Assembly (NCBI RefSeq): GCF_021531695.1
Contig: NZ_JADYUI010000002.1
Coordinates: 124,001 to 188,000, forward strand
Direction of reading: 5' to 3'
DNA from: Roseburia hominis
GTDB taxonomy: Bacteria > Bacillota > Clostridia > Lachnospirales > Lachnospiraceae
Length of the DNA stretch: 64,000 bases
Shown one piece after another: positions 1 through 64,000 of the stretch. A program made the translations under genes and the position numbers. Within the stretch, counting starts at the first letter, position 1. The number at the start of each line of letters is the position of its first letter. The notes beneath the pieces are model-generated. The model ran no database searches. It was not told the DNA's origin and was given only the letters and a program-made list of their open reading frames with translations.

Positions 1-227
1 GAACTCGCCAAAGTTTCTGACGGTGCTATTTTTCTTTTTAATCTGCAACGAAGATTAACTCGCTCACGCTCCGCATTGATTTGTTTCAAACGATTTCCGA
101 CACCGAGCATTGCAAGCCCAATCAGAAACACGATTCCACCAATCACAGGTTGTCCATCATAACCGCAGGCTGACAATATCGCCGCCGTGGCTCCGGATAC
201 CATGAGAATGTTTCCTGTCTTAATCAA
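1..227 (-). CDS. Small membrane protein of the mobile element (partial)
   Basis: The reading frame runs off the left edge; about 75 codons are visible. I place the start at a TTG (225-227), which directly follows the stop of the upstream excisionase-like gene and has AGGAGG eight bases before it. An internal ATG nine codons on lacks such a site. The N-terminal part holds two hydrophobic stretches around a CGYDGQP turn, and the second (GGIVFLIGLAMLGVG) is a good membrane helix. A basic tail follows (RCRLKRKIAP). I do not recognise a family. The position suggests an early gene of the element under the same promoter as the Cro-like gene. Confidence 0.5.
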   Translation of the reverse strand, partial: MIKTGNILMVSGATAAILSACGYDGQPVIGGIVFLIGLAMLGVGNRLKQINAERERVNLRCRLKRKIAPSETLAS

Positions 228-440
228 TCAAACAACCTCCTGTTCTATATTTTTGACCTGCTCTACCGGATGATTCTCAATATACTTTTCCAAATCGGAA
301 CCCCTAACCCTTTTTCCGTTATTTATTAATAGATACGGCAGTTCTCCATTTTTCAGCATATCGTACACTACACTCTTGCTTGTGCAAAGCAGTTCTGCCA
401 CCTCAGATACTCGATAAATAGGCTTATAAGCTTCAATCAT
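228..440 (-). CDS. Excisionase-like helix-turn-helix protein
   Basis: A 70-residue MerR/excisionase-type DNA-binding protein. The core YRVSEVAELLCTSKSVVYDM is the winged helix-turn-helix seen in Xis-like proteins, and GKRVRGSDLEKYIENH is the usual wing plus final helix. Such proteins bend DNA at attachment sites to favour excision, or act as small regulators. An upstream in-frame ATG at 449 touches the AAAGGAG ribosome site. The ATG at 440 lies nine bases after it and is the likelier start. The gene is co-directional with the Cro-like gene (464-694) and probably co-transcribed with it. The excisionase role is inferred from fold, size and context. Confidence 0.75.
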   Translation of the reverse strand: MIEAYKPIYRVSEVAELLCTSKSVVYDMLKNGELPYLLINNGKRVRGSDLEKYIENHPVEQVKNIEQEVV

Positions 441-463
441 TAACTCCATCTCCTTTCATTCTC

Positions 464-694
464 TTACTTGCGTCTTTTTCTACTTTTAGTAGACTGTTTG
501 GGTAAAAAAATATTATCCATTGGAATCCCATACAAATTAGATAAGAATGATAATTGTGAAACCCCTGGTATATTTTTTCCATTCTCCCAGTTTCCTAATG
601 TTGCCTTTGAAATATGCATTTCTTTCGCAACTTCATCCTGCGTCATATTTGCATTTACTCTAGCAGCCGCAAGACTTATCTTTAATTCTTTCAA
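464..694 (-). CDS. Cro-like XRE-family regulator
   Basis: A 76-residue single-domain helix-turn-helix protein. The motif NMTQDEVAKEMHISKATLGNWENGKNIP is a textbook HTH_3 fold, followed by a short helix and a basic tail (KSRKRRK). It starts with TTG (692-694) after a purine-rich stretch. It faces the CI-like gene at 835 across a shared promoter region. A palindrome lies inside its promoter and a related one at its 3' end. This arrangement suggests a lysis/lysogeny or excision switch in which this protein is the small opposing regulator. Which of the two XRE proteins binds the palindromes is not shown by the sequence. Confidence 0.8.
   Translation of the reverse strand: MKELKISLAAARVNANMTQDEVAKEMHISKATLGNWENGKNIPGVSQLSFLSNLYGIPMDNIFLPKQSTKSRKRRK
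480..492. promoter_or_regulatory. Candidate second operator (CTACT-TTT-AGTAG)
   Basis: An inverted repeat with 5-bp arms, CTACTTTTAGTAG, very close to the promoter operator CTACTTAAAGTAG at 728-740. It lies within the last codons of the Cro-like gene, just before the excisionase-like gene. It could be a second binding site for the same repressor. It also overlaps coding sequence, so chance similarity is possible. Confidence 0.4.
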
Positions 695-719
695 TATCTC
701 ACTTCCCTTCCATGCCTAC

Positions 720-748
720 ACTATACTCTACTTAAAGTAGAAAGTCAA
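720..748 (-). promoter_or_regulatory. Promoter of the Cro-like gene with embedded operator
   Basis: On the minus strand TTGACT (743-748) and TATAGT (720-725) are separated by exactly 17 bp. The spacer is almost filled by the palindrome CTACTTAAAGTAG (728-740, 6-bp arms around one base). A repressor bound there would block RNA polymerase. The start of the Cro-like gene is about 25 bases downstream. Confidence 0.75.
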
Positions 749-756
749 TACTTTTT

Positions 757-782
757 GTAAACTTTTTTTATTTCTAGTTTAC
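757..782. promoter_or_regulatory. Inverted repeat GTAAAC-N14-GTTTAC at the divergent promoter
   Basis: Six-base arms at 757-762 and 777-782. The right arm overlaps the -35 box of the CI-like gene's promoter. It is placed as a possible operator between the two divergent promoters, but its arms differ from the CTACT palindrome. Confidence 0.35.
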
Positions 783-806
783 TTTTAGAAATACGCATAG
801 TATAAT
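778..806 (+). promoter_or_regulatory. Promoter of the CI-like repressor gene
   Basis: TTTACT (778-783), a 17-bp spacer and a perfect TATAAT (801-806). The gene's AGAGGAGG ribosome site follows, with the ATG at 835. It is divergent from, and about 30 bp away from, the promoter of the Cro-like gene. Confidence 0.75.
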
Positions 807-834
807 GAAGTCATAATCAGAGAGGAGGCATCAT

Positions 835-1230
835 ATGTCAGAAGATGAATTCAAAAAAATTTTCTCTAAAAAACTAAAATATTATATGAATAAATACGAA
901 AAGACACAGTCCGATCTAGTAAACGATTTAGGATTTAACAAATCAACTGTATCTACATGGATAAATGGAGTAAAAATTCCTCGTATGGATAAAATAGATG
1001 CTCTGTGTAACTATTTCCATATCAGACGCTCTGATTTACTAGAAGATAAGGATGATTACAATGAGGACAGCTATTACATGAATAGTGACACACGGGAAAT
1101 GGCAGAATTTATGTTTAAAAATCCAGAATACAAAGTTCTGTTTGATGCTTCCAGAAAAACAAAGCCGGAAGATATTCAATTTGTAGCTGACATGATAAAC
1201 AGAGTAAACGGAAACAACAACGCAGAATAG
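835..1230 (+). CDS. CI-like XRE-family repressor
   Basis: A 131-residue protein. Residues 8-70 form an XRE helix-turn-helix (TQSDLVNDLGFNKSTVSTWINGVKIP), and FHIRRSDLLEDK ends the domain in the usual way. The C-terminal 60 residues are acidic and helical with no S24 peptidase motif, so LexA-type self-cleavage is not expected. The next gene encodes an ImmA/IrrE-like metalloprotein. In ICEBs1-type systems an ImmA protease cleaves the ImmR repressor to induce the element, and this pair is a plausible analogue. The start is supported by GAGGAGG eight bases upstream. Confidence 0.8.
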   Translation: MSEDEFKKIFSKKLKYYMNKYEKTQSDLVNDLGFNKSTVSTWINGVKIPRMDKIDALCNYFHIRRSDLLEDKDDYNEDSYYMNSDTREMAEFMFKNPEYKVLFDASRKTKPEDIQFVADMINRVNGNNNAE

Positions 1231-1301
1231 GGTTACATAACAACTGTCCCAAATATTGTACACATGATAAACTACAATGTATGAAAAGGAGTTGATGTAC
1301 A

Positions 1302-1517
1302 ATGGAGAACGTGCGAACAATATACTGCGATATGCCTAATACGATTGGGGGTTTTACAATATTAGTAGATGACTTTTTTACAATCGTGCTGAATCAAAAT
1401 CTTTCTCATGAAAAAAACCTTGAATCTTATATGCATGAATTAGAACATATAAAAAATGGGGATTTTGATAAAAAGGTATCTGCTGGATTGATTGAAATTA
1501 TGGCACATGCACACTAA
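1302..1517 (+). CDS. Mini ImmA/IrrE-family metallopeptidase-like protein
   Basis: A 71-residue protein whose centre carries HELEHIKNGD, the HExxH zinc-peptidase motif with the downstream acidic residue typical of ImmA/IrrE proteins. It is about half the usual length: the N-terminal strand region and the HExxH helix remain, but little follows. It sits directly after the CI-like repressor and has its own AAAGGAG site. Known ImmA proteins inactivate the element's repressor, so that is the inferred role. With so small a protein, loss of activity or a binding-only role is also possible. Confidence 0.7.
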   Translation: MENVRTIYCDMPNTIGGFTILVDDFFTIVLNQNLSHEKNLESYMHELEHIKNGDFDKKVSAGLIEIMAHAH

Positions 1518-1648
1518 CTCTAAAATAATTATATCGTGATTTAATCAAGTCGAAAAAAGTCGATTATTTTCTATTTAACTCATCTAGTAAGTAGCATAAA
1601 ATATTTTATATAGCATGTGCTAAATATATACGAAAGAAGGAACATATT

Positions 1649-3268
1649 TTGAAGAAAAAATGGTATTTTAGTGATTGGTTTATCGGTATTTTATTCTTTT
1701 TCTGGCCACTGTATGGAATTCCTCTTATCGCAGGAATTATACTTCTAATAGTAAGAAACTCTTACGCCAAAAAAGAAAACAGCCAAAAGGATGAACAAAT
1801 AAATAATCTAATGATTCAGAATCAATTTTTATTTAATAAGGTGAATGAAGCAAACCAGATAGAAAACGAGCAAATCAGGAATTTGCAGGAACAAAATAAT
1901 TCTCTTTCATTAGAAATAGATAATTTGAATGAAAAGCTAAATTCCCTTAATGCACATGATTATTTTGAAGTTCAAGAAAAAATCCAAAAAGCAAACGAGG
2001 AATTAAATAGATATTCATCAGATAAAACACAGCTATCACTTGAAATAGAACGATTATCTCTTGAAAATGAGAAACTTACCAAATCTATCGCATCAAACAA
2101 AAAGAAAATTGTACAAATAAGGGATTTATATGACAGCATAAAATACACACTTGATAATTTCTTTGATACGGACAAATTTTCTTATGATTATATCTCTTTC
2201 ACGAAATATGAAAGAACAATTGATGAAATAACTCCATCTGTAATACTGAAATTACACAGTATGGATATAAGAGAATTAAGAAAAGCTTTTAATAACAATG
2301 AAAAAGAGATAAATAATATCCTGGATCAATATTCTGCTCGATACACAACAAAAGCAAATAAGGCAATTTATGCGCTTATGGTAATCGCATTAAGAGCAGA
2401 GCTACAAAATATTTTATATAATTTAAAATACGAAAAATTAGACGACGCTATTGAGCAAGTAAAGATTGTCACTCAGAAATACCTTTCCATTGCTTCTGAT
2501 GGAAATCAAAGTATTGCTGTTACATTAACTAAATTTATTGGTCAGATAGAATATTTATTTATAAACTCTGTAAAAATCGAATACAACTACTATGTTAAGA
2601 AAGAACAAATAAAACAAGAACAGCAGGCATTACGCGAGCAAATGAAGCAAGAGGCTGCAGAACGAAAGGCTCTTGAAGAAGAAAAGAAAAAAGTTGAACA
2701 GGAAGAACAAAAATATAATGCAGAAATCGAGAAAATAAAAGCACAAATTGAAACAGCTGCTTCTTCTGAAATAGAATTACTTAATGCAAAAATACTTGAA
2801 TTACAATCAAAATTATCTGATGTCGCAATCAAGAAAGATGAAATCACATCTCTGCAAAACGGAAAAGCCGGAACTGTATATATTATCAGTAACCTTGGAT
2901 CATTCGGCGAAAATGTATTTAAGGTAGGCATGACACGTAGAATGAATCCACAAGACAGGGTAAATGAATTAGGAGATGCCAGTGTACCCTTCAAATTTGA
3001 TGTACATAGTTTTATTTTCTCCGAAGATGCTGTTTCTCTCGAAAATAAAATGCATAAGATTCTTGAATCAAAAAGAGTAAATAAAGTGAACAGCAGAAAA
3101 GAATTTTTCAACGTATCTATCGATGAACTAGAACAAATAGTTTATGAAATAGAACCGACAGCGGAATTTAACAAAACAATGCTTGCAGAAGAATATAGAC
3201 AATCTATTTCAAGTGATGAAATGTATTCAACCGATTACGAATCTGACGAGGACGAAGACATAGAATAG
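1649..3268 (+). CDS. Membrane-anchored coiled-coil DUF4041 protein with C-terminal T5orf172/GIY-YIG domain
   Basis: A 539-residue protein starting at TTG (1649-1651) with AGAAGG upstream. Residues 10-36 form one membrane segment. About 45-140 is a coiled coil rich in E, N and L. About 145-300 matches my recollection of DUF4041, and a second K/E/Q coiled coil runs to about 395. Residues about 405-500 are a T5orf172-type GIY-YIG fold: GTVYIIS and VFKVGMTRR supply the paired tyrosine/aromatic strands and the arginine. An E in SLENKMHKIL and an N in KEFFNVS match the later catalytic positions. The tail is very acidic. Such proteins are common next to integrases in Firmicutes elements, and their function is unsettled. 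A role in DNA handling, exclusion or defence is inference. Confidence 0.75.
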   Translation: MKKKWYFSDWFIGILFFFWPLYGIPLIAGIILLIVRNSYAKKENSQKDEQINNLMIQNQFLFNKVNEANQIENEQIRNLQEQNNSLSLEIDNLNEKLNSLNAHDYFEVQEKIQKANEELNRYSSDKTQLSLEIERLSLENEKLTKSIASNKKKIVQIRDLYDSIKYTLDNFFDTDKFSYDYISFTKYERTIDEITPSVILKLHSMDIRELRKAFNNNEKEINNILDQYSARYTTKANKAIYALMVIALRAELQNILYNLKYEKLDDAIEQVKIVTQKYLSIASDGNQSIAVTLTKFIGQIEYLFINSVKIEYNYYVKKEQIKQEQQALREQMKQEAAERKALEEEKKKVEQEEQKYNAEIEKIKAQIETAASSEIELLNAKILELQSKLSDVAIKKDEITSLQNGKAGTVYIISNLGSFGENVFKVGMTRRMNPQDRVNELGDASVPFKFDVHSFIFSEDAVSLENKMHKILESKRVNKVNSRKEFFNVSIDELEQIVYEIEPTAEFNKTMLAEEYRQSISSDEMYSTDYESDEDEDIE

Positions 3269-3307
3269 CATAAAAAACCGCCCTGCTGCTACCAACAACA
3301 AGGCGGA

Positions 3308-3360
3308 TGCTCCTGAATGATACAGAAGCCATAAGCAAGCATATTGTATCATTCGGAGCA
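3308..3360. repeat. Inverted repeat upstream of the integrase gene
   Basis: Arms 3308-3324 and 3345-3360 share TGCTCC(T)GAATGATACA in opposite orientation, 16 matched bases with a single bulge and a 20-base loop. It lies about 70 bp before the integrase start. Just upstream (3277-3303) is a CCGCC/GGCGG hairpin that on the minus strand is followed by six T. Together they may form an mRNA structure controlling integrase expression, or a recombinase-related site. Function unknown. Confidence 0.6.
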
Positions 3361-3432
3361 GCCAAACGCAAGCGGAACACCAGTTCCGTGCTAGCTGTTA
3401 TTTTTATACACATTTTTAAGGAGGATGATACT

Positions 3433-4809
3433 ATGGCAACTGTTAGTACAAGGAATCGTAATAAGAACAAGCTGGACAGAAATGGAAAGCCAAAGGCACC
3501 AAACTGGGAATACCGGTTTGACACTGCCCCTATTGACGGCAAGAGGAAACAGGTATGCAAAAGCGGATTTCGGACAAAGGGAGAAGCCGAAGCCGCAGGC
3601 AATAAAGCACTGGCGGAGTATAATAATGCAGGCACTTACTTCTCTCCTTCCGAAATCTCCGTGTCAGATTATCTGGATTACTGGGTGAAAAACTACTGCC
3701 TGCTCAACATATCGGACAGCACACTCGTAGCATACAGAAATATCATCAACAACCATATAAAACCAAGGATAGGCTCATACCGACTAAAAAGCGTTACAAC
3801 CATGATATTACAAGAAATGATAAATAATATATATGTGGAGCGTGGATTTACAAAAAATTTTATGAAAAATATCCTGAAAGTGGTAAAAGGATCCTTTAAA
3901 TATGCAAAGGTTACGGCAAAGATGATCCAGACAAATCCGGCAGAAGATGTTACGCTCCCAAAGACCGCACAAACTTCAGAGAGCGAAGAAATTATCATCT
4001 TAAGTAAATCAGACGTTATACGGATACTAGAACGTTTTAAAAAGAATACTTCACACTACTATGCTATACTAACAGCATATTATACTGGGTTGCGAATCTC
4101 CGAAGTATATGGCCTTACATGGGACTGCATTGATTTTGAAAATAGAACTTTGACAGTCAATAAGATATGCAAGAAAATACCTGTCAATGGCAAGGCATCT
4201 GATTCCACAAAAAGATACGGCACACATGGCAAAGCACTTACACGCTGGTATTTTGGTGCTTGTAAGACACCAACATCCTATCGGACAATATCTATCGGTG
4301 ATACTCTCCTTGCTGCCCTTAAAGAATATAAAGCATGGCAAGAAGATAATGAATTGCGCTACGGTGAATTTTATACGAAATATTACATAAAAGATGAGAC
4401 ATCTGAAACGCATAAAGAAGTGAAGCGGCTGATTCCAATGCAGGATGCCAATTTTGAAATTCCGATGGAAAGAGTATATCCGGTATTTATAAAAGAGGAC
4501 GGAAGCTTTCAGGGAACGGATTCAATGAAATATCCATCCAAAGTTATCAATTACGAACTCGGTATACATTTTAACTTTCATGCGCTGCGACACACTCACG
4601 CCACAATGCTCATAGAAGCTAATGTTCCTGTCAAAGCCGTGTCTGAACGTCTCGGACACTCTAACACAAGGACCACCCTTGAAACCTACGTCCACGTCAC
4701 AGAATCGATGCGTGATGATGCAGTAAACAAATTTGAGACATTCGGTAGCCTTGAAGATGATAAGATTGTCACAATCGGAGAAGCAAAACGCTCTGCAAAG
4801 ACCTCGTGA
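3433..4809 (+). CDS. int: Tyrosine recombinase / integrase
   Basis: A 458-residue site-specific integrase. The start is the ATG at 3433, eight bases after AAGGAGG; longer in-frame versions have no ribosome site. The N-terminal part has the arm-binding AP2-like region (residues about 18-60, WEYRFDTAPIDGKRKQV). A SAM-like core-binding domain covers about 75-165, and the catalytic domain starts near 185. Catalytic residues are visible: Arg in YYTGLRISEV, His-x-x-Arg in HALRHTHAT, His in RLGHSNTRTT, and the nucleophile Tyr in TLETYVHV. All are intact, so the enzyme should be active. It is the last gene of the element and ends about 100 bp from the SEC-C gene. Confidence 0.95.
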   Translation: MATVSTRNRNKNKLDRNGKPKAPNWEYRFDTAPIDGKRKQVCKSGFRTKGEAEAAGNKALAEYNNAGTYFSPSEISVSDYLDYWVKNYCLLNISDSTLVAYRNIINNHIKPRIGSYRLKSVTTMILQEMINNIYVERGFTKNFMKNILKVVKGSFKYAKVTAKMIQTNPAEDVTLPKTAQTSESEEIIILSKSDVIRILERFKKNTSHYYAILTAYYTGLRISEVYGLTWDCIDFENRTLTVNKICKKIPVNGKASDSTKRYGTHGKALTRWYFGACKTPTSYRTISIGDTLLAALKEYKAWQEDNELRYGEFYTKYYIKDETSETHKEVKRLIPMQDANFEIPMERVYPVFIKEDGSFQGTDSMKYPSKVINYELGIHFNFHALRHTHATMLIEANVPVKAVSERLGHSNTRTTLETYVHVTESMRDDAVNKFETFGSLEDDKIVTIGEAKRSAKTS

Positions 4810-4815
4810 AAATCT

Positions 4816-4850
4816 GTGGTCATAAAAATTTCGTGGTCAAATTGTGGTCA
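4816..4850. repeat. Three direct GTGGTCA repeats after the integrase
   Basis: GTGGTCA occurs at 4816-4822, 4833-4839 and 4844-4850 in the same orientation, just past the integrase stop and next to the inferred attachment site. Short direct repeats at this place are typical arm-type binding sites of the integrase N-terminal domain or of excisionase. That assignment is inferred from position. Confidence 0.6.
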
Positions 4851-4855
4851 AAGCA

Positions 4856-4893
4856 CAAAAATCCGGCGTCCTGGGAAATTCCAAAACACCGGA
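4856..4893 (-). terminator. Terminator after the SEC-C gene
   Basis: Read on the minus strand, a 12-bp stem (CCGGUGUUUUGG with CCAGGACGCCGG, three G-U pairs) is followed by ATTTTTG. It lies 17 bases past the SEC-C stop codon and ends transcription before it enters the integrase gene. Confidence 0.7.
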
Positions 4894-4960
4894 AACACAA
4901 TATCTGCTTTTATTTTCCGCAACAGAATTTGTATTTTTTACCGCTTCCGCAAGGACATGG
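4894..4960. other. Inferred attachment site in the 3' end of the SEC-C gene
   Basis: The integrase gene ends next to the 3' end of a conserved chromosomal gene, and no tRNA gene is near. Integration into 3' ends, with the core sequence restoring the last codons, is common for tyrosine recombinases. The last codons of the SEC-C gene (metal-binding [13 protein letters not shown]) are highly conserved DNA and a plausible core. The exact core cannot be set without the other end of the element. Confidence 0.45.
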
Positions 4961-5410
4961 ATCGTTACGACCTACTTTTTTACCAACGATAACTGTTCCT
5001 GATTTCTTCTGCTCCAGATATAGTTTCTTTCTGGTAAGTTCATCAAAGATATTGTTCCACATCGGAAGGTTGTATAACCAGTCTGCCTTTGCATCGACCA
5101 TGTTCTTATATAATTTTTCTTTATCAAATGCAAGGTTTACCTTGGTATCTTCTTCCATGGTTTCAATCGGATTCGGCTCAATTAAGCTGTCATTGATACC
5201 ATCCAGAAATCCAGTCATATCCATGATGCTAAGTCCGTATTTATCAGCTAATTCTTTTACCGTTCCCTCTACCTTTTCATCCGGGTTCGTAAGAAGTTTT
5301 TCATATACACCTTTTTCCACTAAAAAATATCTCTGCCAGAACTTTTGAAGTTCTCTTTTATCTGCATGCTGATCATAGGCTACTTTCTGCCATTCTTCTA
5401 ATAAAGCCAT
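4910..5410 (-). CDS. SEC-C motif protein
   Basis: A 166-residue soluble protein. Its final 20 residues are a SEC-C zinc-binding motif ([16 protein letters not shown]), the same motif found at the C-terminus of SecA. The rest is helical and acidic with no motif I know. Such stand-alone proteins are widespread in Clostridia and their function is unknown; zinc and ribosome or SecB-like binding has been suggested for the motif. It has its own promoter (5468-5496) and a terminator at 4856-4893, so it is monocistronic. Its 3' end borders the integrated element. Confidence 0.8.
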
Positions 5411-5467
5411 TTTATATACCCTTCCTTTGTTTCTTCACTTATTATTTGCAAATCATGCATATAGAAT

Positions 5468-5496
5468 AGTATACCTCATAGTTACTAATTTTTCAA
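5468..5496 (-). promoter_or_regulatory. Promoter of the SEC-C gene
   Basis: On the minus strand TTGAAA (5491-5496), a 17-bp spacer and TATACT (5468-5473), about 58 bp before the ATG. Close to the vegetative sigma consensus. Confidence 0.7.
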
Positions 5497-5538
5497 ACTT
5501 TTTTGTATACTTTTTGCAATTTCGTTCATACTATGATT

Positions 5539-5659
5539 AGCCGGTAAAAGCAACGCATACCCCCATCCGTTCTTTTACCGGTTCTACCAAAGATGCGAAT
5601 ACTTATCCTCCCCTATAAGGAAAAAGCTGCCTTTTGTTTCAAAACAAAGGGCAGTTTTT
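5539..5659 (+). ncRNA. Candidate structured small RNA with own terminator
   Basis: A stretch of 120 nt in the gap 5411-5781 folds well on the plus strand. Stem 1 pairs 5539-5550 with 5572-5583 (core CCGGTAAAAG/CTTTTACCGG plus one A-U and one G-U). Its 21-nt loop holds CGCAT (5554-5558), which can pair with ATGCG at 5593-5597 to make a pseudoknot. A small hairpin (CTTAT 5602-5606 / ATAAG 5615-5619) follows. Last is an intrinsic terminator (5627-5654, CTGCC...GGCAG, then five T). The G-U pair in stem 1 is A-C on the other strand, which favours plus-strand transcription. A TATGAT at 5532-5537 may be the -10 box, but no good -35 is visible. I cannot assign a known family. Confidence 0.55.
5621..5659 (+). 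terminator. Intrinsic terminator of the candidate small RNA
   Basis: Stem CTGCCTTTTGTTT (5627-5639) with AAACAAAGGGCAG (5642-5654), one G-U pair, then TTTTT. The minus strand also ends in a T run (complement of AAAAA at 5621-5625), so it could work both ways. Confidence 0.8.
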
Positions 5660-5725
5660 CGTTTTCCGAAAAAAACTGTTACATAAATGCGAAAAAAGCA
5701 GACTTATTTCCTTTGTTTTTGTATA

Positions 5726-5754
5726 TTGACGACCGATAACATTTTCGTTATGAT
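5726..5754 (+). promoter_or_regulatory. Promoter of the small membrane protein gene
   Basis: TTGACG (5726-5731), 17-bp spacer, TATGAT (5749-5754). The spacer contains ATAAC...GTTAT, a short inverted repeat that could be an operator. It shows that the gene at 5782 does not depend on the upstream RNA candidate. Confidence 0.7.
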
Positions 5755-5781
5755 AACAATATCAAAAAGCGAGGTGTTTCC

Positions 5782-6027
5782 ATGAAAAAAGTAAAACAGA
5801 TTCTTGCCATCACAGGCTGCATTCTTTTGGTAGCTTTATATGTATCTACTCTGGTATTTGCCTTAATCGGAAGCGAAAATGCGATGAATTGCCTGCGTGC
5901 TTCCATTTATGCCACAATTGTCGTTCCGGTACTGATCTGGGCATATACTTTTATCTACCGGCTGTTAAAAAATCATTATTCTTATAAAAATAAGGATGAG
6001 GATACAGAAAACGATAAAGCAGACTAA
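5782..6027 (+). CDS. Small two-helix membrane protein
   Basis: An 81-residue protein with two strong hydrophobic segments (about residues 6-30 and 42-62). The tail is charged (KNKDEDTENDKAD) and probably cytoplasmic. GCGAGGTG lies eight bases before the ATG, and a consensus promoter precedes it. I do not recognise the family and propose no function. It stands alone: the Gld-type operon downstream is on the opposite strand and converges with it. Confidence 0.65.
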   Translation: MKKVKQILAITGCILLVALYVSTLVFALIGSENAMNCLRASIYATIVVPVLIWAYTFIYRLLKNHYSYKNKDEDTENDKAD

Positions 6028-6136
6028 TCCTCTTCACCCTTATAATTTTCTCATTCATGAAGAACTTACTTTATGCGCAAAATGTGTGTTATCAGAAACA
6101 TCCAACTTTCCACACACATTTCTACGCATTTGTATT

Positions 6137-6718
6137 TTATTCGTTCTCGGTACTCTCTGTACTGAGATCTTCGGTTGCTTTTAAATCTACAAGTGATTTT
6201 TGAAATGCCGCTTTTACATCAGTTTCCATAAGATATACCGTCTGATCTGTATCCACCATCATATAATCCTGATTCATCAATTCATTATGCATACCAAAAG
6301 TAAACGTTATCTTTTTATCCTTTGTTTCCACGGTAAGTGTCATTGTCGGATTGGAGAATCCATAATCTTCACTGCCTTCTTCATTTTCTTGGGCATCAAT
6401 TGCATCCTCAGCCTTTAAGTCTTTCAATGTCAAAAGCATGGTTTCAATTGCATCCTGATTCAACGCAAATGCCGTATCATTATCGCAGACCCAGTTATCC
6501 CCCTGTTTGGAAAAAGACAACTGATTCTCTTCGTATGCATAGGAAAAGGCTGTAATATCATCTGTATTCACATTTGTAACGACGATTTCTTCCGCTTTTT
6601 TCTCTTTTTTTTCGTTTTCTTCTGCCTTGTTGTTATAAGCCCGGATGCCAAAATAGGCACCCAGACAAACAATGAGAAGAATTATTAATATCAAAAATGT
6701 TCTTTTCTGGCTTTTCAT
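6137..6718 (-). CDS. DUF4340-family protein, last gene of the Gld-type ABC operon
   Basis: A 193-residue protein with one N-terminal membrane anchor (residues 7-26) and a K/E-rich linker. The extracellular domain (about 50-180) alternates short strands, as in DUF4340 proteins (ENQLSFSKQGDNWVCDND, TLTVETKDKKITFTFG). DUF4340 proteins regularly accompany GldG-like proteins. Its ATG follows the stop of the permease gene directly, so the two are translationally linked. It probably works outside the membrane with the GldG-like domain of its neighbour. Substrate unknown. Confidence 0.75.
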   Translation of the reverse strand: MKSQKRTFLILIILLIVCLGAYFGIRAYNNKAEENEKKEKKAEEIVVTNVNTDDITAFSYAYEENQLSFSKQGDNWVCDNDTAFALNQDAIETMLLTLKDLKAEDAIDAQENEEGSEDYGFSNPTMTLTVETKDKKITFTFGMHNELMNQDYMMVDTDQTVYLMETDVKAAFQKSLVDLKATEDLSTESTENE

Positions 6719-8851
6719 TTATTTTTTTCTCCTTACTGCCCAGATTCCGATACCGATTCCCAAAAGCACAACAGGAAGCAGAATCACAAATCCAACTGCG
6801 CACAAAATTACAGTCATTGCAGAAACGGTAATTTTTGCTGTATCGTATTCTTTTACCGGAATCACAACTGCTCCATCTGTATCTTCTGAGGAAGTAAAAC
6901 TCTTGATACAGGAGGTAAACAATTTACTGTTATTGCCTGCAACCATCTGATCCGCATTATCCGTAAACATCTCTGCACTGGCAAATACAAACAACTGCGT
7001 GGTATTCTCCTCATCCACTTTCTTTTCTACCTCTACGCCAATCGCAAACGGTCCATCCACATCCCCGTCTTCTTTTTCAATAGAATTCATATTGGCAACA
7101 TCTGTTTTTGAAAATGCACTTGCCTTAGTATTTAACAAATCCGTATAGGTAATTTCACCATCTTCTTCCGTCTGTGGATGTGTAATTCCACGGCAATACG
7201 GAGAAAATACATAATTATTCATAACATCAGAAGTCCACTCACTGTAACCGATTTCCGGAAGCAGATAAAACGGACTCTGATAATATCCGTCAGAATTAGT
7301 TTCCACTACAATTCCCTTTGCAAGAGAAAGGTTATATTCTGCTAAAACTGCTTCAAAATTCGGAAGTTCTTTTTCGGTATAACCGGTCGTAATAAATGCT
7401 TTTCCACCATTCTTCAGATAGTCGGAAAGTTTTGCGGCATCATCCGAAGAAAAGTCTTCTGTCGGACCATTTACAATGATTGCTGCAGCATCTTCCGGAA
7501 CTGTTTCCTCTTTTAAAAGTGTAAGTTGCTTTAACGTAACATTAGCTTTTTCAATCGCATCCGTATAAGCAGAAGATAACGCCGTCTCGCCATGTCCGGT
7601 GATCTGGTAAATCACAGGCATCTCTTCACTGGTTACATAAGAAATGGCACTGGTAATCTGACCTTCGCCGTCATAACCTGTTGTTTCCTGGGAATACGTC
7701 TGATAATTCACGTTTGTCTCATATAAGCTGCTGTAATCGATAACCTTAAAACGCTTTGCACTCTCTACAATAACACTGTTCGCAGAAGGTGCCGTGTCGG
7801 TGTAATTGCTGTAAAACTGTGGCGATACCTTTGGATCCTTATACACTACTTTGATATGGGAAGAAGTATCTTTATAATTTTCCAGCGTCTGATATAGTGT
7901 TTTGTCCTGTGTTTTTAAAGTATCTTTCGCACTTAAAACATAAATCGTAATATCATCTTCCATATCCTTTAAAAAGTTTTTGGTATCTTTTGTCAGGGTA
8001 TAAAGTTTTTCATTTGTCATATCAATAGAAGTCACTTTTTCCGGCAATGCCACAACAGCCAGATTAATCACAACCACAATTGCCAGATTAACAAGAATCA
8101 TGCCGATACTGAACACGCCAAGTTTTAATTTTCCGGTTCCGATACTCCAACGTCTCTTTTGAATCGACTGCACTGTAAAAAACAGGAAGAGGAAAATCAA
8201 AGATAAGTAATACACAATTCCTGTCACATCCAGAATACCGGAGCAGAATTGATCCAGATGTGCCGTTAAATCATAACAACCCAAAATCTTTGTCAAAAGA
8301 TTTCCGCCTGCTGAAATCATATTTGTAATTCCGCCCATCATGTATCCAAGGAACAAAAATACAAAAGTAACAACAGCCGATATTACCTGACTTTCTGTTA
8401 AAGAAGATACAAACGTACCGATTGCAATACACGAAAGTCCATAAAGCCAGAAACCAAGAATGGCTGTATAACTTTCCGGCAATGCTACTTTACCAAACGC
8501 CGATAAGAACACCGGTGCAAGACACATAACAAGTACACAGATTGTAAATATTGCTGCCATGGATAAATATTTTGCCACCACGATTTTTCCGACGGAAACC
8601 GGTGATGTTAAAATAAGCTGATCTGTCTTTCTATTTCGCTCTTCCGCTAAAATCCGCATAGTTAATACCGGAGTCGTAATTAGAAATAAGAATGAAATTG
8701 CAGAAACTGTATAAGAAACATATCCGTACCCGTAAGACATATTATAAACGGTAAAATACAGTCCAAAAATTGCAAGCGTAACGGCAATATATAACCAGCC
8801 GATTACCGATTGAAAATAGGATTTAAATTCTCTTTTAAAAATAGCTAGCAT
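6719..8851 (-). CDS. GldF-GldG fusion: ABC-2 permease plus auxiliary domain
   Basis: A 710-residue fusion. Residues 1-240 form an ABC-2 type permease with six membrane helices (GldF-like, including LAEERNRKTDQLILTSPVSVGKIVVAKY). After one more helix near 255-280, residues about 285-650 form a large extracellular domain of the GldG / ABC_transp_aux type (ITGHGETALS, FITTGYTEKELPNF). A C-terminal helix (about 680-705) and a basic end follow. In Bacteroidetes the two parts are separate proteins involved in gliding; Firmicutes copies have no known gliding role. The gene overlaps the ATPase gene by 7 bp, so they form one transporter. Export of an unknown substrate is inferred. Confidence 0.85.
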   Translation of the reverse strand: MLAIFKREFKSYFQSVIGWLYIAVTLAIFGLYFTVYNMSYGYGYVSYTVSAISFLFLITTPVLTMRILAEERNRKTDQLILTSPVSVGKIVVAKYLSMAAIFTICVLVMCLAPVFLSAFGKVALPESYTAILGFWLYGLSCIAIGTFVSSLTESQVISAVVTFVFLFLGYMMGGITNMISAGGNLLTKILGCYDLTAHLDQFCSGILDVTGIVYYLSLIFLFLFFTVQSIQKRRWSIGTGKLKLGVFSIGMILVNLAIVVVINLAVVALPEKVTSIDMTNEKLYTLTKDTKNFLKDMEDDITIYVLSAKDTLKTQDKTLYQTLENYKDTSSHIKVVYKDPKVSPQFYSNYTDTAPSANSVIVESAKRFKVIDYSSLYETNVNYQTYSQETTGYDGEGQITSAISYVTSEEMPVIYQITGHGETALSSAYTDAIEKANVTLKQLTLLKEETVPEDAAAIIVNGPTEDFSSDDAAKLSDYLKNGGKAFITTGYTEKELPNFEAVLAEYNLSLAKGIVVETNSDGYYQSPFYLLPEIGYSEWTSDVMNNYVFSPYCRGITHPQTEEDGEITYTDLLNTKASAFSKTDVANMNSIEKEDGDVDGPFAIGVEVEKKVDEENTTQLFVFASAEMFTDNADQMVAGNNSKLFTSCIKSFTSSEDTDGAVVIPVKEYDTAKITVSAMTVILCAVGFVILLPVVLLGIGIGIWAVRRKK

Positions 8852-9816
8852 GCTTCTTTCTCCTTTCTGTCTTCTTTGCTGTTATCATTTTCTGTCAACT
8901 CCAGGAAGATATCCTCTAAGGACTTTTCATCGGCTTTCATGGAAAGAATAGGAAGTTTTGCCTCTGCAAATGCAAAAAAAACCTGCTCTCTTAAGTCTTT
9001 ATCCTTTTTGGCATTTAAAAGAATATGAATCGTATTTTCTTCCGTTCCATTTTCAAATACCTCTGATTCTGCATCCGAAACCTGCTTCAATGCTTCTTTG
9101 GCTTCTTCTTGGGTTGCCTTTACCACAAGCTCTATTTTTTGCCCGTTCGACATGCGAAGCTTTAAGTTTTCGGTTGCATCACTTGCCACCAGTTTTCCAT
9201 GCGAAATAATAAAAATATGATCGCATACCGCACTGACTTCCGATAAGATATGGGAACTTAATATAACCGTATGTTTTTCTCCAAGACTTTTTATCAGCTC
9301 ACGAATTTCTATCATCTGCTTAGGATCAAGCCCGACTGTCGGTTCATCTAAGATAATGACTTCCGGATAACCAAGTACTGCCTGAGCAAGTCCGACTCTT
9401 TGTCTGTAACCTTTGGAAAGGTTCTTAATCAGACGATTTTTCATATCGGTAAGCTTCGTAAGTTCCATTGCTTCTTCTACCGCATTCTTTCGCTCTTTTT
9501 TTTCTATATTCTTCAACTCTGCGGCAAAATCAAGATATTCCTTTACTGTCATATCTGTATATAGCGGAGGCAGCTCTGGCAGATAGCCGACACATTTTTT
9601 TGCCTCCTTTGGCTGTTCAAAAATATCATATCCATTGATTTTGACACTTCCGGAGGTAGCTCCCAGATATCCTGTTATGATATTCATTGTTGTAGATTTT
9701 CCGGCTCCGTTCGGTCCTAAAAATCCATAAATTTTTCCGGCTTCCATATGTAAATTCAAATCATCTACAGCGGTATGATCGCCGTACTTTTTTACCAAAT
9801 GATCAATTTCAATCAA
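8845..9816 (-). CDS. ABC transporter ATP-binding protein (GldA-like)
   Basis: A 323-residue ATPase. Walker A GPNGAGKST is near residue 35, signature LSKGYRQRVGLAQA near 134, Walker B VIILDEPTVGLD near 154, and the switch His in LSSHILSE. A C-terminal extension of about 100 residues (LVVKATQEEAKEAL...) is typical of the DUF4162-like tails of ABC-2 exporters. It is the first gene of a three-gene operon with the GldFG-like permease and the DUF4340 protein. AAAGGAGG precedes the ATG. It should energise the export system from the cytoplasmic side. Confidence 0.9.
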   Translation of the reverse strand: MIEIDHLVKKYGDHTAVDDLNLHMEAGKIYGFLGPNGAGKSTTMNIITGYLGATSGSVKINGYDIFEQPKEAKKCVGYLPELPPLYTDMTVKEYLDFAAELKNIEKKERKNAVEEAMELTKLTDMKNRLIKNLSKGYRQRVGLAQAVLGYPEVIILDEPTVGLDPKQMIEIRELIKSLGEKHTVILSSHILSEVSAVCDHIFIISHGKLVASDATENLKLRMSNGQKIELVVKATQEEAKEALKQVSDAESEVFENGTEENTIHILLNAKKDKDLREQVFFAFAEAKLPILSMKADEKSLEDIFLELTENDNSKEDRKEKEAC

Positions 9817-9948
9817 AATATTTCCTCCTTTTTCACCTGTTGTCCTCTAAAAATCCCACTATCAAGGGTATTCAAAAAGTGTGTTAAAAAGAAGTTGAAA
9901 CTGTGTTTTTTGTGTGAACAGGATGAAAGCAATTATTTTTCCATACAC

Positions 9949-9990
9949 AAAAAAGACACATAGCTTGTCATATGGCAAGCTACGTGCCTT
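9949..9990 (-). terminator. Terminator of purA
   Basis: Minus-strand stem GCACGTAGCTTGCC / GGCAAGCTA-type pairing (TAGCTTG ... CAAGCTA) with CTTTTTT after it. It lies about 35 bp past the purA stop. Confidence 0.75.
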
Positions 9991-10025
9991 TTAACTAGTT
10001 AATTTAAGAACGCCACACCAGTATA

Positions 10026-11300
10026 TTAGCGATAAATAATATCGTCTCTTCCCGGTCCATTTGAAATCATGGTAATCGGGAATCCGATTTGTTTTTCAAT
10101 AAACTCTATATATTTTCTGCAATTTTCCGGTAAATCTTCATATTTCTTAATACCACGGATATCACATTTCCATCCCGGTAATGTCTCATAAACCGGTTTT
10201 GCCTTCTTAAGCATGGTAGTCGTCGGGAAGTCTGTTGTCACCTTTCCGTCAATGTCATAAGCGACACATACCGGAATCTCATCCAGATATCCTAAAACGT
10301 CCAATACGGTAAACGCCACATCCGTCGTACCCTGCATTCTGCATCCGTATTTTGAAGCAACCGCATCAAACCATCCCATACGTCTTGGACGACCTGTTGT
10401 TGCGCCAAATTCGCCGCCGTCACCACCACGTCTTCTTAATTCATCTGCTTCTTCGCCAAAAATTTCACTGACAAACTCTCCCGCACCTACGGCACTGGAA
10501 TATGCTTTACATACAGTCACAACCTTTTCAATCGCATAAGGTGGAATTCCTGCACCGATTGCACCATATGCTGCCAAAGTAGAAGAAGATGTTACCATCG
10601 GATAAATTCCGTGATCCGGATCCTTTAAGGTTCCAAGCTGACCTTCTAAAAGAATGTTCTTTCCTTCCTGTAAAGCATTCCACAAATAAGTGGAAACATC
10701 ACATACATAAGGAGCTAACATCTCACGATAGCCCTGCAACTCTTTTACAATATCTTCCGGTTTCAACAATGGCTTGTGATACAGATGCTCTAACAGTACG
10801 TTCTTCTGTGCGCAGACACGTTCTGCCTTTTCTTTAATCACGTCATCATCAAAAATCTCACTTACCTGAAAACCGATTTTTGCATATTTATCTGAATAAA
10901 AAGGAGCGATTCCTGACTTTGTAGAGCCAAAAGACTTACCTGCCAGTCTTTCTTCTTCATACTGATCAAAAAGAATATGGTAAGACATTACAATCTGTGC
11001 ACGGTCTGAAACCAAAATCTTAGGCATCGGCACATTTCTGTCCGTAATTGATTTAATTTCTGCAAACAACTTCGGAACGTCCAAAGCGACACCATTTCCG
11101 ATTACGCTTGTCGTATGATTATAAAACACACCGGAAGGTAAGGTATGCAATGCAAATTTACCATAATTGTTTACAATGGTATGACCTGCATTGGCTCCGC
11201 CCTGAAAACGGATTACAATATCTGCTTCCTTTGCAAGCATATCGGTAATTTTACCTTTTCCTTCATCTCCCCAGTTTGCACCAACAACTGCTTTTACCAT
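10026..11300 (-). CDS. purA: Adenylosuccinate synthetase
   Basis: A 424-residue enzyme joining IMP and aspartate at the expense of GTP, the first committed step to AMP. Residues 11-17 are GDEGKGK, the GTP-binding loop with catalytic Asp12, and NAGHTIV carries the catalytic His near 40. The IMP-binding loop appears as GSTKSGIAPFYSDK, and the C-terminal TTGRPRRMGWFDAV region is the aspartate loop. The length is normal for bacterial PurA. It is monocistronic, with its own promoter (11339-11367) and terminator. It runs convergently with nothing and is separated from the Gld operon by about 210 bp. Confidence 0.97.
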   Translation of the reverse strand: MVKAVVGANWGDEGKGKITDMLAKEADIVIRFQGGANAGHTIVNNYGKFALHTLPSGVFYNHTTSVIGNGVALDVPKLFAEIKSITDRNVPMPKILVSDRAQIVMSYHILFDQYEEERLAGKSFGSTKSGIAPFYSDKYAKIGFQVSEIFDDDVIKEKAERVCAQKNVLLEHLYHKPLLKPEDIVKELQGYREMLAPYVCDVSTYLWNALQEGKNILLEGQLGTLKDPDHGIYPMVTSSSTLAAYGAIGAGIPPYAIEKVVTVCKAYSSAVGAGEFVSEIFGEEADELRRRGGDGGEFGATTGRPRRMGWFDAVASKYGCRMQGTTDVAFTVLDVLGYLDEIPVCVAYDIDGKVTTDFPTTTMLKKAKPVYETLPGWKCDIRGIKKYEDLPENCRKYIEFIEKQIGFPITMISNGPGRDDIIYR

Positions 11301-11338
11301 TCTTTTATCCTCCTGCTTTTCTGTTTTGAAACAATATG

Positions 11339-11367
11339 ATTATACATGAAAAGTTTATATAAGTAAA
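11339..11367 (-). promoter_or_regulatory. purA: Promoter of purA
   Basis: Minus strand TTTACT (11362-11367), 17-bp spacer, perfect TATAAT (11339-11344), about 38 bp before the ATG. No riboswitch fold was seen in the short leader. Confidence 0.75.
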
Positions 11368-11411
11368 ATCAATGTTTATTATATTTATCATAATTTCTAC
11401 TTATCGCAAAA

Positions 11412-12302
11412 TCATTTTGAACAATTCAAAATCCGAAGTAACTGTTCTGCCGCACTTGATAATGGCACACGCTGATCCGTCACCACACAAAACTGCCTTT
11501 CTGGTATTTTCTTTTTAAACTGCAATTGAAAAATCTTATGTTCCTCTATTTTTTCTTCTGCAAAATCTTTCACTACGCTTGCAACTCCTAAGTTTCGCTC
11601 TGCAAACTGAACCAGCATCTCACTCGTTGCAAGTTCAAACTCCGGATGCAGATAGACATTTTCCTCTCTTAAATACTGCTCCACATAACGTCTGGTCGAT
11701 GTATCTCCCTCTAAGCACATGATTGGCAGCTTTTCTAACTCTTTATACTCAAGTTCCATTCCTTTTAAATAAGAGAAATTACTGCCTGCCACAAAAATAT
11801 CTTCGATTTCTTTTACCGGCCACACCGTTAAATGTGCATTTTTTTCAAACGGTGTACTGACAACTCCAAAATCAATCTGTCCATCCTGCAAATTGTGAAG
11901 TGTCTCAGGTGTCGGTGCATTCGTCACCTTGACACGAATTCCCGGATAAGCCTCATGAAACCGCTCTAAATAGGATAATAAGTAAAATTGCAGCGTCATA
12001 TCGCTTGCCCCGATTCTGATTTCTCCTTTCCCGAATCCCTGCATTTCCTGCAATTTCTTTTCTCCGAGCAGAATCGACTCATACCCGCGTTTCACAAAAG
12101 AATATAAGACCTCCCCTTCGTCAGTTAGTCGTACCCCTTTTGAAGTTCTGATAAATAAAGTGCTTCCGAGACTTTTCTCCAGATTTTTTACCGCCTGACT
12201 GACTGCCGGCTGCGACAGGGATAACTCTCCCGCCGCCAACGTGATATTTTTAAACTTTCCGACATAATAAAAAATTTTGTAATATTCTAGATTAATATTC
12301 AT
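11412..12302 (-). CDS. LysR-family transcriptional regulator
   Basis: A 296-residue LysR-type regulator. The N-terminal winged helix-turn-helix reads ITLAAGELSLSQPAVSQAVKNLE (residues about 19-41), and a linker helix leads to a periplasmic-binding-protein-like effector domain (about 90-290). It is divergent from the TRIC-family gene at 12358, with only 55 bp between them. LysR regulators usually control their divergent neighbour, so that gene is the natural target candidate. The effector cannot be read from the sequence. Confidence 0.9.
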   Translation of the reverse strand: MNINLEYYKIFYYVGKFKNITLAAGELSLSQPAVSQAVKNLEKSLGSTLFIRTSKGVRLTDEGEVLYSFVKRGYESILLGEKKLQEMQGFGKGEIRIGASDMTLQFYLLSYLERFHEAYPGIRVKVTNAPTPETLHNLQDGQIDFGVVSTPFEKNAHLTVWPVKEIEDIFVAGSNFSYLKGMELEYKELEKLPIMCLEGDTSTRRYVEQYLREENVYLHPEFELATSEMLVQFAERNLGVASVVKDFAEEKIEEHKIFQLQFKKKIPERQFCVVTDQRVPLSSAAEQLLRILNCSK

Positions 12303-12330
12303 TGTTTTTTTCCTTAAAATTGTTTATACT
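12302..12330 (+). promoter_or_regulatory. Promoter of the TRIC-family gene
   Basis: TTGTTT (12302-12307), 17-bp spacer, TATACT (12325-12330). It overlaps the start region of the divergent lysR gene, so binding there would affect both. Confidence 0.65.
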
Positions 12331-12357
12331 AGTGGCAAAAACGTTTTGGGAGGTACT

Positions 12358-13011
12358 ATGTTTTCCAGTAATACTGTTATATACATTTTTGAATTAATCG
12401 GGACGATTGCTTTTGCTTCTTCCGGCGCACTGGTCGGCATCCGCAAAAACATGGACATTTTCGGCATTAATGTTCTCGGAATTACCACAGCCGTCGGTGG
12501 TGGCTGTATCAGGGATATTATTCTTGGAATCAATCCTCCGAAGATGTTTCAGAATTTCAGTTATGTCATTGCCGCAATCATCACTTCCTGCATCCTGTTT
12601 CTTCTTTTTTTCCGGAATCAGGATCTGCTTTCCAGCCGGTTTTTAGCTACTTATGAAAAGATCATGATTGCTCTTGATGCAATCGGACTGGGCGTATTCA
12701 CTGTAATGGGAATTAAAACTGCCATGGATATAAGCACTGATTATAACGTCTTTCTTTTTTTGTTTGTCGGTGTCGTGACAGGTATCGGCGGTGGAATGTT
12801 ACGCGATATTATGGCCGGTATGACTCCCTTTGTTTTTGTAAAACATATTTATGCCGTTGCCGCCTTACTTGGTGCAATCTGTTATCTTGCTTTGCACGAA
12901 ATAGTCAATGACACGGCAGCTCTTTTTTTAAGTGCAACCCTAATCGTTATCATAAGACTCTTAGCTGCACATTACCGCTTAAATCTTCCACGTATCCATC
13001 CAAAGGAATAG
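12358..13011 (+). CDS. TRIC cation channel family (UPF0126/YadS-like) membrane protein
   Basis: A 217-residue membrane protein with about seven helices in two homologous halves. Each half carries the family's glycine-rich signature: TTAVGGGCIRDIILG near residue 45 and TGIGGGMLRDIMAG near 140. This is the UPF0126/TRIC fold, whose characterised prokaryotic members conduct monovalent cations; some relatives have been linked to glycine uptake. The ATG at 12358 is preceded by GGGAGG. It has its own promoter and a bidirectional terminator at 13028-13056, and probably answers to the divergent LysR regulator. Confidence 0.9.
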   Translation: MFSSNTVIYIFELIGTIAFASSGALVGIRKNMDIFGINVLGITTAVGGGCIRDIILGINPPKMFQNFSYVIAAIITSCILFLLFFRNQDLLSSRFLATYEKIMIALDAIGLGVFTVMGIKTAMDISTDYNVFLFLFVGVVTGIGGGMLRDIMAGMTPFVFVKHIYAVAALLGAICYLALHEIVNDTAALFLSATLIVIIRLLAAHYRLNLPRIHPKE

Positions 13012-13027
13012 AATTTTCCTATACAAC

Positions 13028-13056
13028 AAAAAATGCGGGATTCCCCGCATTTTTTA
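13028..13056. terminator. Bidirectional terminator between TRIC and degV genes
   Basis: AAAAAATGCGGG-gatt-CCCGCATTTTTT is a nearly perfect hairpin flanked by A and T runs. It serves the two converging genes and overlaps the degV stop codon. Confidence 0.9.
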
Positions 13057-13920
13057 ATATTGTATTTCTTTGGAACATGCTACCGCAAGTGCGCCCGGAC
13101 CGATATGGCACGCCACACTTAAAGCTAATGGCTGCATAACAATTTCATTATTTGGAAATGCCGCCTGTACCTCTTCTTTAAACTGTAAGGCTGATTCCAA
13201 ATCATTGGTGTAAGACATCTCCAAATGGATTGTCTTTCCTGATTCGTCTTTGAAACGTTCCTTAAAATCCTTCTGCATGGCTTCAATCATAATGCTTTTT
13301 GCCTGTTTGACAGTTCTCGCCTTTGCAAATGCATCTAATTTGTCGCCCTGAATCTGAAGTACCGGTTTTAAGCGAAGCAAAGTACCGAGTGCCGCAGCTG
13401 CCGGTGTGATTCTTCCGCCTTTCTTAAGATAACTCAACGTATCCACCATAATATAAATACTGGATTCCATTTTATTCTTTTCGAGGATTTCTTTAATCTC
13501 TGCAGCAGATTTTCCTTTTTCCACTAATTCTAATGCATCTAATACAGACTGTCTTTGTGTAACGGAAATACGCTGGTTATTTACAACCTGCACCTTTCCA
13601 TCATAATCCTGTGATAACATATATGCTGTCTCACAGGAACTGCTGAGTCCGCTTGACATTGGGATATAAACAACTTCATCATATTCTTTTAATAAATTAT
13701 CCCACATATCCGTAACACTGCCAACAGATGGCATGGAAGTTGAGATATCTACACCTTCCACCAGCTTGGCGTAAAACTGTTCCTGTGTCAAATCTACATT
13801 CTCATAAAAGGTTTCATTATTTATAAAAAACGGCATGGGTATAATAAAAACGCCCATTGCTTCTGCTTCTGACTGCATGATACCACTGTTACTGTCAGTA
13901 AGAACTGCTATTTTACTCAC
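13054..13920 (-). CDS. DegV family fatty-acid-binding protein
   Basis: A 288-residue two-domain protein of the DegV (FakB-like) family, which carries a bound fatty acid, in some cases for phosphorylation by FakA. Family motifs are the N-terminal TDSNSGI, the central TSMPS and GLSSS loops, KKGGRI near residue 168, and CHIGPGALAVAC near the end. It starts at GTG (13918-13920) with GGGAGG eight bases upstream. A promoter lies at 13956-13984 and a strong terminator follows. No fakA is in this window. Confidence 0.92.
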   Translation of the reverse strand: MSKIAVLTDSNSGIMQSEAEAMGVFIIPMPFFINNETFYENVDLTQEQFYAKLVEGVDISTSMPSVGSVTDMWDNLLKEYDEVVYIPMSSGLSSSCETAYMLSQDYDGKVQVVNNQRISVTQRQSVLDALELVEKGKSAAEIKEILEKNKMESSIYIMVDTLSYLKKGGRITPAAAALGTLLRLKPVLQIQGDKLDAFAKARTVKQAKSIMIEAMQKDFKERFKDESGKTIHLEMSYTNDLESALQFKEEVQAAFPNNEIVMQPLALSVACHIGPGALAVACSKEIQY

Positions 13921-13955
13921 TTTTATTTCCTCCCAGTGTCTTATTTATTGTTAAA

Positions 13956-13984
13956 AGTGTAACATACTTTTAGCTTTGATACAA
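13956..13984 (-). promoter_or_regulatory. Promoter of degV
   Basis: Minus strand TTGTAT (13979-13984), 17-bp spacer, TACACT (13956-13961), in the 71-bp gap after the nucleoside transporter operon. Confidence 0.6.
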
Positions 13985-13991
13985 TCCTTTT

Positions 13992-14951
13992 TTATCTCGC
14001 ACCCTTATCGTAAATATCACCAAGCGCACGCGGTGCACGGTTTTTCTTACTGAAGAAAATAAGAAGAAACAAAGTAAGTGCATATGGTAAAATCATCACA
14101 AGATCCTGGAAACTACTTGGCATTCCAAGTACCTGTACCAGCTTATAACCGCCGCTTCTTGCGAATCCGAATAAAAGACATGCTCCAAGTGTCGGTAAAA
14201 TCTTCCAGTTTCCAAAGATATAAGCTGCGATTGCAAGATATCCATATCCAACATAAATATTCGGCGAAAAATTCGCAGAAATAGAATAAGCAAAACAAAT
14301 ACCACCAAGTCCGGAAAGTGCACCGGAAACCATAACTGCGATGAAACGAATCTGTCCCACCTTGATACCGGCAGCATCCACAGCATGCGGATTCTCTCCA
14401 CATGCACGTAAATGTAAACCAAATCTTGTCTTATATAATGCAAACCATGCGATAAATGCTACGACAACAATAATAAGTTCAAATGGATACATATTGGTAA
14501 ATACTGCTCCAAGAACCGGTATTTTGGAAATTCCAGGAATCGTAATTTTCCCTGCTACTCCGAGTACAAATTTATCCGATGGTGCCTTAAAATGGCTTAA
14601 ATTAATCTGTTTTGTCAAAAATACCGTAAGTGCCATTGCAAGCGTGTTTACTACCACACCACTGATTACCATATCGGCCTTAAAACGGATACATAAAAGC
14701 GCATGAATCAAAGAAAATAAAAGTCCTCCAATCATTGCAAAAACGAGTGCCAGATAAAACGGTACCGAAGAACTTCCGCCTAATTTTTCTGCTGCAAGCA
14801 CCGCTACCAAAGCTCCGATAAATGCACCAAATCCCTGTAATCCTTCCAGAGCAAGGTTCGTAACACCACTTTTTTCACTATAAATTCCACCTACTGCCAT
14901 AATGAAAAGAGGAAGTGAAAAAGAAAGCCCATCAATAATAATACTATTCAT
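13992..14951 (-). CDS. nupQ: Nucleoside ABC transporter permease 2
   Basis: A 319-residue BPD_transp_2-family inner-membrane permease with eight to ten hydrophobic helices. The coupling segment reads ACGENPHAVDAAGI near residue 180, typical of nucleoside and sugar permeases fed by BMP lipoproteins. Its start is three bases past the stop of the first permease, with AAAGGAGG inside that gene. With the first permease it forms the heterodimeric membrane part of the importer. The symbol follows the B. subtilis NupNOPQ system by gene order and family; the substrate range is inferred. Confidence 0.88.
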   Translation of the reverse strand: MNSIIIDGLSFSLPLFIMAVGGIYSEKSGVTNLALEGLQGFGAFIGALVAVLAAEKLGGSSSVPFYLALVFAMIGGLLFSLIHALLCIRFKADMVISGVVVNTLAMALTVFLTKQINLSHFKAPSDKFVLGVAGKITIPGISKIPVLGAVFTNMYPFELIIVVVAFIAWFALYKTRFGLHLRACGENPHAVDAAGIKVGQIRFIAVMVSGALSGLGGICFAYSISANFSPNIYVGYGYLAIAAYIFGNWKILPTLGACLLFGFARSGGYKLVQVLGMPSSFQDLVMILPYALTLFLLIFFSKKNRAPRALGDIYDKGAR

Positions 14952-16094
14952 TTATTTTTCCTCCTTTCCGGTCTTTGTCATATCACGCAAACGTCCGGTC
15001 TTATAACGAATAAATGCACCACAGGCACTAAATAAAAGGATAATTCCCGTGATAACCGATGCAATTTCCTGCTGAATTCCAGATGCGGAACTCATATAGG
15101 TACTGCCCTTTCCAATCACCGTAATTAAGAAAGAAGAAAAGATAATTCCGACTGGATTACTGTTTCCAAGTAAGGATACCGCAATTGCATCAAATCCGGT
15201 ACTGGTCAATACTTTAGGCTGAATCGAAGCAAAATAGCCAAGATAGTAAGTAACACCGGCAAGACCGGAAAGTGCACCGGAAATAAACATGGTAAGCACA
15301 ATATTTTTTCCTACCTTGATTCCGGCATATTTCGCTGCTGTCTCAGAACATCCTACTGCTTTCATTTCAAATCCAAGTACGGTACGATTCATGATAAAAC
15401 GAACCAGAATCACAGTAATAATTGCAAGAATAATCCCAAGAGGAATATCCATTTTATAATTTCCGATCACCACATCACATAAAGTAAGCCTTGATGCCGC
15501 AGATACATTTTTGGACTGTCGGGACACCGGGTCCACGAAGTAAGTGTTAATAAAGAAACTAATTACATATTCTAAAATATAATTAATCATAATAGATGAC
15601 ACAACTTCATTGATATTGAATTTGTATTTCAAAAATCCAATCAGACCACCAACCAGTGCGCCGACAACAATTCCGATAATAATGACAAGCGGCTTTGCAA
15701 TCGGAGCGCTCAATGTACTATAACCTACTGTTACCGTAGCAATAAAACCGGCTGCAAGCATCTGTCCGGAAACACCGATATTAAAAAGCCCGGAACGAAG
15801 TGCCACCGCTACCGCAAGCGCAGCGAAAATCATTGGGGTCAAATTATCCATAAAATCCATAAAATCTGTAATCATGCCCTTATAGCCGGCATAAGAAGCC
15901 TTTGGGGCAATTCCACAGCCCTGTAACAAATTGTAGAACGCATAAAACGGATTATGTCCCATACATGCAATCATAATTCCACCGACAAGAAGTGCCAGCA
16001 AGATTGAAAAAATCGGAATTGCAATCTTTTGTCTTTTTTCATGCCCGATAGTTGCAAGCACCGCTTTCTTTAAAATACTTTCTTTCTTATTCAT
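14952..16094 (-). CDS. nupP: Nucleoside ABC transporter permease 1
   Basis: A 380-residue permease of the same family, longer than its partner by an N-terminal extension before the first helix (residues 24-46). It carries NIGVSGQMLAAGF and the coupling motif GCSETAAKYAGI near residue 245. It overlaps the ATPase gene by eight bases and the second permease follows at once, so all three are translationally coupled. Together they take up nucleosides delivered by the lipoprotein at 17757-18962. Confidence 0.88.
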   Translation of the reverse strand: MNKKESILKKAVLATIGHEKRQKIAIPIFSILLALLVGGIMIACMGHNPFYAFYNLLQGCGIAPKASYAGYKGMITDFMDFMDNLTPMIFAALAVAVALRSGLFNIGVSGQMLAAGFIATVTVGYSTLSAPIAKPLVIIIGIVVGALVGGLIGFLKYKFNINEVVSSIMINYILEYVISFFINTYFVDPVSRQSKNVSAASRLTLCDVVIGNYKMDIPLGIILAIITVILVRFIMNRTVLGFEMKAVGCSETAAKYAGIKVGKNIVLTMFISGALSGLAGVTYYLGYFASIQPKVLTSTGFDAIAVSLLGNSNPVGIIFSSFLITVIGKGSTYMSSASGIQQEIASVITGIILLFSACGAFIRYKTGRLRDMTKTGKEEK

Positions 16095-17622
16095 GGTGAC
16101 CTACCCCCATCATAAATTCTCCGACTTCATTTGCCGTTAGAGTCTTTGCATCTGCAATCTTGTTGATGCTTCCATTATAAATAACACCAATTGTATCTGC
16201 CAGATTCATGACCTCATCTAATTCGAGTGAAATAAGAAGAATTGCCTTTCCCTTATCTCTCTCTCCAATAATCTGTTTATGAATATTTTCAATTGCACCG
16301 ATATCCAGTCCTCTGGTCGGCTGAACAAAAATCATAAGATCTGCTTCTGTTTCGATTTCTCTTGCGATAATTGCTTTCTGCTGATTACCACCGCTCATGG
16401 AGCGTGTAATGGTAGAAGAACCCTGACCACTTCTGATATCATATTTTTCGATTAATTTTTCACTATTTTCTGAAAAGACTTTTTGCTGCAATACACCTTT
16501 TCTGGCATAAGGTTCTCTATAATAGCCACGTAATCCCAGATTATCTGCTAAGGAAAAATCCATCACCAGGCCAAAATTCTGTCTGTCCTCCGGAATATAT
16601 GCAATGCCTTCTTCGGTACGTTTTCTGATGCTTTCTCCTGTAATGTCCTTGCCATTTAAGAAAATCTTTCCTTTGTGTGCCTTTAAAAGTCCTGTAATCG
16701 CATCCGCAACCTCAACCTGACCATTTCCGGAAACACCGGCTATCGCAAAGATTTCTCCACCGCGAATCGAAAACGATACATCCTTTACTACATCGACATG
16801 TTCTCTATTTTTTACCGTAAGATGTTCTACCTTAAGCACTTCTTTCCCAAATGATGGTGCTTTCTTTTCGGTAACAAAATTTACTTCCCTGCCCACCATT
16901 AAATTAGCCATGGTTTTGGTATCTGTCGATGCAACATCCAATACATCTACCAATTTTCCTCTGCAAAGAATTGCACAACGGTCTGCTACTTTTTTTATTT
17001 CTTCCAACTTATGCGTAATCAAAATAATGGTTTTTCCACTTTCCCGTAACCCTCTTATGATTTTAAGAAGAAATTCAATTTCCTGCGGAGTCAGAACTGC
17101 CGTCGGTTCGTCAAAAATCAAAATCTCTGCATTACGGTAAAGCATTTTCAAAATCTCTACACGCTGTTGAATAGAAACATTTACATCTTCAATTACATCC
17201 GTAGGATCTACTTCTAACCCATATTTCATCGAAAGCTCCGAAATCTCTGCATTCGCTTTTTTCATGTCAACCGTTTTAAAAAGTCCAAGTACTTTTTTGA
17301 CCGGTTCCATGCCCATAATAATATTTTCCGCCACGGTATAATTCTGTACCAGCTTAAAATGCTGATGTACCATTCCAATGTTCAATTTGGTTGCATAATT
17401 CGGGGAATCAATGTTCTCCTTTTTTCCACGAATGATAATCTCTCCCTCATCCGGCTCATACATCCCAAAAAGCATGCTCATCAGAGTCGATTTTCCCGCA
17501 CCATTTTCACCAAGCAGTGCAAAAATCTCTCCCTTTTTTATCTGAATTGTCACATCATCATTTGCCACAATACCCGGAAAGCGCTTTGTGATGTGCTTCA
17601 TTTCCACAATGTAATCCGACAT
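16087..17622 (-). CDS. nupO: Nucleoside ABC transporter ATPase (tandem)
   Basis: A 511-residue protein with two ATPase domains. The first has Walker A GENGAGKST and LDEP-type Walker B LIFDEPTAVLTP. The second is degenerate in the usual way for this family: GVSGNGQVE at Walker A, signature SGGNQQKAIIARE, and FVQPTRGLD at Walker B. I set the start at ATG 17622, six bases after AGGAGG; a 14-codon upstream extension has no ribosome site. The ATPase is separated from the lipoprotein gene by a hairpin (17705-17731), which may let the lipoprotein be made in excess. Confidence 0.9.
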   Translation of the reverse strand: MSDYIVEMKHITKRFPGIVANDDVTIQIKKGEIFALLGENGAGKSTLMSMLFGMYEPDEGEIIIRGKKENIDSPNYATKLNIGMVHQHFKLVQNYTVAENIIMGMEPVKKVLGLFKTVDMKKANAEISELSMKYGLEVDPTDVIEDVNVSIQQRVEILKMLYRNAEILIFDEPTAVLTPQEIEFLLKIIRGLRESGKTIILITHKLEEIKKVADRCAILCRGKLVDVLDVASTDTKTMANLMVGREVNFVTEKKAPSFGKEVLKVEHLTVKNREHVDVVKDVSFSIRGGEIFAIAGVSGNGQVEVADAITGLLKAHKGKIFLNGKDITGESIRKRTEEGIAYIPEDRQNFGLVMDFSLADNLGLRGYYREPYARKGVLQQKVFSENSEKLIEKYDIRSGQGSSTITRSMSGGNQQKAIIAREIETEADLMIFVQPTRGLDIGAIENIHKQIIGERDKGKAILLISLELDEVMNLADTIGVIYNGSINKIADAKTLTANEVGEFMMGVGHHE

Positions 17623-17704
17623 GTAAATCCTCCTAATTTTAATCCAAGACTCACTCCTTACCACGTCATAGCGAACAAAGAGGACAAGGCTTTTCCTATG
17701 AGAT

Positions 17705-17731
17705 AAATCCGGGCAGACTTAGCCCGGATTT
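17705..17731. terminator. Intercistronic hairpin between lipoprotein and ATPase genes
   Basis: A perfect 10-bp stem AAATCCGGGC/GCCCGGATTT with a 7-base loop. The T run is only TTTA on the minus strand, so it is probably a partial terminator or a 3' end stabiliser for the abundant lipoprotein message. Confidence 0.6.
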
Positions 17732-17756
17732 TCTCATTGTTATAAATTATGATCAA

Positions 17757-18962
17757 TTATTTTACTTCAAAATCTTCCGGTGTGATATCATTTACCGTAG
17801 CATCAGCTGCAGGAACAATTGTTCCATCCTTTACCAAAGCAAAGGCTGCATCAATCTTTGCGATGCTGTCTGCAGAAAGCTGATTTCTTCCTTCTTCACT
17901 CACATAACCGGTAGCTTCTGTATCTGCATGTAACGTTACGTTTTCTCCTTTAAAGGAACCTGCTTTTACATTACATAATGCATTGTATACACTTAAATGC
18001 ATATTTTTGATTGCAGAAGTAAGAATGATATTAGCGTCTCCATTTGCACCATCATCATACTGGTCAACATCGCATCCGATTACTTTGACATCTGTTGCCT
18101 CTTTTGCTGCTGTAAATACACCATTTCCGGAACCACCTGCAGCTACTAAGATAACATCTGCACCTTCGTCAATCAATGCCTGTCCCACTACTTTACCGGT
18201 AGCTTCGTCTGCAAATGTACCAACATAATTTCCTCCTACATCATTTCCCATTACGTCGGTTCCTGCATAAGAAGGAAGTTCTACACATTCTACCTCTTTT
18301 CCTTCTGTCTCATTTACATATTTCACACCACATTCAAAACCATACTGATAGTCTACGTTAGAAGGATATGCAATACCATTTACAACTGCGACTTTATTCG
18401 TCTTAGTCTCAAGTGCTGCTGCCATACCTGCACAGAAAGCACTTTCCTGCTCTGCATAGCACATAGCATAAATATTATCTGCTTCGATCGTATTTCCCTC
18501 TGCATCAGATGGGAAACTGTCTACTAAAATAAATTTTACATCCGGGTTATCCTGTGCAATGGTTCCGATTCCTGCAAACTGGAAACCACAGCATACAATT
18601 ACATCATAATCTGCTACGATATCTGCAACTGCCTGAACTGCAGCATCTGTATCTCCGGTTGTCTCCTGAATCGGAGTAACGGTACTGTCCGGATTCTCCT
18701 CAATAAAATCTAAAATACCATTATAGTTATCTTCATTAAAAGAACCATCATCTACACCGGATGGACTACTTACGATTGCGATTTTCAATGCATTACCGGT
18801 TGTTTCTGCCTCAGCAGAATCTGTTGTGCCAGCTTCTGTAGATGCTACTGCATTTGATGCAGTAGAACTATTGTCTTCTGTTTTCTCATTTGATGATCCA
18901 CAAGCTGTCATAGAACATACCAATGCGGATACAAGCATAAGGGATACGATTTTTTTCTTCAT
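17757..18962 (-). CDS. nupN: BMP-family nucleoside-binding lipoprotein
   Basis: A 401-residue secreted lipoprotein. MKKKIVSLMLVSALVCSMTACGSS is a type II signal peptide with the lipobox just before Cys21, followed by an S/T/E-rich linker. The BMP/Med domain starts near residue 50 (LKIAIVSSPSGVDDGSFN) with VGTFADEATGKVVGQ and KVIGCDVDQYDDG later. It captures nucleosides outside the membrane for the permeases. I chose the ATG at 18962 because AGGAGG lies 12 bases upstream and the signal peptide then starts with KKK. A promoter lies at 19006-19034. Confidence 0.92.
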   Translation of the reverse strand: MKKKIVSLMLVSALVCSMTACGSSNEKTEDNSSTASNAVASTEAGTTDSAEAETTGNALKIAIVSSPSGVDDGSFNEDNYNGILDFIEENPDSTVTPIQETTGDTDAAVQAVADIVADYDVIVCCGFQFAGIGTIAQDNPDVKFILVDSFPSDAEGNTIEADNIYAMCYAEQESAFCAGMAAALETKTNKVAVVNGIAYPSNVDYQYGFECGVKYVNETEGKEVECVELPSYAGTDVMGNDVGGNYVGTFADEATGKVVGQALIDEGADVILVAAGGSGNGVFTAAKEATDVKVIGCDVDQYDDGANGDANIILTSAIKNMHLSVYNALCNVKAGSFKGENVTLHADTEATGYVSEEGRNQLSADSIAKIDAAFALVKDGTIVPAADATVNDITPEDFEVK

Positions 18963-19005
18963 AATATTTATTTTCCTCCTAAAAATTTTTTCAATAAACA
19001 TTGCT

Positions 19006-19034
19006 ATTTTATCATGGTTTATGATTTTTGTCTA
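19006..19034 (-). promoter_or_regulatory. Promoter of the nucleoside importer operon
   Basis: Minus strand TAGACA (19029-19034), 17-bp spacer, TAAAAT (19006-19011). The spacer holds TCAT-AAACC-ATGA, a short inverted repeat overlapping where an operator would sit. Confidence 0.6.
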
Positions 19035-19058
19035 TGTAAACGATAGAAAATGCACAAA

Positions 19059-19086
19059 GGGAGACATTCTTAGGCGAACGTCCCCC
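19059..19086 (-). terminator. Terminator of groEL
   Basis: Minus-strand stem GGGGGACGUUC with GAAUGUCUCCC (11 bp, two G-U pairs) and a 6-base loop, then CCCTTTG. The weak T run makes partial read-through possible. Confidence 0.65.
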
Positions 19087-19132
19087 TCTTTTTTTACTCT
19101 TTTTACTTTATTTACCTGAAAACCAAATGATT

Positions 19133-20800
<1,668 letters not shown>

Positions 20801-20814
20801 TTAAGGATTTGTTT

Positions 20815-21111
<297 letters not shown>

Positions 21112-21149
21112 TTAAATTTAAGCTACTTTTTACTTAGTGGATTTTGTTA

Positions 21150-21176
21150 TTAGCACTCATTTCTTTCGAGTGCTAA
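21150..21176. promoter_or_regulatory. CIRCE operator (HrcA binding site)
   Basis: TTAGCACTC - 9 bases - GAGTGCTAA, an exact match to the CIRCE consensus. It lies between the promoter and the groES start, so HrcA should repress the operon until heat shock. No hrcA gene is in the window. Confidence 0.97.
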
Positions 21177-21187
21177 CTGATAGTCAT

Positions 21188-21216
21188 ATATTATGTTTTT
21201 CATATGGAATGTGCAA
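21188..21216 (-). promoter_or_regulatory. Promoter of groES-groEL
   Basis: Minus strand TTGCAC (21211-21216), 17-bp spacer, TAATAT (21188-21193), immediately upstream of CIRCE. The further upstream region (21241-21295) is a run of TTTTCTC-like pyrimidine repeats of unknown meaning. Confidence 0.75.
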
Positions 21217-21313
21217 CCAGAATTTTTTTCTGATTCTACTTTGTTTTCTCTTTATACCTCTTATTTTCTCTCGTTTTCTCTTTTTTTCTCATTTTTAACG
21301 TTTTTATAGATAT

Positions 21314-21378
21314 TTTATATTTGTTGTACTAGTACAACGAATACTAAATGTAGCAGTTAATTTATATTCGCTGTACTA
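21314..21378. repeat. Short copy of the TA-flanked MITE plus a second fused end
   Basis: Positions 21330-21378 begin TAGTACAACGAATA and end TTCGCTGTACTA. Between them is the right inverted repeat of the 164-bp element at 44783-44946, so this is a deleted copy with its centre lost. Directly left (21314-21331) lies TTTATATTTGTTGTACTA, another right end sharing the TA. The right end supplies the TAG stop of the HAD gene (21376-21378). Confidence 0.8.
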
Positions 21379-22155
21379 GATCAATCCATAATGCTGCAGT
21401 CCTTTATAAATTCCATCTTCATGAATATCACTTGTCACATATTCTGCCGCTTCTTTCGCTGCTTTACTTCCATTTCCCATAGCAATCCCGTGTGCCACGT
21501 AGCGCAACATGGCAAGATCGTTGACACTGTCACCGAATGCATAGGTATCTTCCCATTTGATATCCAAAAGTTCACATGCCTTTTTGATGCCAGATGCCTT
21601 ACTATATCCCTTTGGTACAAATTCTGCCATCGGTACCTCATGAATCATGATTTCATATTCATCCTTCAATTTTTCAATAACCGGCTCTACCTCGCCGTCC
21701 TTGATATGACAGGTAAATTTGGAAATTTCCCACTTCCCTTCATTTCCGGTAATTGGCTGTAAGCTCTCTCCCATCTGCTTTTTCATTTTTTCCGTATAAT
21801 TCTTATCTTCAAATTCTGCCTCATCCAGATACATATAATGTTTTCCTTCCATTACAACCGGAAGATGATGCATACGAAAAATGCCAAGTGCTTTTTCTAT
21901 TTCTTTTGTCGTCAGACCTTTATAAAAAATTTCTTTTCCGTGCTCCTCAATATAAGTCCCGCATCCTGCCACGATTCCGTCAAACCCCAGATTCAGAAGT
22001 TCCGGTTCATAAATAAAAGAACGTGTCCTGCCACTGCAGATAAAAGAAAGATATCCGTTTTCTTTCAACTTTTTTATCGCCACTTTCGTACTTTGCGGAA
22101 TTACTGCATGATTATCCCACAACGTTCCGTCAATATCAAAAAATACTGCCTTCAT
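21376..22155 (-). CDS. Cof-type HAD phosphatase
   Basis: A 259-residue HAD hydrolase of the Cof/YbiV subfamily with a C2 cap. Motif I is DIDGTLWDN (residues 6-14), motif II SGRT near 40, the conserved Lys lies in YSKASGIKKA, and motif IV is GDSVNDLAML near 208. Substrates of such enzymes are usually sugar phosphates or flavin/PLP-type phosphates; this one is unknown. Its last codons and TAG stop are formed by the end of a mobile repeat, so the C-terminus may have been altered by the insertion. Confidence 0.9.
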   Translation of the reverse strand: MKAVFFDIDGTLWDNHAVIPQSTKVAIKKLKENGYLSFICSGRTRSFIYEPELLNLGFDGIVAGCGTYIEEHGKEIFYKGLTTKEIEKALGIFRMHHLPVVMEGKHYMYLDEAEFEDKNYTEKMKKQMGESLQPITGNEGKWEISKFTCHIKDGEVEPVIEKLKDEYEIMIHEVPMAEFVPKGYSKASGIKKACELLDIKWEDTYAFGDSVNDLAMLRYVAHGIAMGNGSKAAKEAAEYVTSDIHEDGIYKGLQHYGLI

Positions 22156-22222
22156 ATTCTTTTTCTCCTTCTGCCACTTGTAGTATCTTACAATTTTTCT
22201 TTTTGTCTTTCCATATTGTTTT

Positions 22223-22324
22223 ACCCGAATTATTCACTCGCCAAGCGAAATCATAAATTCGGCTTACAAGCAAGCTTGACGCACGAATTACAGATTTCAC
22301 TTGGCTACTGTGAATAATTCGGGT
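22223..22324. repeat. 102-bp long-hairpin palindromic element
   Basis: Outer arms ACCCGAATTATTCAC (22223-22237) and GTGAATAATTCGGGT (22310-22324) are perfect. Inner segments GCCAAG-x-GAAATC and GATTTC-x-CTTGGC continue the pairing, and an inner AATTCG/CGAATT pair sits around the centre. It lies in the 22156-22527 gap, about 70 bp upstream of the HAD gene. It could be a palindromic MITE or a transcribed hairpin with a TTTTATTTTAT tail on the plus strand. Confidence 0.75.
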
Positions 22325-22380
22325 TTTATTTTATCATATCACGTAAAATCCGCAAAGTATTTCATGACTTTTCCAAGCAC

Positions 22381-22469
22381 ACTCTCGCATTTCAATAAAC
22401 TAATCTGTGCCACTTTTGTTCCACGCGTGAGCAGTGTGCCATCAGGCTATTTTCTTCTCTGCGAGCTGC
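22381..22469. repeat. Intergenic repeat segments shared with two other loci
   Basis: Two pieces recur in the window. 22381-22400 matches 29072-29091 in 18 of 20 bases (core ACTCTCGC...AATAAAC). 22444-22469 is identical over 26 bases to 41336-41361. Both lie in gaps just past the terminators of minus-strand genes. The unit between them is not conserved, so these may be two short dispersed repeats rather than one. Confidence 0.6.
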
Positions 22470-22479
22470 GCACCACCAC

Positions 22480-22514
22480 AAAAAGGCGCACAGATATTCT
22501 CTGCACGCCTTCTT
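22480..22514 (-). terminator. Terminator of the small membrane protein gene
   Basis: Minus-strand stem AAGGCGTGCAGA with TCTGTGCGCCTT followed by TTT; 14 bp past the stop codon. Confidence 0.8.
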
Positions 22515-22527
22515 TATCGTTTTCTAT

Positions 22528-22815
22528 TTATCGTACTGCTCTTTGAATTGCTATAACAAATCCTGTCAGTATTCCACTTAAAACCATATAAACAATGGTC
22601 GGAAATAACGGCACATAAACTCCCAAAATGCCGAAAAGCAAAATAATAAGAAGCGAAACACAAACACAGATTGTCCCAAAATTTTCTCTACGAATGTGTA
22701 ATTTCTGATACATCTTTTCTGTCAGTTGATAGGATTGATCTAATTTGTAATAAATAAATTCACCCACAACCATCGCAATAAGAAATGGCACGATACGATA
22801 CATAAATGCATTCAT
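22528..22815 (-). CDS. Small membrane protein of unknown function
   Basis: A 95-residue protein with three hydrophobic segments: 6-22 (IVPFLIAMVVGEFIYY), about 48-68, and about 69-90. A basic connector (QKLHIRRENF) lies between the first and second. GGGAGAAG precedes the ATG. It ends with its own terminator and starts 18 bp past the gltD stop, so it may be read from the gltBD transcript as its third gene. I do not recognise a family. Confidence 0.65.
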   Translation of the reverse strand: MNAFMYRIVPFLIAMVVGEFIYYKLDQSYQLTEKMYQKLHIRRENFGTICVCVSLLIILLFGILGVYVPLFPTIVYMVLSGILTGFVIAIQRAVR

Positions 22816-22833
22816 ACGCTTCTCCCGTTTTTC

Positions 22834-24327
22834 CTACTGTACGGATAAATAAGAATATCCCATCAAACTTTCGTCCACTTCTCTTGCCACTTCACGGCCT
22901 TCACGGATTGCCCATACAACAAGAGACTGTCCTCTGTGCATATCGCCTGCTGTATACACATGTGCAACATTTGTCTTGTATTTTCCGTCTTCGGTTGCAA
23001 CATTGGTTCTCTGGTTTAATTCTACACCAAACGCATCTGCTACATATTTCTGTGCTCCAAGGAATCCTGCTGCAATAAGAACCATATCTGCATCCATCTT
23101 GCTCTCAGAACCCGGAACTTCTACCATCTGCATACGTCCGGTCTTTTCATCCTTTTTACTCTCTAATTTTACAACCTTAAGTCCACATAAATTGCCGTTC
23201 TTATCCTTTAAGAATTCTTTTACCGTAGTAGTATAGATGCGAGGGTCATGTCCGAATACTGCAATTGCCTCTTCCTGACCATAGTCTGTCTTTGAGACCT
23301 TCGGCCACTCCGGCCATGGATTATTTTCCGCACGGGTATCCGGTGCTTTCGGCATCATCTCAAGCTGTGTTACCGATGCCGCACCATGGCGGATACAGGT
23401 ACCAACACAATCATTACCGGTATCACCGCCACCGATGATTACTACCTTTTTCCCTTTTGCAGAAATATACTTGTTATCTGTCAAATTAGAATTTAATAAA
23501 CTCTTTGTCGTAGATGTCAGGAAATCAACCGCAAAGTAGATTCCCTTTGCATCACGCCCCGGCGCATTGATATCACGTGGATTCTTTGCACCACACGCTA
23601 AGATGACACGATCGTAATCTTTTAAAAGCTTTGCTGCTTTTACATCTTTTCCGACATCAGTATTTGTTACAAACTCAATACCTTCTTCTTTCATGACATT
23701 AATCTTACGGTCAATGACTTCTTTTTGTAACTTCATGTTTGGAATACCATACATTAAAAGTCCGCCCACTCTATCGTCACGCTCATATACCGTAACCAGA
23801 TGTCCACGCTTATTTAACTGGTCTGCTGCTGCAAGTCCGGCAGGACCGGAACCGATTACGGCAACTTTCTTTCCGGTACGCACTTTTGGTGGTTTTGCTG
23901 CTGCATAACCCTGTTCATAAGCATTTTCAATAATACCATGCTCATTTTCTTTGACAGACACGGAGTCTCCCCAATGTCCGCAAGTACATGCTGCTTCACA
24001 CAAAGCCGGGCATACTCTTGAAGTAAACTCTGGAAAATTATTTGTTTTTTTCAAACGATTATAAGCCTGTTCCCAGTTTCCTGTATAGACAAGGTCATTC
24101 CATTCCGGAACCAGGTTGTGCAATGGACAACCTGATGCCATTCCGGAAATCATGGTTCCTGCCTGGCAGAACGGTACGCCACAATTCATGCAGCGTGCGC
24201 CTTGTTTTTGCTGTTCTTCCTTTGAGAGAGGTGTATGGAACTCGTTAAAGTTCTTAATACGCTCTTTTGGTGCAACCGCCTCTGCTGTTTCTCTCTCATA
24301 ATCCAAAAATCCTGTTGGTTTTCCCAT
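22834..24327 (-). CDS. gltD: Glutamate synthase small subunit
   Basis: A 497-residue NADPH-dependent oxidoreductase subunit. The N-terminal region holds the cysteines that bind [4Fe-4S] clusters (ARCMNCGVPFC, CPLHNLVPEW, CPALCEAAC). VIGSGPAGLAAADQL near residue 154 binds FAD, and VVIIGGGDTGNDC near 295 binds NADPH. It passes electrons to the large subunit GltB for making two glutamates from glutamine and 2-oxoglutarate. TAAGGAGG lies upstream, and gltB ends 14 bp before it, so the two are one operon. Confidence 0.97.
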   Translation of the reverse strand: MGKPTGFLDYERETAEAVAPKERIKNFNEFHTPLSKEEQQKQGARCMNCGVPFCQAGTMISGMASGCPLHNLVPEWNDLVYTGNWEQAYNRLKKTNNFPEFTSRVCPALCEAACTCGHWGDSVSVKENEHGIIENAYEQGYAAAKPPKVRTGKKVAVIGSGPAGLAAADQLNKRGHLVTVYERDDRVGGLLMYGIPNMKLQKEVIDRKINVMKEEGIEFVTNTDVGKDVKAAKLLKDYDRVILACGAKNPRDINAPGRDAKGIYFAVDFLTSTTKSLLNSNLTDNKYISAKGKKVVIIGGGDTGNDCVGTCIRHGAASVTQLEMMPKAPDTRAENNPWPEWPKVSKTDYGQEEAIAVFGHDPRIYTTTVKEFLKDKNGNLCGLKVVKLESKKDEKTGRMQMVEVPGSESKMDADMVLIAAGFLGAQKYVADAFGVELNQRTNVATEDGKYKTNVAHVYTAGDMHRGQSLVVWAIREGREVAREVDESLMGYSYLSVQ

Positions 24328-24341
24328 TTTGCGTCCCCTCC

Positions 24342-27300
24342 TTAATTGTTCGTATTTGCATAGAATGCTTCAATCTGTGCCTGTTCGGAAGAAAGTCCCT
24401 TCTCCTCCATCTGCACGATTGCATTCATCATACGGTTATAGTCATATGGAATAATCTTTTTAAATTTCGGTAAATATTCACTAAAGTTGTCCAAAATCTG
24501 TTTTCCTTTTTCTGAGTTGGTCAAAGCAACATGTTCTTTGATCATATCCTTTAATTCCAGAACATCATATTTGGATGAAACTTCTTCTGAGAATACCATT
24601 TCTTTATTCATACGGGTATAAAGGTCATTATCCTCATCAAGTACATAAGCAATACCACCACTCATACCGGCTGCAAAGTTCTTTCCGGTCTTTCCGAGTA
24701 TAACAACACGTCCACCTGTCATATATTCACATCCATGATCACCGACACCTTCTACAACTGCGGTAGCGCCGGAATTTCTTACGCAGAAACGCTCACCTGC
24801 CACACCATTGATAAATGCCTTACCGCTGGTGGCACCATAAAGTGCAACGTTACCAATTACGATATTTTCATCCTTTTTGAATTTTACTCCAGCCGGAGGA
24901 TATACGACCAGCTTACCACCGGATAAGCCTTTTCCAAAATAGTCATTACTGTCTCCGACTAACTCTAAGGTAAGTCCTTTCGGAATAAATGCACCAAAGC
25001 TCTGTCCGCCGGCACCATTACATTTTACAATGAACGTATCTTCATCTAAGGTATCATCATACCTCTTTGTGATTTCAGAACCAAAAATCGTACCAAAAGA
25101 GCGATCTGTATTGGTAACTTCCACATCAATACTTCTTCTTTCTCCTTTTTCCAAAGCAGAAGCAAGCTGTTTTAACAAGATCTTTTCGTCTTTTGTCTTT
25201 TCTAATTCAAAATCATATACCTGTTTTGGATCAAAAATAACTTTCTTTTTGGTATCTGCAAACGGATTATGCAAAATCTTAGACAGATCAATTTCTTTTT
25301 CACGATCTGTTAAATCATCACGAACTTTTAATAAATCGCTTCTTCCTACCATCTCATCTACCGTACGGAAGCCTAATTTTGCCATGTATTCTCTTAATTC
25401 TTCTGCGATAAAACGCATAAAGTTCTCTACATACTCAGGCTTTCCTGCGAAGCGTTTCCGAAGTTCCGGATTCTGTGTTGCAATACCTGCAGGACAGGTA
25501 TCCAGGTTGCAGACACGCATCATAACGCAGCCCATGGTTACAAGCGGAGCAGTTGCAAAACCAAATTCCTCTGCACCAAGTAATGCTGCAATAGCAACGT
25601 CACGTCCACTCATTAACTTACCATCTGTCTCAATGCGGACTTTATTACGAAGTCCGTTCATAATAAGTGTCTGATGTGTCTCGGCAAGTCCAAGCTCCCA
25701 AGGAAGACCGGCATTATGAATAGAACTCTGCGGAGCTGCACCCGTACCACCATCATAACCGGAAATCAGTACAACCTGTGCACCTGCTTTTGCAACACCG
25801 GCCGCCACGGTTCCGACACCTGCTTCTGATACCAGTTTTACGGAAATTCTTGCATCACGGTTTGAATTCTTCAAATCATAAATTAACTGTTCCAAATCTT
25901 CAATAGAATAGATATCATGATGTGGTGGCGGTGAAATCAATGCTACACCCGGGGTAGAAAGTCTGGTCTTTGCAATCCATGGATAAACCTTCTTGCCCGG
26001 AAGATGTCCACCTTCACCCGGTTTTGCACCCTGTGCCATCTTAATCTGAATTTCTTCCGCACTTACAAGATAACGGCTGGTAACACCAAAACGTCCGGAA
26101 GCAACCTGTTTGATTGCCGAACAACGATTTACCTTGCTGTTTTTACTTGCAATACGCTCCGGATCCTCACCACCTTCACCGGTGTTTGACTTACCATGTA
26201 AATGGTTCATGGCAATGGCAAGTGTCTCATGGGCTTCTTTTGAAATAGAACCATAAGACATGGCACCAGTCTTAAATCTGGTTACGATAGAATCCACACT
26301 CTCCACTTCTTCAAGCGGAATTCCTTTCCTTGGATATTCAAAATCCAAAAGTCCACGGATATTCATATGTCTTTCTTCGCTGTCAACCAGATCCGTATAT
26401 TCTTTAAACATCTTATAATCCCCAAGCTTGGTAGACTGCTGCAACAAATGAATCGTCTGCGGATTGTAAATATGCTGATCTGCCCCGCTTCTCATCTTAT
26501 GACGGCCTACACTGTCTAAGGTTAAATCTGTCTCTAATCCCAGCGGATCATAAGCTTCGGAATGCAATGCATTCACATTTTTTTGAATATCATCTAACGT
26601 AATTCCACCGATACGGCTTACCGTGTTTGTGAAATATTTATCAATTACTTCTTTATCAATACCGATTGCTTCAAAAATCTTAGAGCCCTGATAGGACTGA
26701 ATGGTGGAAATACCCATTTTAGAAGCAATTTTTACAATTCCATTGATAATTGCCTTGTTGTAATCATCAATTGCAGCATAATAATCTTTATCAAGCATAT
26801 GCTCGTCTACCAGCTGTTTTACGGTATCCTGTGCAAGATATGGGTTGATTGCACATGCACCATAGCCAAGCAGGGTTGCAAAATGATGTACTTCTCTCGG
26901 TTCACCTGATTCCAAAATCATTGCTACCGCAGTTCTCTTCTTGGTACTTACCAGATGCTGCTGTAATGCTGCAACTGCAAGTAAGGATGGAATCGGCACA
27001 TGGTTTTCATCCACGCCACGATCAGAAAGAATCAAAATATTGGCACCATCACGATAAGCACGGTCTGCCTCTACATACAAATGCTCAATTGCTTTTTCAA
27101 GACTGGTATTTTTATAGTATATAATAGGAAGAACAACTACCTTAAATCCTTCTACCTTCATCGTCTTGATCTTCATAATATCCGTATTGGTAAGGATTGG
27201 ATTGTTCACCTTAAGCACCTGACAATTGATTGGCTTTTCTTCCAGAAGGTTTCCGTCTTCTCCAATATATACTGTAGTAGAGGTAACTACTTTTTCACGA

Positions 27301-28895
27301 ATCGAGTCAATTGGCGGGTTGGTAACCTGTGCAAATAACTGCTTAAAGTAATTAAATAATGGCTGACGGTCTCCGGACAACACAGCAAGAGAAGTATCAA
27401 TACCCATTGCTGCCGTTCCCTCAACTCCGTTCTTTGCCATCGGAAGAATAACATCCTTCAAAGATTCATAAGTGTAACCAAATGCTTTCTGCATCTTCTG
27501 ACGTTCTTCTTTCGTATATTCCGGAACTCTTTCATTCGGAATCTTTAAGTCTTTTAACTGAATCAGATTACGATCCAGCCATTCTCCATAAGGCTGTTTG
27601 CTTGCATAGTAATTTTTTAATTCTTCATCATCAATCACACGGCCTTCTACCGTATCAACCAATAACATCTTACCCGGTCTTAAACGTTCCTTTACCACAA
27701 TCTTGGTCGGATCGATATCAAGCACACCTACCTCAGAAGAAAGGATTAACTGATCATCATCCGTAATATAATAACGGGAAGGTCTTAAACCATTACGGTC
27801 AAGAACCGCACCCATCTTATCACCATCCGAAAAGACAATCGAAGCAGGTCCATCCCACGGCTCCATCATCGTTGCATAATACTGATAGAAATCTTTCTTA
27901 TTCTGTGCCATTAAAGCATTATTAGACCAAGGCTCCGGAATCATAATCATGACGGCAAGCGGAAGATCCATACCACTCATAACAAGGAATTCCAAAGTAT
28001 TATCTAACATTGCAGAGTCAGATCCTTCGGTATTAACAACCGGAAGAACTTTCTGCAATTCACCTTTCAGATGCTCCGATTCCATGGTTTCTTCTCTTGC
28101 CAACATCTTATCTGCATTACCACGAATGGTATTGATTTCACCATTATGAACGATAAAACGGTTCGGATGTGCTCTCTCCCAGCTCGGATTCGTATTCGTG
28201 GAAAAACGGGAATGTACCATTGCAATGGCAGACTCGTAATCTTTATCCTGTAAATCTGCAAAAAACAGACGCAGCTGGTCTACCAGGAACATACCTTTGT
28301 ATACAATCGTTCTGCTGGACAAAGAAACTACATAGGTATTATCGTTACTCTGTTCAAACACACGACGCGCTACATATAATTTACGGTCAAAATCCAGTCC
28401 CTTTGCAACATCTTTTGGTCTCTTTACAAATGCCTGCATGATATATGGCATACAGTCTACGGCCTTTTTTCCAAGCTTGGTCGGATCGATTGGTACTTCT
28501 CTCCAGCCTAAAAACTCCATACCTTCTTTATCTATAATAACCTCAAACATCTTCTTTGCCTGGTTTCGTGCCAGTTCATCCTGTGGGAAAAAGAACATAC
28601 CAATACCATAATCTCTTTCTCCACCTAAAGAAATGCCGAGAGGTTTTACTGCTTTTGTGAAGAACTTATGCGATATCTGTAAAAGGATACCAACACCATC
28701 ACCAGTTTTCCCTTCGGCATCTTTGCCTGCTCTATGTTTCAGATTTTCAACAATTTTAAGTGCATTTTCTACGGTTGCATGACTCTTCACACCCTTGATA
28801 TTTACTACTGCTCCGATACCGCAGTTATCATGCTCAAATCGTGGATCATACATGCCCTGTGCTACTGCACTGCTTTCGTTTAACTGTGCTCCCAT
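24342..28895 (-). CDS. gltB: Glutamate synthase large subunit
   Basis: A 1517-residue GOGAT alpha subunit of full length. The glutaminase nucleophile is Cys25 in HDNCGIGAVV, so a short propeptide of 24 residues is probably removed. The central and FMN-binding synthase domains follow (GGEDPERIA, VSEAGVGTVAAGVAKAGA). The 3Fe-4S cysteines are in CVMMRVCNLDTC with C-x5-C-x4-C spacing. The C-terminal beta-helix GXGXG domain ends the protein (GYEYM-like CEYMTGGRVVILG). It assimilates ammonium nitrogen together with GltD. A good promoter lies at 28949-28977. Confidence 0.97.
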   Translation of the reverse strand: MGAQLNESSAVAQGMYDPRFEHDNCGIGAVVNIKGVKSHATVENALKIVENLKHRAGKDAEGKTGDGVGILLQISHKFFTKAVKPLGISLGGERDYGIGMFFFPQDELARNQAKKMFEVIIDKEGMEFLGWREVPIDPTKLGKKAVDCMPYIMQAFVKRPKDVAKGLDFDRKLYVARRVFEQSNDNTYVVSLSSRTIVYKGMFLVDQLRLFFADLQDKDYESAIAMVHSRFSTNTNPSWERAHPNRFIVHNGEINTIRGNADKMLAREETMESEHLKGELQKVLPVVNTEGSDSAMLDNTLEFLVMSGMDLPLAVMIMIPEPWSNNALMAQNKKDFYQYYATMMEPWDGPASIVFSDGDKMGAVLDRNGLRPSRYYITDDDQLILSSEVGVLDIDPTKIVVKERLRPGKMLLVDTVEGRVIDDEELKNYYASKQPYGEWLDRNLIQLKDLKIPNERVPEYTKEERQKMQKAFGYTYESLKDVILPMAKNGVEGTAAMGIDTSLAVLSGDRQPLFNYFKQLFAQVTNPPIDSIREKVVTSTTVYIGEDGNLLEEKPINCQVLKVNNPILTNTDIMKIKTMKVEGFKVVVLPIIYYKNTSLEKAIEHLYVEADRAYRDGANILILSDRGVDENHVPIPSLLAVAALQQHLVSTKKRTAVAMILESGEPREVHHFATLLGYGACAINPYLAQDTVKQLVDEHMLDKDYYAAIDDYNKAIINGIVKIASKMGISTIQSYQGSKIFEAIGIDKEVIDKYFTNTVSRIGGITLDDIQKNVNALHSEAYDPLGLETDLTLDSVGRHKMRSGADQHIYNPQTIHLLQQSTKLGDYKMFKEYTDLVDSEERHMNIRGLLDFEYPRKGIPLEEVESVDSIVTRFKTGAMSYGSISKEAHETLAIAMNHLHGKSNTGEGGEDPERIASKNSKVNRCSAIKQVASGRFGVTSRYLVSAEEIQIKMAQGAKPGEGGHLPGKKVYPWIAKTRLSTPGVALISPPPHHDIYSIEDLEQLIYDLKNSNRDARISVKLVSEAGVGTVAAGVAKAGAQVVLISGYDGGTGAAPQSSIHNAGLPWELGLAETHQTLIMNGLRNKVRIETDGKLMSGRDVAIAALLGAEEFGFATAPLVTMGCVMMRVCNLDTCPAGIATQNPELRKRFAGKPEYVENFMRFIAEELREYMAKLGFRTVDEMVGRSDLLKVRDDLTDREKEIDLSKILHNPFADTKKKVIFDPKQVYDFELEKTKDEKILLKQLASALEKGERRSIDVEVTNTDRSFGTIFGSEITKRYDDTLDEDTFIVKCNGAGGQSFGAFIPKGLTLELVGDSNDYFGKGLSGGKLVVYPPAGVKFKKDENIVIGNVALYGATSGKAFINGVAGERFCVRNSGATAVVEGVGDHGCEYMTGGRVVILGKTGKNFAAGMSGGIAYVLDEDNDLYTRMNKEMVFSEEVSSKYDVLELKDMIKEHVALTNSEKGKQILDNFSEYLPKFKKIIPYDYNRMMNAIVQMEEKGLSSEQAQIEAFYANTNN

Positions 28896-28948
28896 CGTAT
28901 CTTCCTTTCTTTATACTACGAAAAAAGACTTTTCGTTTGCTAAATCCT

Positions 28949-28977
28949 ACTATACAACTTTTCTTTTACTTTGTAAA
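28949..28977 (-). promoter_or_regulatory. Promoter of gltB-gltD
   Basis: Minus strand TTTACA (28972-28977), 17-bp spacer, TATAGT (28949-28954), about 54 bp before the ATG. Confidence 0.75.
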
Positions 28978-29091
28978 CAAGTTTTTTTGTTAAATTGTCT
29001 GATTATTTGATTATTGTGTTTTCTGCGCATTATTTTTCTGACAATATATGTTATTTTTTCAATCAATGCATACTCTCGCGTTTTAATAAAC

Positions 29092-29410
29092 TGTTGTTGG
29101 TGTCAAAAGGTTGCAAAAAAACATTAATCTGTCATATTGCATAAAAATGTAATTTGGTATTTGTGACTTATGAAGGATATTAGATTTTCTTAATGTTCTG
29201 TAAACTATTCCAGCAACTCAGCAACAGGATGTTGATGAGAGCCCATGTTGAGCCATGGATGGCGAATCGTGGGCGATTGCGGTCGTGATTCAAACACTTG
29301 TCAGAACATTTAGAAAATGTTATATCCGTAATTCGGAACAAATGACAAATTACATCTTTGTGCAATATGACAAACAAAAATTAATTTGCAACCTTTTGAC
29401 CCAAACAACA
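29092..29410. mobile_element. 319-bp inverted-repeat element with 5-bp target duplication
   Basis: Terminal arms of 65 bp (29092-29156 and 29346-29410) match in about 53 positions; both start TGTTGTT and share GTCAAAAGGTTGCAAA, TGTCATATTGCA and ATGTAATTTG. Further weaker pairing continues inward (AATGTTCTG/CAGAACATT), leaving a GC-richer centre of about 90 bp. TAAAC occurs directly on both sides (29087-29091, 29411-29415), the expected mark of transposition. There is no ORF inside, so it would need a transposase in trans. The left flank is itself a copy of the repeat seen at 22381. Confidence 0.8.
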
Positions 29411-29430
29411 TAAACTAAGATTGTCAAGCA

Positions 29431-29478
29431 AAAAAACCTCTGTAAACCAGATATCCATCTAATTTACAGAGGTTTTAT
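29431..29478. terminator. Terminator of the CPBP protease gene
   Basis: AACCTCTGTAAA with TTTACAGAGGTT forms a 12-bp stem flanked by an A run and TTTTATTT. It overlaps the stop codon and can act in both directions. Confidence 0.85.
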
Positions 29479-30262
29479 TTCTCCCTATATACCAAATCAC
29501 AATTCCTGCCACCAAAAGCATAATAATTGAAATAGGAAGCAAAAACGGATTTTCCTTCGTAAGCCATCCAAGAAAACCTGTTTCCACTCGAAATACCGAT
29601 ACTGCATTCGCAGTAGCATGTGCCAAAACCGGTACATACAACTTGTTTTCCGTTTCAAGCACAAATGCAAGAAATGCTCCGATGAATCCGGCATAGAGGA
29701 ACTGTACCAGATTAAAATGCATCGCTCCAAAAATAACTGCAGATAAAATCATGGATGGTAAAAACGGATTCCATGCCCTCAATCTCTTAAATACGATTCC
29801 GCGGTATAATGTTTCCTCAATAATCGGCGTAATGACCGATGTTCCCAGTAATTCGATCCATAACGTACTGCTAAAAAATGTCTTCGTTACTTTCTGATAA
29901 CCCGCCGACTGCTCCTGCATCGGAGTAAGTGCAATCAGATTATTTAACCCAATTGCCAGAAGTGCCGAAGCAAAGCAGATAAGCAACAGCCGGGTAAGCT
30001 TTTGTACAATTTTTCTTTGTCTTGTTCCCATTTCTTCTTCAAAAGCATTTGTCTGTGCTTTTTCCATCTTTCTATCGCTGTGATAAAGAAAGAAAATGAC
30101 CGGTGAAGAAATGAGTGCCGTCAATATCTGAAGTGCCATTTTGCTTAAAAATTCTTCCACTCCCGCCATCGTAAGAATGGTATACACGCAATCTGAAAGA
30201 ATCACATACACCAATACCGGATATAACACATTCCACACATGATAAAATTTAGTATTTTTCAA
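29459..30262 (-). CDS. CPBP-family intramembrane glutamic endopeptidase
   Basis: A 267-residue membrane protein with about seven helices of the CAAX/CPBP (Abi) family. Motif 1 EETLYRGIVFKRLR (near residue 163) holds the catalytic Glu pair and Arg. Motif 2 is HFN near 200, and motif 3 HATANAV near 232. The start is TTG (30260-30262) with GAGGTG ten bases upstream; it overlaps the phosphatase gene by 14 bp. It is the last gene after parE-parC and the HAD phosphatase. Substrate unknown; some relatives process peptides or confer bacteriocin immunity. Confidence 0.88.
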   Translation of the reverse strand: MKNTKFYHVWNVLYPVLVYVILSDCVYTILTMAGVEEFLSKMALQILTALISSPVIFFLYHSDRKMEKAQTNAFEEEMGTRQRKIVQKLTRLLLICFASALLAIGLNNLIALTPMQEQSAGYQKVTKTFFSSTLWIELLGTSVITPIIEETLYRGIVFKRLRAWNPFLPSMILSAVIFGAMHFNLVQFLYAGFIGAFLAFVLETENKLYVPVLAHATANAVSVFRVETGFLGWLTKENPFLLPISIIMLLVAGIVIWYIGRNKTSVN

Positions 30263-30893
30263 GGTAACTTTTCACCTCTTTTACATCCATTAAAACAGCC
30301 TTCGCCCCGGCATCCATAAGTTCTTCCTTTGTTCCGTAACCATACGAAACACCGACACATTCCATACCAACCACCTTTGCCCCTAAGGCATCAAATTTCG
30401 TATCACCGATAAGAACACATTCCTCTGCTTTCTTATCAAGACGTCTTAACGCTTCAAGCAATACATCTTTTTTTGCATTTCTCGGTCCATTCATCTCTGC
30501 ACCGACCACTTCATCAAAATATTCGAATATTCCGAAATGTTTCAGAATAGTTTCACAGGAACTTTCCGGTTTTGAAGATGCAAGTGCAATCGTATGCCCA
30601 CTCTCCTTAAGTGTTTTTAGCATTTCTTCCACATCAGGATAAAGCTCACACTCAAAAATACCGACTTTATGATAACGCTCTCTGTATTTTTGCACTCCAA
30701 TTTTTGCTTTTTCTTCCGTAAAGCCATAATGCTCCATAAAAGAGTCCATAAGCGGAGGTCCTACAAAGAATCGCAGATTCGATAATTCCGGTTCTTCTAT
30801 TCCAAAAAAGGAAAGCGCATACTGTGCACACTTTGTAATTCCATACCCGGAATCTACAATTGTCCCATCTAAATCAAAAAGAATGGTTTTCAT
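30249..30893 (-). CDS. HAD phosphatase (phosphoglycolate phosphatase-like)
   Basis: A 214-residue HAD hydrolase with a small helical C1 cap. Motifs are DLDGTIVDSG (residues 6-15), ASSKPES near 110 and IGDTKFDALGAKVVG near 165. This matches PGP/PpaX-like phosphatases. Its start codon overlaps the parC stop (TAATG), so it is translated from the topoisomerase message. The shared operon does not reveal a joint function. Confidence 0.88.
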   Translation of the reverse strand: MKTILFDLDGTIVDSGYGITKCAQYALSFFGIEEPELSNLRFFVGPPLMDSFMEHYGFTEEKAKIGVQKYRERYHKVGIFECELYPDVEEMLKTLKESGHTIALASSKPESSCETILKHFGIFEYFDEVVGAEMNGPRNAKKDVLLEALRRLDKKAEECVLIGDTKFDALGAKVVGMECVGVSYGYGTKEELMDAGAKAVLMDVKEVKSYLEKY

Positions 30894-33130
30894 TAACGCT
30901 TTACTCCTTTCGTATCTCTGTTTGCCACATGAAGCCTGTTTAGCGCAACTTCCTTATCCTTTACCGTAACACTGACACTCTCGCCTTCTTTTAATAAATA
31001 AATGGCTTCTAAGGCATCTCCCACGGCAAGGCGCATCCCTCTTACTCCGATTGCTCCCTTTTTCTTTTCCGGAACGGTATTTCCCTCGATTCGTAAGAAC
31101 ATATCTTTTTTCGACTGCATTACGATATGATCTGTTTCTTCCATCACCTGCACAAAAATAAGCTCATCTTCTTCGGAAAGTTTAGTCGCCGCTGTTGTGC
31201 GCTTTGCCACATCAAACTCAGCGCCATCCACAAGCTTTATCATTGCATTTCTCGTTCCAAACAAAACTTTCTGATTTCTGATATGCTCCATACTGGTAAT
31301 ATAAATAAGGTCTTCCTCACTGCTGTTATAGTTACTCACATTATCAATCGGCGTTCCCTTATCCCTGAACTTACCATACGGAAGGTCTAACACTTTTACC
31401 AAATGCATCTGCCCTTTATTTGTAAAAAGACAAATTTTATCTGTATTCTTACAGAAAATAAGATAGCGGTTTTCTGTATCTGCTGCTTCTTTGTTCCGCT
31501 CATACGTAGAAACATCAATCGTTTTTGCATACCCAAAACGATCCATCAGAACTACAACACCCATCTCTTCAATCTTTTTTTCTTCAAAAACTACTTCTGC
31601 TGCATTTTCAATCTTTGTCCTACGTGCTACACCATACTCCTTTTTGTAGCGTTCCAGCTCCTTAATAATCACCTTTGCCATCGTTGCACGATTACTTAAG
31701 ATATCTTCGTATTGTGCAATATTCTTCAATGTTTCTTCATGTTCTTTTTTAAGTGCTTCAAGTTCAAGACCAATCAGTTTATACAAACGCATTTCAAGAA
31801 TTGCAGTTGCCTGGCGCTCCGTAAAATGAAGCTCTTTTGCCATGTTTTCAGATTCTTTTGATTTGAAATGAATATTGGTAACATCTCCCATAGTAAGGCA
31901 TGCCCTGGCATCTTTGATATTCGTACTGCCACGCAAAATTTCAATAATTAAATCAATGACATCGCAGGCACCGATTAATCCTTCCTGAATCTCTTTTTTA
32001 TCCAGTTCTTTCGCAAGGAGTGTCTTATACTTTCTGGTTGCAAGTTCATACTGGAAATTCACATGATGGCGAATAAGCGGTACTATACCAAGCGTCTCCG
32101 GTCTTCCGTCTGCAACTGCAAGCATATTGACGCCAAACGTATCCTCAAGCTTTGTTTTTTTATAAAGCATGTTTTTTAAATTTTCGATATCAGCACCTTT
32201 TTTGACTTCAATAACAATACGGATTCCTTCTTTGGAAGACTGATTGGAAATATCTACAATATCTGTTGTCTTTTTTGATTCGACCAGACTATAAACATCA
32301 TTTAAAAACTTTCCGATATTAAGGCCAATCATCGTATATGGGATTTCCGTAATGACCAGACGTTCTCTTCCGCCTTTTGCCTTTTCCACTTCAACTTTAC
32401 CGCGGATTTTAATTTTTCCGACACCGGTCGAATAAATGGATAAAAGCTCATCCTTATTCGTCACAATACCTCCTGTCGGGAAATCCGGTCCTTTGATATA
32501 TTCCATCATCTGTTCCGTATTGATATCCGGATTCTTCATATAGGCAATCACACCATCAATCACTTCGCCAAAATTGTGCGGTGGAATATTCGTTGCCATA
32601 CCAACCGCAATTCCCTCTGCTCCGTTAATTAAAATATTTGGCACCTTTACCGGTAAAACCTCCGGTTCTTTTTCCGTCTCATCAAAGTTCGGCACAAAAT
32701 CAACGACATCTTTATCCAGATCAGACAGATACACGTCCTGCGTTACTTTTTTCAAACGTGCTTCCGTATAACGCATGGCAGCGGCACCATCCCCCTCGAT
32801 GGAGCCAAAGTTTCCGTGTCCGTCTACCAGTGCCATTCCTTTTTTGAAATCCTGTGCAAGCACGACAAGTGCCTCGTAAATCGAGCTGTCACCATGTGGA
32901 TGATATTTACCCATGGTATCTCCGACAATACGGGCACATTTACGATATGGCTTGTCATAACGAATTCCAAGCTCATACATATCATATAAAGTTCTTCTTT
33001 GTACCGGTTTTAAGCCATCTCTTACATCCGGCAGGGCTCTTGAAATAATGACACTCATCGCATAGTCAATATAAGATTTCTGCATTATTTCCGAATATTC
33101 TGTATGAATCAAACGATCTTCTGTCTGCAT
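30893..33130 (-). CDS. parC: DNA topoisomerase IV subunit A (ParC-type)
   Basis: A 745-residue type IIA topoisomerase A subunit. The catalytic Tyr is in ARLKKVTQDVYLSDLDKD / RYTEARL region near 120, and the quinolone region reads KYHPHGDSSIYEAL with Ser and Glu at the classic positions, i.e. wild type. The C-terminal beta-pinwheel is short, and I find no GyrA box (QRRGGKG), the sequence needed for negative supercoiling. It is therefore more like topo IV than gyrase, and the genes are paired with parE away from any dnaA region. It decatenates daughter chromosomes. Confidence 0.88.
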   Translation of the reverse strand: MQTEDRLIHTEYSEIMQKSYIDYAMSVIISRALPDVRDGLKPVQRRTLYDMYELGIRYDKPYRKCARIVGDTMGKYHPHGDSSIYEALVVLAQDFKKGMALVDGHGNFGSIEGDGAAAMRYTEARLKKVTQDVYLSDLDKDVVDFVPNFDETEKEPEVLPVKVPNILINGAEGIAVGMATNIPPHNFGEVIDGVIAYMKNPDINTEQMMEYIKGPDFPTGGIVTNKDELLSIYSTGVGKIKIRGKVEVEKAKGGRERLVITEIPYTMIGLNIGKFLNDVYSLVESKKTTDIVDISNQSSKEGIRIVIEVKKGADIENLKNMLYKKTKLEDTFGVNMLAVADGRPETLGIVPLIRHHVNFQYELATRKYKTLLAKELDKKEIQEGLIGACDVIDLIIEILRGSTNIKDARACLTMGDVTNIHFKSKESENMAKELHFTERQATAILEMRLYKLIGLELEALKKEHEETLKNIAQYEDILSNRATMAKVIIKELERYKKEYGVARRTKIENAAEVVFEEKKIEEMGVVVLMDRFGYAKTIDVSTYERNKEAADTENRYLIFCKNTDKICLFTNKGQMHLVKVLDLPYGKFRDKGTPIDNVSNYNSSEEDLIYITSMEHIRNQKVLFGTRNAMIKLVDGAEFDVAKRTTAATKLSEEDELIFVQVMEETDHIVMQSKKDMFLRIEGNTVPEKKKGAIGVRGMRLAVGDALEAIYLLKEGESVSVTVKDKEVALNRLHVANRDTKGVKR

Positions 33131-33207
33131 AATAATTTCCTTCTATTCCAATCAAATTAAAACGGGCATTCGCACTCCGCTTCGCTACTTACTCATGAAC
33201 GCTATTT

Positions 33208-35130
33208 CTAAGTATCTATCTCTGCTTCTTTTGCATATTTATAGATAAACGCTTTTCTTGGCGGCACATCTGTCCCCATCAACATTGCAGTCACATCCGA
33301 CGCGGTAATTGCATCTTCGATCTCGACCTTTTTCAGTAACCTGGTTTCCGGGTTTAATGTTGTCTCCCAAAGCTGCTCCGCATCCATCTCACCAAGACCT
33401 TTGTAACGCTGTAAAGTAAAAGGTCCTTTCTGCTTTTTGCGATATTTGGCCAAGGCATCATCGTCATACAGATACTCTTCCTTCCCACGCTTTGGAATTG
33501 CCTTATAAAGCGGTGGCATCGCAAGATAAATATGCCCCTCAAAGATAAGTTCCGGCATAAAGCGATAAAACAATGTCAAAAGTAACGTGGAGATATGTGC
33601 ACCATCCACATCGGCATCTGCCATGATAATAATCTTATCGTAACGAAGCTTTGTGATATCAAAATCATTACCATATCCTTCGGAAAATCCGCAGCCAAAC
33701 GCATTAATCATCGTCTTTATCTCTGCATTTGCAAGCACCTTATCTATACTTGCTTTTTCTACATTTAAAATCTTTCCCCGAATCGGCATAATTGCCTGAT
33801 ACATACGATTCCTTGCCATTTTGGCAGAACCACCGGCAGAATCTCCCTCGACGATAAAAATTTCACACTGTGAGGCATCTCTCGATTCACAGTTTGCCAG
33901 TTTCCCATTGGAATCAAAAGAAAACTTTTGTTTCGTTAAGAGATTTGTTTTCGCCTTTTCCTCTGTTTTTCTGATTTTTGCGGCCTTTTCTGCGCAGGAA
34001 ATCACTGCTTTTAATGTCTCTAAATTCTTATCAAAATAAAGCTGAATCTCATCACCGGTAATTTTTCCGGTAATCCTTGCCGCATCCTGATTGTCCAGTT
34101 TCGTCTTAGTCTGTCCCTCGAAGCGCGGATCCGGATGTTTAATGGAAATAACCGCTGTCATTCCGTTTCTGACATCGGTTCCGGTGAAGTTTGCATCTTT
34201 TTCCTTTAAAATTCCAAGTTCTCTTGCATAAGAATTGATTACCGTCGTAAACGTTGTCTTAAATCCTGTAATATGTGTTCCGCCCTCCGCATTATAAATG
34301 TTGTTGCAAAATCCTAAAATATTCTCATGAAACTCATTCGTATACTGAAACGCAGCCTCTACGGAAATTCCCTCACTCTCGCCTTTAAAATAGACCACAT
34401 CATGCAAGGTTTCCAGATTTTTATTTAAATCCTTGACAAAGCCAATGATTCCATCCACTTCATGAAATTCAATATGTTCTACCTCTTCGCCACGTTTATC
34501 CTCGTAAATAATGGTAAGATTCGGATTTAAATAAGCAGTCTCATGCAACCTGCTCTTTACTTCGTCTTCTTTAAAGCGTGTTTTTTCAAAAATTTCCGGA
34601 TCCGGAAGAAAATTAATCTTTGTTCCTGTCTTTTTGGTTTTTCCAATTACCGGAAGTAAGCCTTTTTCAAGTTCTAAAACCGGAACACCTCTTTCATAAC
34701 GATCATGATGAATCGCTCCATTCCTGCTTATTTCCACATCCATGTAAGTGGATAATGCATTTACCACTGAAGAACCGACACCATGCAAACCTCCACTGGT
34801 CTTATAAGCAGCATTATCAAACTTGCCACCCGCATGCAATGTCGTAAATACGATGCGTGCCGCCGAAACACCTTTTTTATGCATTTCAACCGGAATTCCA
34901 CGTCCATTATCTTCCACAGTACAGGAGCCGTCCGCTTCCAATGTTACCCATATTTTGTCACATACGCCTGCCAAATGCTCATCGACCGAATTATCCACAA
35001 TCTCATAAATCAGATGATTTAATCCCTTTCTTGATACACTTCCGATATACATTCCCGGTCTTTTCCGCACCGCCTCTAAACCTTCCAGTACGGAAATGCT
35101 ACTTGCATCATATGTTGTATTCCCTGCCAT
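33208..35130 (-). CDS. parE: DNA topoisomerase IV subunit B (ParE-type)
   Basis: A 640-residue ATPase subunit. The GHKL fold shows EIVDNSVDEHLAG (near residue 45), GRGIPV and GGLHGVGSSVVNAL. The Toprim domain has EGDSAGGSAKMARNR near 425 and DADVDGAHI near 500, and the end has QRYKGLGEMDAEQLW. The length fits ParE or a compact Gram-positive GyrB. It is 77 bp upstream of parC in the same direction. The topo IV naming rests mainly on the partner's missing GyrA box. Confidence 0.87.
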   Translation of the reverse strand: MAGNTTYDASSISVLEGLEAVRKRPGMYIGSVSRKGLNHLIYEIVDNSVDEHLAGVCDKIWVTLEADGSCTVEDNGRGIPVEMHKKGVSAARIVFTTLHAGGKFDNAAYKTSGGLHGVGSSVVNALSTYMDVEISRNGAIHHDRYERGVPVLELEKGLLPVIGKTKKTGTKINFLPDPEIFEKTRFKEDEVKSRLHETAYLNPNLTIIYEDKRGEEVEHIEFHEVDGIIGFVKDLNKNLETLHDVVYFKGESEGISVEAAFQYTNEFHENILGFCNNIYNAEGGTHITGFKTTFTTVINSYARELGILKEKDANFTGTDVRNGMTAVISIKHPDPRFEGQTKTKLDNQDAARITGKITGDEIQLYFDKNLETLKAVISCAEKAAKIRKTEEKAKTNLLTKQKFSFDSNGKLANCESRDASQCEIFIVEGDSAGGSAKMARNRMYQAIMPIRGKILNVEKASIDKVLANAEIKTMINAFGCGFSEGYGNDFDITKLRYDKIIIMADADVDGAHISTLLLTLFYRFMPELIFEGHIYLAMPPLYKAIPKRGKEEYLYDDDALAKYRKKQKGPFTLQRYKGLGEMDAEQLWETTLNPETRLLKKVEIEDAITASDVTAMLMGTDVPPRKAFIYKYAKEAEIDT

Positions 35131-35160
35131 TTCATCTACTCCCTATCTGTTTCATTCTTT

Positions 35161-36252
35161 CTAATCTTCATCCATTAAAGATTGTCTCTGATAATTCATA
35201 TGCGAAATTACCATCATCGCTATTTTAAAAGTCATGGCATCCTCAAATTTGCGGATATCAAGACCAATCATCTTCTGTAAACGCTCCAAGCGGTAAACTA
35301 ACGTATTACGATGCACATAAAGCTGTCTTGCTGTCTCTGAGATATTTAAATTGTTTTCAAAGAATTTTTGAATCGTCACCATGGTTTCTTCATCCAGATC
35401 CAGCTTAATATCGCCAATCACCTCTGAAATAAACATTTCACAAAGACTCATTGGAAGCTGGTAAATCAGCCTTCCAATTCCAAGTTTTGCATAAGAAATT
35501 GTTTCTTTCTGCATATAAAAAATATTTGCCACTTCCAAAGCCATCTTCGCTTCCTGATAAGATTTTGGAATATCCTGTAACTTGTCCACATAATTACCAT
35601 AACCCACACGCACTCTTACCATTGCTTCCATATGCAGGTTATCTACCATCATTTTCGCTATATCTTCTGCTTCTTTTTCACTTTTTATGTTTGTAGCATC
35701 TTTAATTAATATTACATTCTGCTCATCAACCTGCGTAACAAAATCCTTATTTCTCTCCGAAAACATGCCTTTTATCGTTTCCATAACAAGAGCATCATTC
35801 TTTCCTTCTACTTCAATTACAAAAACAATTCTTCTCGTCTGTTCAATATGAAGTTTCTGCGCCTTATTATACATGTCTACCACAAGCATATTTCCAAGCA
35901 GAATATTCTGCATAAAATTGTTGCGATCAAACTGTTCTCTATAAGATACCACAATATTACGAATCTGACATACGGCAAGTCGCCCCACCATAAATGCCTC
36001 ATCAGAAGACGATTTTGCAATTAAGGTGAATACCACCTCATCCTCAATAATCACTTTAAAATAATGACATCCTAATAACATCTGGCTTTCCGCCAAAGAT
36101 TCAAAAAAACTGCCAACCGCCTGATAAACTTCCTCTTCCGGTTCAAATGTTGCCGCAATTTTTCTGCCCTTTTCATCATAGAGTGCCAGATCAGTTCTTG
36201 ATATTTCTTTTATTTCATCCAATGCAGCCTGAATTTTATGATTTGATAACAT
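35161..36252 (-). CDS. PucR/CdaR-like transcriptional regulator
   Basis: A 363-residue regulator. The N-terminal region resembles a sugar-diacid recognition domain (IQAALDEIKEISRTDLALYDEKGRKI). A GGDEF-like middle domain follows (about 130-270, RVGYGNYVDKLQDIPKSYQEAKMAL). The C-terminal PucR helix-turn-helix is NLNISETARQLYVHRNTLVYRLERL near residue 310. I place the start at ATG 36252, six bases after GGAG; four more upstream codons are possible. Its neighbours (parE, msmK) are unrelated, so the regulon is unclear. The orphan sugar ATPase upstream is one candidate. Confidence 0.82.
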   Translation of the reverse strand: MLSNHKIQAALDEIKEISRTDLALYDEKGRKIAATFEPEEEVYQAVGSFFESLAESQMLLGCHYFKVIIEDEVVFTLIAKSSSDEAFMVGRLAVCQIRNIVVSYREQFDRNNFMQNILLGNMLVVDMYNKAQKLHIEQTRRIVFVIEVEGKNDALVMETIKGMFSERNKDFVTQVDEQNVILIKDATNIKSEKEAEDIAKMMVDNLHMEAMVRVRVGYGNYVDKLQDIPKSYQEAKMALEVANIFYMQKETISYAKLGIGRLIYQLPMSLCEMFISEVIGDIKLDLDEETMVTIQKFFENNLNISETARQLYVHRNTLVYRLERLQKMIGLDIRKFEDAMTFKIAMMVISHMNYQRQSLMDED

Positions 36253-36352
36253 CTTTCTCTCCATTATGCTTTCTTATTACTAATTTTCTTTTCTCCCGAA
36301 GCGCCTTTGTTCCCTTCCGGAAAATTCAAAAAATTTCCCAGAAAGGAACAAA

Positions 36353-36380
36353 GAACCGGATGCAACATAACATCCGGTTC
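36353..36380. terminator. Terminator-like hairpin after msmK
   Basis: GAACCGGATG/CATCCGGTTC, perfect 10-bp stem with an 8-base loop. A weaker outer repeat CTTTGTTCC...GGAACAAAG (36305-36352) lies beside it. The T runs are short. Confidence 0.65.
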
Positions 36381-36446
36381 TCGTAATATCTTTCGTTCAA
36401 GACGATAGGAAGTACGTTCTCACTTTCTACCGTATATCTTACAAAA

Positions 36447-37559
36447 TTAGTTTGTAATTGTCAATTCTGTCTCTTTATCAAAAACATGTACTTTACTTGG
36501 ATCAATTGCAAATCTTACATGGTCATGAAGACGAGCAGGTGTTCTGGAATCAACTTTTGCAGTAAACTGTGTATCACCAATATGGAAGTAAAGTAATACT
36601 TCTGCACCAAGTAATTCGTATCCGCTGATTTCAGCTTCTACCAAACTGTCTTTGAATGTTTCAATCTCAATCTGAGCATCACTGACATCTTCCGGTCTTA
36701 CACCAAGAACAACTGTCTTTCCTGCATATCCACCATCGATTAACTTCTTAGCTTTTGCCGGTGGTAAGATTACGCTGAATTTATCGAACTTCAAAGTAAC
36801 TTTTTCACCTTCAACAACACATTCTGCATCAACGAAGTTCATCTGTGGAGATCCGATGAATCCTGCTACGAACAAATTCTGTGGCTCATTGTATAATTTG
36901 ATTGGGGAATCCACCTGCTGGATTACACCATCTTTCAATACAACGATTCTGGTTCCAAGTGTCATAGCTTCTGTCTGGTCATGTGTAACGTAGATGATTG
37001 TTGCACCTAATCTCTGATGTAAACTTGAAATCTCAGTACGCATCTGAACTCTTAATTTTGCATCCAGGTTAGATAACGGTTCATCCATAAGGAATACCTT
37101 AGGATTACGAACGATTGCACGACCCATGGCAACACGCTGTCTCTGTCCACCGGACAAAGCCTTTGGCTTACGGTCTAACAATTTCTCAAGATCAAGAATC
37201 TTAGCTGCTTCTTCTACTTTTCTCTTAATTTCATCCTTTGGAACTTTTCTTAATTTCAAACCAAATGCCATATTATCAAATACGGTCATATGAGGATATA
37301 ATGCGTAGTTCTGGAATACCATTGCGATATCTCTGTCTTTTGGTTCTACGTCATTTACGACTTTTCCGTCAATAGATAATTCACCGGAAGAAATATCTTC
37401 CAAACCTGCAATCATACGAAGTGTAGTAGATTTTCCACATCCGGATGGTCCAACGAAGATGATGAACTCTTTATCTGCTACTTCAAGGTTAAAATCTTTA
37501 ACAGCTTCAAAGCCGTTTGGATAACGTTTGCATACATTTTTTAATGATAAACTTGCCAT
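36447..37559 (-). CDS. msmK: Sugar ABC transporter ATPase (MsmK/UgpC family)
   Basis: A 370-residue CUT1-type ATPase. Walker A is GPSGCGKST near residue 38, signature [14 protein letters not shown] near 135, Walker [13 protein letters not shown] near 155. A C-terminal TOBE/MalK-like regulatory domain covers about 240-370 ([14 protein letters not shown]). No permease or binding protein is adjacent. In many Firmicutes one MsmK/MsmX ATPase energises several sugar importers, and this orphan fits that role. AGGAGG precedes the ATG, with a promoter at 37630-37658. Confidence 0.9.
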
Positions 37560-37629
37560 TTTTATATACCTCCTGAGTTATAAATCAACTGTTATGTAAA
37601 AACATCTTTTGTTCCTACCTGATAAAATA

Positions 37630-37658
37630 ACTATAACGGAAATCCCGGCATTTGACCA
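37630..37658 (-). promoter_or_regulatory. Promoter of the MsmK-type ATPase gene
   Basis: Minus strand TGGTCA (37653-37658), 17-bp spacer, TATAGT (37630-37635). The remaining gap up to dut (37798) holds a short hairpin TTCGTCA-ctc-TGACGAA at 37731-37747 with no T run; its role is unknown. Confidence 0.6.
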
Positions 37659-37797
37659 TACGTGGATTCCACAAAGATTTTTTCTTTTTGTTGTAGGTTC
37701 TGACAAATGGCCTCCGGTATTTTTTCCTCTTTCGTCACTCTGACGAAGAATCGTCTCTTTTATGTACAAACCGACGAAAATTCTTCTATCTTAACTC

Positions 37798-38238
37798 TTA
37801 TTGCTTTCCGGTACTCCCGAATCCTCCTCTGTCCTCTCCTTCTAAATACGCTACCTCTTCAAAGGAAATGGCCGGCTGATGTTTCTGAATACGGAACTGG
37901 CAAATTCTGTCATTCTTATGAATCACCGTGTCACGCATGGCAAGAACCGGCATTCTCCACCAGTCATTTGGCCCACAGTAAGTTTCGTCAATCAGTCCCA
38001 TATGGTTGGTCTGAATAATTCCAAAATTCTTATAAGTACTGCTTCTTGGAATCAGACACGCTTCATACCCTTTTGGCAGTTTCATTGCAACACCAAGGTG
38101 AATGAGAGCAAAATCACCTTTTTTTAGTTCCACATCTTCAGCCGCCCGAAGATCGATCCAGTCGCTCTTTCCGTCAATATAACAAAGCTTTTCTATCTCA
38201 TCATTTAAATACTGTATTTTAATTCTTTCTTCACTCAT
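37798..38238 (-). CDS. dut: dUTP diphosphatase
   Basis: A 146-residue trimeric-type dUTPase, which hydrolyses dUTP to dUMP to keep uracil out of DNA. Conserved motifs in order: [28 protein letters not shown] and the C-terminal glycine-rich GGFGSTGK that closes over the active site. A short insert ([12 protein letters not shown]) is typical of several Clostridial forms. The start ATG at 38238 has AGGAG upstream; the six extra codons before it overlap gpsA. It overlaps the gpsA gene end region, so both are probably co-transcribed. Confidence 0.92.
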
Positions 38239-38246
38239 ATGCTCTC

Positions 38247-39257
38247 CTAATCCCACTGCAAATCATCATGTTCTACTTTTTTATCACGAAGCATTAAATC
38301 CATTACCGCTTCTTTTGCCGGTTTATTCTCAAACAAAACAGCATTTACCTGTTCGATGATCGGCATGGAAACGTCATATTTTTTTCCAAGTTCAATCGCT
38401 GCTTTTGTGGAGTACACTCCTTCTACAATCATTTTCACTTCCTTCATGGCTTCTTCCATCGTATAACCCTGGCCAATCAGCATTCCCGCTTTGCGGTTTC
38501 TGCTATGCTTGCTGGCACAGGTCACAATAAGATCCCCGATTCCGGTAAGTCCATTCAATGTTTTTGGATTTGCACCCATTTTGCATGCGAGCTTGGAAAT
38601 CTCCGCAATTCCTCGTGTAATAAGTGCTGCTTTTGTATTATCACCATAACCCAGTCCATCTGCCATGCCGGCTGCCAGTGCAATCACGTTTTTAAGAGAA
38701 GCACCAAGCTCCATTCCAAGGACATCCGGACTCGTGTATACACGAAGCCTTTCATTCATAAAAACTGTCTGCACAAATTCTGCAATCTCCTTTTTTTCCG
38801 CTCCGGCAACCAGAGTTGTCGGAAGTCCGATGCCCACTTCCTCGGCATGGCTTGGTCCGCAAAGGACAGCAACCTTTGCATTTTTTATCTCTTCTTTTAA
38901 AATCTGAGACAGGGTCATAAGAGTTCCCTCTTCAATTCCTTTTGCCACACTGACAAGAAGCTGTCCATCCGTCACAAAAGGTGCCAAAGACTTCGCTGTA
39001 CTTCTCACATAAGGCGATGGAACTGCTATCACAAGCATATCTTTTCCATCTGCTGCTTCCTTTAAATCTGTTGTAAGATTGATGGATTCGTCAATCTTTA
39101 CTCCCGGAAGTTTATCCTTGTGTTCTCTTTCCTTTTTCAGCATGGCAATCTCTTTTTCATCAATTGACCAGATTGTCACATCATGTCCGTTTTTCTGTAA
39201 TACTACTGCAAGCGCTGTTCCCCAGCTGCCTGCTCCAATCACACTGATTTTTGACAT
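38247..39257 (-). CDS. gpsA: Glycerol-3-phosphate dehydrogenase [NAD(P)+]
   Basis: A 336-residue soluble enzyme making sn-glycerol 3-phosphate from DHAP, the backbone for phospholipids. The Rossmann motif [10 protein letters not shown] is near residue 8. VAKGIEEGT and the catalytic lysine region [20 protein letters not shown] near 190 follow. The ATG at 39257 has GGGGAGG six bases upstream. The next gene upstream in the operon is plsY, which uses the product; the pairing is functional. Confidence 0.97.
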
Positions 39258-39272
39258 TATGTTCCTCCCCAT

Positions 39273-39926
39273 CTATGCTTCTTTCTTACTCATTTTAAAT
39301 TTGTTTTCCGTGCCATTCAGCAATCGTTTGATATTGCTGCGATGTCTGAAAATTGCCATACCGGTAATGACTGCACTCAAGATATAAAGTTCCATCAGGT
39401 ACTGCGGCTCCATATGAAACCAGCCCATTTGTCCAAAAACAATCGTCTGCACAAAAAAACTTAATACTACTAAAATAGAACCTACCGATACATAGCGGGT
39501 AAGTAATACCGCTGCCACAAAAAGCAACAGGCAAACCGGAACTTCAAACGGACAGAACGCGATTAAAAGCCCCGCTGTGCAGGCAATTCCTTTTCCTCCT
39601 TTAAAGCCAAGATAAAACGGAAAATTATGCCCTAAAATAGCGCCAAGTCCCGCATATAATTCTAAAAGTTTTAACACTTCAGCCTTATCATTTCGAAAAA
39701 TAAAATGTACCAGAAGAATTGCCAGCACACATTTAAAACAATCTCCCAGAAAAGTAATGATTCCCGCTTTCCAGCCAAGATTACGAAGCGTATTGGTTGT
39801 ACCTGCATTTCCGCTTCCCATCGTACGGATATCCACCTGTTTTGATTTTCCATAAAAATAGCCTGTCACAAAACAACCGCAAAAATAGCCAATTGCAAGT
39901 GAAAGTACACGTTCCAGTATTAACAT
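39273..39926 (-). CDS. plsY: Glycerol-3-phosphate acyltransferase
   Basis: A 217-residue integral membrane enzyme with about five to six helices that acylates glycerol 3-phosphate from acyl-phosphate. The three PlsY motifs are visible: GSGNAGTTNTLRNLG (near residue 37), GHNFPFYLGFKGGKGIA (near 97) and RYVSVGSI near 143. It lies between der and gpsA, the same order as in B. subtilis-like genomes where der and gpsA are neighbours. The der stop abuts its start. Confidence 0.96.
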   Translation of the reverse strand: MLILERVLSLAIGYFCGCFVTGYFYGKSKQVDIRTMGSGNAGTTNTLRNLGWKAGIITFLGDCFKCVLAILLVHFIFRNDKAEVLKLLELYAGLGAILGHNFPFYLGFKGGKGIACTAGLLIAFCPFEVPVCLLLFVAAVLLTRYVSVGSILVVLSFFVQTIVFGQMGWFHMEPQYLMELYILSAVITGMAIFRHRSNIKRLLNGTENKFKMSKKEA

Positions 39927-41252
39927 CTATTGGTCTTCCTTTCTTTCCCGGATAATAAAACGCAAAGATGTCCCTTTAAATCCAAAAGAATCACGAATCC
40001 GGTTTTCTAAATATCTGGTATAAGAAAAATGCATTAATTGCTTGTCATTTACAAAAATAACAAAGGTCGGCGGTTTGACTGCAACCTGCGTAATATAAAA
40101 GATTTTTAAACGTTTTCCCTTATCAGACGGTGGCTGCTGCATGGCAACGGCTTCGGTCACAATCTCATTCAATACACCGGTTGCTACACGAAGGCTGTTA
40201 TTTTCCATGACCATGTCAATCATTTCATATAATTTGTGCAATCTCTGACCGGTTTCCGCTGAAATAAATAAAATTTCTGCATACGGCATAAAGCTTAACA
40301 CCTGGCGGATGCGATCCGTGTGTTCCTTTACTGTCTTATCATTTTTTTCAATTGCATCCCATTTATTAACCGCAATAATGATTCCCTTTCCTCTGTCATG
40401 GGCAATTCCGGCAATCTTCGCATCCTGCTCCGTCACACCTTCCGTCGCATCAATTACGATAATAACAACATCTGCCCGTTCTACCGCCGTAACCGCACGG
40501 ATAATACTGTAACGCTCTAACTCTTCTTTTACCTTGCTCTTTCTTCTAAGACCTGCCGTATCAATAAAAATATATTCCCTGCCGTTATATTTTACGACCG
40601 AATCAATGGCATCCCTTGTCGTACCCGCAATATCCGACACAATCGCACGCTTTTCTCCGGTTAATTTATTGATCAGGGAAGATTTTCCGACATTCGGCTT
40701 TCCGATGACCGCAATCCTTGGTCTGTCATCCTCTTCTTCTGTCAGTTTTTCTTCCGGAAAATGCTTTACGACTTCATCTAACATATCACCGATTCCAAGC
40801 ATGGAAGCTGCTGAAACCGGGACCGGTTCTCCAATTCCAAGATTATAAAACTCATACACGTCTGCCATGTACTTTTTAAAATCATCTACTTTATTTACAA
40901 CAAGAATGACTGGTTTTTTGGAACGGCGCAGCATATTTGCCACCTTTTCATCCGCATCAACCAGCCCCTGTCTTACATCCGTAATAAATAAAATAACATC
41001 TGCTGTATCTATCGCAATCTGAGCCTGTTCCCTCATCTGGGATAAAATAATATCCTTACTTTCCGGCTCAATACCACCGGTGTCAATCAATGTGAAAGAT
41101 TTATCAAGCCATGACACATCCGCATAAATTCGATCTCTTGTCACACCCGGCGTATCTTTTACGATCGAGATACGTTCTCCTGCAAGAACATTAAAAAGTG
41201 TAGATTTTCCCACATTCGGACGGCCTACAATCGCAACTACTGGTTTACTCAT
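39927..41252 (-). CDS. der: Ribosome-assembly GTPase Der (EngA)
   Basis: A 441-residue double-GTPase needed for 50S maturation. The two G domains are [12 protein letters not shown] near residue 9 and [13 protein letters not shown] near 184, with NKVD and NKWD as the G4 motifs. A KH-like C-terminal domain follows (about 355-441). The start ATG 41252 has AAAGGAG seven bases upstream; eight extra upstream codons have none. It heads the der-plsY-gpsA-dut run. Confidence 0.97.
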
Positions 41253-41335
41253 AATTTTACTCCTTTTCTTATACACGTCAGTATTATCCCGACTGCTTGA
41301 TTTTACAATATCTCTAACCGCTTGTAAAGCAATAT

Positions 41336-41361
41336 AGGCTATTTTCTTCTCTGCGAGCTGC
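41336..41361. repeat. 26-bp dispersed repeat, second copy
   Basis: Identical over 26 bases to 22444-22469, in the 41253-41440 gap just past the terminator of the ABC permease gene. In both places it follows a minus-strand terminator by about 10 bases. Confidence 0.65.
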
Positions 41362-41373
41362 TCATTTCCACAA

Positions 41374-41420
41374 GAAAAACCGCCGATTCTGCAATTTTTT
41401 CACAGAAACAGCGGTTCTTC
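41374..41420 (-). terminator. Terminator of the YtrA-type ABC operon
   Basis: Minus-strand stem AACCGC...CAGAA / TTCTG...GCGGTT with a TTTTTC tail, about 20 bp past the permease stop. Confidence 0.75.
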
Positions 41421-41440
41421 TTTTCTTTTACTTCTTATCT

Positions 41441-43384
41441 TTATTCAATTCCCATCTGCTGATAATGTTCATTCAGCTTAGCATAAGTAACTAAATCCTC
41501 TTCATCCTGAATCGCACCAATTTGTTTCAATGCCTCAATGGTATGCTTACAGTCTTCATTGATTGTAATATAGGCACTATCTAACTGCTGATTGTTATTA
41601 TAATAACCTCTTGCCATCACACCATTATTGTAATCATCCATCATACTGTACGGATAGACAATGCCCTTTTCATTATAAAAGTCAAGGGAAATACAGTTTG
41701 CAAAAATTTCTTTATCCAATTCACTGCTATAACACATATTGGCAGCAATTGACTTTTTAAAGCTTCCTTCCTCCATGTCTTTACGTATTGCATCATAAAT
41801 ACGTTCTGCATTCTTCGCGTCAAAACTTAAATCGTTCTCTACCACATTTCCTTGTTCATCAACTGCATATGTTTCCAAATATCCACTTCTTAATTCTGTC
41901 GTCTTATAATTATTTCCAAATAAAGTTCTCATATAGTTTTCCGGTTTTGCCAATAAATCGACTAATTGTGCAAGCTCTGTTGTTTCGTCTTTAAATCTCT
42001 CATTATTAATTGGAATATTATAAGCACGCTCTAAGCGTGAACCGTCTTTTAGTTTATAACAGATCATAAAATTATAAAAAGAATCTCTGCTTTTTTGCAT
42101 TTCATTCTCTAATTCTTTCTTTTCTGAGATAATCTGACTCTGAATCTCCGTTACAATGGCTATTTCGTCTTCCTCTGTCAGAACACTGTTACTATTTTCA
42201 AGACCAACCCACTCTACATCCTTTGGATTTGGAACTTTTTTTTCAATCCCAAAGACATCAAATTCAAGTGCAAATAAAGCTACTGCAAGAACAGCTGCTC
42301 CGGCTGCGACTTCCAGAAAACGCTTTTTCGTAAACACTTTAAATTTCTTCTCCAAAAACATCTGTGCAACAAAAAAGAAAACAACTGCATTTACCATTGT
42401 CATAATTAAAACAATTATAAACTCTGCCGTCGGAGAAGCAGTATCATAAAAGCACTGACCAAATATCACAGCTCCCCCAAGTGCACCGCAAATTGTAATA
42501 ATCCAGCGAAACACCGGTTTTAACGTTTTTATCGTTACCAGATCTCCCACTGTTTCCATTTTTTTCTTCTTATAAATAAAAAGTGCCAGAATCACCATCG
42601 GAATGGAAAGTAAAAAGTAAATAAGCACGCTTTTTGCCCCTGACACGCTATACTGATAAGTTCCTTCTGCCAGATAATCAATCTCAATGGTTGCATTATT
42701 CGTAAGATATACCACAGGTGATAAAACCGATAATTTCGATAATTTCCAGTTATATCCCATTCCAAAGCAGATACTGGTGGCTAAAAGCCGTACTACCGCT
42801 TCCATAATAACTTCTATAAAGTTTAAAACCAGATAGCAGACCGGAAAAGCCCACAGCTGCCCTACCAGCATACCTACCACAAAAGCAAACGAATAAAAGA
42901 AAGTAAGCATTCCTGCAATATACAAAAAAGCAATAAGCAGATACTGAAGTTCCGTGATTCCAACTGCTGCACATACAAATACTCCAAGGAAGGTTGCAAT
43001 AAGCTTTGGAATCAAAAGGAAAGATAATCCTGATAAATAGTTTGTGAAAAACAATTCTTCTCTTCTCAGCGGAAGCGAATGAAACATATTGGCACTTCTG
43101 CTGTTATACAAATAAGACAGCATAATCATAGCCGCAAGCAATGCCGCAAGAAACAGTACCCCGGGCTCAATCAGCGTTTTCATCTGATTCACATACTGAT
43201 ATGTCTGCTCTGCTTTTAATGTCTCCCCGGTATAACCATAGTATTCCATGCCACGACCACTTAAATAAATTGCAAAAGGGATCTCAAATAAAGAAATGAT
43301 AAGATATCCCAACCAGAGCGGCCAATAATGTGTTATGTTCTTTTTAAAAATAGTCTTATTAAAAAAGGATATCTTTGACTGCAT
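41441..43384 (-). CDS. ABC transporter permease of a GntR-controlled operon
   Basis: A 647-residue membrane protein. The N-terminal half has about eight helices with the ABC-2-like RSANMFHSLPLRREELFFTNYLSG near residue 90. After helices near 290-390, residues about 400-640 are an extracytoplasmic domain that reads like the DUF6449 tails of related permeases (SFDAKNAERIYDAIRKDMEEG). The start is ATG 43384, eight bases after GGAGG; an upstream GTG is possible. With the ATPase and GntR genes it forms a three-gene set resembling B. subtilis Ytr systems, which respond to cell-wall antibiotics. The substrate here is unknown. Confidence 0.85.
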   Translation of the reverse strand: MQSKISFFNKTIFKKNITHYWPLWLGYLIISLFEIPFAIYLSGRGMEYYGYTGETLKAEQTYQYVNQMKTLIEPGVLFLAALLAAMIMLSYLYNSRSANMFHSLPLRREELFFTNYLSGLSFLLIPKLIATFLGVFVCAAVGITELQYLLIAFLYIAGMLTFFYSFAFVVGMLVGQLWAFPVCYLVLNFIEVIMEAVVRLLATSICFGMGYNWKLSKLSVLSPVVYLTNNATIEIDYLAEGTYQYSVSGAKSVLIYFLLSIPMVILALFIYKKKKMETVGDLVTIKTLKPVFRWIITICGALGGAVIFGQCFYDTASPTAEFIIVLIMTMVNAVVFFFVAQMFLEKKFKVFTKKRFLEVAAGAAVLAVALFALEFDVFGIEKKVPNPKDVEWVGLENSNSVLTEEDEIAIVTEIQSQIISEKKELENEMQKSRDSFYNFMICYKLKDGSRLERAYNIPINNERFKDETTELAQLVDLLAKPENYMRTLFGNNYKTTELRSGYLETYAVDEQGNVVENDLSFDAKNAERIYDAIRKDMEEGSFKKSIAANMCYSSELDKEIFANCISLDFYNEKGIVYPYSMMDDYNNGVMARGYYNNNQQLDSAYITINEDCKHTIEALKQIGAIQDEEDLVTYAKLNEHYQQMGIE

Positions 43385-44258
43385 AATCTGCACCTCCTAA
43401 CTCATAAATAAAGATTTCTTCCAATGTAAGTGGCAGTACATCTACCAACATTGGATTTAACCGCTCAATTTGTTTTTTTGCCTCTACAGGATTTCCTTTC
43501 ACAATTAAAGTATATACTCTTCCCGTATTGGACATATGTAAGATTTCAAACTCTTCCGGTAATTTCGGCATTCCTGCCTGAAATGCAGCCTGAATCTTAC
43601 AAACACTTCCCTGAAGTTCCGATAAAGAACGTTCCAGAACAATCTTTCCCTGATGCATAATGCCGACATGGTCACAGACATCCTCTAACTCTCTTAAATT
43701 ATGGGAAGAAACAAATACTGTTGTTTTTCGTTCCGAAACATCCGCCATGATAAGACTCCAGATCTGTCGTCTCATAACCGGATCCAGTCCGTCTACCGGC
43801 TCATCCAGAATAAGAAGCTCTGGTCTGCAGCAAATGGCAAGCCAGAATGCGACCTGCTTCTGCATTCCTTTGGAAAGTCGCCTTATACTGCGCTTCGTAT
43901 CAATATTTGGGAAAAATTTTCTCATTTTTTCAAATAATTTTTCATCAAAATCCGGATAAATCCCCTGATAAAAGCGTTTCATCTCCATCGTATCTGCCTG
44001 CATAAAATAGAACAACTCATCCGGAATATAGGCAAATTTCTGTTTCACGTCTGGATTTTCAAATACCTTTTGTCCATCCACTAAGATTGTTCCGGCATCC
44101 TGCTTATATACACCTGTGATATGACGTATAATCGTGGATTTTCCCGCACCATTTGGTCCGACCAACCCATAAACTTCACCCTTTCCCACATGAAGAGAAA
44201 GCCCGTCTAATGCACGAAAACCATCAAATTCTTTTACAACGTTTTCAACCTGTATCAT
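43359..44258 (-). CDS. ABC transporter ATP-binding protein (YtrB-like)
   Basis: A 299-residue ATPase with Walker A GPNGAGKST near residue 36, signature LSKGMQKQVAFWLA near 133, and Walker B LLILDEPVDGLD near 152. The C-terminal 80 residues are a short extension typical of this subfamily. Both ends overlap neighbours: four bases with the GntR gene and 26 bases with the permease gene. The three proteins are therefore likely made together. It powers the adjacent permease. Confidence 0.9.
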   Translation of the reverse strand: MIQVENVVKEFDGFRALDGLSLHVGKGEVYGLVGPNGAGKSTIIRHITGVYKQDAGTILVDGQKVFENPDVKQKFAYIPDELFYFMQADTMEMKRFYQGIYPDFDEKLFEKMRKFFPNIDTKRSIRRLSKGMQKQVAFWLAICCRPELLILDEPVDGLDPVMRRQIWSLIMADVSERKTTVFVSSHNLRELEDVCDHVGIMHQGKIVLERSLSELQGSVCKIQAAFQAGMPKLPEEFEILHMSNTGRVYTLIVKGNPVEAKKQIERLNPMLVDVLPLTLEEIFIYELGGADYAVKDILF

Positions 44259-44629
44259 ATTTTTTTACTCCCTTCACTCAGACTTTCGATTCTCTCTGCC
44301 AGAATTTTTGGTTCTACGGATAAATAAAGTAACTCTGATATAACGACGTCAAACTCCAAGAACAATTCATCTTTTCTTATCTGGACCACATCCTGCTTCT
44401 CTGCTGCAAAAGTTCCTTTCCCAGAAACCGAATAAATATATCCTTCATTTTCCAGTTCCTTATAAGCTCTTTGTATCGTATTCGGGTTAATTGCAAGACT
44501 GGATGCCAATTCCCTGACAGAAGGGAGCTTTTCACCTGCTGCAACGGCACCCGATAGCAGCAGATGCTTCAATCCATCTTTAATTTGTTCATAAATCGGT
44601 TTTGCATCACGATAATTTAACTGAATCAA
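44255..44629 (-). CDS. GntR-family regulator, YtrA subfamily
   Basis: A 124-residue repressor of the short YtrA type: winged helix-turn-helix (KPIYEQIKDGLKHLLLSG...LPSVRELASSLAINPNTIQRAYKELENEG), then only a short helical tail for dimerisation. The start is TTG (44627-44629) with GGAGG seven bases upstream. It is the first gene of the operon. The palindrome TGTATTGATACA at 44657-44668 lies just past its own -10 box, so autorepression is likely. The inducer is unknown. Confidence 0.9.
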   Translation of the reverse strand: MIQLNYRDAKPIYEQIKDGLKHLLLSGAVAAGEKLPSVRELASSLAINPNTIQRAYKELENEGYIYSVSGKGTFAAEKQDVVQIRKDELFLEFDVVISELLYLSVEPKILAERIESLSEGSKKI

Positions 44630-44656
44630 TGTGATCCCTCCTTTTACTGTATTATT

Positions 44657-44668
44657 TGTATTGATACA
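44657..44668. promoter_or_regulatory. Candidate GntR operator
   Basis: TGTAT-TG-ATACA, 5-bp arms, located between the -10 box and the ribosome site of the YtrA-type gene. Its position at the transcription start fits repression by the encoded regulator. Confidence 0.6.
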
Positions 44669-44671
44669 CTC

Positions 44672-44700
44672 AATATAGCATCTGTCATTTCGAAATACAA
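44672..44700 (-). promoter_or_regulatory. Promoter of the GntR/ABC operon
   Basis: Minus strand TTGTAT (44695-44700), 17-bp spacer, TATATT (44672-44677). It opens the 44630-44967 gap, whose rest is the MITE at 44783-44946. Confidence 0.7.
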
Positions 44701-44782
44701 TAAAGATAAAGAAAGGATTTCCTTAAGTTTTTCTTAATGCCAACCATTGAAGATGTATAAAAGAACCATGCTTTACACAGAC

Positions 44783-44946
44783 TAGTACAACGGATAATAA
44801 ATTCCTGCTACATTGACGGAGGATGATTGCTTCCGAGTACAAGGCGGAGGAATGAGGCGTAGCGGTGGCTACGTCGATTGACGACAACGCAGTAATCGAA
44901 CAAGCAGACAAGTAAATGTAGCAGTTAATTTATATTCGTTGTACTA
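44783..44946. mobile_element. 164-bp TA-flanked MITE with about 32-bp inverted ends
   Basis: The left end TAGTACAACGGATAATAAAT...CTGCTACATT and the reversed right end TAGTACAACGAATATAAATT...CTGCTACATT pair over about 32 bp with small indels. Both ends start with TA, the target duplication expected of IS630/Tc1-mariner transposons. The centre (about 100 bp) is GC-richer and contains no ORF. A deleted relative lies at 21330-21378. The right end is only 21 bp before the BFD-like gene, so that gene's promoter must lie within or across the element. Confidence 0.8.
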
Positions 44947-44967
44947 ACAGCGAAAGGATGGTGTATT

Positions 44968-45153
44968 ATGAATCTTGATAAAGTCGTCTGCAATTGTTTA
45001 AATGTAACCAATGGTATGATAAAAGATGCTGTTGATGCCGGAGCTTCCACACTAGAAGAGGTTCAGGAAAAAACAGGCGCCGGAACCGTATGCGGTGCCT
45101 GTCTTGAAGAAGTACAAAGAGTGGTTGACTTTTTTGTAAAAGAACGAGAATAA
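44968..45153 (+). CDS. BFD-like [2Fe-2S] ferredoxin
   Basis: A 61-residue protein made of a single BFD-like Fe-S domain. The four cysteines are in VCNCLNVT (C-x-C near residues 8-10) and TVCGACLEEV (C-x2-C near 41-44), the normal spacing for this family. Such small proteins carry electrons, for example to bacterioferritin or nitrite-reductase-like enzymes; the partner is not in view. GAAAGGATG precedes the ATG. A MITE ends 21 bp upstream, and no other promoter space is left. Confidence 0.85.
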   Translation: MNLDKVVCNCLNVTNGMIKDAVDAGASTLEEVQEKTGAGTVCGACLEEVQRVVDFFVKERE

Positions 45154-45167
45154 AAACCTCTCGCATA

Positions 45168-45202
45168 CTCCCACTTAATGCCCTGTGCATTTGAAGTGGG
45201 AG
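45168..45202. terminator. Hairpin between the converging BFD and pgeF genes
   Basis: CTCCCACTT/AAGTGGGAG, perfect 9-bp stem with a 17-base loop, placed between the two stop codons. No T run on either side, so termination is uncertain. Confidence 0.5.
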
Positions 45203-45207
45203 ATTGC

Positions 45208-46071
45208 CTATGAAACGTTCAACATCAGAAATCCACCGAGATTTCCTCTTTTTCCGTGGCTTGCCCGATGGGAAAATAAATATTTTTCATTACAGGAGGT
45301 ACAGAGATTCGTTGTTGCAATATTCTCTTTCCTTACCCCTGCTTCTAATAAAATCAACTCATTGGCACGCCACAGATTCAGCTGATACTTTCCGTTTTCT
45401 TTTGCATACAGGATTTCGTCTGTATTATCTTTAAATGCTTCCATGAAAGCTTCTGCGACATCAAAACTTACTTCATAGCAATCCACACAGATGGATGGTC
45501 CGATGGCGCAGATTAAATCTTTTGGATTCGTGCCATAGGCTTCTGTCATTGCATCAATTGTTACTTTCCCCATACGGTTTACCGTACCGCGCCAACCGGA
45601 ATGGCTCATGCCAATCGCTTTATTTTTTGTGTCAACAAAATAAAGAGGAACACAGTCTGCAAAAAAAGTAGATAAAATAATTCCGGGTTCATTCGTAATC
45701 AAACCATCAATATCCGCATAATCCCGTTCCTTTGTAATTCCTTTTCCAAGGTCTTCTTTTGTCACTTTTCTCACATTTGTCGTATGCGTCTGATCCGTAA
45801 ATACAAAGTCGTTACAACTTTTCCCAAAAGTTCCTGCAATCCGCCTGAAGTTTTCTTTTACTGCCTTCTCATCATCACCTCTTGTGAAGCTCAAATTCAT
45901 AGATGAAAAAATACCCTCGCTTACACCGCCCATTCTTGTTGTAAAACAATGCTCTACCAGACCGGTTTTTTCGAGCAACGGATATCGAAGCAAAGGTATT
46001 TTTTCCCCTGTTTCTATTTCACATTCCACAAGCTGCAAAATTTCTTTTTCATTTTTCTTTTTTAATTCCAT
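45208..46071 (-). CDS. pgeF: Purine nucleoside phosphorylase / laccase-domain protein (PgeF/YfiH)
   Basis: A 287-residue Cu-oxidase_4 (LACC1/YfiH) family protein; characterised members phosphorolyse or deaminate adenosine and related nucleosides, and E. coli PgeF also edits peptidoglycan precursors. Metal-site motifs are MSHSGWRGTVNRMG near residue 155 and CAIGPSICVDCYEV near 195, with DGLITNEPGIILSTFFADCVPLYF between. The ATG at 46071 has GGAG six bases upstream. It follows the YraN-type gene directly. Confidence 0.88.
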   Translation of the reverse strand: MELKKKNEKEILQLVECEIETGEKIPLLRYPLLEKTGLVEHCFTTRMGGVSEGIFSSMNLSFTRGDDEKAVKENFRRIAGTFGKSCNDFVFTDQTHTTNVRKVTKEDLGKGITKERDYADIDGLITNEPGIILSTFFADCVPLYFVDTKNKAIGMSHSGWRGTVNRMGKVTIDAMTEAYGTNPKDLICAIGPSICVDCYEVSFDVAEAFMEAFKDNTDEILYAKENGKYQLNLWRANELILLEAGVRKENIATTNLCTSCNEKYLFSHRASHGKRGNLGGFLMLNVS

Positions 46072-46087
46072 ACAGTTCTCCATTTAT

Positions 46088-46468
46088 TTAAAGCCTGAAT
46101 TCAAATGCATTTTTAATATGCCTGATTTTTTCGTCTGCATCAATTGCAATCACATCAAACCTGCAGGGGACTCCTTCTTCATATCCGTGGTTTACATAAT
46201 AGTAAAATGCCGTTTTACAGATTTTCCGTTGTTTTCGCACATCCACTGCCTCTAACGGATCTCCGTAATTCTTCGTTCCGCGGTATTTTACCTCCACAAA
46301 TACGAGTGTTTCATCCTCCTTGCCCACTAAATCAATTTCTCCATAAGAATTGCGATAATTTCTTTCTAAAATCTCATATCCCTGCCTGCTTAAATATTCT
46401 GCCGCAACGATTTCATATTTTGCTCCGATCTGTCTTTTATTTTCCTGTCCACTTCTTTTGCCCTGCAT
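46088..46468 (-). CDS. YraN/UPF0102-family endonuclease-like protein
   Basis: A 126-residue protein with the UPF0102 restriction-endonuclease-like fold. Motifs: GAKYEIVAAEYLSRQGYEIL at the start, then GEIDLVGKEDETLVFVEVKYR, which holds the E..D...E-x-K nuclease residues. The family is universal but poorly defined, often beside rnhB, as here. It follows the FlhB-tail gene by 9 bp, within the conserved ylqF-rnhB-ylqG-ylqH neighbourhood. Confidence 0.9.
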   Translation of the reverse strand: MQGKRSGQENKRQIGAKYEIVAAEYLSRQGYEILERNYRNSYGEIDLVGKEDETLVFVEVKYRGTKNYGDPLEAVDVRKQRKICKTAFYYYVNHGYEEGVPCRFDVIAIDADEKIRHIKNAFEFRL

Positions 46469-46477
46469 AAATTTCCT

Positions 46478-46783
46478 TTATCTTTTTCCGCTATTTTCTA
46501 TTTTTCCGCGCAATCTGTCCATATCATCGACAAACACTAAGATTTCTGCCACCACATCATATAATTCCGGTGGTATCATGTCCCCGATTTCTAATTTTGC
46601 CAAAGTAGAAGCAAGCTTATCATCCGCATAAAGCGGCACATCATTTTCCTTCGCCGTCTCAATAATGCGCTCTGCCAGCTCACCTTTTCCGGTGGCAAGA
46701 ATCTTCGGTGCACGCTCCCCCGGTGTATAAGAAAGCGCAACCGCCGTTTTTTGTTTTGCTTCTTTCTTTTCTAACATCATCAT
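46478..46783 (-). CDS. ylqH: FlhB C-terminal-domain protein (YlqH-like)
   Basis: A 101-residue stand-alone version of the FlhB/EscU cytoplasmic domain. KTAVALSYTPGERAPKILATGKGELAERI and VPLYADDKLASTLAKLEIGDMIPPELY match the family. The autocleavage NPTH of full FlhB is replaced by a SYTP-like stretch (residues 17-20), so self-cleavage is not expected. Three consecutive ATG codons begin it and overlap the upstream stop, so the exact start is uncertain by two codons. It pairs with the FliK-like gene upstream, as ylqG-ylqH do in Bacillus. Confidence 0.85.
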   Translation of the reverse strand: MMMLEKKEAKQKTAVALSYTPGERAPKILATGKGELAERIIETAKENDVPLYADDKLASTLAKLEIGDMIPPELYDVVAEILVFVDDMDRLRGKIENSGKR

Positions 46784-48582
46784 GCCCTCATATCAAAGGA
46801 ATAACGGTGAAGTGCTCCGCCAACCGGTCTTCCCTGCATTAGAAAATCACTCACAAAATCCGTTTTTTTCTCTTCATTTTCTACATTGACCTTGCAGTGA
46901 TATCCTTTCTTTTCCAACTGTTCTTCCAAAAGTCCTGCATGTTCTAAAATCAGCTGATAAGCCGTTTCATCCGATAAATAGAACTTTGTATCGACCTTTT
47001 TTCCAAGCATTTTTACAGACACATCCGTAGCCCCTAAATGTTCCAAATCCAAATGCAGAAAGGCACTTAATTCTCCTTCTTTATCCCGCAAATTCTTCTT
47101 ATTTGTATACACATACAAATCCCCCTGTGCATTCTGATTGCTCATTTTAAGCGGAATCTGCATATAAGTATAGGTCTGGTTCAAAACATGCATGAACTGT
47201 AAATTGTTCTGAACATCGGAAAGTGTCTGCATCGGCTTTCCCATTGTCTGTGTATTTTGGGATAACAGTTCTGAAATCTGTCCCATCTGCTTATCCATTT
47301 TTGTATAAAAATTCCGCATCTTTTCAGAATCCGTAAGGTCTTTCGGATTTAACAGCCATTCTGCTTCCAATGCATGCCGAAGAACCTGCTGATACGATTT
47401 TTTTGAAAAAAGATTCCGAATATTTTCTTCCGGCATCAACTTTTCACCGGAAAGAAAATCTTTCACCATCTGTAGCAATTGCTTTGCCGTCATCTCTGAA
47501 GCATCTGTCGGTTTTCCGGTAAATGTCTCAAGTGCCTGATTTAATTCTGCAAGTTCCGGCTTCGTCATTGTATGCGAAAGTAATGGCAATTGTGCCTCGT
47601 TTTGCGTAAAAGGTGTATTCTCTGCTTTTCCTGCTGTTTGAGACTCTGCTGTCTGTACTACTTCCTGTTGCACATGACTTACCGTTTTAACTTCTGTCTG
47701 CACTTCCTGCGCTTTCTGTTGTTCTTCCATTACCGCCTGACCGCTTTGATTTTCTCCCTGTTTTTGTAATTCTACCGCCTGTCTGGTCGTATCATTCACC
47801 TGGTTTTCCCCGGTATTTTCGGCAGAAAAATTCTGCTCCTGCAATCCTTCTTTTTGTCCTACAAGTTCCTGTTCCTCTCCAGTAAGAATAGATACCAGCC
47901 TGTTATGAAACTCTGCTACCTGTTTCACCGTCATTGAATCATCCGCCAACTTTTGCGGTAAATCACGAAACAGTTGTTCTAACTTTGGTTCTACCTTTCC
48001 CTGATCCATCTTATAATTTTCAAACACGGTCGCATTTTCTTCCGTGACAGGGATCTCGTACTTTGTCATTTCAACCAGGGTAGAACGCGGAATGGAAGGA
48101 TGACTGCCACTGAGACGCACCATATGAAGCAGGCTTTCTTTATCAATAGGAAGTTGCTGTTCCATCATACTATGCACCATGGAAAGATTCTGCTCTGTCA
48201 CCTTTAACCCTGCAGCGTCTAATGCCTTAAGTAACGTTGGGTTTCCCTCTGCCCCCATCGGAAATGGTTTGATTTCCATCTGCATGCCCTGATTCGATTT
48301 CACCTGAAAGAACATTGCCTCGCCTACCTGCAATTGTACCTGCCCCTGTAATCTTGCCAAAATCGTCTGCCCATCCGAAAGTCCAAGGGTTACCTCCGAG
48401 TTTTTAATTTCATTGACCGTTGCCTCAAAAATATCTCCTGCAAATAGGTTCCGTAATACGGCACTAAGTTCTTTCGCGGCACTCGTCTGTGTATTTGCTG
48501 CTACCGCATCTTCCCCTTTGGTATTTGCATTCGTATTTAAATCATATTGTCCGAAAAAATCTGATATCTGCACAACACTCAC
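46780..48582 (-). CDS. FliK-like hook-length control domain protein (YlqG-like)
   Basis: A 600-residue protein with a poorly conserved Gln-rich middle (about 215-320, QEQNFSAENTGENQVN...) and a C-terminal Flg_hook/FliK-like domain (about 500-585, LYVYTNKKNLRDKEGELSAFLHLDLEHLG and DTKFYLSDETAYQLILEH). In flagellar systems FliK meets FlhB to switch export specificity. Here the next gene is a FlhB tail, so the pair mirrors that contact, although no flagellar operon is near. Start: GTG 48582, or the GTG three codons later, which has GAGG eight bases before it. Confidence 0.75.
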   Translation of the reverse strand: MSVVQISDFFGQYDLNTNANTKGEDAVAANTQTSAAKELSAVLRNLFAGDIFEATVNEIKNSEVTLGLSDGQTILARLQGQVQLQVGEAMFFQVKSNQGMQMEIKPFPMGAEGNPTLLKALDAAGLKVTEQNLSMVHSMMEQQLPIDKESLLHMVRLSGSHPSIPRSTLVEMTKYEIPVTEENATVFENYKMDQGKVEPKLEQLFRDLPQKLADDSMTVKQVAEFHNRLVSILTGEEQELVGQKEGLQEQNFSAENTGENQVNDTTRQAVELQKQGENQSGQAVMEEQQKAQEVQTEVKTVSHVQQEVVQTAESQTAGKAENTPFTQNEAQLPLLSHTMTKPELAELNQALETFTGKPTDASEMTAKQLLQMVKDFLSGEKLMPEENIRNLFSKKSYQQVLRHALEAEWLLNPKDLTDSEKMRNFYTKMDKQMGQISELLSQNTQTMGKPMQTLSDVQNNLQFMHVLNQTYTYMQIPLKMSNQNAQGDLYVYTNKKNLRDKEGELSAFLHLDLEHLGATDVSVKMLGKKVDTKFYLSDETAYQLILEHAGLLEEQLEKKGYHCKVNVENEEKKTDFVSDFLMQGRPVGGALHRYSFDMRA

Positions 48583-48607
48583 CTCATCCGGCAGAATTTT
48601 CTACTCA

Positions 48608-49372
48608 TTATTCTGAAACAAAATTTTTAATAAAGGTTGCTCTATGTATGGGAGATGGTCCATATTTTTTTAATGCTTCAATATGTTCCTTGGAACCATA
48701 TCCCTTATTTGATGCGAAACCATATTCCGGCATAATCCTATCATATTCAACCATCATGCGGTCCCTCGTCACCTTCGCAACAATACTTGCTGCTCCAATG
48801 GAAATACTTTTCGCATCTCCTTTGATGATAGGAACCTGTTTTATGTTAACCTGTGGAATCGTAACCGCATCATTTAATAATATATCGGGTGTTACGGCAA
48901 GTTTTTTAATAGCATCCCGCATAGCTTCATAAGTTGCCTGCAAAATATTAATCTCATCAATCCGTTTCGGGCTTGCCATTCCGATTCCGACAGCCACCGC
49001 TTTTTCCATGATTTCATCATACAATACTTCTCTTTTTGCCGCACTTAATTTTTTTGAATCATTAATATATAATATATCGCAATCCCTTGGCAAAATTACG
49101 GCTCCTGCCACAACTGGTCCTGCAAGCGGTCCTCTTCCCACTTCATCAATACCGCAAATTGCAGAATACGAAGCATATTCTCTCTCGTACTGTTTTAAAT
49201 TCTCGATACGTTTCTTTTCCTGTTCTAATTTATCCAGACGTTTCTTCGCCTGTTCCAGAAGCTTTTTCACACCACTTCTTTCATCACCTTTATACTTTTC
49301 TAAAAAAACCGGCAACAGAGCGTCTTCTGTTGCCTTAAGTTCTTCCTTAATCTCGCCTATTTTCTTTTCCAT
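48608..49372 (-). CDS. rnhB: Ribonuclease HII
   Basis: A 254-residue enzyme that cuts RNA from RNA/DNA hybrids and single ribonucleotides. The catalytic domain starts near residue 74 with GIDEVGRGPLAGPVVAGA (Asp, Glu); NDAVTIPQVNIKQ and the later Asp in VTRDRMMVEYD complete the DEDD set. The first 65 residues are an extra helical N-terminal extension, as seen in Bacillus-type RNase HII. AGAGGAAC precedes the ATG. It is downstream of rbgA and lepB in the conserved order. Confidence 0.96.
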   Translation of the reverse strand: MEKKIGEIKEELKATEDALLPVFLEKYKGDERSGVKKLLEQAKKRLDKLEQEKKRIENLKQYEREYASYSAICGIDEVGRGPLAGPVVAGAVILPRDCDILYINDSKKLSAAKREVLYDEIMEKAVAVGIGMASPKRIDEINILQATYEAMRDAIKKLAVTPDILLNDAVTIPQVNIKQVPIIKGDAKSISIGAASIVAKVTRDRMMVEYDRIMPEYGFASNKGYGSKEHIEALKKYGPSPIHRATFIKNFVSE

Positions 49373-49484
49373 GTCCGTTCCTCTTTTATTTGTTTATATC
49401 CACTCTTTCTCCGTAAAGCAGGCATTTGCAATTCGTCCCGCTGCCTGCTCATGACCGGTTACCCTTTTGTGGCTTTTGGGGTAT

Positions 49485-50030
49485 CTAAAGTATTTTTATC
49501 TTATCAAAGGGATAAATCCGCACCAGTGCCCGTCCGATAATTTCTTTATTCTGTACATTTCCAACACTTACATCCCTGCTGTCCATACTGTTATTTCTAT
49601 TATCGCCCAGCACAAAATATTCATCTGTAGAAAGGGTAACAGGCACCGAAGCAAGTCCGGCATCCTTTATCACTTCTCTGCCATAAGATTCTTCTAATTC
49701 TGCTCCATCAATGAAAATAGCGCCCGCATCATCAATATAGACGGTCTCTCCCGGCATTGCGATAATTCGTTTGATATAATTTTCATTGTCGCCATTTGGA
49801 AAAGCAATGATATCAAAACGTTCCGGCTCTTTAAAACGGTAACTGATTTTATCTACAATAATATTATCTCCATCCATTAAAGTTCCCATCATGGAATCAC
49901 CAATTACAACCGTTCTCTGCCCTACAAAATGCACCAATAAATAAGTCAGTCCAAAAACACATACAAAATAAAGAATCAGCTTTCCTATGGAACATACCAT
50001 TGTTCTTAAATTTTCTTTTTTTACCTTCAT
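49485..50030 (-). CDS. lepB: Signal peptidase I (second copy)
   Basis: A 181-residue type I signal peptidase with one membrane anchor (residues 14-36) and the peptidase domain outside. The catalytic Ser is in VVIGDSMMGTLMDGD near residue 45 and the catalytic Lys in YIKRIIAMPGE near 85; the box E motif is GDNRNNSMDSR near 140. The Pro of the usual SMxPT is replaced by Gly. It overlaps rbgA by one base and is a paralogue of the copy at 50906-51493. Confidence 0.93.
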   Translation of the reverse strand: MKVKKENLRTMVCSIGKLILYFVCVFGLTYLLVHFVGQRTVVIGDSMMGTLMDGDNIIVDKISYRFKEPERFDIIAFPNGDNENYIKRIIAMPGETVYIDDAGAIFIDGAELEESYGREVIKDAGLASVPVTLSTDEYFVLGDNRNNSMDSRDVSVGNVQNKEIIGRALVRIYPFDKIKIL

Positions 50031-50893
50031 TATCCTAAATTTTCCTCAGGATTTGCAGGACTCTCCAACGTAATTTTCCCAAGCACTCCGGAACGGAACT
50101 CATCCATAACGAGTGCCGCAGCTTTGCTATAGTCATATTCGCTGCCTTTTTTCATGCACTTTCTGTTTACTGCAATTTCAGCAAGAACCATCTGTGCATC
50201 CTTACTCTCATCCACACCGTAACGCTGGTTTAAAATGCCGGAATATTCTGACAATATATACTTTATGATTTCCAGCGAAAGTTCATCCATATTTAAAATC
50301 TCATCCTTAATGGAACCAATCATTGCAAGGCGCATTCCAACCGTCTGATCCTCAAATTTAGGCCAGAGAATTCCCGGCGTATCTAAAAGCTCGACATTCT
50401 TGTTAAGGCGAATCCACTGTTTTCCCTTTGTAACACCCGGCTTATTTCCGGTCTTTGCACACGCTTTTCCTGCAAATGTATTGATAAAAGTGGATTTTCC
50501 GACATTTGGAATTCCAACAACCATTGCGCGCACCGGACGATTCAAAATTCCACGCTTTCTGTCTCTTTCGATTTTCTCCTTACAGGCTTCTGCGATTACA
50601 TTCTGAATCGTCTTCATTCCGTTTTTCCGTCTGGAATCTAATTTTACGGCATAATAACCTTTCCCCTTAAAATATTCCATCCAGAGTTCTGTTTTTTTAT
50701 CATCCGCAAGGTCTGCTTTATTCAAAAGAATCAAGCGTGCCTTGTTTCTTCCCAACTCGTCTATATCTGGATTTCTGCTGCTAAAGGGAATTCTTGCATC
50801 CACAAGCTCAATTACCAGATCTACCAGCTTGATATCTTCCTGCATCATTCGTTTTGCTTTGGTCATATGACCCGGATACCATTGAAACTGCAT
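50030..50893 (-). CDS. rbgA: Ribosome biogenesis GTPase RbgA (YlqF)
   Basis: A 287-residue circularly permuted GTPase that matures the 50S subunit. The motif order is G4 (LLNKADLAD near residue 57), G1 (GIPNVGKSTFIN near 130), then G3 (DTPG near 175), which is diagnostic. MQFQWYPGHMTKAKRMM at the start and the C-terminal ANTAR-like helices also match. AGGAG precedes the ATG. It lies between the two signal peptidase genes. Confidence 0.96.
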   Translation of the reverse strand: MQFQWYPGHMTKAKRMMQEDIKLVDLVIELVDARIPFSSRNPDIDELGRNKARLILLNKADLADDKKTELWMEYFKGKGYYAVKLDSRRKNGMKTIQNVIAEACKEKIERDRKRGILNRPVRAMVVGIPNVGKSTFINTFAGKACAKTGNKPGVTKGKQWIRLNKNVELLDTPGILWPKFEDQTVGMRLAMIGSIKDEILNMDELSLEIIKYILSEYSGILNQRYGVDESKDAQMVLAEIAVNRKCMKKGSEYDYSKAAALVMDEFRSGVLGKITLESPANPEENLG

Positions 50894-50905
50894 CTTCTTT
50901 TTCTC

Positions 50906-51493
50906 CTATCTGATAAAACCAAATCTATCTCCAGTTGTCAGCACAAACCATGCTTTTCCAACCAAATATTCTCTTTTAATATTTCCGATATTCGCATACC
51001 GGCTATCCTCACTGTTGTTACGGTTATCACCCAGTACAAAGTACTCATCTTCCTCTAACGTAATGGCATCTGCCGCAAGTCCTGCATCTTCTATCGCCGA
51101 AACATCTATTTTTTCTTCTGCTTCTGCCCCATTGATGTAAACCTTGCCGTCTTTAATCTGTATGGTATCTCCCGGAACTCCGACGACTCTTTTTACATAA
51201 TAATGTGATTTTTCATTCCCATTCGGCAAAAATACCACAACATCATTTGCCTTCGGACCAACGACTTTATAAATGAAACGATTAACCAGAATCTGATCCC
51301 CATTGTCTAAAGTCTCTGCCATGGACTGTCCTACCACGCTTGTACGCATCCCGAAAAAAAAGACAAACACAAAAGCAATCGCAAGAACAATTGCAATCTC
51401 TACAATCCATGCAACAATTTCCTTTACCAGAGGAATATTGACATTCTTCTTTCTTCGATTAAAATCAAGTCCATTATTTCTGTATTTTCTCAT
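50906..51493 (-). CDS. lepB: Signal peptidase I (first copy)
   Basis: A 195-residue type I signal peptidase. One membrane helix (about 25-50) follows a basic N-terminus (MRKYRNNGLDFNRRKKN). Catalytic Ser is in SVVGQSMAETLDNGD near residue 57, Lys in YVKRVVGVPGD near 100, and GDNRNNSEDSR near 157. It cleaves signal peptides of secreted proteins at the outer face of the membrane. It is 13 bp upstream of rbgA and downstream of rplS across a hairpin. Confidence 0.94.
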   Translation of the reverse strand: MRKYRNNGLDFNRRKKNVNIPLVKEIVAWIVEIAIVLAIAFVFVFFFGMRTSVVGQSMAETLDNGDQILVNRFIYKVVGPKANDVVVFLPNGNEKSHYYVKRVVGVPGDTIQIKDGKVYINGAEAEEKIDVSAIEDAGLAADAITLEEDEYFVLGDNRNNSEDSRYANIGNIKREYLVGKAWFVLTTGDRFGFIR

Positions 51494-51516
51494 GGTATTC
51501 GTTCCTCATATACGAC

Positions 51517-51552
51517 AAGAGGAACAATTTACACTTTGAAATTGTTCCTCTT
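51517..51552. terminator. Hairpin after rplS
   Basis: AAGAGGAACAATTT (51517-51530) with AAATTGTTCCTCTT (51539-51552), perfect 14-bp stem with an 8-base loop, between rplS and the first lepB. The T run is weak, so partial termination or mRNA end protection is likely. Confidence 0.65.
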
Positions 51553-51562
51553 ACTTACCTTA

Positions 51563-51916
51563 TTATTTTACTAATTCTTTAACCTTTGCCTTCTTACCGA
51601 TGCGTCCTCTTAAGTAGTTCAATTTAGCACGTCTTACTTTACCTAATCTTACTACTTCGATTTTCTCTACATGCGGAGAATGTAATGGCCATGTCTTCTC
51701 TACACCGACACCGTTAGAGAATTTTCTGACTGTAAAAGTCTCACGGTTGCTTCCACCCTGTCTCTTTAAAACAGTTCCTTCGAAAACCTGAATTCTTTCA
51801 CGGTTTCCTTCCTTGATCTTTGCATATACCTTAACTGTATCTCCAACATGGAATTCCGGTACTTCTGCTTTTAACTGTTCTGCTTCAATGTTCTTAATAA
51901 TTTCACTTGCGTTCAT
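51563..51916 (-). CDS. rplS: 50S ribosomal protein L19
   Basis: A 117-residue ribosomal protein of standard length. [25 protein letters not shown] and [20 protein letters not shown], then [20 protein letters not shown], are signature stretches. AGGAGG precedes the ATG. It has its own promoter (51996-52024) and a leader of about 70 bases. Confidence 0.98.
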
Positions 51917-51990
51917 CTTGTGACCTCCTAATGATTTTGATGTTCTTAATACCTTTCGTAACAGAGGACCATCGCGTTTATTTCACAACC
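51917..51990 (-). promoter_or_regulatory. Possible L19 mRNA leader
   Basis: The transcribed leader between the rplS promoter and its ATG contains GATGGTCCTCTGTTAC...AACATC with short internal pairing (GATG/CATC, CCT/AGG). Ribosomal protein L19 leaders that bind their product are known in Firmicutes. I judge this one by place and length only. Confidence 0.35.
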
Positions 51991-51995
51991 AGTAA

Positions 51996-52024
51996 AGTTT
52001 ACCATAAAGTCACAATGGTTGCAA
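51996..52024 (-). promoter_or_regulatory. Promoter of rplS
   Basis: Minus strand TTGCAA (52019-52024), 17-bp spacer, TAAACT (51996-52001), squeezed between rplS and the receptor gene that ends at 52032. Confidence 0.7.
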
Positions 52025-52031
52025 GTATTTT

Positions 52032-53771
52032 TTATAAATTAATGAACTGATCTGCCTTTTCTTCCAAATCGCCTGCAACCTGTCTGTTGTCGTTCATTGC
52101 CTCTGCAATTTCACCGATATCACGAACCAGCTCCGAAGTGCTGACAGCCACATTGGTCGTTCCTTTTGCACTCTCATCCACAGATACATTGATACCATTG
52201 ATGGAATCCGTAATACTATCCATAAGCTGTTTTAATTGTCCGGACATATCGTTAAAATGATTTACGATTTCATTGACATGAACCGCATCTTCATTGTACT
52301 GCTGCCCGACATTTACAAATTCTTCATAATCCGGAAGAATGCTTTCATTAATGTATTTTACAATGGAATCTGCACCATCAATCAAATCTTTTACTGCTTC
52401 AATTACCATATTGTTAATTGTCTGAATGTTATTTGCTGCCTCTCTGCTGGAATTTGCAAGCTGGCTGATTTCATCTGCAACTACCGCAAAACCTTTTCCT
52501 GCTTCTCCGGCTCTTGCTGCCTCAATGGACGCATTTAAGGACAACAGATTCGTCTGACTGGAAATACTTAAAATTTCATCGGTCAGATCATTGACACGGT
52601 CAACGCTCTTACTGCTCTGGATTGCCTGTTTTAACTTCACAATAATACCATTTACCACATCACTGGTATTCTGCTTATTCTCTATTGCACTCTTTTCCAG
52701 ATTCTCGGCACGCTCTTTCATTCCTGTCGCATAACCGCACAAATCTCCGGATGCATCGGAAAGTTCCATGATATTCTCATCTACTACTCCGACATTGTCT
52801 TTAATATCATTCACAGAAGATGAGATGACATCCATTGTTGCAGACAATTCTTCCATAACAGAAGAAATATTGGTAGAATTGTCATTTGCCGTTGAAACCT
52901 TATCTGATACAAGATTTACAATTGAACCAAGTTGTCCGGAACTTGTATTGATCTGTCCCATAATCTTATGCAGCGTTTCAATAAAAACATTGATTCCGGC
53001 TGCCAGATTACCGATTTCATCGGTACAGAAGCACTGCACACGTTTTGTCAGATCTCCTTTTCCCTCTTCAATCGTTGTAATAATTTCACGAAGCTGTTTG
53101 TTGATATTAATTAAGCGTTTGCACACCCATGTCCAGGATACCCAGAATACATAAATTAAAATAATATTACTTACAACAATCAAAATATAGATTGTACGTG
53201 TGACACGTTTATAAACAGCCTCCTGTTCTGCTACTGCATCTGCCATTTCTGCTTTATTGGCAGCAACCATCTCATCAAGTTCTGCGGTAAGTGCCACTCC
53301 TGCTTCCCTTAAATCCTTATTTGCAAGTTCAGATGCCTCATCATTTTCTCCTTTGTCACTATGTTCAAGAATTGCATCATAGATGGTGAGATAGTTTGCA
53401 TAATCTGTCTCAAACTGACTAAATTCATTTTTCTTTTCATCTGTAGATAAAAGCTTTTTATACTCATCACAAAAACCACTAATATCTGACTTTAAAGTAT
53501 CTGCCTCATCTGTCAGTTCCTGTTTCTTATCCTTACTGTCTGCCACAATATGTGCAAATGCCACACGACGCAGAGTCTGATAATGTATCGTGATATCATC
53601 CAGTGTTTCAATAGATACCGCATACGTACCGGAAATATTCCTGCTTTCATTCATAATCTGATCTTCACTTGTAATAATCGTAATTCCAAGAATCACAACC
53701 AAAACCCCCAATGCACAGACCGGAGTCAAAATTTTAAAGCGAATGCTTAAATTTTTGAAAAATTTTACCAT
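52032..53771 (-). CDS. Methyl-accepting chemotaxis protein
   Basis: A 579-residue chemoreceptor. Membrane helices lie at about 13-34 and 192-214, with a helical 4HB-type sensor domain between them outside the cell. HAMP is at about 215-270 ([23 protein letters not shown]). The signalling hairpin tip is near residue 400-430, with [22 protein letters not shown], and the receptor ends without a CheR-tethering pentapeptide. It has its own promoter (53837-53865) and is an insertion into the otherwise conserved rplS-trmD ribosomal block. The ligand is unknown. Confidence 0.93.
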
Positions 53772-53836
53772 AACTGCCCCCTTCTTTCTTCTGTGAATAT
53801 TTTGTTCTCAAAAAATGGTAAATCATTTATGGTATT

Positions 53837-53865
53837 ATTATACATAATTTTCAACTTTTTGTCCA
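53837..53865 (-). promoter_or_regulatory. Promoter of the chemoreceptor gene
   Basis: Minus strand TGGACA (53860-53865), 17-bp spacer, TATAAT (53837-53842). It looks like a vegetative promoter; I see no sigma-D (TAAA/GCCGATAA) element. Confidence 0.7.
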
Positions 53866-53883
53866 GTCTTTTGTGAATTTTGT

Positions 53884-54528
53884 CTATATTATTACTACTT
53901 CTGCCATCGCGTCCAAATAAGGCTTTTTTTCTGTACAAATCGTAAGACAGTATCCATCCAGTAAGATTTCCTTAAAATAAATCTGTTCTTTTGCATTCTT
54001 TGCATTTCTTTCACAGATTTCCCCATCCGGTGTCATATAAAATTCGCTCTTCGTTTTAAAGATACCGCTCCCCTTTTGCTTTGCATAGCTTTCTTTCCAT
54101 GTCCACATTCTGGTAAAAGCCAAAGCCATATCCTCCTGCATCTGTATCCATTTAGCTTCTTCCTCTGAAAAAAAACGTTTTGCAATCCCGCTTTTATCCC
54201 TCACAATTTTTTGAATATCCACCCCTACCGGAGCATTATCATAGGCACAGACAACATAGTTCCCTGAATGGGAAAGATTAATATCTCCTGTTTCCAACAA
54301 ACGCTTGCCATCTGCATTTTCGGTAAAAACTGCCTCTTTTTCTGTCATGCCATGCTGCTTTAATACAAAATCCAAAAGCAGTCCCGACAAAGTACACTCT
54401 TCTTTTTTCTCCTGCTTTTTGCAAGCCTTTATTTTCTGAATCCGATACTCGGAAAATGCCTTTTCTATCTCTGTTTTTTCTAAAATATTCCGATGTTTTC
54501 TAATATCCAGCCGATACAGTTCTGCCAT
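53884..54528 (-). CDS. 4'-phosphopantetheinyl transferase (Sfp type)
   Basis: A 214-residue enzyme that attaches the phosphopantetheine arm of CoA to carrier proteins. Motifs: INLSHSGNYVVCAYDN near residue 90, PVGVDIQKI near 107, FFSEEEAKWI and WTWKESYAKQKGSGI near 152, which hold the Mg-binding acidic residues and the catalytic Lys. The length matches Sfp-type rather than AcpS. AAGAGGCAG precedes the ATG. It lies between trmD and the chemoreceptor, and no carrier-protein gene is near. Confidence 0.92.
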   Translation of the reverse strand: MAELYRLDIRKHRNILEKTEIEKAFSEYRIQKIKACKKQEKKEECTLSGLLLDFVLKQHGMTEKEAVFTENADGKRLLETGDINLSHSGNYVVCAYDNAPVGVDIQKIVRDKSGIAKRFFSEEEAKWIQMQEDMALAFTRMWTWKESYAKQKGSGIFKTKSEFYMTPDGEICERNAKNAKEQIYFKEILLDGYCLTICTEKKPYLDAMAEVVII

Positions 54529-54544
54529 AAACTCTGCCTCTTTT

Positions 54545-55270
54545 TTAAGCTAATTCTTCAATTCTTGCACGTTCTTTTTCTGTCAGCTCTGCCTTCTTTA
54601 ATAAATCCGGCCGACGCTCTTTCGTTCGCAAAATTGCCTGCTCTCTCCGCCACTCATCCACCTTCTTATGATCCCCTGACAAAAGAATCGGTGGAACTTT
54701 TTTCCCGTTCCACTCTTCCGGTCTTGAATATTGTGGATACTCTAACAGATTCCCCTCAAAGGATTCCGTCGAACCGGAATCTTCATTGGTAAGAACTCCC
54801 GGCACCATCCTTGAAATTGCATCTACCATGACCATTGCCGGAAGTTCTCCACCGGTCAGAACATAATCACCAATGGACACATAGTCTGTCACAATTTCTT
54901 CTAAGACACGCTCATCAATTCCTTCGTAATGACCACACAAAAGAATCAAATCTTTTTCTTTTGCATAATTTTTCGCCATCGTCTGTGTAAAAGTCGGTCC
55001 CTGTGGAGTCAGATAGACTGTCCTTGGAGTATAACCAATTTCCTCAACGATACTTTCCCATGCATCATAGACAGGCTGTGCCTGCATCACCATACCGGCT
55101 CCTCCACCATATGGATAATCGTCTACCTTTTTATGTCTGTCTACGGTATAATCCCTGATATTGACCGCATGAATGGATAGTAAGCCTTTGTTTACCGCAC
55201 GACCAATAATACTGGTATTTAATCCCTGCTCCACCATCTCCGGAAAGAGCGTTAATATATGAAATCTCAT
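54545..55270 (-). CDS. trmD: tRNA (guanine-N1)-methyltransferase
   Basis: A 241-residue SPOUT methyltransferase making m1G37. MRFHILTLFPEMVEQGLNTSIIGRA at the start and the trefoil-knot stretches LCGHYEGIDERV and SIGDYVLTGGELPAMVMVDAISR near 130 are diagnostic. I place the start at ATG 55270, eight bases after AAGGAAG. An ATG six codons upstream overlaps the rimM stop and is also possible. It follows rimM in the conserved order. Confidence 0.96.
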   Translation of the reverse strand: MRFHILTLFPEMVEQGLNTSIIGRAVNKGLLSIHAVNIRDYTVDRHKKVDDYPYGGGAGMVMQAQPVYDAWESIVEEIGYTPRTVYLTPQGPTFTQTMAKNYAKEKDLILLCGHYEGIDERVLEEIVTDYVSIGDYVLTGGELPAMVMVDAISRMVPGVLTNEDSGSTESFEGNLLEYPQYSRPEEWNGKKVPPILLSGDHKKVDEWRREQAILRTKERRPDLLKKAELTEKERARIEELA

Positions 55271-55284
55271 AGATTTTTCTTCCT

Positions 55285-55806
55285 TCATTTCTTATTGATG
55301 TCCAAAAGCCCGTCCAACAAATGTAATGTCATGATGCCTGCTTCTAAATCCACGTTCAATACACAGTCCCGAATCGCCGGAATCAATACTTCCTGACCAT
55401 CTTCCTGCTGTACTACGTAAACATCATTGGCACCGGTCTGTAATACATCCGTAATCTTACCAAGCTCTGTTCCATCTTCTGACACTGCCTTAAGTCCAAT
55501 TAAATCTGCAATAAAATACTCATTCTTTTTTAGCTTTACTGCATTTTCTCTCGTGACATAAAGGCTCTTTCCCTTATATTTTTCAATATCATTTATGTTA
55601 TCAATCCCCTTGAATTTCAAAATAACCAGATTTTTGAAAAACTTTACCTGCGTAATTTCAAGGTCTAATTGTTCTTTTCCTGTATCTAAAATCACTTTTT
55701 TCAATTTTTTAAAGCGGTTTGCATCATCCGTGGTCGGAAATACCTTTACCTCACCTCTGACACCATGTGTCGTTGTAATCACACCTACCTGCAATAAATC
55801 TTCCAA
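55285..55806 (-). CDS. rimM: 16S rRNA processing protein RimM
   Basis: A 173-residue factor binding ribosomal protein S19 in 30S maturation. The N-terminal barrel has [25 protein letters not shown], and the PRC-barrel C-terminal half has [13 protein letters not shown] and GANDVYVVQ. It starts at TTG (55804-55806) with GGAGG seven bases upstream. A terminator separates it from khpA, so rimM-trmD relies on read-through or its own promoter. Confidence 0.95.
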
Positions 55807-55856
55807 TTCTTTTCCTCCATAAATCGCTTCTTATACATGAAAATTTCCCATACAAC

Positions 55857-55916
55857 AAAAAAGGACTCTGTAAAATATCGCATAATTTACGGCTATTTTA
55901 CAGGTCCTCTCTTTTA
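55857..55916 (-). terminator. Terminator between khpA and rimM
   Basis: Minus-strand stem GGACCTGTAAAATA with TATTTTACAGAGTCC (one bulge), followed by TTTTTT. It lies two bases from the khpA stop. Confidence 0.85.
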
Positions 55917-56144
55917 TTGCATAATTTCTACAATAACTTTTTTGTTTTCTTTTGAGGCTGCTGCTTTCACTACGGAACGAATTGCTTTTGCGATACGTCC
56001 CTGTTTGCCAATTACTTTTCCCATGTCTGCCTGCGCTACATGCAGGGTAACGACAAGGTCCCTGTCACTTTCGTTTTCCGTAACAACTACTTCATCCGGA
56101 TAATCCACCAGTGATTTTGCAATTACTTCAACTAATTCTTTCAT
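55914..56144 (-). CDS. khpA: KH-domain RNA-binding protein KhpA
   Basis: A 76-residue single KH-domain protein. The GxxG loop reads GKQGRIAKAIR near residue 45, in the middle of the usual KH fold. In other Firmicutes KhpA pairs with KhpB/Jag in RNA binding and cell-envelope control. GAGGTGAT precedes the ATG. It is 12 bp from rpsP, and a strong terminator follows. Confidence 0.95.
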   Translation of the reverse strand: MKELVEVIAKSLVDYPDEVVVTENESDRDLVVTLHVAQADMGKVIGKQGRIAKAIRSVVKAAASKENKKVIVEIMQ

Positions 56145-56156
56145 TACATCACCTCA

Positions 56157-56399
56157 TTATTTTACAATACCGGTAGCTTTAAAAATTCTATTTACGGTAG
56201 CTGTTGGCTGTGCACCGTTTGCTAACCATTTCTTGGCTAACTCTTCGTTTACATGATATTCACTAGGATCCTTTGTTGGGTCATAAGTTCCGATTTCTTC
56301 GATGAATCTACCATCTCTTGGAGAATTTGCATCAGCTACAACGATTCTATAAAAAGGAGCTTTCTTCTGTCCTAATCTTCTTAATCTGATCTTTACCAT
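56157..56399 (-). CDS. rpsP: 30S ribosomal protein S16
   Basis: An 80-residue ribosomal protein: [20 protein letters not shown] at the start and [19 protein letters not shown] in place. ATG 56399 lies eight bases after AGGAGG; an in-frame GTG three codons earlier overlaps that site. It sits between ffh and khpA as in Bacillus. Confidence 0.98.
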
Positions 56400-56466
56400 T
56401 CCTTTCACCTCCTCATAACGTATTCGTATTTATATCAAAATCAACAGTTTCCTGTTGGATTCTGCT

Positions 56467-57831
56467 TTAGGAAAATGGAAGCTTCATTTTTGAAAGAGCA
56501 CCAAAGCCGCCCTTCTTCTTCCCGCCGAACATTCCTGGCATCTGTTTCATCATCTTTCTGGTCTGCTCAAACTGTTTTACCAGTCTGTTGACCTCACTGA
56601 TATCTACCCCGGCACCTGCTGCAATTCTGCGCTTTCTGCTCGGATTTAAAATCGAAGGATTACTCCGCTCCTTCGGTGTCATGGAATAAATAATTCCCTC
56701 AATGCGCGCCATCTGCTTTTCATCAATGGCTCCTTCAATCTGTGACAACTGCGCACTGCCAATACCAGGCATCATACTAAGGATACTGGAAATTCCACCC
56801 ATCTTCTTCATCTGATTCATGGACTCTAAGTAGTCATCAAAGCCAAACTCTGCCTTTTTTAATTTGCGCTCCATATCCTTTGCTTTATCGGCATCAAACT
56901 CTGCCTCTGCTTTTTCAATCAACGTTAAGACATCGCCCATGCCAAGGATTCTGGATGCCATTCGATCCGGATAAAACTGTTCCAAATCGGACAATTTTTC
57001 ACCCATACCGACATATAGAATCGGCTTGCCGGTCACCGCACGGATGGATAATGCAGCACCACCTCTGGTATCACCGTCAAGCTTCGTTAAAACCACACCA
57101 TCAATGCCAACCTTTTCATCAAACATACTTGCGACATTAACTGCATCCTGACCGGTCATCGCATCGACCACCAGTATCGTCTGTGTAACATCAACATTAC
57201 TTTTTATGTCAACCAACTCTGCCATCATTTCTTCATCCACATGCAAACGACCTGCGGTATCTAAAATAACAACGTTACAGCCGTTCTTTTCTGCATGTTC
57301 TATTGCAGCTTTGGCAATATCGACCGGTTTATTCTTATCGCCCATGGAAAATACTTCCACGCCCTGCTTCTCTCCATTGATTTGCAGCTGTTCGATGGCT
57401 GCCGGACGATAAACATCACAGGCAACTAAAAGTGGCTTTTTCCCTTTTTGCTTTAACTTTCCTGCGATTTTTGCCGTCGTAGTCGTTTTACCGGCACCTT
57501 GCAAACCAGCCATCATGATAATACTTATTGCACTTCCCGGCTTTAAGGAAAGCTCCGTTGTCTCGGACCCCATAAGTTTTATCATCTCTTCGTTTACGAT
57601 TTTGATTACCATCTGTCCGGGATTTAATCCATTCATGACATCGGAACCAATTGCACGCTCCTGTACAGATTTCGTAAACTGTTTTACAACCTTAAAGTTT
57701 ACATCCGCCTCAAGCAATGCCATCTTGACCTCTTTTAAGGCAGCTTTTACATCATCTTCGGTAAGACGTCCTTTACTTCTTAAATTTTTAAATACATTCT
57801 GTAACTTCTCAGACAAGCTGTCAAACGCCAT
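56467..57831 (-). CDS. ffh: Signal recognition particle protein Ffh
   Basis: A 454-residue GTPase that binds the SRP RNA and signal peptides at the ribosome exit. The NG domain has GLQGAGKTTT near residue 110, DTAGRLHVDEEMM near 188 and TKLDGDTRGGAAL near 245. The Met-rich M domain (about 325-435) carries the RNA-binding SNPSILNPSRKRRIAAGAG. The end is a glycine/lysine tail. Its start overlaps nothing but lies two bases from the ylxM stop. Confidence 0.98.
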   Translation of the reverse strand: MAFDSLSEKLQNVFKNLRSKGRLTEDDVKAALKEVKMALLEADVNFKVVKQFTKSVQERAIGSDVMNGLNPGQMVIKIVNEEMIKLMGSETTELSLKPGSAISIIMMAGLQGAGKTTTTAKIAGKLKQKGKKPLLVACDVYRPAAIEQLQINGEKQGVEVFSMGDKNKPVDIAKAAIEHAEKNGCNVVILDTAGRLHVDEEMMAELVDIKSNVDVTQTILVVDAMTGQDAVNVASMFDEKVGIDGVVLTKLDGDTRGGAALSIRAVTGKPILYVGMGEKLSDLEQFYPDRMASRILGMGDVLTLIEKAEAEFDADKAKDMERKLKKAEFGFDDYLESMNQMKKMGGISSILSMMPGIGSAQLSQIEGAIDEKQMARIEGIIYSMTPKERSNPSILNPSRKRRIAAGAGVDISEVNRLVKQFEQTRKMMKQMPGMFGGKKKGGFGALSKMKLPFS

Positions 57832-57832
57832 A

Positions 57833-58177
57833 CTATAGCTCCTCTAATATCTCGTTGGATATCTCTTCTATCTCGGTTAATATGGATTCATCTTTCTTTT
57901 TGTGAAACTCACCTGCAAGACAATGAATCCTCGATACTTTTTTCTTTGCATTGAGAAATTTTGCGACAAGATGAAGCTTCTCTTCATAGCTTTCCAATAT
58001 CTTATTGCAACGCTTTATCATATCATGAACACCTTGTCTGCTGATTCCTTCTTCCTTCGCAATCTCGCCTAAAGACAAATCCTGAAATACAAAGGCCTCA
58101 TAAATTCTGCTTTGATGTTCATTCAAAAGCTCTCCATAAAAATCATACAGATAAGCCTGCTCTACTTTTTCTTCCAT
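57833..58177 (-). CDS. ylxM: YlxM/p13-like helix-turn-helix protein
   Basis: A 114-residue protein of the UPF0122 family with a sigma-70 region 4-like helix-turn-helix ([25 protein letters not shown], residues about 30-55). It accompanies ffh in nearly all Firmicutes and is thought to affect the SRP pathway. I start it at ATG 58177, six bases after AAGGAG; a much longer in-frame version crosses the upstream terminator and is not credible. Confidence 0.94.
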
Positions 58178-58242
58178 CAAAAACTCCTTATCTGTGATGA
58201 CAGAATAACTCTTCTGTCGTGAAACCTTATGTATCATACAAT

Positions 58243-58283
58243 AAAAAAAGCAGGGTGTCAAGTATTTTTTCTTTACACCCTGC
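58243..58283 (-). terminator. Terminator of the coiled-coil membrane protein gene
   Basis: Minus-strand stem GCAGGGTGT/ACACCCTGC followed by TTTTTTT. It stands between the unknown gene (58293) and ylxM, so the SRP genes have a separate start. Confidence 0.9.
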
Positions 58284-58292
58284 CTGAATGGT

Positions 58293-58841
58293 TTAAAAGA
58301 TCTTTGCAATGAGTACAATGCTTATAGCAAGACTCACGAAGGAAACAGCTGCCGATATCGTTTCTTTCTTTCCGGTTCCGACAAAAAAACCTGCGGATGA
58401 AAAGAAAAATACATCCACCGATACTACAAGAGGCCACATCAATAAAATAGAAAACGTAACTGTATTTATAACGCACGCCGCTGCGGTAACACCGAATCCG
58501 CTGGCAAAAAACAAAACAGTCAGTACAATGGCAAGAATCACACTGAGTGCGGATTTCTTCGGTCTGTTTGCCCTTTTTTCTACCTTTTCAATCTTTTTTG
58601 CCGCCTTTGCTGCAAGACGTGCATTTTTTGCATCCTCTTTTTCTAATTTTGCCTGTCGTTTTCTTTCTTCTTCGCGGTTACGCATTTCTTCTTCAAACGC
58701 TGCTTTCTGCTGCTTTAAGTCTTCCTTTTCCTGCCGTTTTAATTCTTTTTGCTGCAAACGCTCCTGTTTCTTTTCTTCCCGTGTAAGCTTTTCGTCTTTG
58801 GTCTTCTCTTCTTCAAAGATATCTTCACTTCTTCCAAACAT
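58293..58841 (-). CDS. Coiled-coil membrane protein of unknown function
   Basis: A 182-residue protein. Residues about 8-95 are a highly charged helix of E, K, R and Q ([18 protein letters not shown]) that should form a long coiled coil in the cytoplasm. Three membrane segments follow at about 99-120, 124-145 and 160-180. The ATG at 58841 lies six bases after AGGGAAGG. It is between ilvA and ylxM with a strong terminator. I know no family; charged-helix low complexity makes sequence searches unreliable. Confidence 0.7.
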
Positions 58842-58871
58842 ACAAAGCCCTTCCCTCATTTTCCATCCGTT

Positions 58872-60083
58872 TTACAAATTTGCCTGAACTTCTCTTGGTT
58901 TGTAACCATTTTTCTCCAGTGCCTGCATAATCTGCTTCTTATGTTCCGTTCCAAAGCTTTCCATCGTAATTCTAAGTTCAACCTGTGCTGTACGATTGGT
59001 AGTAACAAATTGGTTATGCTCTAATTTTATCACATTTCCCTGCGCTTCTGCAATAATACCGGATACTTTGCAAAGCTCACCCGGCTTATCCGGAAGCAGT
59101 ACAGATACCGTAAAGATTCTGTCTCTGAAAATCAATCCCTGCTGTACAACAGAAGACATCGTGATAACGTCCATATTTCCACCACTTAAAATAGAAACCA
59201 CACGTTTATCTTTTGCATTTAAATGTTTCAACGCTGCCACGGTAAGAAGACCGGAGTTTTCCACGATCATTTTGTGATTTTCCACCATATCTAAGAAGGA
59301 AACCACCAGTTCATGATCTTCTACCGTAATAATATCATCCAGATTTTTCTGTAAATATGGGAAAATCTTTTCTCCCGGTGTTTTTACTGCCGTACCATCT
59401 GCAATCGTATTAACACTTGGTAATGTTGTCACTTTTCCATTCTTAAAAGATGCTTTCATACAGGCTGCACCTGCTGGTTCCACTCCAATCACTTTTACTT
59501 TTGGATTCAATAATTTTGCAAGAGTTGACACGCCGGTAGCAAGTCCGCCTCCGCCAATCGGAACTAAAATATATTCAACCAATGGAAGCTCTTTAAAAAT
59601 TTCCATAGCAATGGTTCCCTGACCGGTAGCAACCGTCGGGTCATCAAAAGGATGCACAAAAGTATAACCTTTTTCTGCTGCAAGCTTCAGTGCATACTCG
59701 CATGCTTCATCATAAACATCTCCGTGCAATACTACATCTGCACCATAGCCTTTGGTACGATTTACTTTAATGAGCGGTGTTGTAGTAGGCATAACGATGG
59801 TTGCCTTTACTCCGTAACATTTGGCTGCATAAGCAACACCCTGTGCATGGTTTCCTGCGGAAGCGGTAATGAGTCCTTTTTCTCTTTCTTCCTCTGATAA
59901 TGTGCTTATTTTATAATAAGCGCCACGCACTTTATAAGCACCGGTATTCTGTAAATTTTCCGGTTTTAAATAGACCTTATTTCCACACTGATTACTGAAA
60001 AATTCACTGTAAATTAACTTCGTTTCTGTGGTTGCCTCTTTTACCTTTTCACTTGCCTCTTCGAACTTGTCCAATGTCAACAT
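58872..60083 (-). CDS. ilvA: Threonine ammonia-lyase
   Basis: A 403-residue PLP enzyme turning threonine into 2-oxobutyrate and ammonia. The PLP lysine is in NTGAYKVRGAYYK near residue 52, ASAGNHAQGVAYAA near 83 and the phosphate loop GGGGLATG near 180. The C-terminal ACT-like domain (about 330-400, FTVSVLLPDKPGELCKV) is one copy, as in the TdcB/short IlvA group. It may serve isoleucine synthesis or catabolism. The ATG at 60083 has AAGGAG nine bases upstream and overlaps the ftsY stop region. Confidence 0.93.
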   Translation of the reverse strand: MLTLDKFEEASEKVKEATTETKLIYSEFFSNQCGNKVYLKPENLQNTGAYKVRGAYYKISTLSEEEREKGLITASAGNHAQGVAYAAKCYGVKATIVMPTTTPLIKVNRTKGYGADVVLHGDVYDEACEYALKLAAEKGYTFVHPFDDPTVATGQGTIAMEIFKELPLVEYILVPIGGGGLATGVSTLAKLLNPKVKVIGVEPAGAACMKASFKNGKVTTLPSVNTIADGTAVKTPGEKIFPYLQKNLDDIITVEDHELVVSFLDMVENHKMIVENSGLLTVAALKHLNAKDKRVVSILSGGNMDVITMSSVVQQGLIFRDRIFTVSVLLPDKPGELCKVSGIIAEAQGNVIKLEHNQFVTTNRTAQVELRITMESFGTEHKKQIMQALEKNGYKPREVQANL

Positions 60084-60084
60084 T

Positions 60085-61032
60085 TTAATTTTCTCCTTCC
60101 TCTTCGTCTTTTCGGTCAAACAATGCATTTACAAACTGATCCGGATCAAATTTCTGTAAATCATCAATGCTTTCCCCAACACCAATATATTTTACCGGAA
60201 TCTGCATCTCAGACTGAATTGCTACTGCAATACCGCCCTTTGCCGTTCCATCCATCTTCGTTAAAATAATTCCTGTCAAATCGGTCACTTCCGCAAATTG
60301 TTTTGCCTGTACGAGTGCATTCTGACCCGTAGTAGCATCCAGTACCACTAATGTTTCACGATACGCATCCGGATACTCTTTCTCCAAAATACGGTTAATT
60401 TTTCTTAATTCTTCCATCAGATTTTTCTTATTATGCAGTCTTCCTGCCGTATCACAAAGCAATACATCGGCATTTCTTGCTTTCGCTGCAGAAACCGCAT
60501 CAAAAATAACGGATGCAGGGTCAGAGCCTTCTTTGCCACCAATGATATCCACGCCGGCACGATTTGCCCATTCCTGCAACTGTTCTCCTGCTGCCGCACG
60601 GAATGTATCTGCTGCCGCAAGCACCACCTTTTTTCCCTGTGCTTTTAATTTTCCTGCCAGCTTTCCTACTGAAGTTGTCTTTCCGACACCATTGACACCC
60701 ACAATTAAAACAACCGATTTTTCCTGTTCAAAACGATATGCTGTTTCCTGCACCTGCATCTGTTCTTTGATGCTTTCTATTAGCATCTCCTTGCATTCTT
60801 CCGGTTTTTTAATATGGTTCTCTTTTACTTTTTGTTTCAAAGAATCCAAGATATTTTCCGTCGCATGAACTCCAATATCTCCCATAATCAAAATCTCTTC
60901 GATTTCTTCATAAAAATCATCATCAATTTCACTGAATCCATGGAATATCGCATCAATTCCGGAAACAATATTATCCCTTGTTTTCGTAAGACCTGAAACC
61001 AGTCTTCTAAAAAAGCCTTTCTTTTCTTCCAT
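60085..61032 (-). CDS. ftsY: SRP receptor GTPase FtsY
   Basis: A 315-residue SRP receptor. The short acidic/basic A domain (residues 1-20) is reduced, as in Gram-positive FtsY. The NG domain has GVNGVGKTTSVGKLAGK near residue 107, DTAGRLHNKKNLMEEL near 195 and TKMDGTAKGG near 250. It docks the ribosome-Ffh complex at the membrane. The ATG at 61032 has AAAGGAG five bases upstream. It follows smc directly, the standard arrangement. Confidence 0.97.
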   Translation of the reverse strand: MEEKKGFFRRLVSGLTKTRDNIVSGIDAIFHGFSEIDDDFYEEIEEILIMGDIGVHATENILDSLKQKVKENHIKKPEECKEMLIESIKEQMQVQETAYRFEQEKSVVLIVGVNGVGKTTSVGKLAGKLKAQGKKVVLAAADTFRAAAGEQLQEWANRAGVDIIGGKEGSDPASVIFDAVSAAKARNADVLLCDTAGRLHNKKNLMEELRKINRILEKEYPDAYRETLVVLDATTGQNALVQAKQFAEVTDLTGIILTKMDGTAKGGIAVAIQSEMQIPVKYIGVGESIDDLQKFDPDQFVNALFDRKDEEEGEN

Positions 61033-61042
61033 ATACACTCCT

Positions 61043-64000
61043 TTACGCATCCAAATCACTTTCAATCAGGTTTACGGAAACCAGAGTGGAAACACCCTTT
61101 TCCTGCATGGTAATACCGTAAAGTCTGTCTGCTGCATTCATTGTACCACGTCTGTGCGTAATTACAATAAATTGCGTATTTTTTGTAAGTTTATGCAAAT
61201 ATTTTGCAAAGCGGTCGACATTGGAATCATCAAGTGCAGCCTCGATCTCATCCAGAAGACAGAACGGGGACGGCTTCAGATTCTGAATTGCGAATAAAAG
61301 TGCAATCGCCGTTAATGATTTTTCTCCACCGGACAACTGCATCATATTCTGCAATTTCTTTCCCGGCGGCTGCGCAATAATTCTGATTCCGCACTCTAAA
61401 ATGTCTTCCCCTTCGACTAATTCCAGTGTACCTTTTCCGCCGCCAAACAACTCCTTAAACGCTTTATCAAATTCATGCTGGATTTCTGCGAATTTCTCCG
61501 TGAACTGCTTTCTCATTCCGGTATCCAGATCATCAATAATGCCAAGTAAAGTTTTTTCAGCCTCAATCAAATCGTCATGCTGACCCTTTAAAAACTCATA
61601 GCGTCCCAGAATCTCTTTATAATCTTCGATTGCATTGACATTCACATCTCCGAGCTTTCTGATCTCTTCCTTGATTGTAGTAATCTTTTTCTTTAATTCC
61701 GGAAGGCTCGTATCTTCTTTCTTCCGTAATGTCATCGCATGATGCAGCGTAAGTTCATACTCTTCCCACATATAATTATTCTGGTATTCTAATGCTTCTT
61801 CTAACTTTTCTCTCTGGCTGTTTAAACGGAAAACCTCTTTATCCAGCTCACTGATATGCTTTGAAATGTCTTCTCTTTTCTGGAAAAATCCTTTGTATTC
61901 TGTTGACATTTCTTCTTTCTTTTTCTGACAGTCTTTTAAATAATTTTCTAAATCCACATGGCTGTCATCCGAAGCAAGAATTGTTTTTTCGATTTCTTTG
62001 ATGTCATTCGTTTTCTTTTCTACATCTGCTGTGGCTTCTTTCATCTGTGCCTGTACTTCAAGCACTTCCTCATCCAGTTTTTTTAGTTCAGCCGTAATAC
62101 GTTTTGTATTTTCAATAACAAATTCTGCCTGCTGATTATAATTAGCCTCTTCTAACTGAATTTCAGATACCTTTTTTGCTGCCACATCCTCTATCTGCGC
62201 CTGCTCATTTAATACATTCTGCAGCTTTTCTGTCTCGGTCTTAATTTCTTCTTCCCGCTTGGTTGCAGCCTCTATCTCCGTTAAAATCTGCTCTTTATTG
62301 GAATTGATTTCTAATATCTGACGTTCAATTTCTTCGTTTTCCCGTTTTAATCCGGCATAAACAGTTTCACTTTCTTTTTGTTTTTCCTCTTCCTGTTTCA
62401 AATTCAGTTCTGCCGTATTTTTTTTCAAAAATAATTCCTGCAGTTTTAGTTTTTCTGCTTCTTTATCACTTACTAAAAGTGCCTCTGCCGTTTTGATTTC
62501 TTCCATTCTTACACGGTCAACTTTGATTTCTGCCACAAGTTGTGAAAGTTTTTTCTCTAAATCTTCAATTTCTCTCTTTCGGCCAAGCAGATTACTGCTG
62601 TTTTTAAAAGCACCGCCCGCCATGGAACCTCCGGGACTTAAGTATTCCCCTTCTAATGTTACGATATGAAGCGAATACTGACTCTTTTTTGCAAGCGAAA
62701 GTGCATGGTCTATGGTGTCTGCCACAAGCACTCTGCCAAGCAGATAGGACATAATTCCCTCATAACGGGCATCTGCCTCGACCAGTTTATTTGCAAACCC
62801 GAGAATTCCTTCTTCCTTTAAATACTTCTCATTCTTGGAATTATCTTTTCCTTTTACACTGGTAAGTGGGAGAAATGTTGCACGCCCTAATCGATTCTGC
62901 TTCAAAAATCCAATCATTCGTTTCGCAGTACTTTCATCTTCCGTAACGATATTCTGGATATTTCCGCTTAGTGCAATCTCAATTGCCGTCTCATATTTCT
63001 TATCTACTTTTATAAGATCCGCAACAACACCGATAATTCCTTTTTCTTTCTCCTTTTGTTCCATTACCTTACGAATACTGTTTCCATATCCGTCGTAACG
63101 TTCTGCAATATTCTTTAAAGATTCCAGTCGGGACTGTTCCTTATGATACTGAATTCTAATGCCTTCTAACTGCTCTGTTACTTCTTTTTTCTTTCTTCCC
63201 CAGTCGCGTTCTTTTTCTTCCATCTCCTGTATGGAAGACTTTACTGCCTCAATCGCATCACACGCCTCTTTGTATGCGTTTTTACATTCCAAAAGCAGTT
63301 TTTCACTATCTGCTTCTTCGCTCTTTCTTTGAAGCAGGCGTTTGGTTAGTTCTGCCTTTCTTATGTTAATCTGTTCTAACATGGTATCATAGCGTTCTCT
63401 GTTTGCCTGAATCGAAGCTTTATTATTTAAAAGCGTGATAATTTCATTTTTGCCATTCTCCATGCTTTCTTTGCATTTTGCAATTGCCGTCTGGATTTCT
63501 TCTAATTCCGCTTCGGCTTTCGTTCTTTTTTCAGAAATTTCAGCAATTCCTGCCCTGATCTTTTCTTCCTGTCTGACGTATTCCGCATTCTGATTCTTTT
63601 TTTCGTTTTTTTCTTTCTCAATAACCGCCAGTCTGCTTTGCAAATGTTCCTCTGTAAGTTCTGCCGTATGAATCTGTTCCTTTAATACATTAATCTGACC
63701 CTCTAATTTTCCTCTGGTCACACTGGTGTTATTTAACTTATCCTTTGTCGCATTGATTTCCTCCTCAATGCTTTCCATTGCCCGCTCTAAATTCTCGTAT
63801 TCTGCTTTTGTACTCTCATACGATGCATTTGCTTCCTTTAATTCATCGTCAGCAATCCGGTACTTTTTTTGCACCTCTGACTGTTCCTTTTCAATTCGTT
63901 CTACTTCAAGCAAAAACATATTTACATCATAGGTTTTTAGTTCTTCCTTTTTCTGTAAATAAATTTTTGCTGTGTTTGCCTGTTTTTCCAACGGAGCAAC
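61043..64000 (-). CDS. smc: Chromosome segregation ATPase SMC (5' part outside the window)
   Basis: 986 residues are visible; the first 200 or so, with Walker A, lie beyond the right edge. The sequence opens with PLEKQANTAKIYLQKKEELK, the start of the first coiled-coil arm. A long coiled coil leads to the hinge (about residues 305-470, GYGNSIRKVMEQ...), then the second arm. The C-terminal head has the signature MQLSGGEKSLTAIALLFA and Walker B PFCLLDEIEAALDDSN. It compacts and segregates the nucleoid. ftsY is the next gene. Confidence 0.97.
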   Translation of the reverse strand, partial: VAPLEKQANTAKIYLQKKEELKTYDVNMFLLEVERIEKEQSEVQKKYRIADDELKEANASYESTKAEYENLERAMESIEEEINATKDKLNNTSVTRGKLEGQINVLKEQIHTAELTEEHLQSRLAVIEKEKNEKKNQNAEYVRQEEKIRAGIAEISEKRTKAEAELEEIQTAIAKCKESMENGKNEIITLLNNKASIQANRERYDTMLEQINIRKAELTKRLLQRKSEEADSEKLLLECKNAYKEACDAIEAVKSSIQEMEEKERDWGRKKKEVTEQLEGIRIQYHKEQSRLESLKNIAERYDGYGNSIRKVMEQKEKEKGIIGVVADLIKVDKKYETAIEIALSGNIQNIVTEDESTAKRMIGFLKQNRLGRATFLPLTSVKGKDNSKNEKYLKEEGILGFANKLVEADARYEGIMSYLLGRVLVADTIDHALSLAKKSQYSLHIVTLEGEYLSPGGSMAGGAFKNSSNLLGRKREIEDLEKKLSQLVAEIKVDRVRMEEIKTAEALLVSDKEAEKLKLQELFLKKNTAELNLKQEEEKQKESETVYAGLKRENEEIERQILEINSNKEQILTEIEAATKREEEIKTETEKLQNVLNEQAQIEDVAAKKVSEIQLEEANYNQQAEFVIENTKRITAELKKLDEEVLEVQAQMKEATADVEKKTNDIKEIEKTILASDDSHVDLENYLKDCQKKKEEMSTEYKGFFQKREDISKHISELDKEVFRLNSQREKLEEALEYQNNYMWEEYELTLHHAMTLRKKEDTSLPELKKKITTIKEEIRKLGDVNVNAIEDYKEILGRYEFLKGQHDDLIEAEKTLLGIIDDLDTGMRKQFTEKFAEIQHEFDKAFKELFGGGKGTLELVEGEDILECGIRIIAQPPGKKLQNMMQLSGGEKSLTAIALLFAIQNLKPSPFCLLDEIEAALDDSNVDRFAKYLHKLTKNTQFIVITHRRGTMNAADRLYGITMQEKGVSTLVSVNLIESDLDA

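Follow-up and report, generated by a model that had tools for sequence, protein, structure and literature searches.

A candidate forespore small RNA family with a constrained C-rich tail in Lachnospiraceae

The window analysed here, a stretch of 64,000 nucleotides from Roseburia hominis, contains a 371-bp intergenic gap between the start of a SEC-C motif protein gene on the minus strand (4910–5410; Pfam PF02810, NCBIfam PRK05590) and a small membrane-protein gene on the plus strand (5782–6027), which raises the question of what this gap encodes and how its product would act. An earlier note, putting the gap at 370 bp, had proposed an undescribed small RNA (sRNA) with a 12-bp stem, a loop-to-tail pseudoknot, a second hairpin and a strong terminator. 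Our analysis retains the sRNA, 5' of the membrane-protein gene, with the SEC-C gene as a syntenic marker outside the RNA. Its conserved centre is a C-rich 3' tail and not the pseudoknot; this tail and a sigma-G-type promoter are both features absent from the first reading. The explanation we judge best, and probably correct, is a trans-acting forespore C-rich sRNA that pairs with the Shine-Dalgarno regions of several mRNAs.

Read along the plus strand, the locus opens with a forespore sigma-G-type promoter (5505–5533) that matches our strict pattern, with GTATA at 5505–5509, a 17-nt spacer and CATACTA at 5527–5533. With a start about 7 nt 3' of the -10 element and an end at the terminator, the predicted transcript would span approximately 5540–5665 (about 125 nt, each end within a few nucleotides). 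It comprises a 5' stem-loop (5539–5583) with CCCCC in its loop (5560–5564), the linker CTACCAAAGATGC (5584–5596; consensus ACnAAAGAnAAG across aligned members), the C-rich tail GAATACTTATCCTCCCCT (= GAAUACUUAUCCUCCCCU; 5597–5614) with its 11-nt core ACTTATCCTCC (5601–5611), which is the proposed pairing region, and an intrinsic terminator hairpin (5621–5659). The stem indeed has 12 bp (5539–5550 with 5572–5583), one of them a G.U pair (G5540.U5582), and the terminator is as strong as claimed, folding on its own at -20.8 kcal/mol; the stem-loop alone reaches -18.9 kcal/mol. Terminator-like sequence is found on the minus strand too, and a general feature scan of the region did not list the terminator. 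As a whole, the plus strand of 5535–5665 folds at -43.6 kcal/mol (z = -8.0), a value equalled by none of 200 shuffles, and a somewhat longer minus-strand stretch (5500–5670) gives z = -3.6. The plus-strand direction, previously deduced from the G.U pair, agrees with the copy of the locus in a second genome of the same genus (L002), where this pair is A-U, a U-A pair elsewhere in the stem has become U.G, and one extra A:U pair is inserted.

To what family does this RNA belong? The starting DNA search (98 relatives) found the L002 copy, at 92% over the hairpin and on a contig that stops before the tail, and in other genera short matches to the tail alone. Among public contigs, with one genome per species, the 18-nt tail pattern is present in at least 118 contig stretches; one viral contig carries it. 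The matches listed gave 123 sites, or 121 for examination once two with the contig start too near were set aside, and the tail-bearing records among the matches listed are mainly Lachnospiraceae or Clostridiales. The site in L045, Paenibacillaceae by its title, looks almost identical to those of Lacrimispora L057 and L111 when compared by eye. Selection by the exact pattern makes the tail invariant by construction in the alignments of these sites, and fairer evidence for constraint comes from a search allowing one mismatch at any position. In 397 genomes that we take to be Lachnospiraceae, the exact 17-mer occurs in 91 and a one-mismatch form alone in 33 more (124 in total); the reversed-pattern control occurs in 11. 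In the 26 genomes that bear sigG and the one-mismatch form alone, 23 changes lie among the three positions at each end and 3 inside the 11-nt core, by a hand count on the 17-mer. The window's own genome has a single exact copy, with nine further sites at three mismatches, equal to the reversed-control count of 9.

Several arrangements of the tail were also observed. Two copies lie within a few kb on one contig in L036, L037 and L050, on opposite strands in the first two, and the sRNA gene therefore seems to duplicate locally. In L130 (about 7137–7220) and L188 (about 1365–1410), the tail is followed by more TATCCTCCCC-like repeats, with a self-complementary GGAGGATATATCCTCC near those of L188.

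The distribution of the tail depends on sigG. Presence of this gene was scored as a best TIGR02850 match with E <1e-50, which is our own split of a two-humped list with no match above the curated cut-off. Of the 264 genomes with sigG, 91 carry the exact tail, against 0 of the 133 that lack the gene (Fisher p = 1.4e-19, a value that overstates independence since the genomes are related). With up to one mismatch, the counts become 117/264 and 7/133, all seven being one-mismatch forms, and those of the reversed control are 9/264 and 2/133. No tail at this tolerance exists in 147 of the 264 sigG genomes, so it is dispensable for sporulation in general. Outside the family the tail is at chance level: it appears in 4 of 195 other genomes of the class, always with one mismatch (reversed control, 5), and none of these four loci has a strict sigma-F/sigma-G promoter. 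Our covariance model R1 likewise matches 24 of the 195 non-family genomes at E <=0.1, approximately the chance expectation, with a best E of 5.8e-4.

The promoter found in the window recurs across the family. With patterns that follow, letter for letter, what we take to be the sigma-F/G consensus, a strict match was obtained within 200 nt upstream at 85 of the 121 sites; the controls gave means of 0.7 for dinucleotide shuffles (maximum 3, 30 runs) and 1.3 for mononucleotide shuffles, and 0 for the antisense strand. Fifty-three of these sites match sigma-F only, 18 sigma-G only and 14 both patterns. The patterns carry the distinguishing positions described for C. difficile, where a G before the -10 element marks sigma-F and an A after it marks sigma-G (PMC3789822). 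The window matches the sigma-G pattern only, and this match is kept in L002 despite a diverged spacer. Sites lacking a hairpin with a C-rich loop include 44 with the sigma-F pattern, 4 of them also sigma-G and none sigma-G only, and at 34 of these 44 promoter-bearing sites the -10 element ends 20–23 nt 5' of the tail; in the hairpin class, 28 sites have the sigma-G pattern and 13 that of sigma-F only. Strict promoters were also present at 20 of 30 loci from the one-mismatch genome search, one-mismatch forms of the tail among them, some of the genomes having been sampled already. Of the 36 sites without a strict promoter, 24 were viewed, and most show near matches by eye. The promoter sequences strongly suggest that the sRNA is expressed in the forespore, where a stand-alone gene would be transcribed from the plus strand by RNA polymerase with sigma-G, and its relatives with sigma-F and/or sigma-G.

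Upstream of the tail, a run of at least four C lies between promoter and tail at 66 of the 121 sites, and in 65 of the 66 it falls in a hairpin loop; no such C-loop hairpin exists at 56 sites. Under a loose score, these 65 hairpins compare with 21.6 in shuffled flanks, and above a score of 12 there are 61 real hairpins against a shuffle mean of 1.5 (maximum 4). The stem positions show many Watson-Crick types, in stems that were selected for pairing. RNAalifold, applied to a MAFFT alignment of 31 members hand-picked from the 65 for their short linkers, reported 7 pairs, with two-sided changes at 7/7. Of 117 sites, 109 have a terminator-like hairpin 3' of the tail (shuffle mean 24.3, maximum 34). 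One C-loop hairpin, one tail and one terminator are present in the window and in each of the 31 aligned members; the minimal members have a predicted leader of about 14 nt, the tail, the terminator and little else. By eye, L048, L061, L080, L086, L098, L126 and similar members share an extra GCGTATGCTC 5' of the C-loop hairpin.

The remaining structural proposals fared less well. CGCAT (5554–5558) can pair with ATGCG (5593–5597), yet this pseudoknot is not conserved among the 121 sites: CGCAT occurs within 80 nt 5' of the tail in the window only, the remaining sites with an ATGC linker (L040 and L078) have no CGCAT, and loop-linker complementarity in the 65 hairpins stays at shuffle level. Moreover, in the predicted fold the first hairpin takes up the CG of CGCAT. 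Of the two elements for which the earlier note made a lack of compensatory changes the refuting condition, stem 1 passes and the pseudoknot fails. The claimed second hairpin (CTTAT with ATAAG) could form in only the window and L078 out of 121 sites; an alternative 4-bp hairpin (UCCU with AGGA) is part of the predicted window fold and possible at 12 of the 121.

These data also bear on the idea that the locus is a conserved DNA or terminator element without any RNA function. A terminator placed directly 3' of the tail would suit such an element; however, a promoter is placed upstream of the tail, the hairpin stems covary, their G.U pairs are workable on the plus strand only, and the exact tail is confined to sigG genomes, so that we give this idea hardly any credence.

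The gene context addresses whether the RNA is a separate gene or a leader of its neighbour. At 67 of 121 sites the tail has a SEC-C relative no more than 1 kb away, upstream and divergent at 58 and downstream on the same strand at 9; the other 54 sites have none in that range. SEC-C proteins form the largest cluster of flanking proteins in the relatives (56 members; the next largest has 7), and 83 of the 110 clusters are singletons. Of 123 sites, 15 have a relative of the window's membrane protein no further than 4 kb away, and its orientation varies. An RNA gene that lies 5' of SEC-C in either orientation, and elsewhere without SEC-C, argues for an independent gene. The competing explanation, a cis-acting leader or attenuator of the downstream membrane-protein gene, or of SEC-C where this is downstream, could draw on those 9 same-strand sites and on the 15 membrane-protein neighbours. 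We nevertheless hold it very improbable, as SEC-C is mostly divergent or missing, the neighbours are variable, and the unit is closed by the terminator-like hairpin at 109/117 sites. This agrees with the earlier judgement that a leader role was less likely, which had appealed to a promoter of the downstream gene. Evidence for this promoter is weak: a sigma-70 match of 10/12 is indeed present at 5726–5754, in a region with 2 matches where shuffles give 1.9.

A small coding gene was considered and rejected. An ATG with a Shine-Dalgarno sequence reading into the tail is found at 8 of the 85 promoter sites; 33 have another start without a Shine-Dalgarno sequence, and 44 have none. The 41 sites with any start divide over the three frames as 23, 14 and 4, so that no frame is conserved. 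The idea of a coded peptide had been considered for the Hungatella-type sites, which read ATGAGTGAATACTTATCCTCCCC.

Concerning the surroundings, a tyrosine recombinase of phage/ICE type (window 3307–4809) ends, at its stop codon, some 100 bp away from the SEC-C gene's 3' end, and a gene that appears integrase-like by eye is the downstream neighbour at 6 of the relatives' sRNA loci. It may be that the SEC-C/sRNA region serves as an integration site.

How would this RNA work? Mechanistically, it would expose single-stranded C-rich segments, chiefly the tail ACUUAUCCUCCCC 5' of the terminator but also the loop of the 5' hairpin, and these would pair with G-rich Shine-Dalgarno regions, reducing translation during spore maturation. 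Computation establishes a family with this anatomy, including its constrained tail, covarying stem, terminator and sigG-dependent distribution; pairing with ribosome-binding sites we infer with moderate confidence, from sequence complementarity and by analogy with other sRNAs. The complement of the tail reads as a strong Shine-Dalgarno region with its spacer (GGAGGAUAAGU). Complements to 12 nt of the tail number 10 in its own genome, one of them being the sRNA gene itself, against 9 for the reversed control.

Candidate targets were collected as 85 exact GGAGGATAAGN0-6ATG sites, 80 picked from the matches listed (15 of 45 genomes) and 5 from the window's own genome. They lead into 70 ORFs, of which 56 are singletons. 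Recurrent ones encode what we take to be lipoproteins (4 in 3 genomes), a MAVIQEL-type protein (3), a DapA-like protein (2) and ABC ATPases (2), as well as spoIIAB (3 genomes), for which a TIGR01925 match was confirmed at the same places. No gene recurs across most of the 16 genomes sampled. As a target, spoIIAB was rejected in a search of 80 genomes (45 with the sRNA and 35 without), less the sRNA-bearing G296 (no match) and G038 from the group without the sRNA (partial match only): the mean pairing score, based on start codons picked by rule and in some cases doubtful, is 18.2 in 44 sRNA-bearing genomes versus 17.2 in 34 without the sRNA (p = 0.47), and an exact GGAGGATAAG near the start occurs in 5/44 versus 1/34 (p = 0.22).

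The outcome of these target tests, which yielded no conserved mRNA target, would fit a different role, that of a forespore sRNA which binds or titrates a protein (e.g., a KH-domain or cold-shock RNA-binding protein) at its tail. So would the constraint on the tail, which exceeds the anti-Shine-Dalgarno stretch by including ACUUAU besides CCUCC, and the minimal members, reduced to little more than leader, tail and terminator. On the other hand, the C-rich segment of the loop shifts in position and flanks and retains its C run, as expected of redundant pairing regions, and related C-rich or anti-Shine-Dalgarno sRNAs are described as working through pairing; we regard protein binding as unlikely. 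Alternatively, the tail could be the bait with which the sRNA captures another G-rich RNA as a sponge or decoy, along the lines of RosA, which is reported to pair with C-rich regions of RoxS and FsrA. Sites complementary to a 12-nt piece of the tail are, however, at chance level in its own genome, and there is very little reason to prefer this role.

A more ambitious form of the mRNA-pairing explanation would see in the family an ancient forespore translation silencer of Lachnospiraceae, independent of Bacillus CsfG, whose strongly constrained 11–17-nt anti-Shine-Dalgarno tail would silence a broad range of mRNAs that have ribosome-binding sites of the GGGGAGGAUAAG type while the spore matures. 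Its minimal sigma-F form would be an RNA of about 70 nt, to which the 5' C-loop hairpin would have been added as a second seed, mainly where the promoter is sigma-G-like. We consider this version doubtful, though somewhat less so than protein binding.

Is the family already described? At gathering thresholds no Rfam family, RoxS/RsaE included, matches at the sRNA sites (whole window and 18 member loci searched). Elsewhere in the window there is a TwoAYGGAY RNA (RF01731; 118 bits) at 29168–29334 on the plus strand. At E <=10, the region 5100–6000 gives 13 sub-threshold matches, which we take as chance, for example snoRNA snR46 (E = 0.033) and a streptococcal sRNA (E = 0.43; 25.6 bits, cut-off 50). 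Among the papers searched, none contains ACTTATCCTCCCC or ACUUAUCCUCCCC, and none of those listed deals with this sRNA by title or abstract opening. The claim of an undescribed RNA, with a covarying first stem and SEC-C genes as neighbours, is thus well supported as far as the Rfam and literature searches show.

By analogy, the nearest system in expression and style appears to be CsfG of Bacillus. Both have sigma-F/sigma-G promoter sequences (strict sigma-G in the window; 85/121 sites), and both have conserved CU-rich segments in a terminal loop (65/121 sites) and an interhelical tail (all sites, by selection). The Rfam family RF00516, 'ylbH', which we take from its name to be that of the CsfG locus, has no match at E <=10 in the window or 10 member loci, and its best hit in the window's own genome is on another contig (17.3 bits; cut-off 50). 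CsfG lies between ylbG and ylbH, unlike the window RNA beside SEC-C and a small membrane protein, and belongs to another bacterial family than Lachnospiraceae. It looks as if the RNA works in a CsfG-like manner, yet membership failed two tests, the Rfam model and the gene neighbours. The strand opposite CsfG had initially been reported as an orphan riboswitch ahead of ylbH. According to papers of 2021 and 2022, no CsfG targets were known; a 2025 introduction says that it regulates sporulation-related mRNAs, giving no names there.

Other C-rich sRNAs are more distant. RoxS/RsaE and FsrA share C-rich regions in predicted single-stranded segments, those of RoxS being reported to pair with ribosome-binding sites, and differ in their regulators, ResDE for RoxS and Fur for FsrA, versus a sigma-F/G-type promoter here. 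The alphaproteobacterial ar14 (NfeR1) has, as described, an identical anti-Shine-Dalgarno motif in unpaired regions between variable stems, but in three hairpins each with CCUCCUCCC and under a sigma-70 promoter; instead of such a set of three, the window and each of the aligned 31 members have a single C-loop hairpin. A sub-threshold ar14 match in L048 (338–450; 23.2 bits versus a cut-off of 58.8, E = 2) is within chance. These comparisons draw on PMC3574147, PMC9147052, PMC8216469, PMC12456014, PMC10267692, PMC4409812, PMC7438776, PMC10746234 and PMC5171806.

Little is known of post-transcriptional control within the developing spore, and this family represents a second candidate forespore sRNA lineage besides CsfG, in an anaerobic and largely gut-dwelling group. 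Spores aid the passage of such bacteria between hosts. Tail and promoter of the family are both defined, and natural variants, minimal ones among them, are numerous, which makes target pull-down and tail-mutation tests direct. If the silencer version were true, Lachnospiraceae would possess a sporulation-specific RNA regulon separate from that of Bacillus CsfG.
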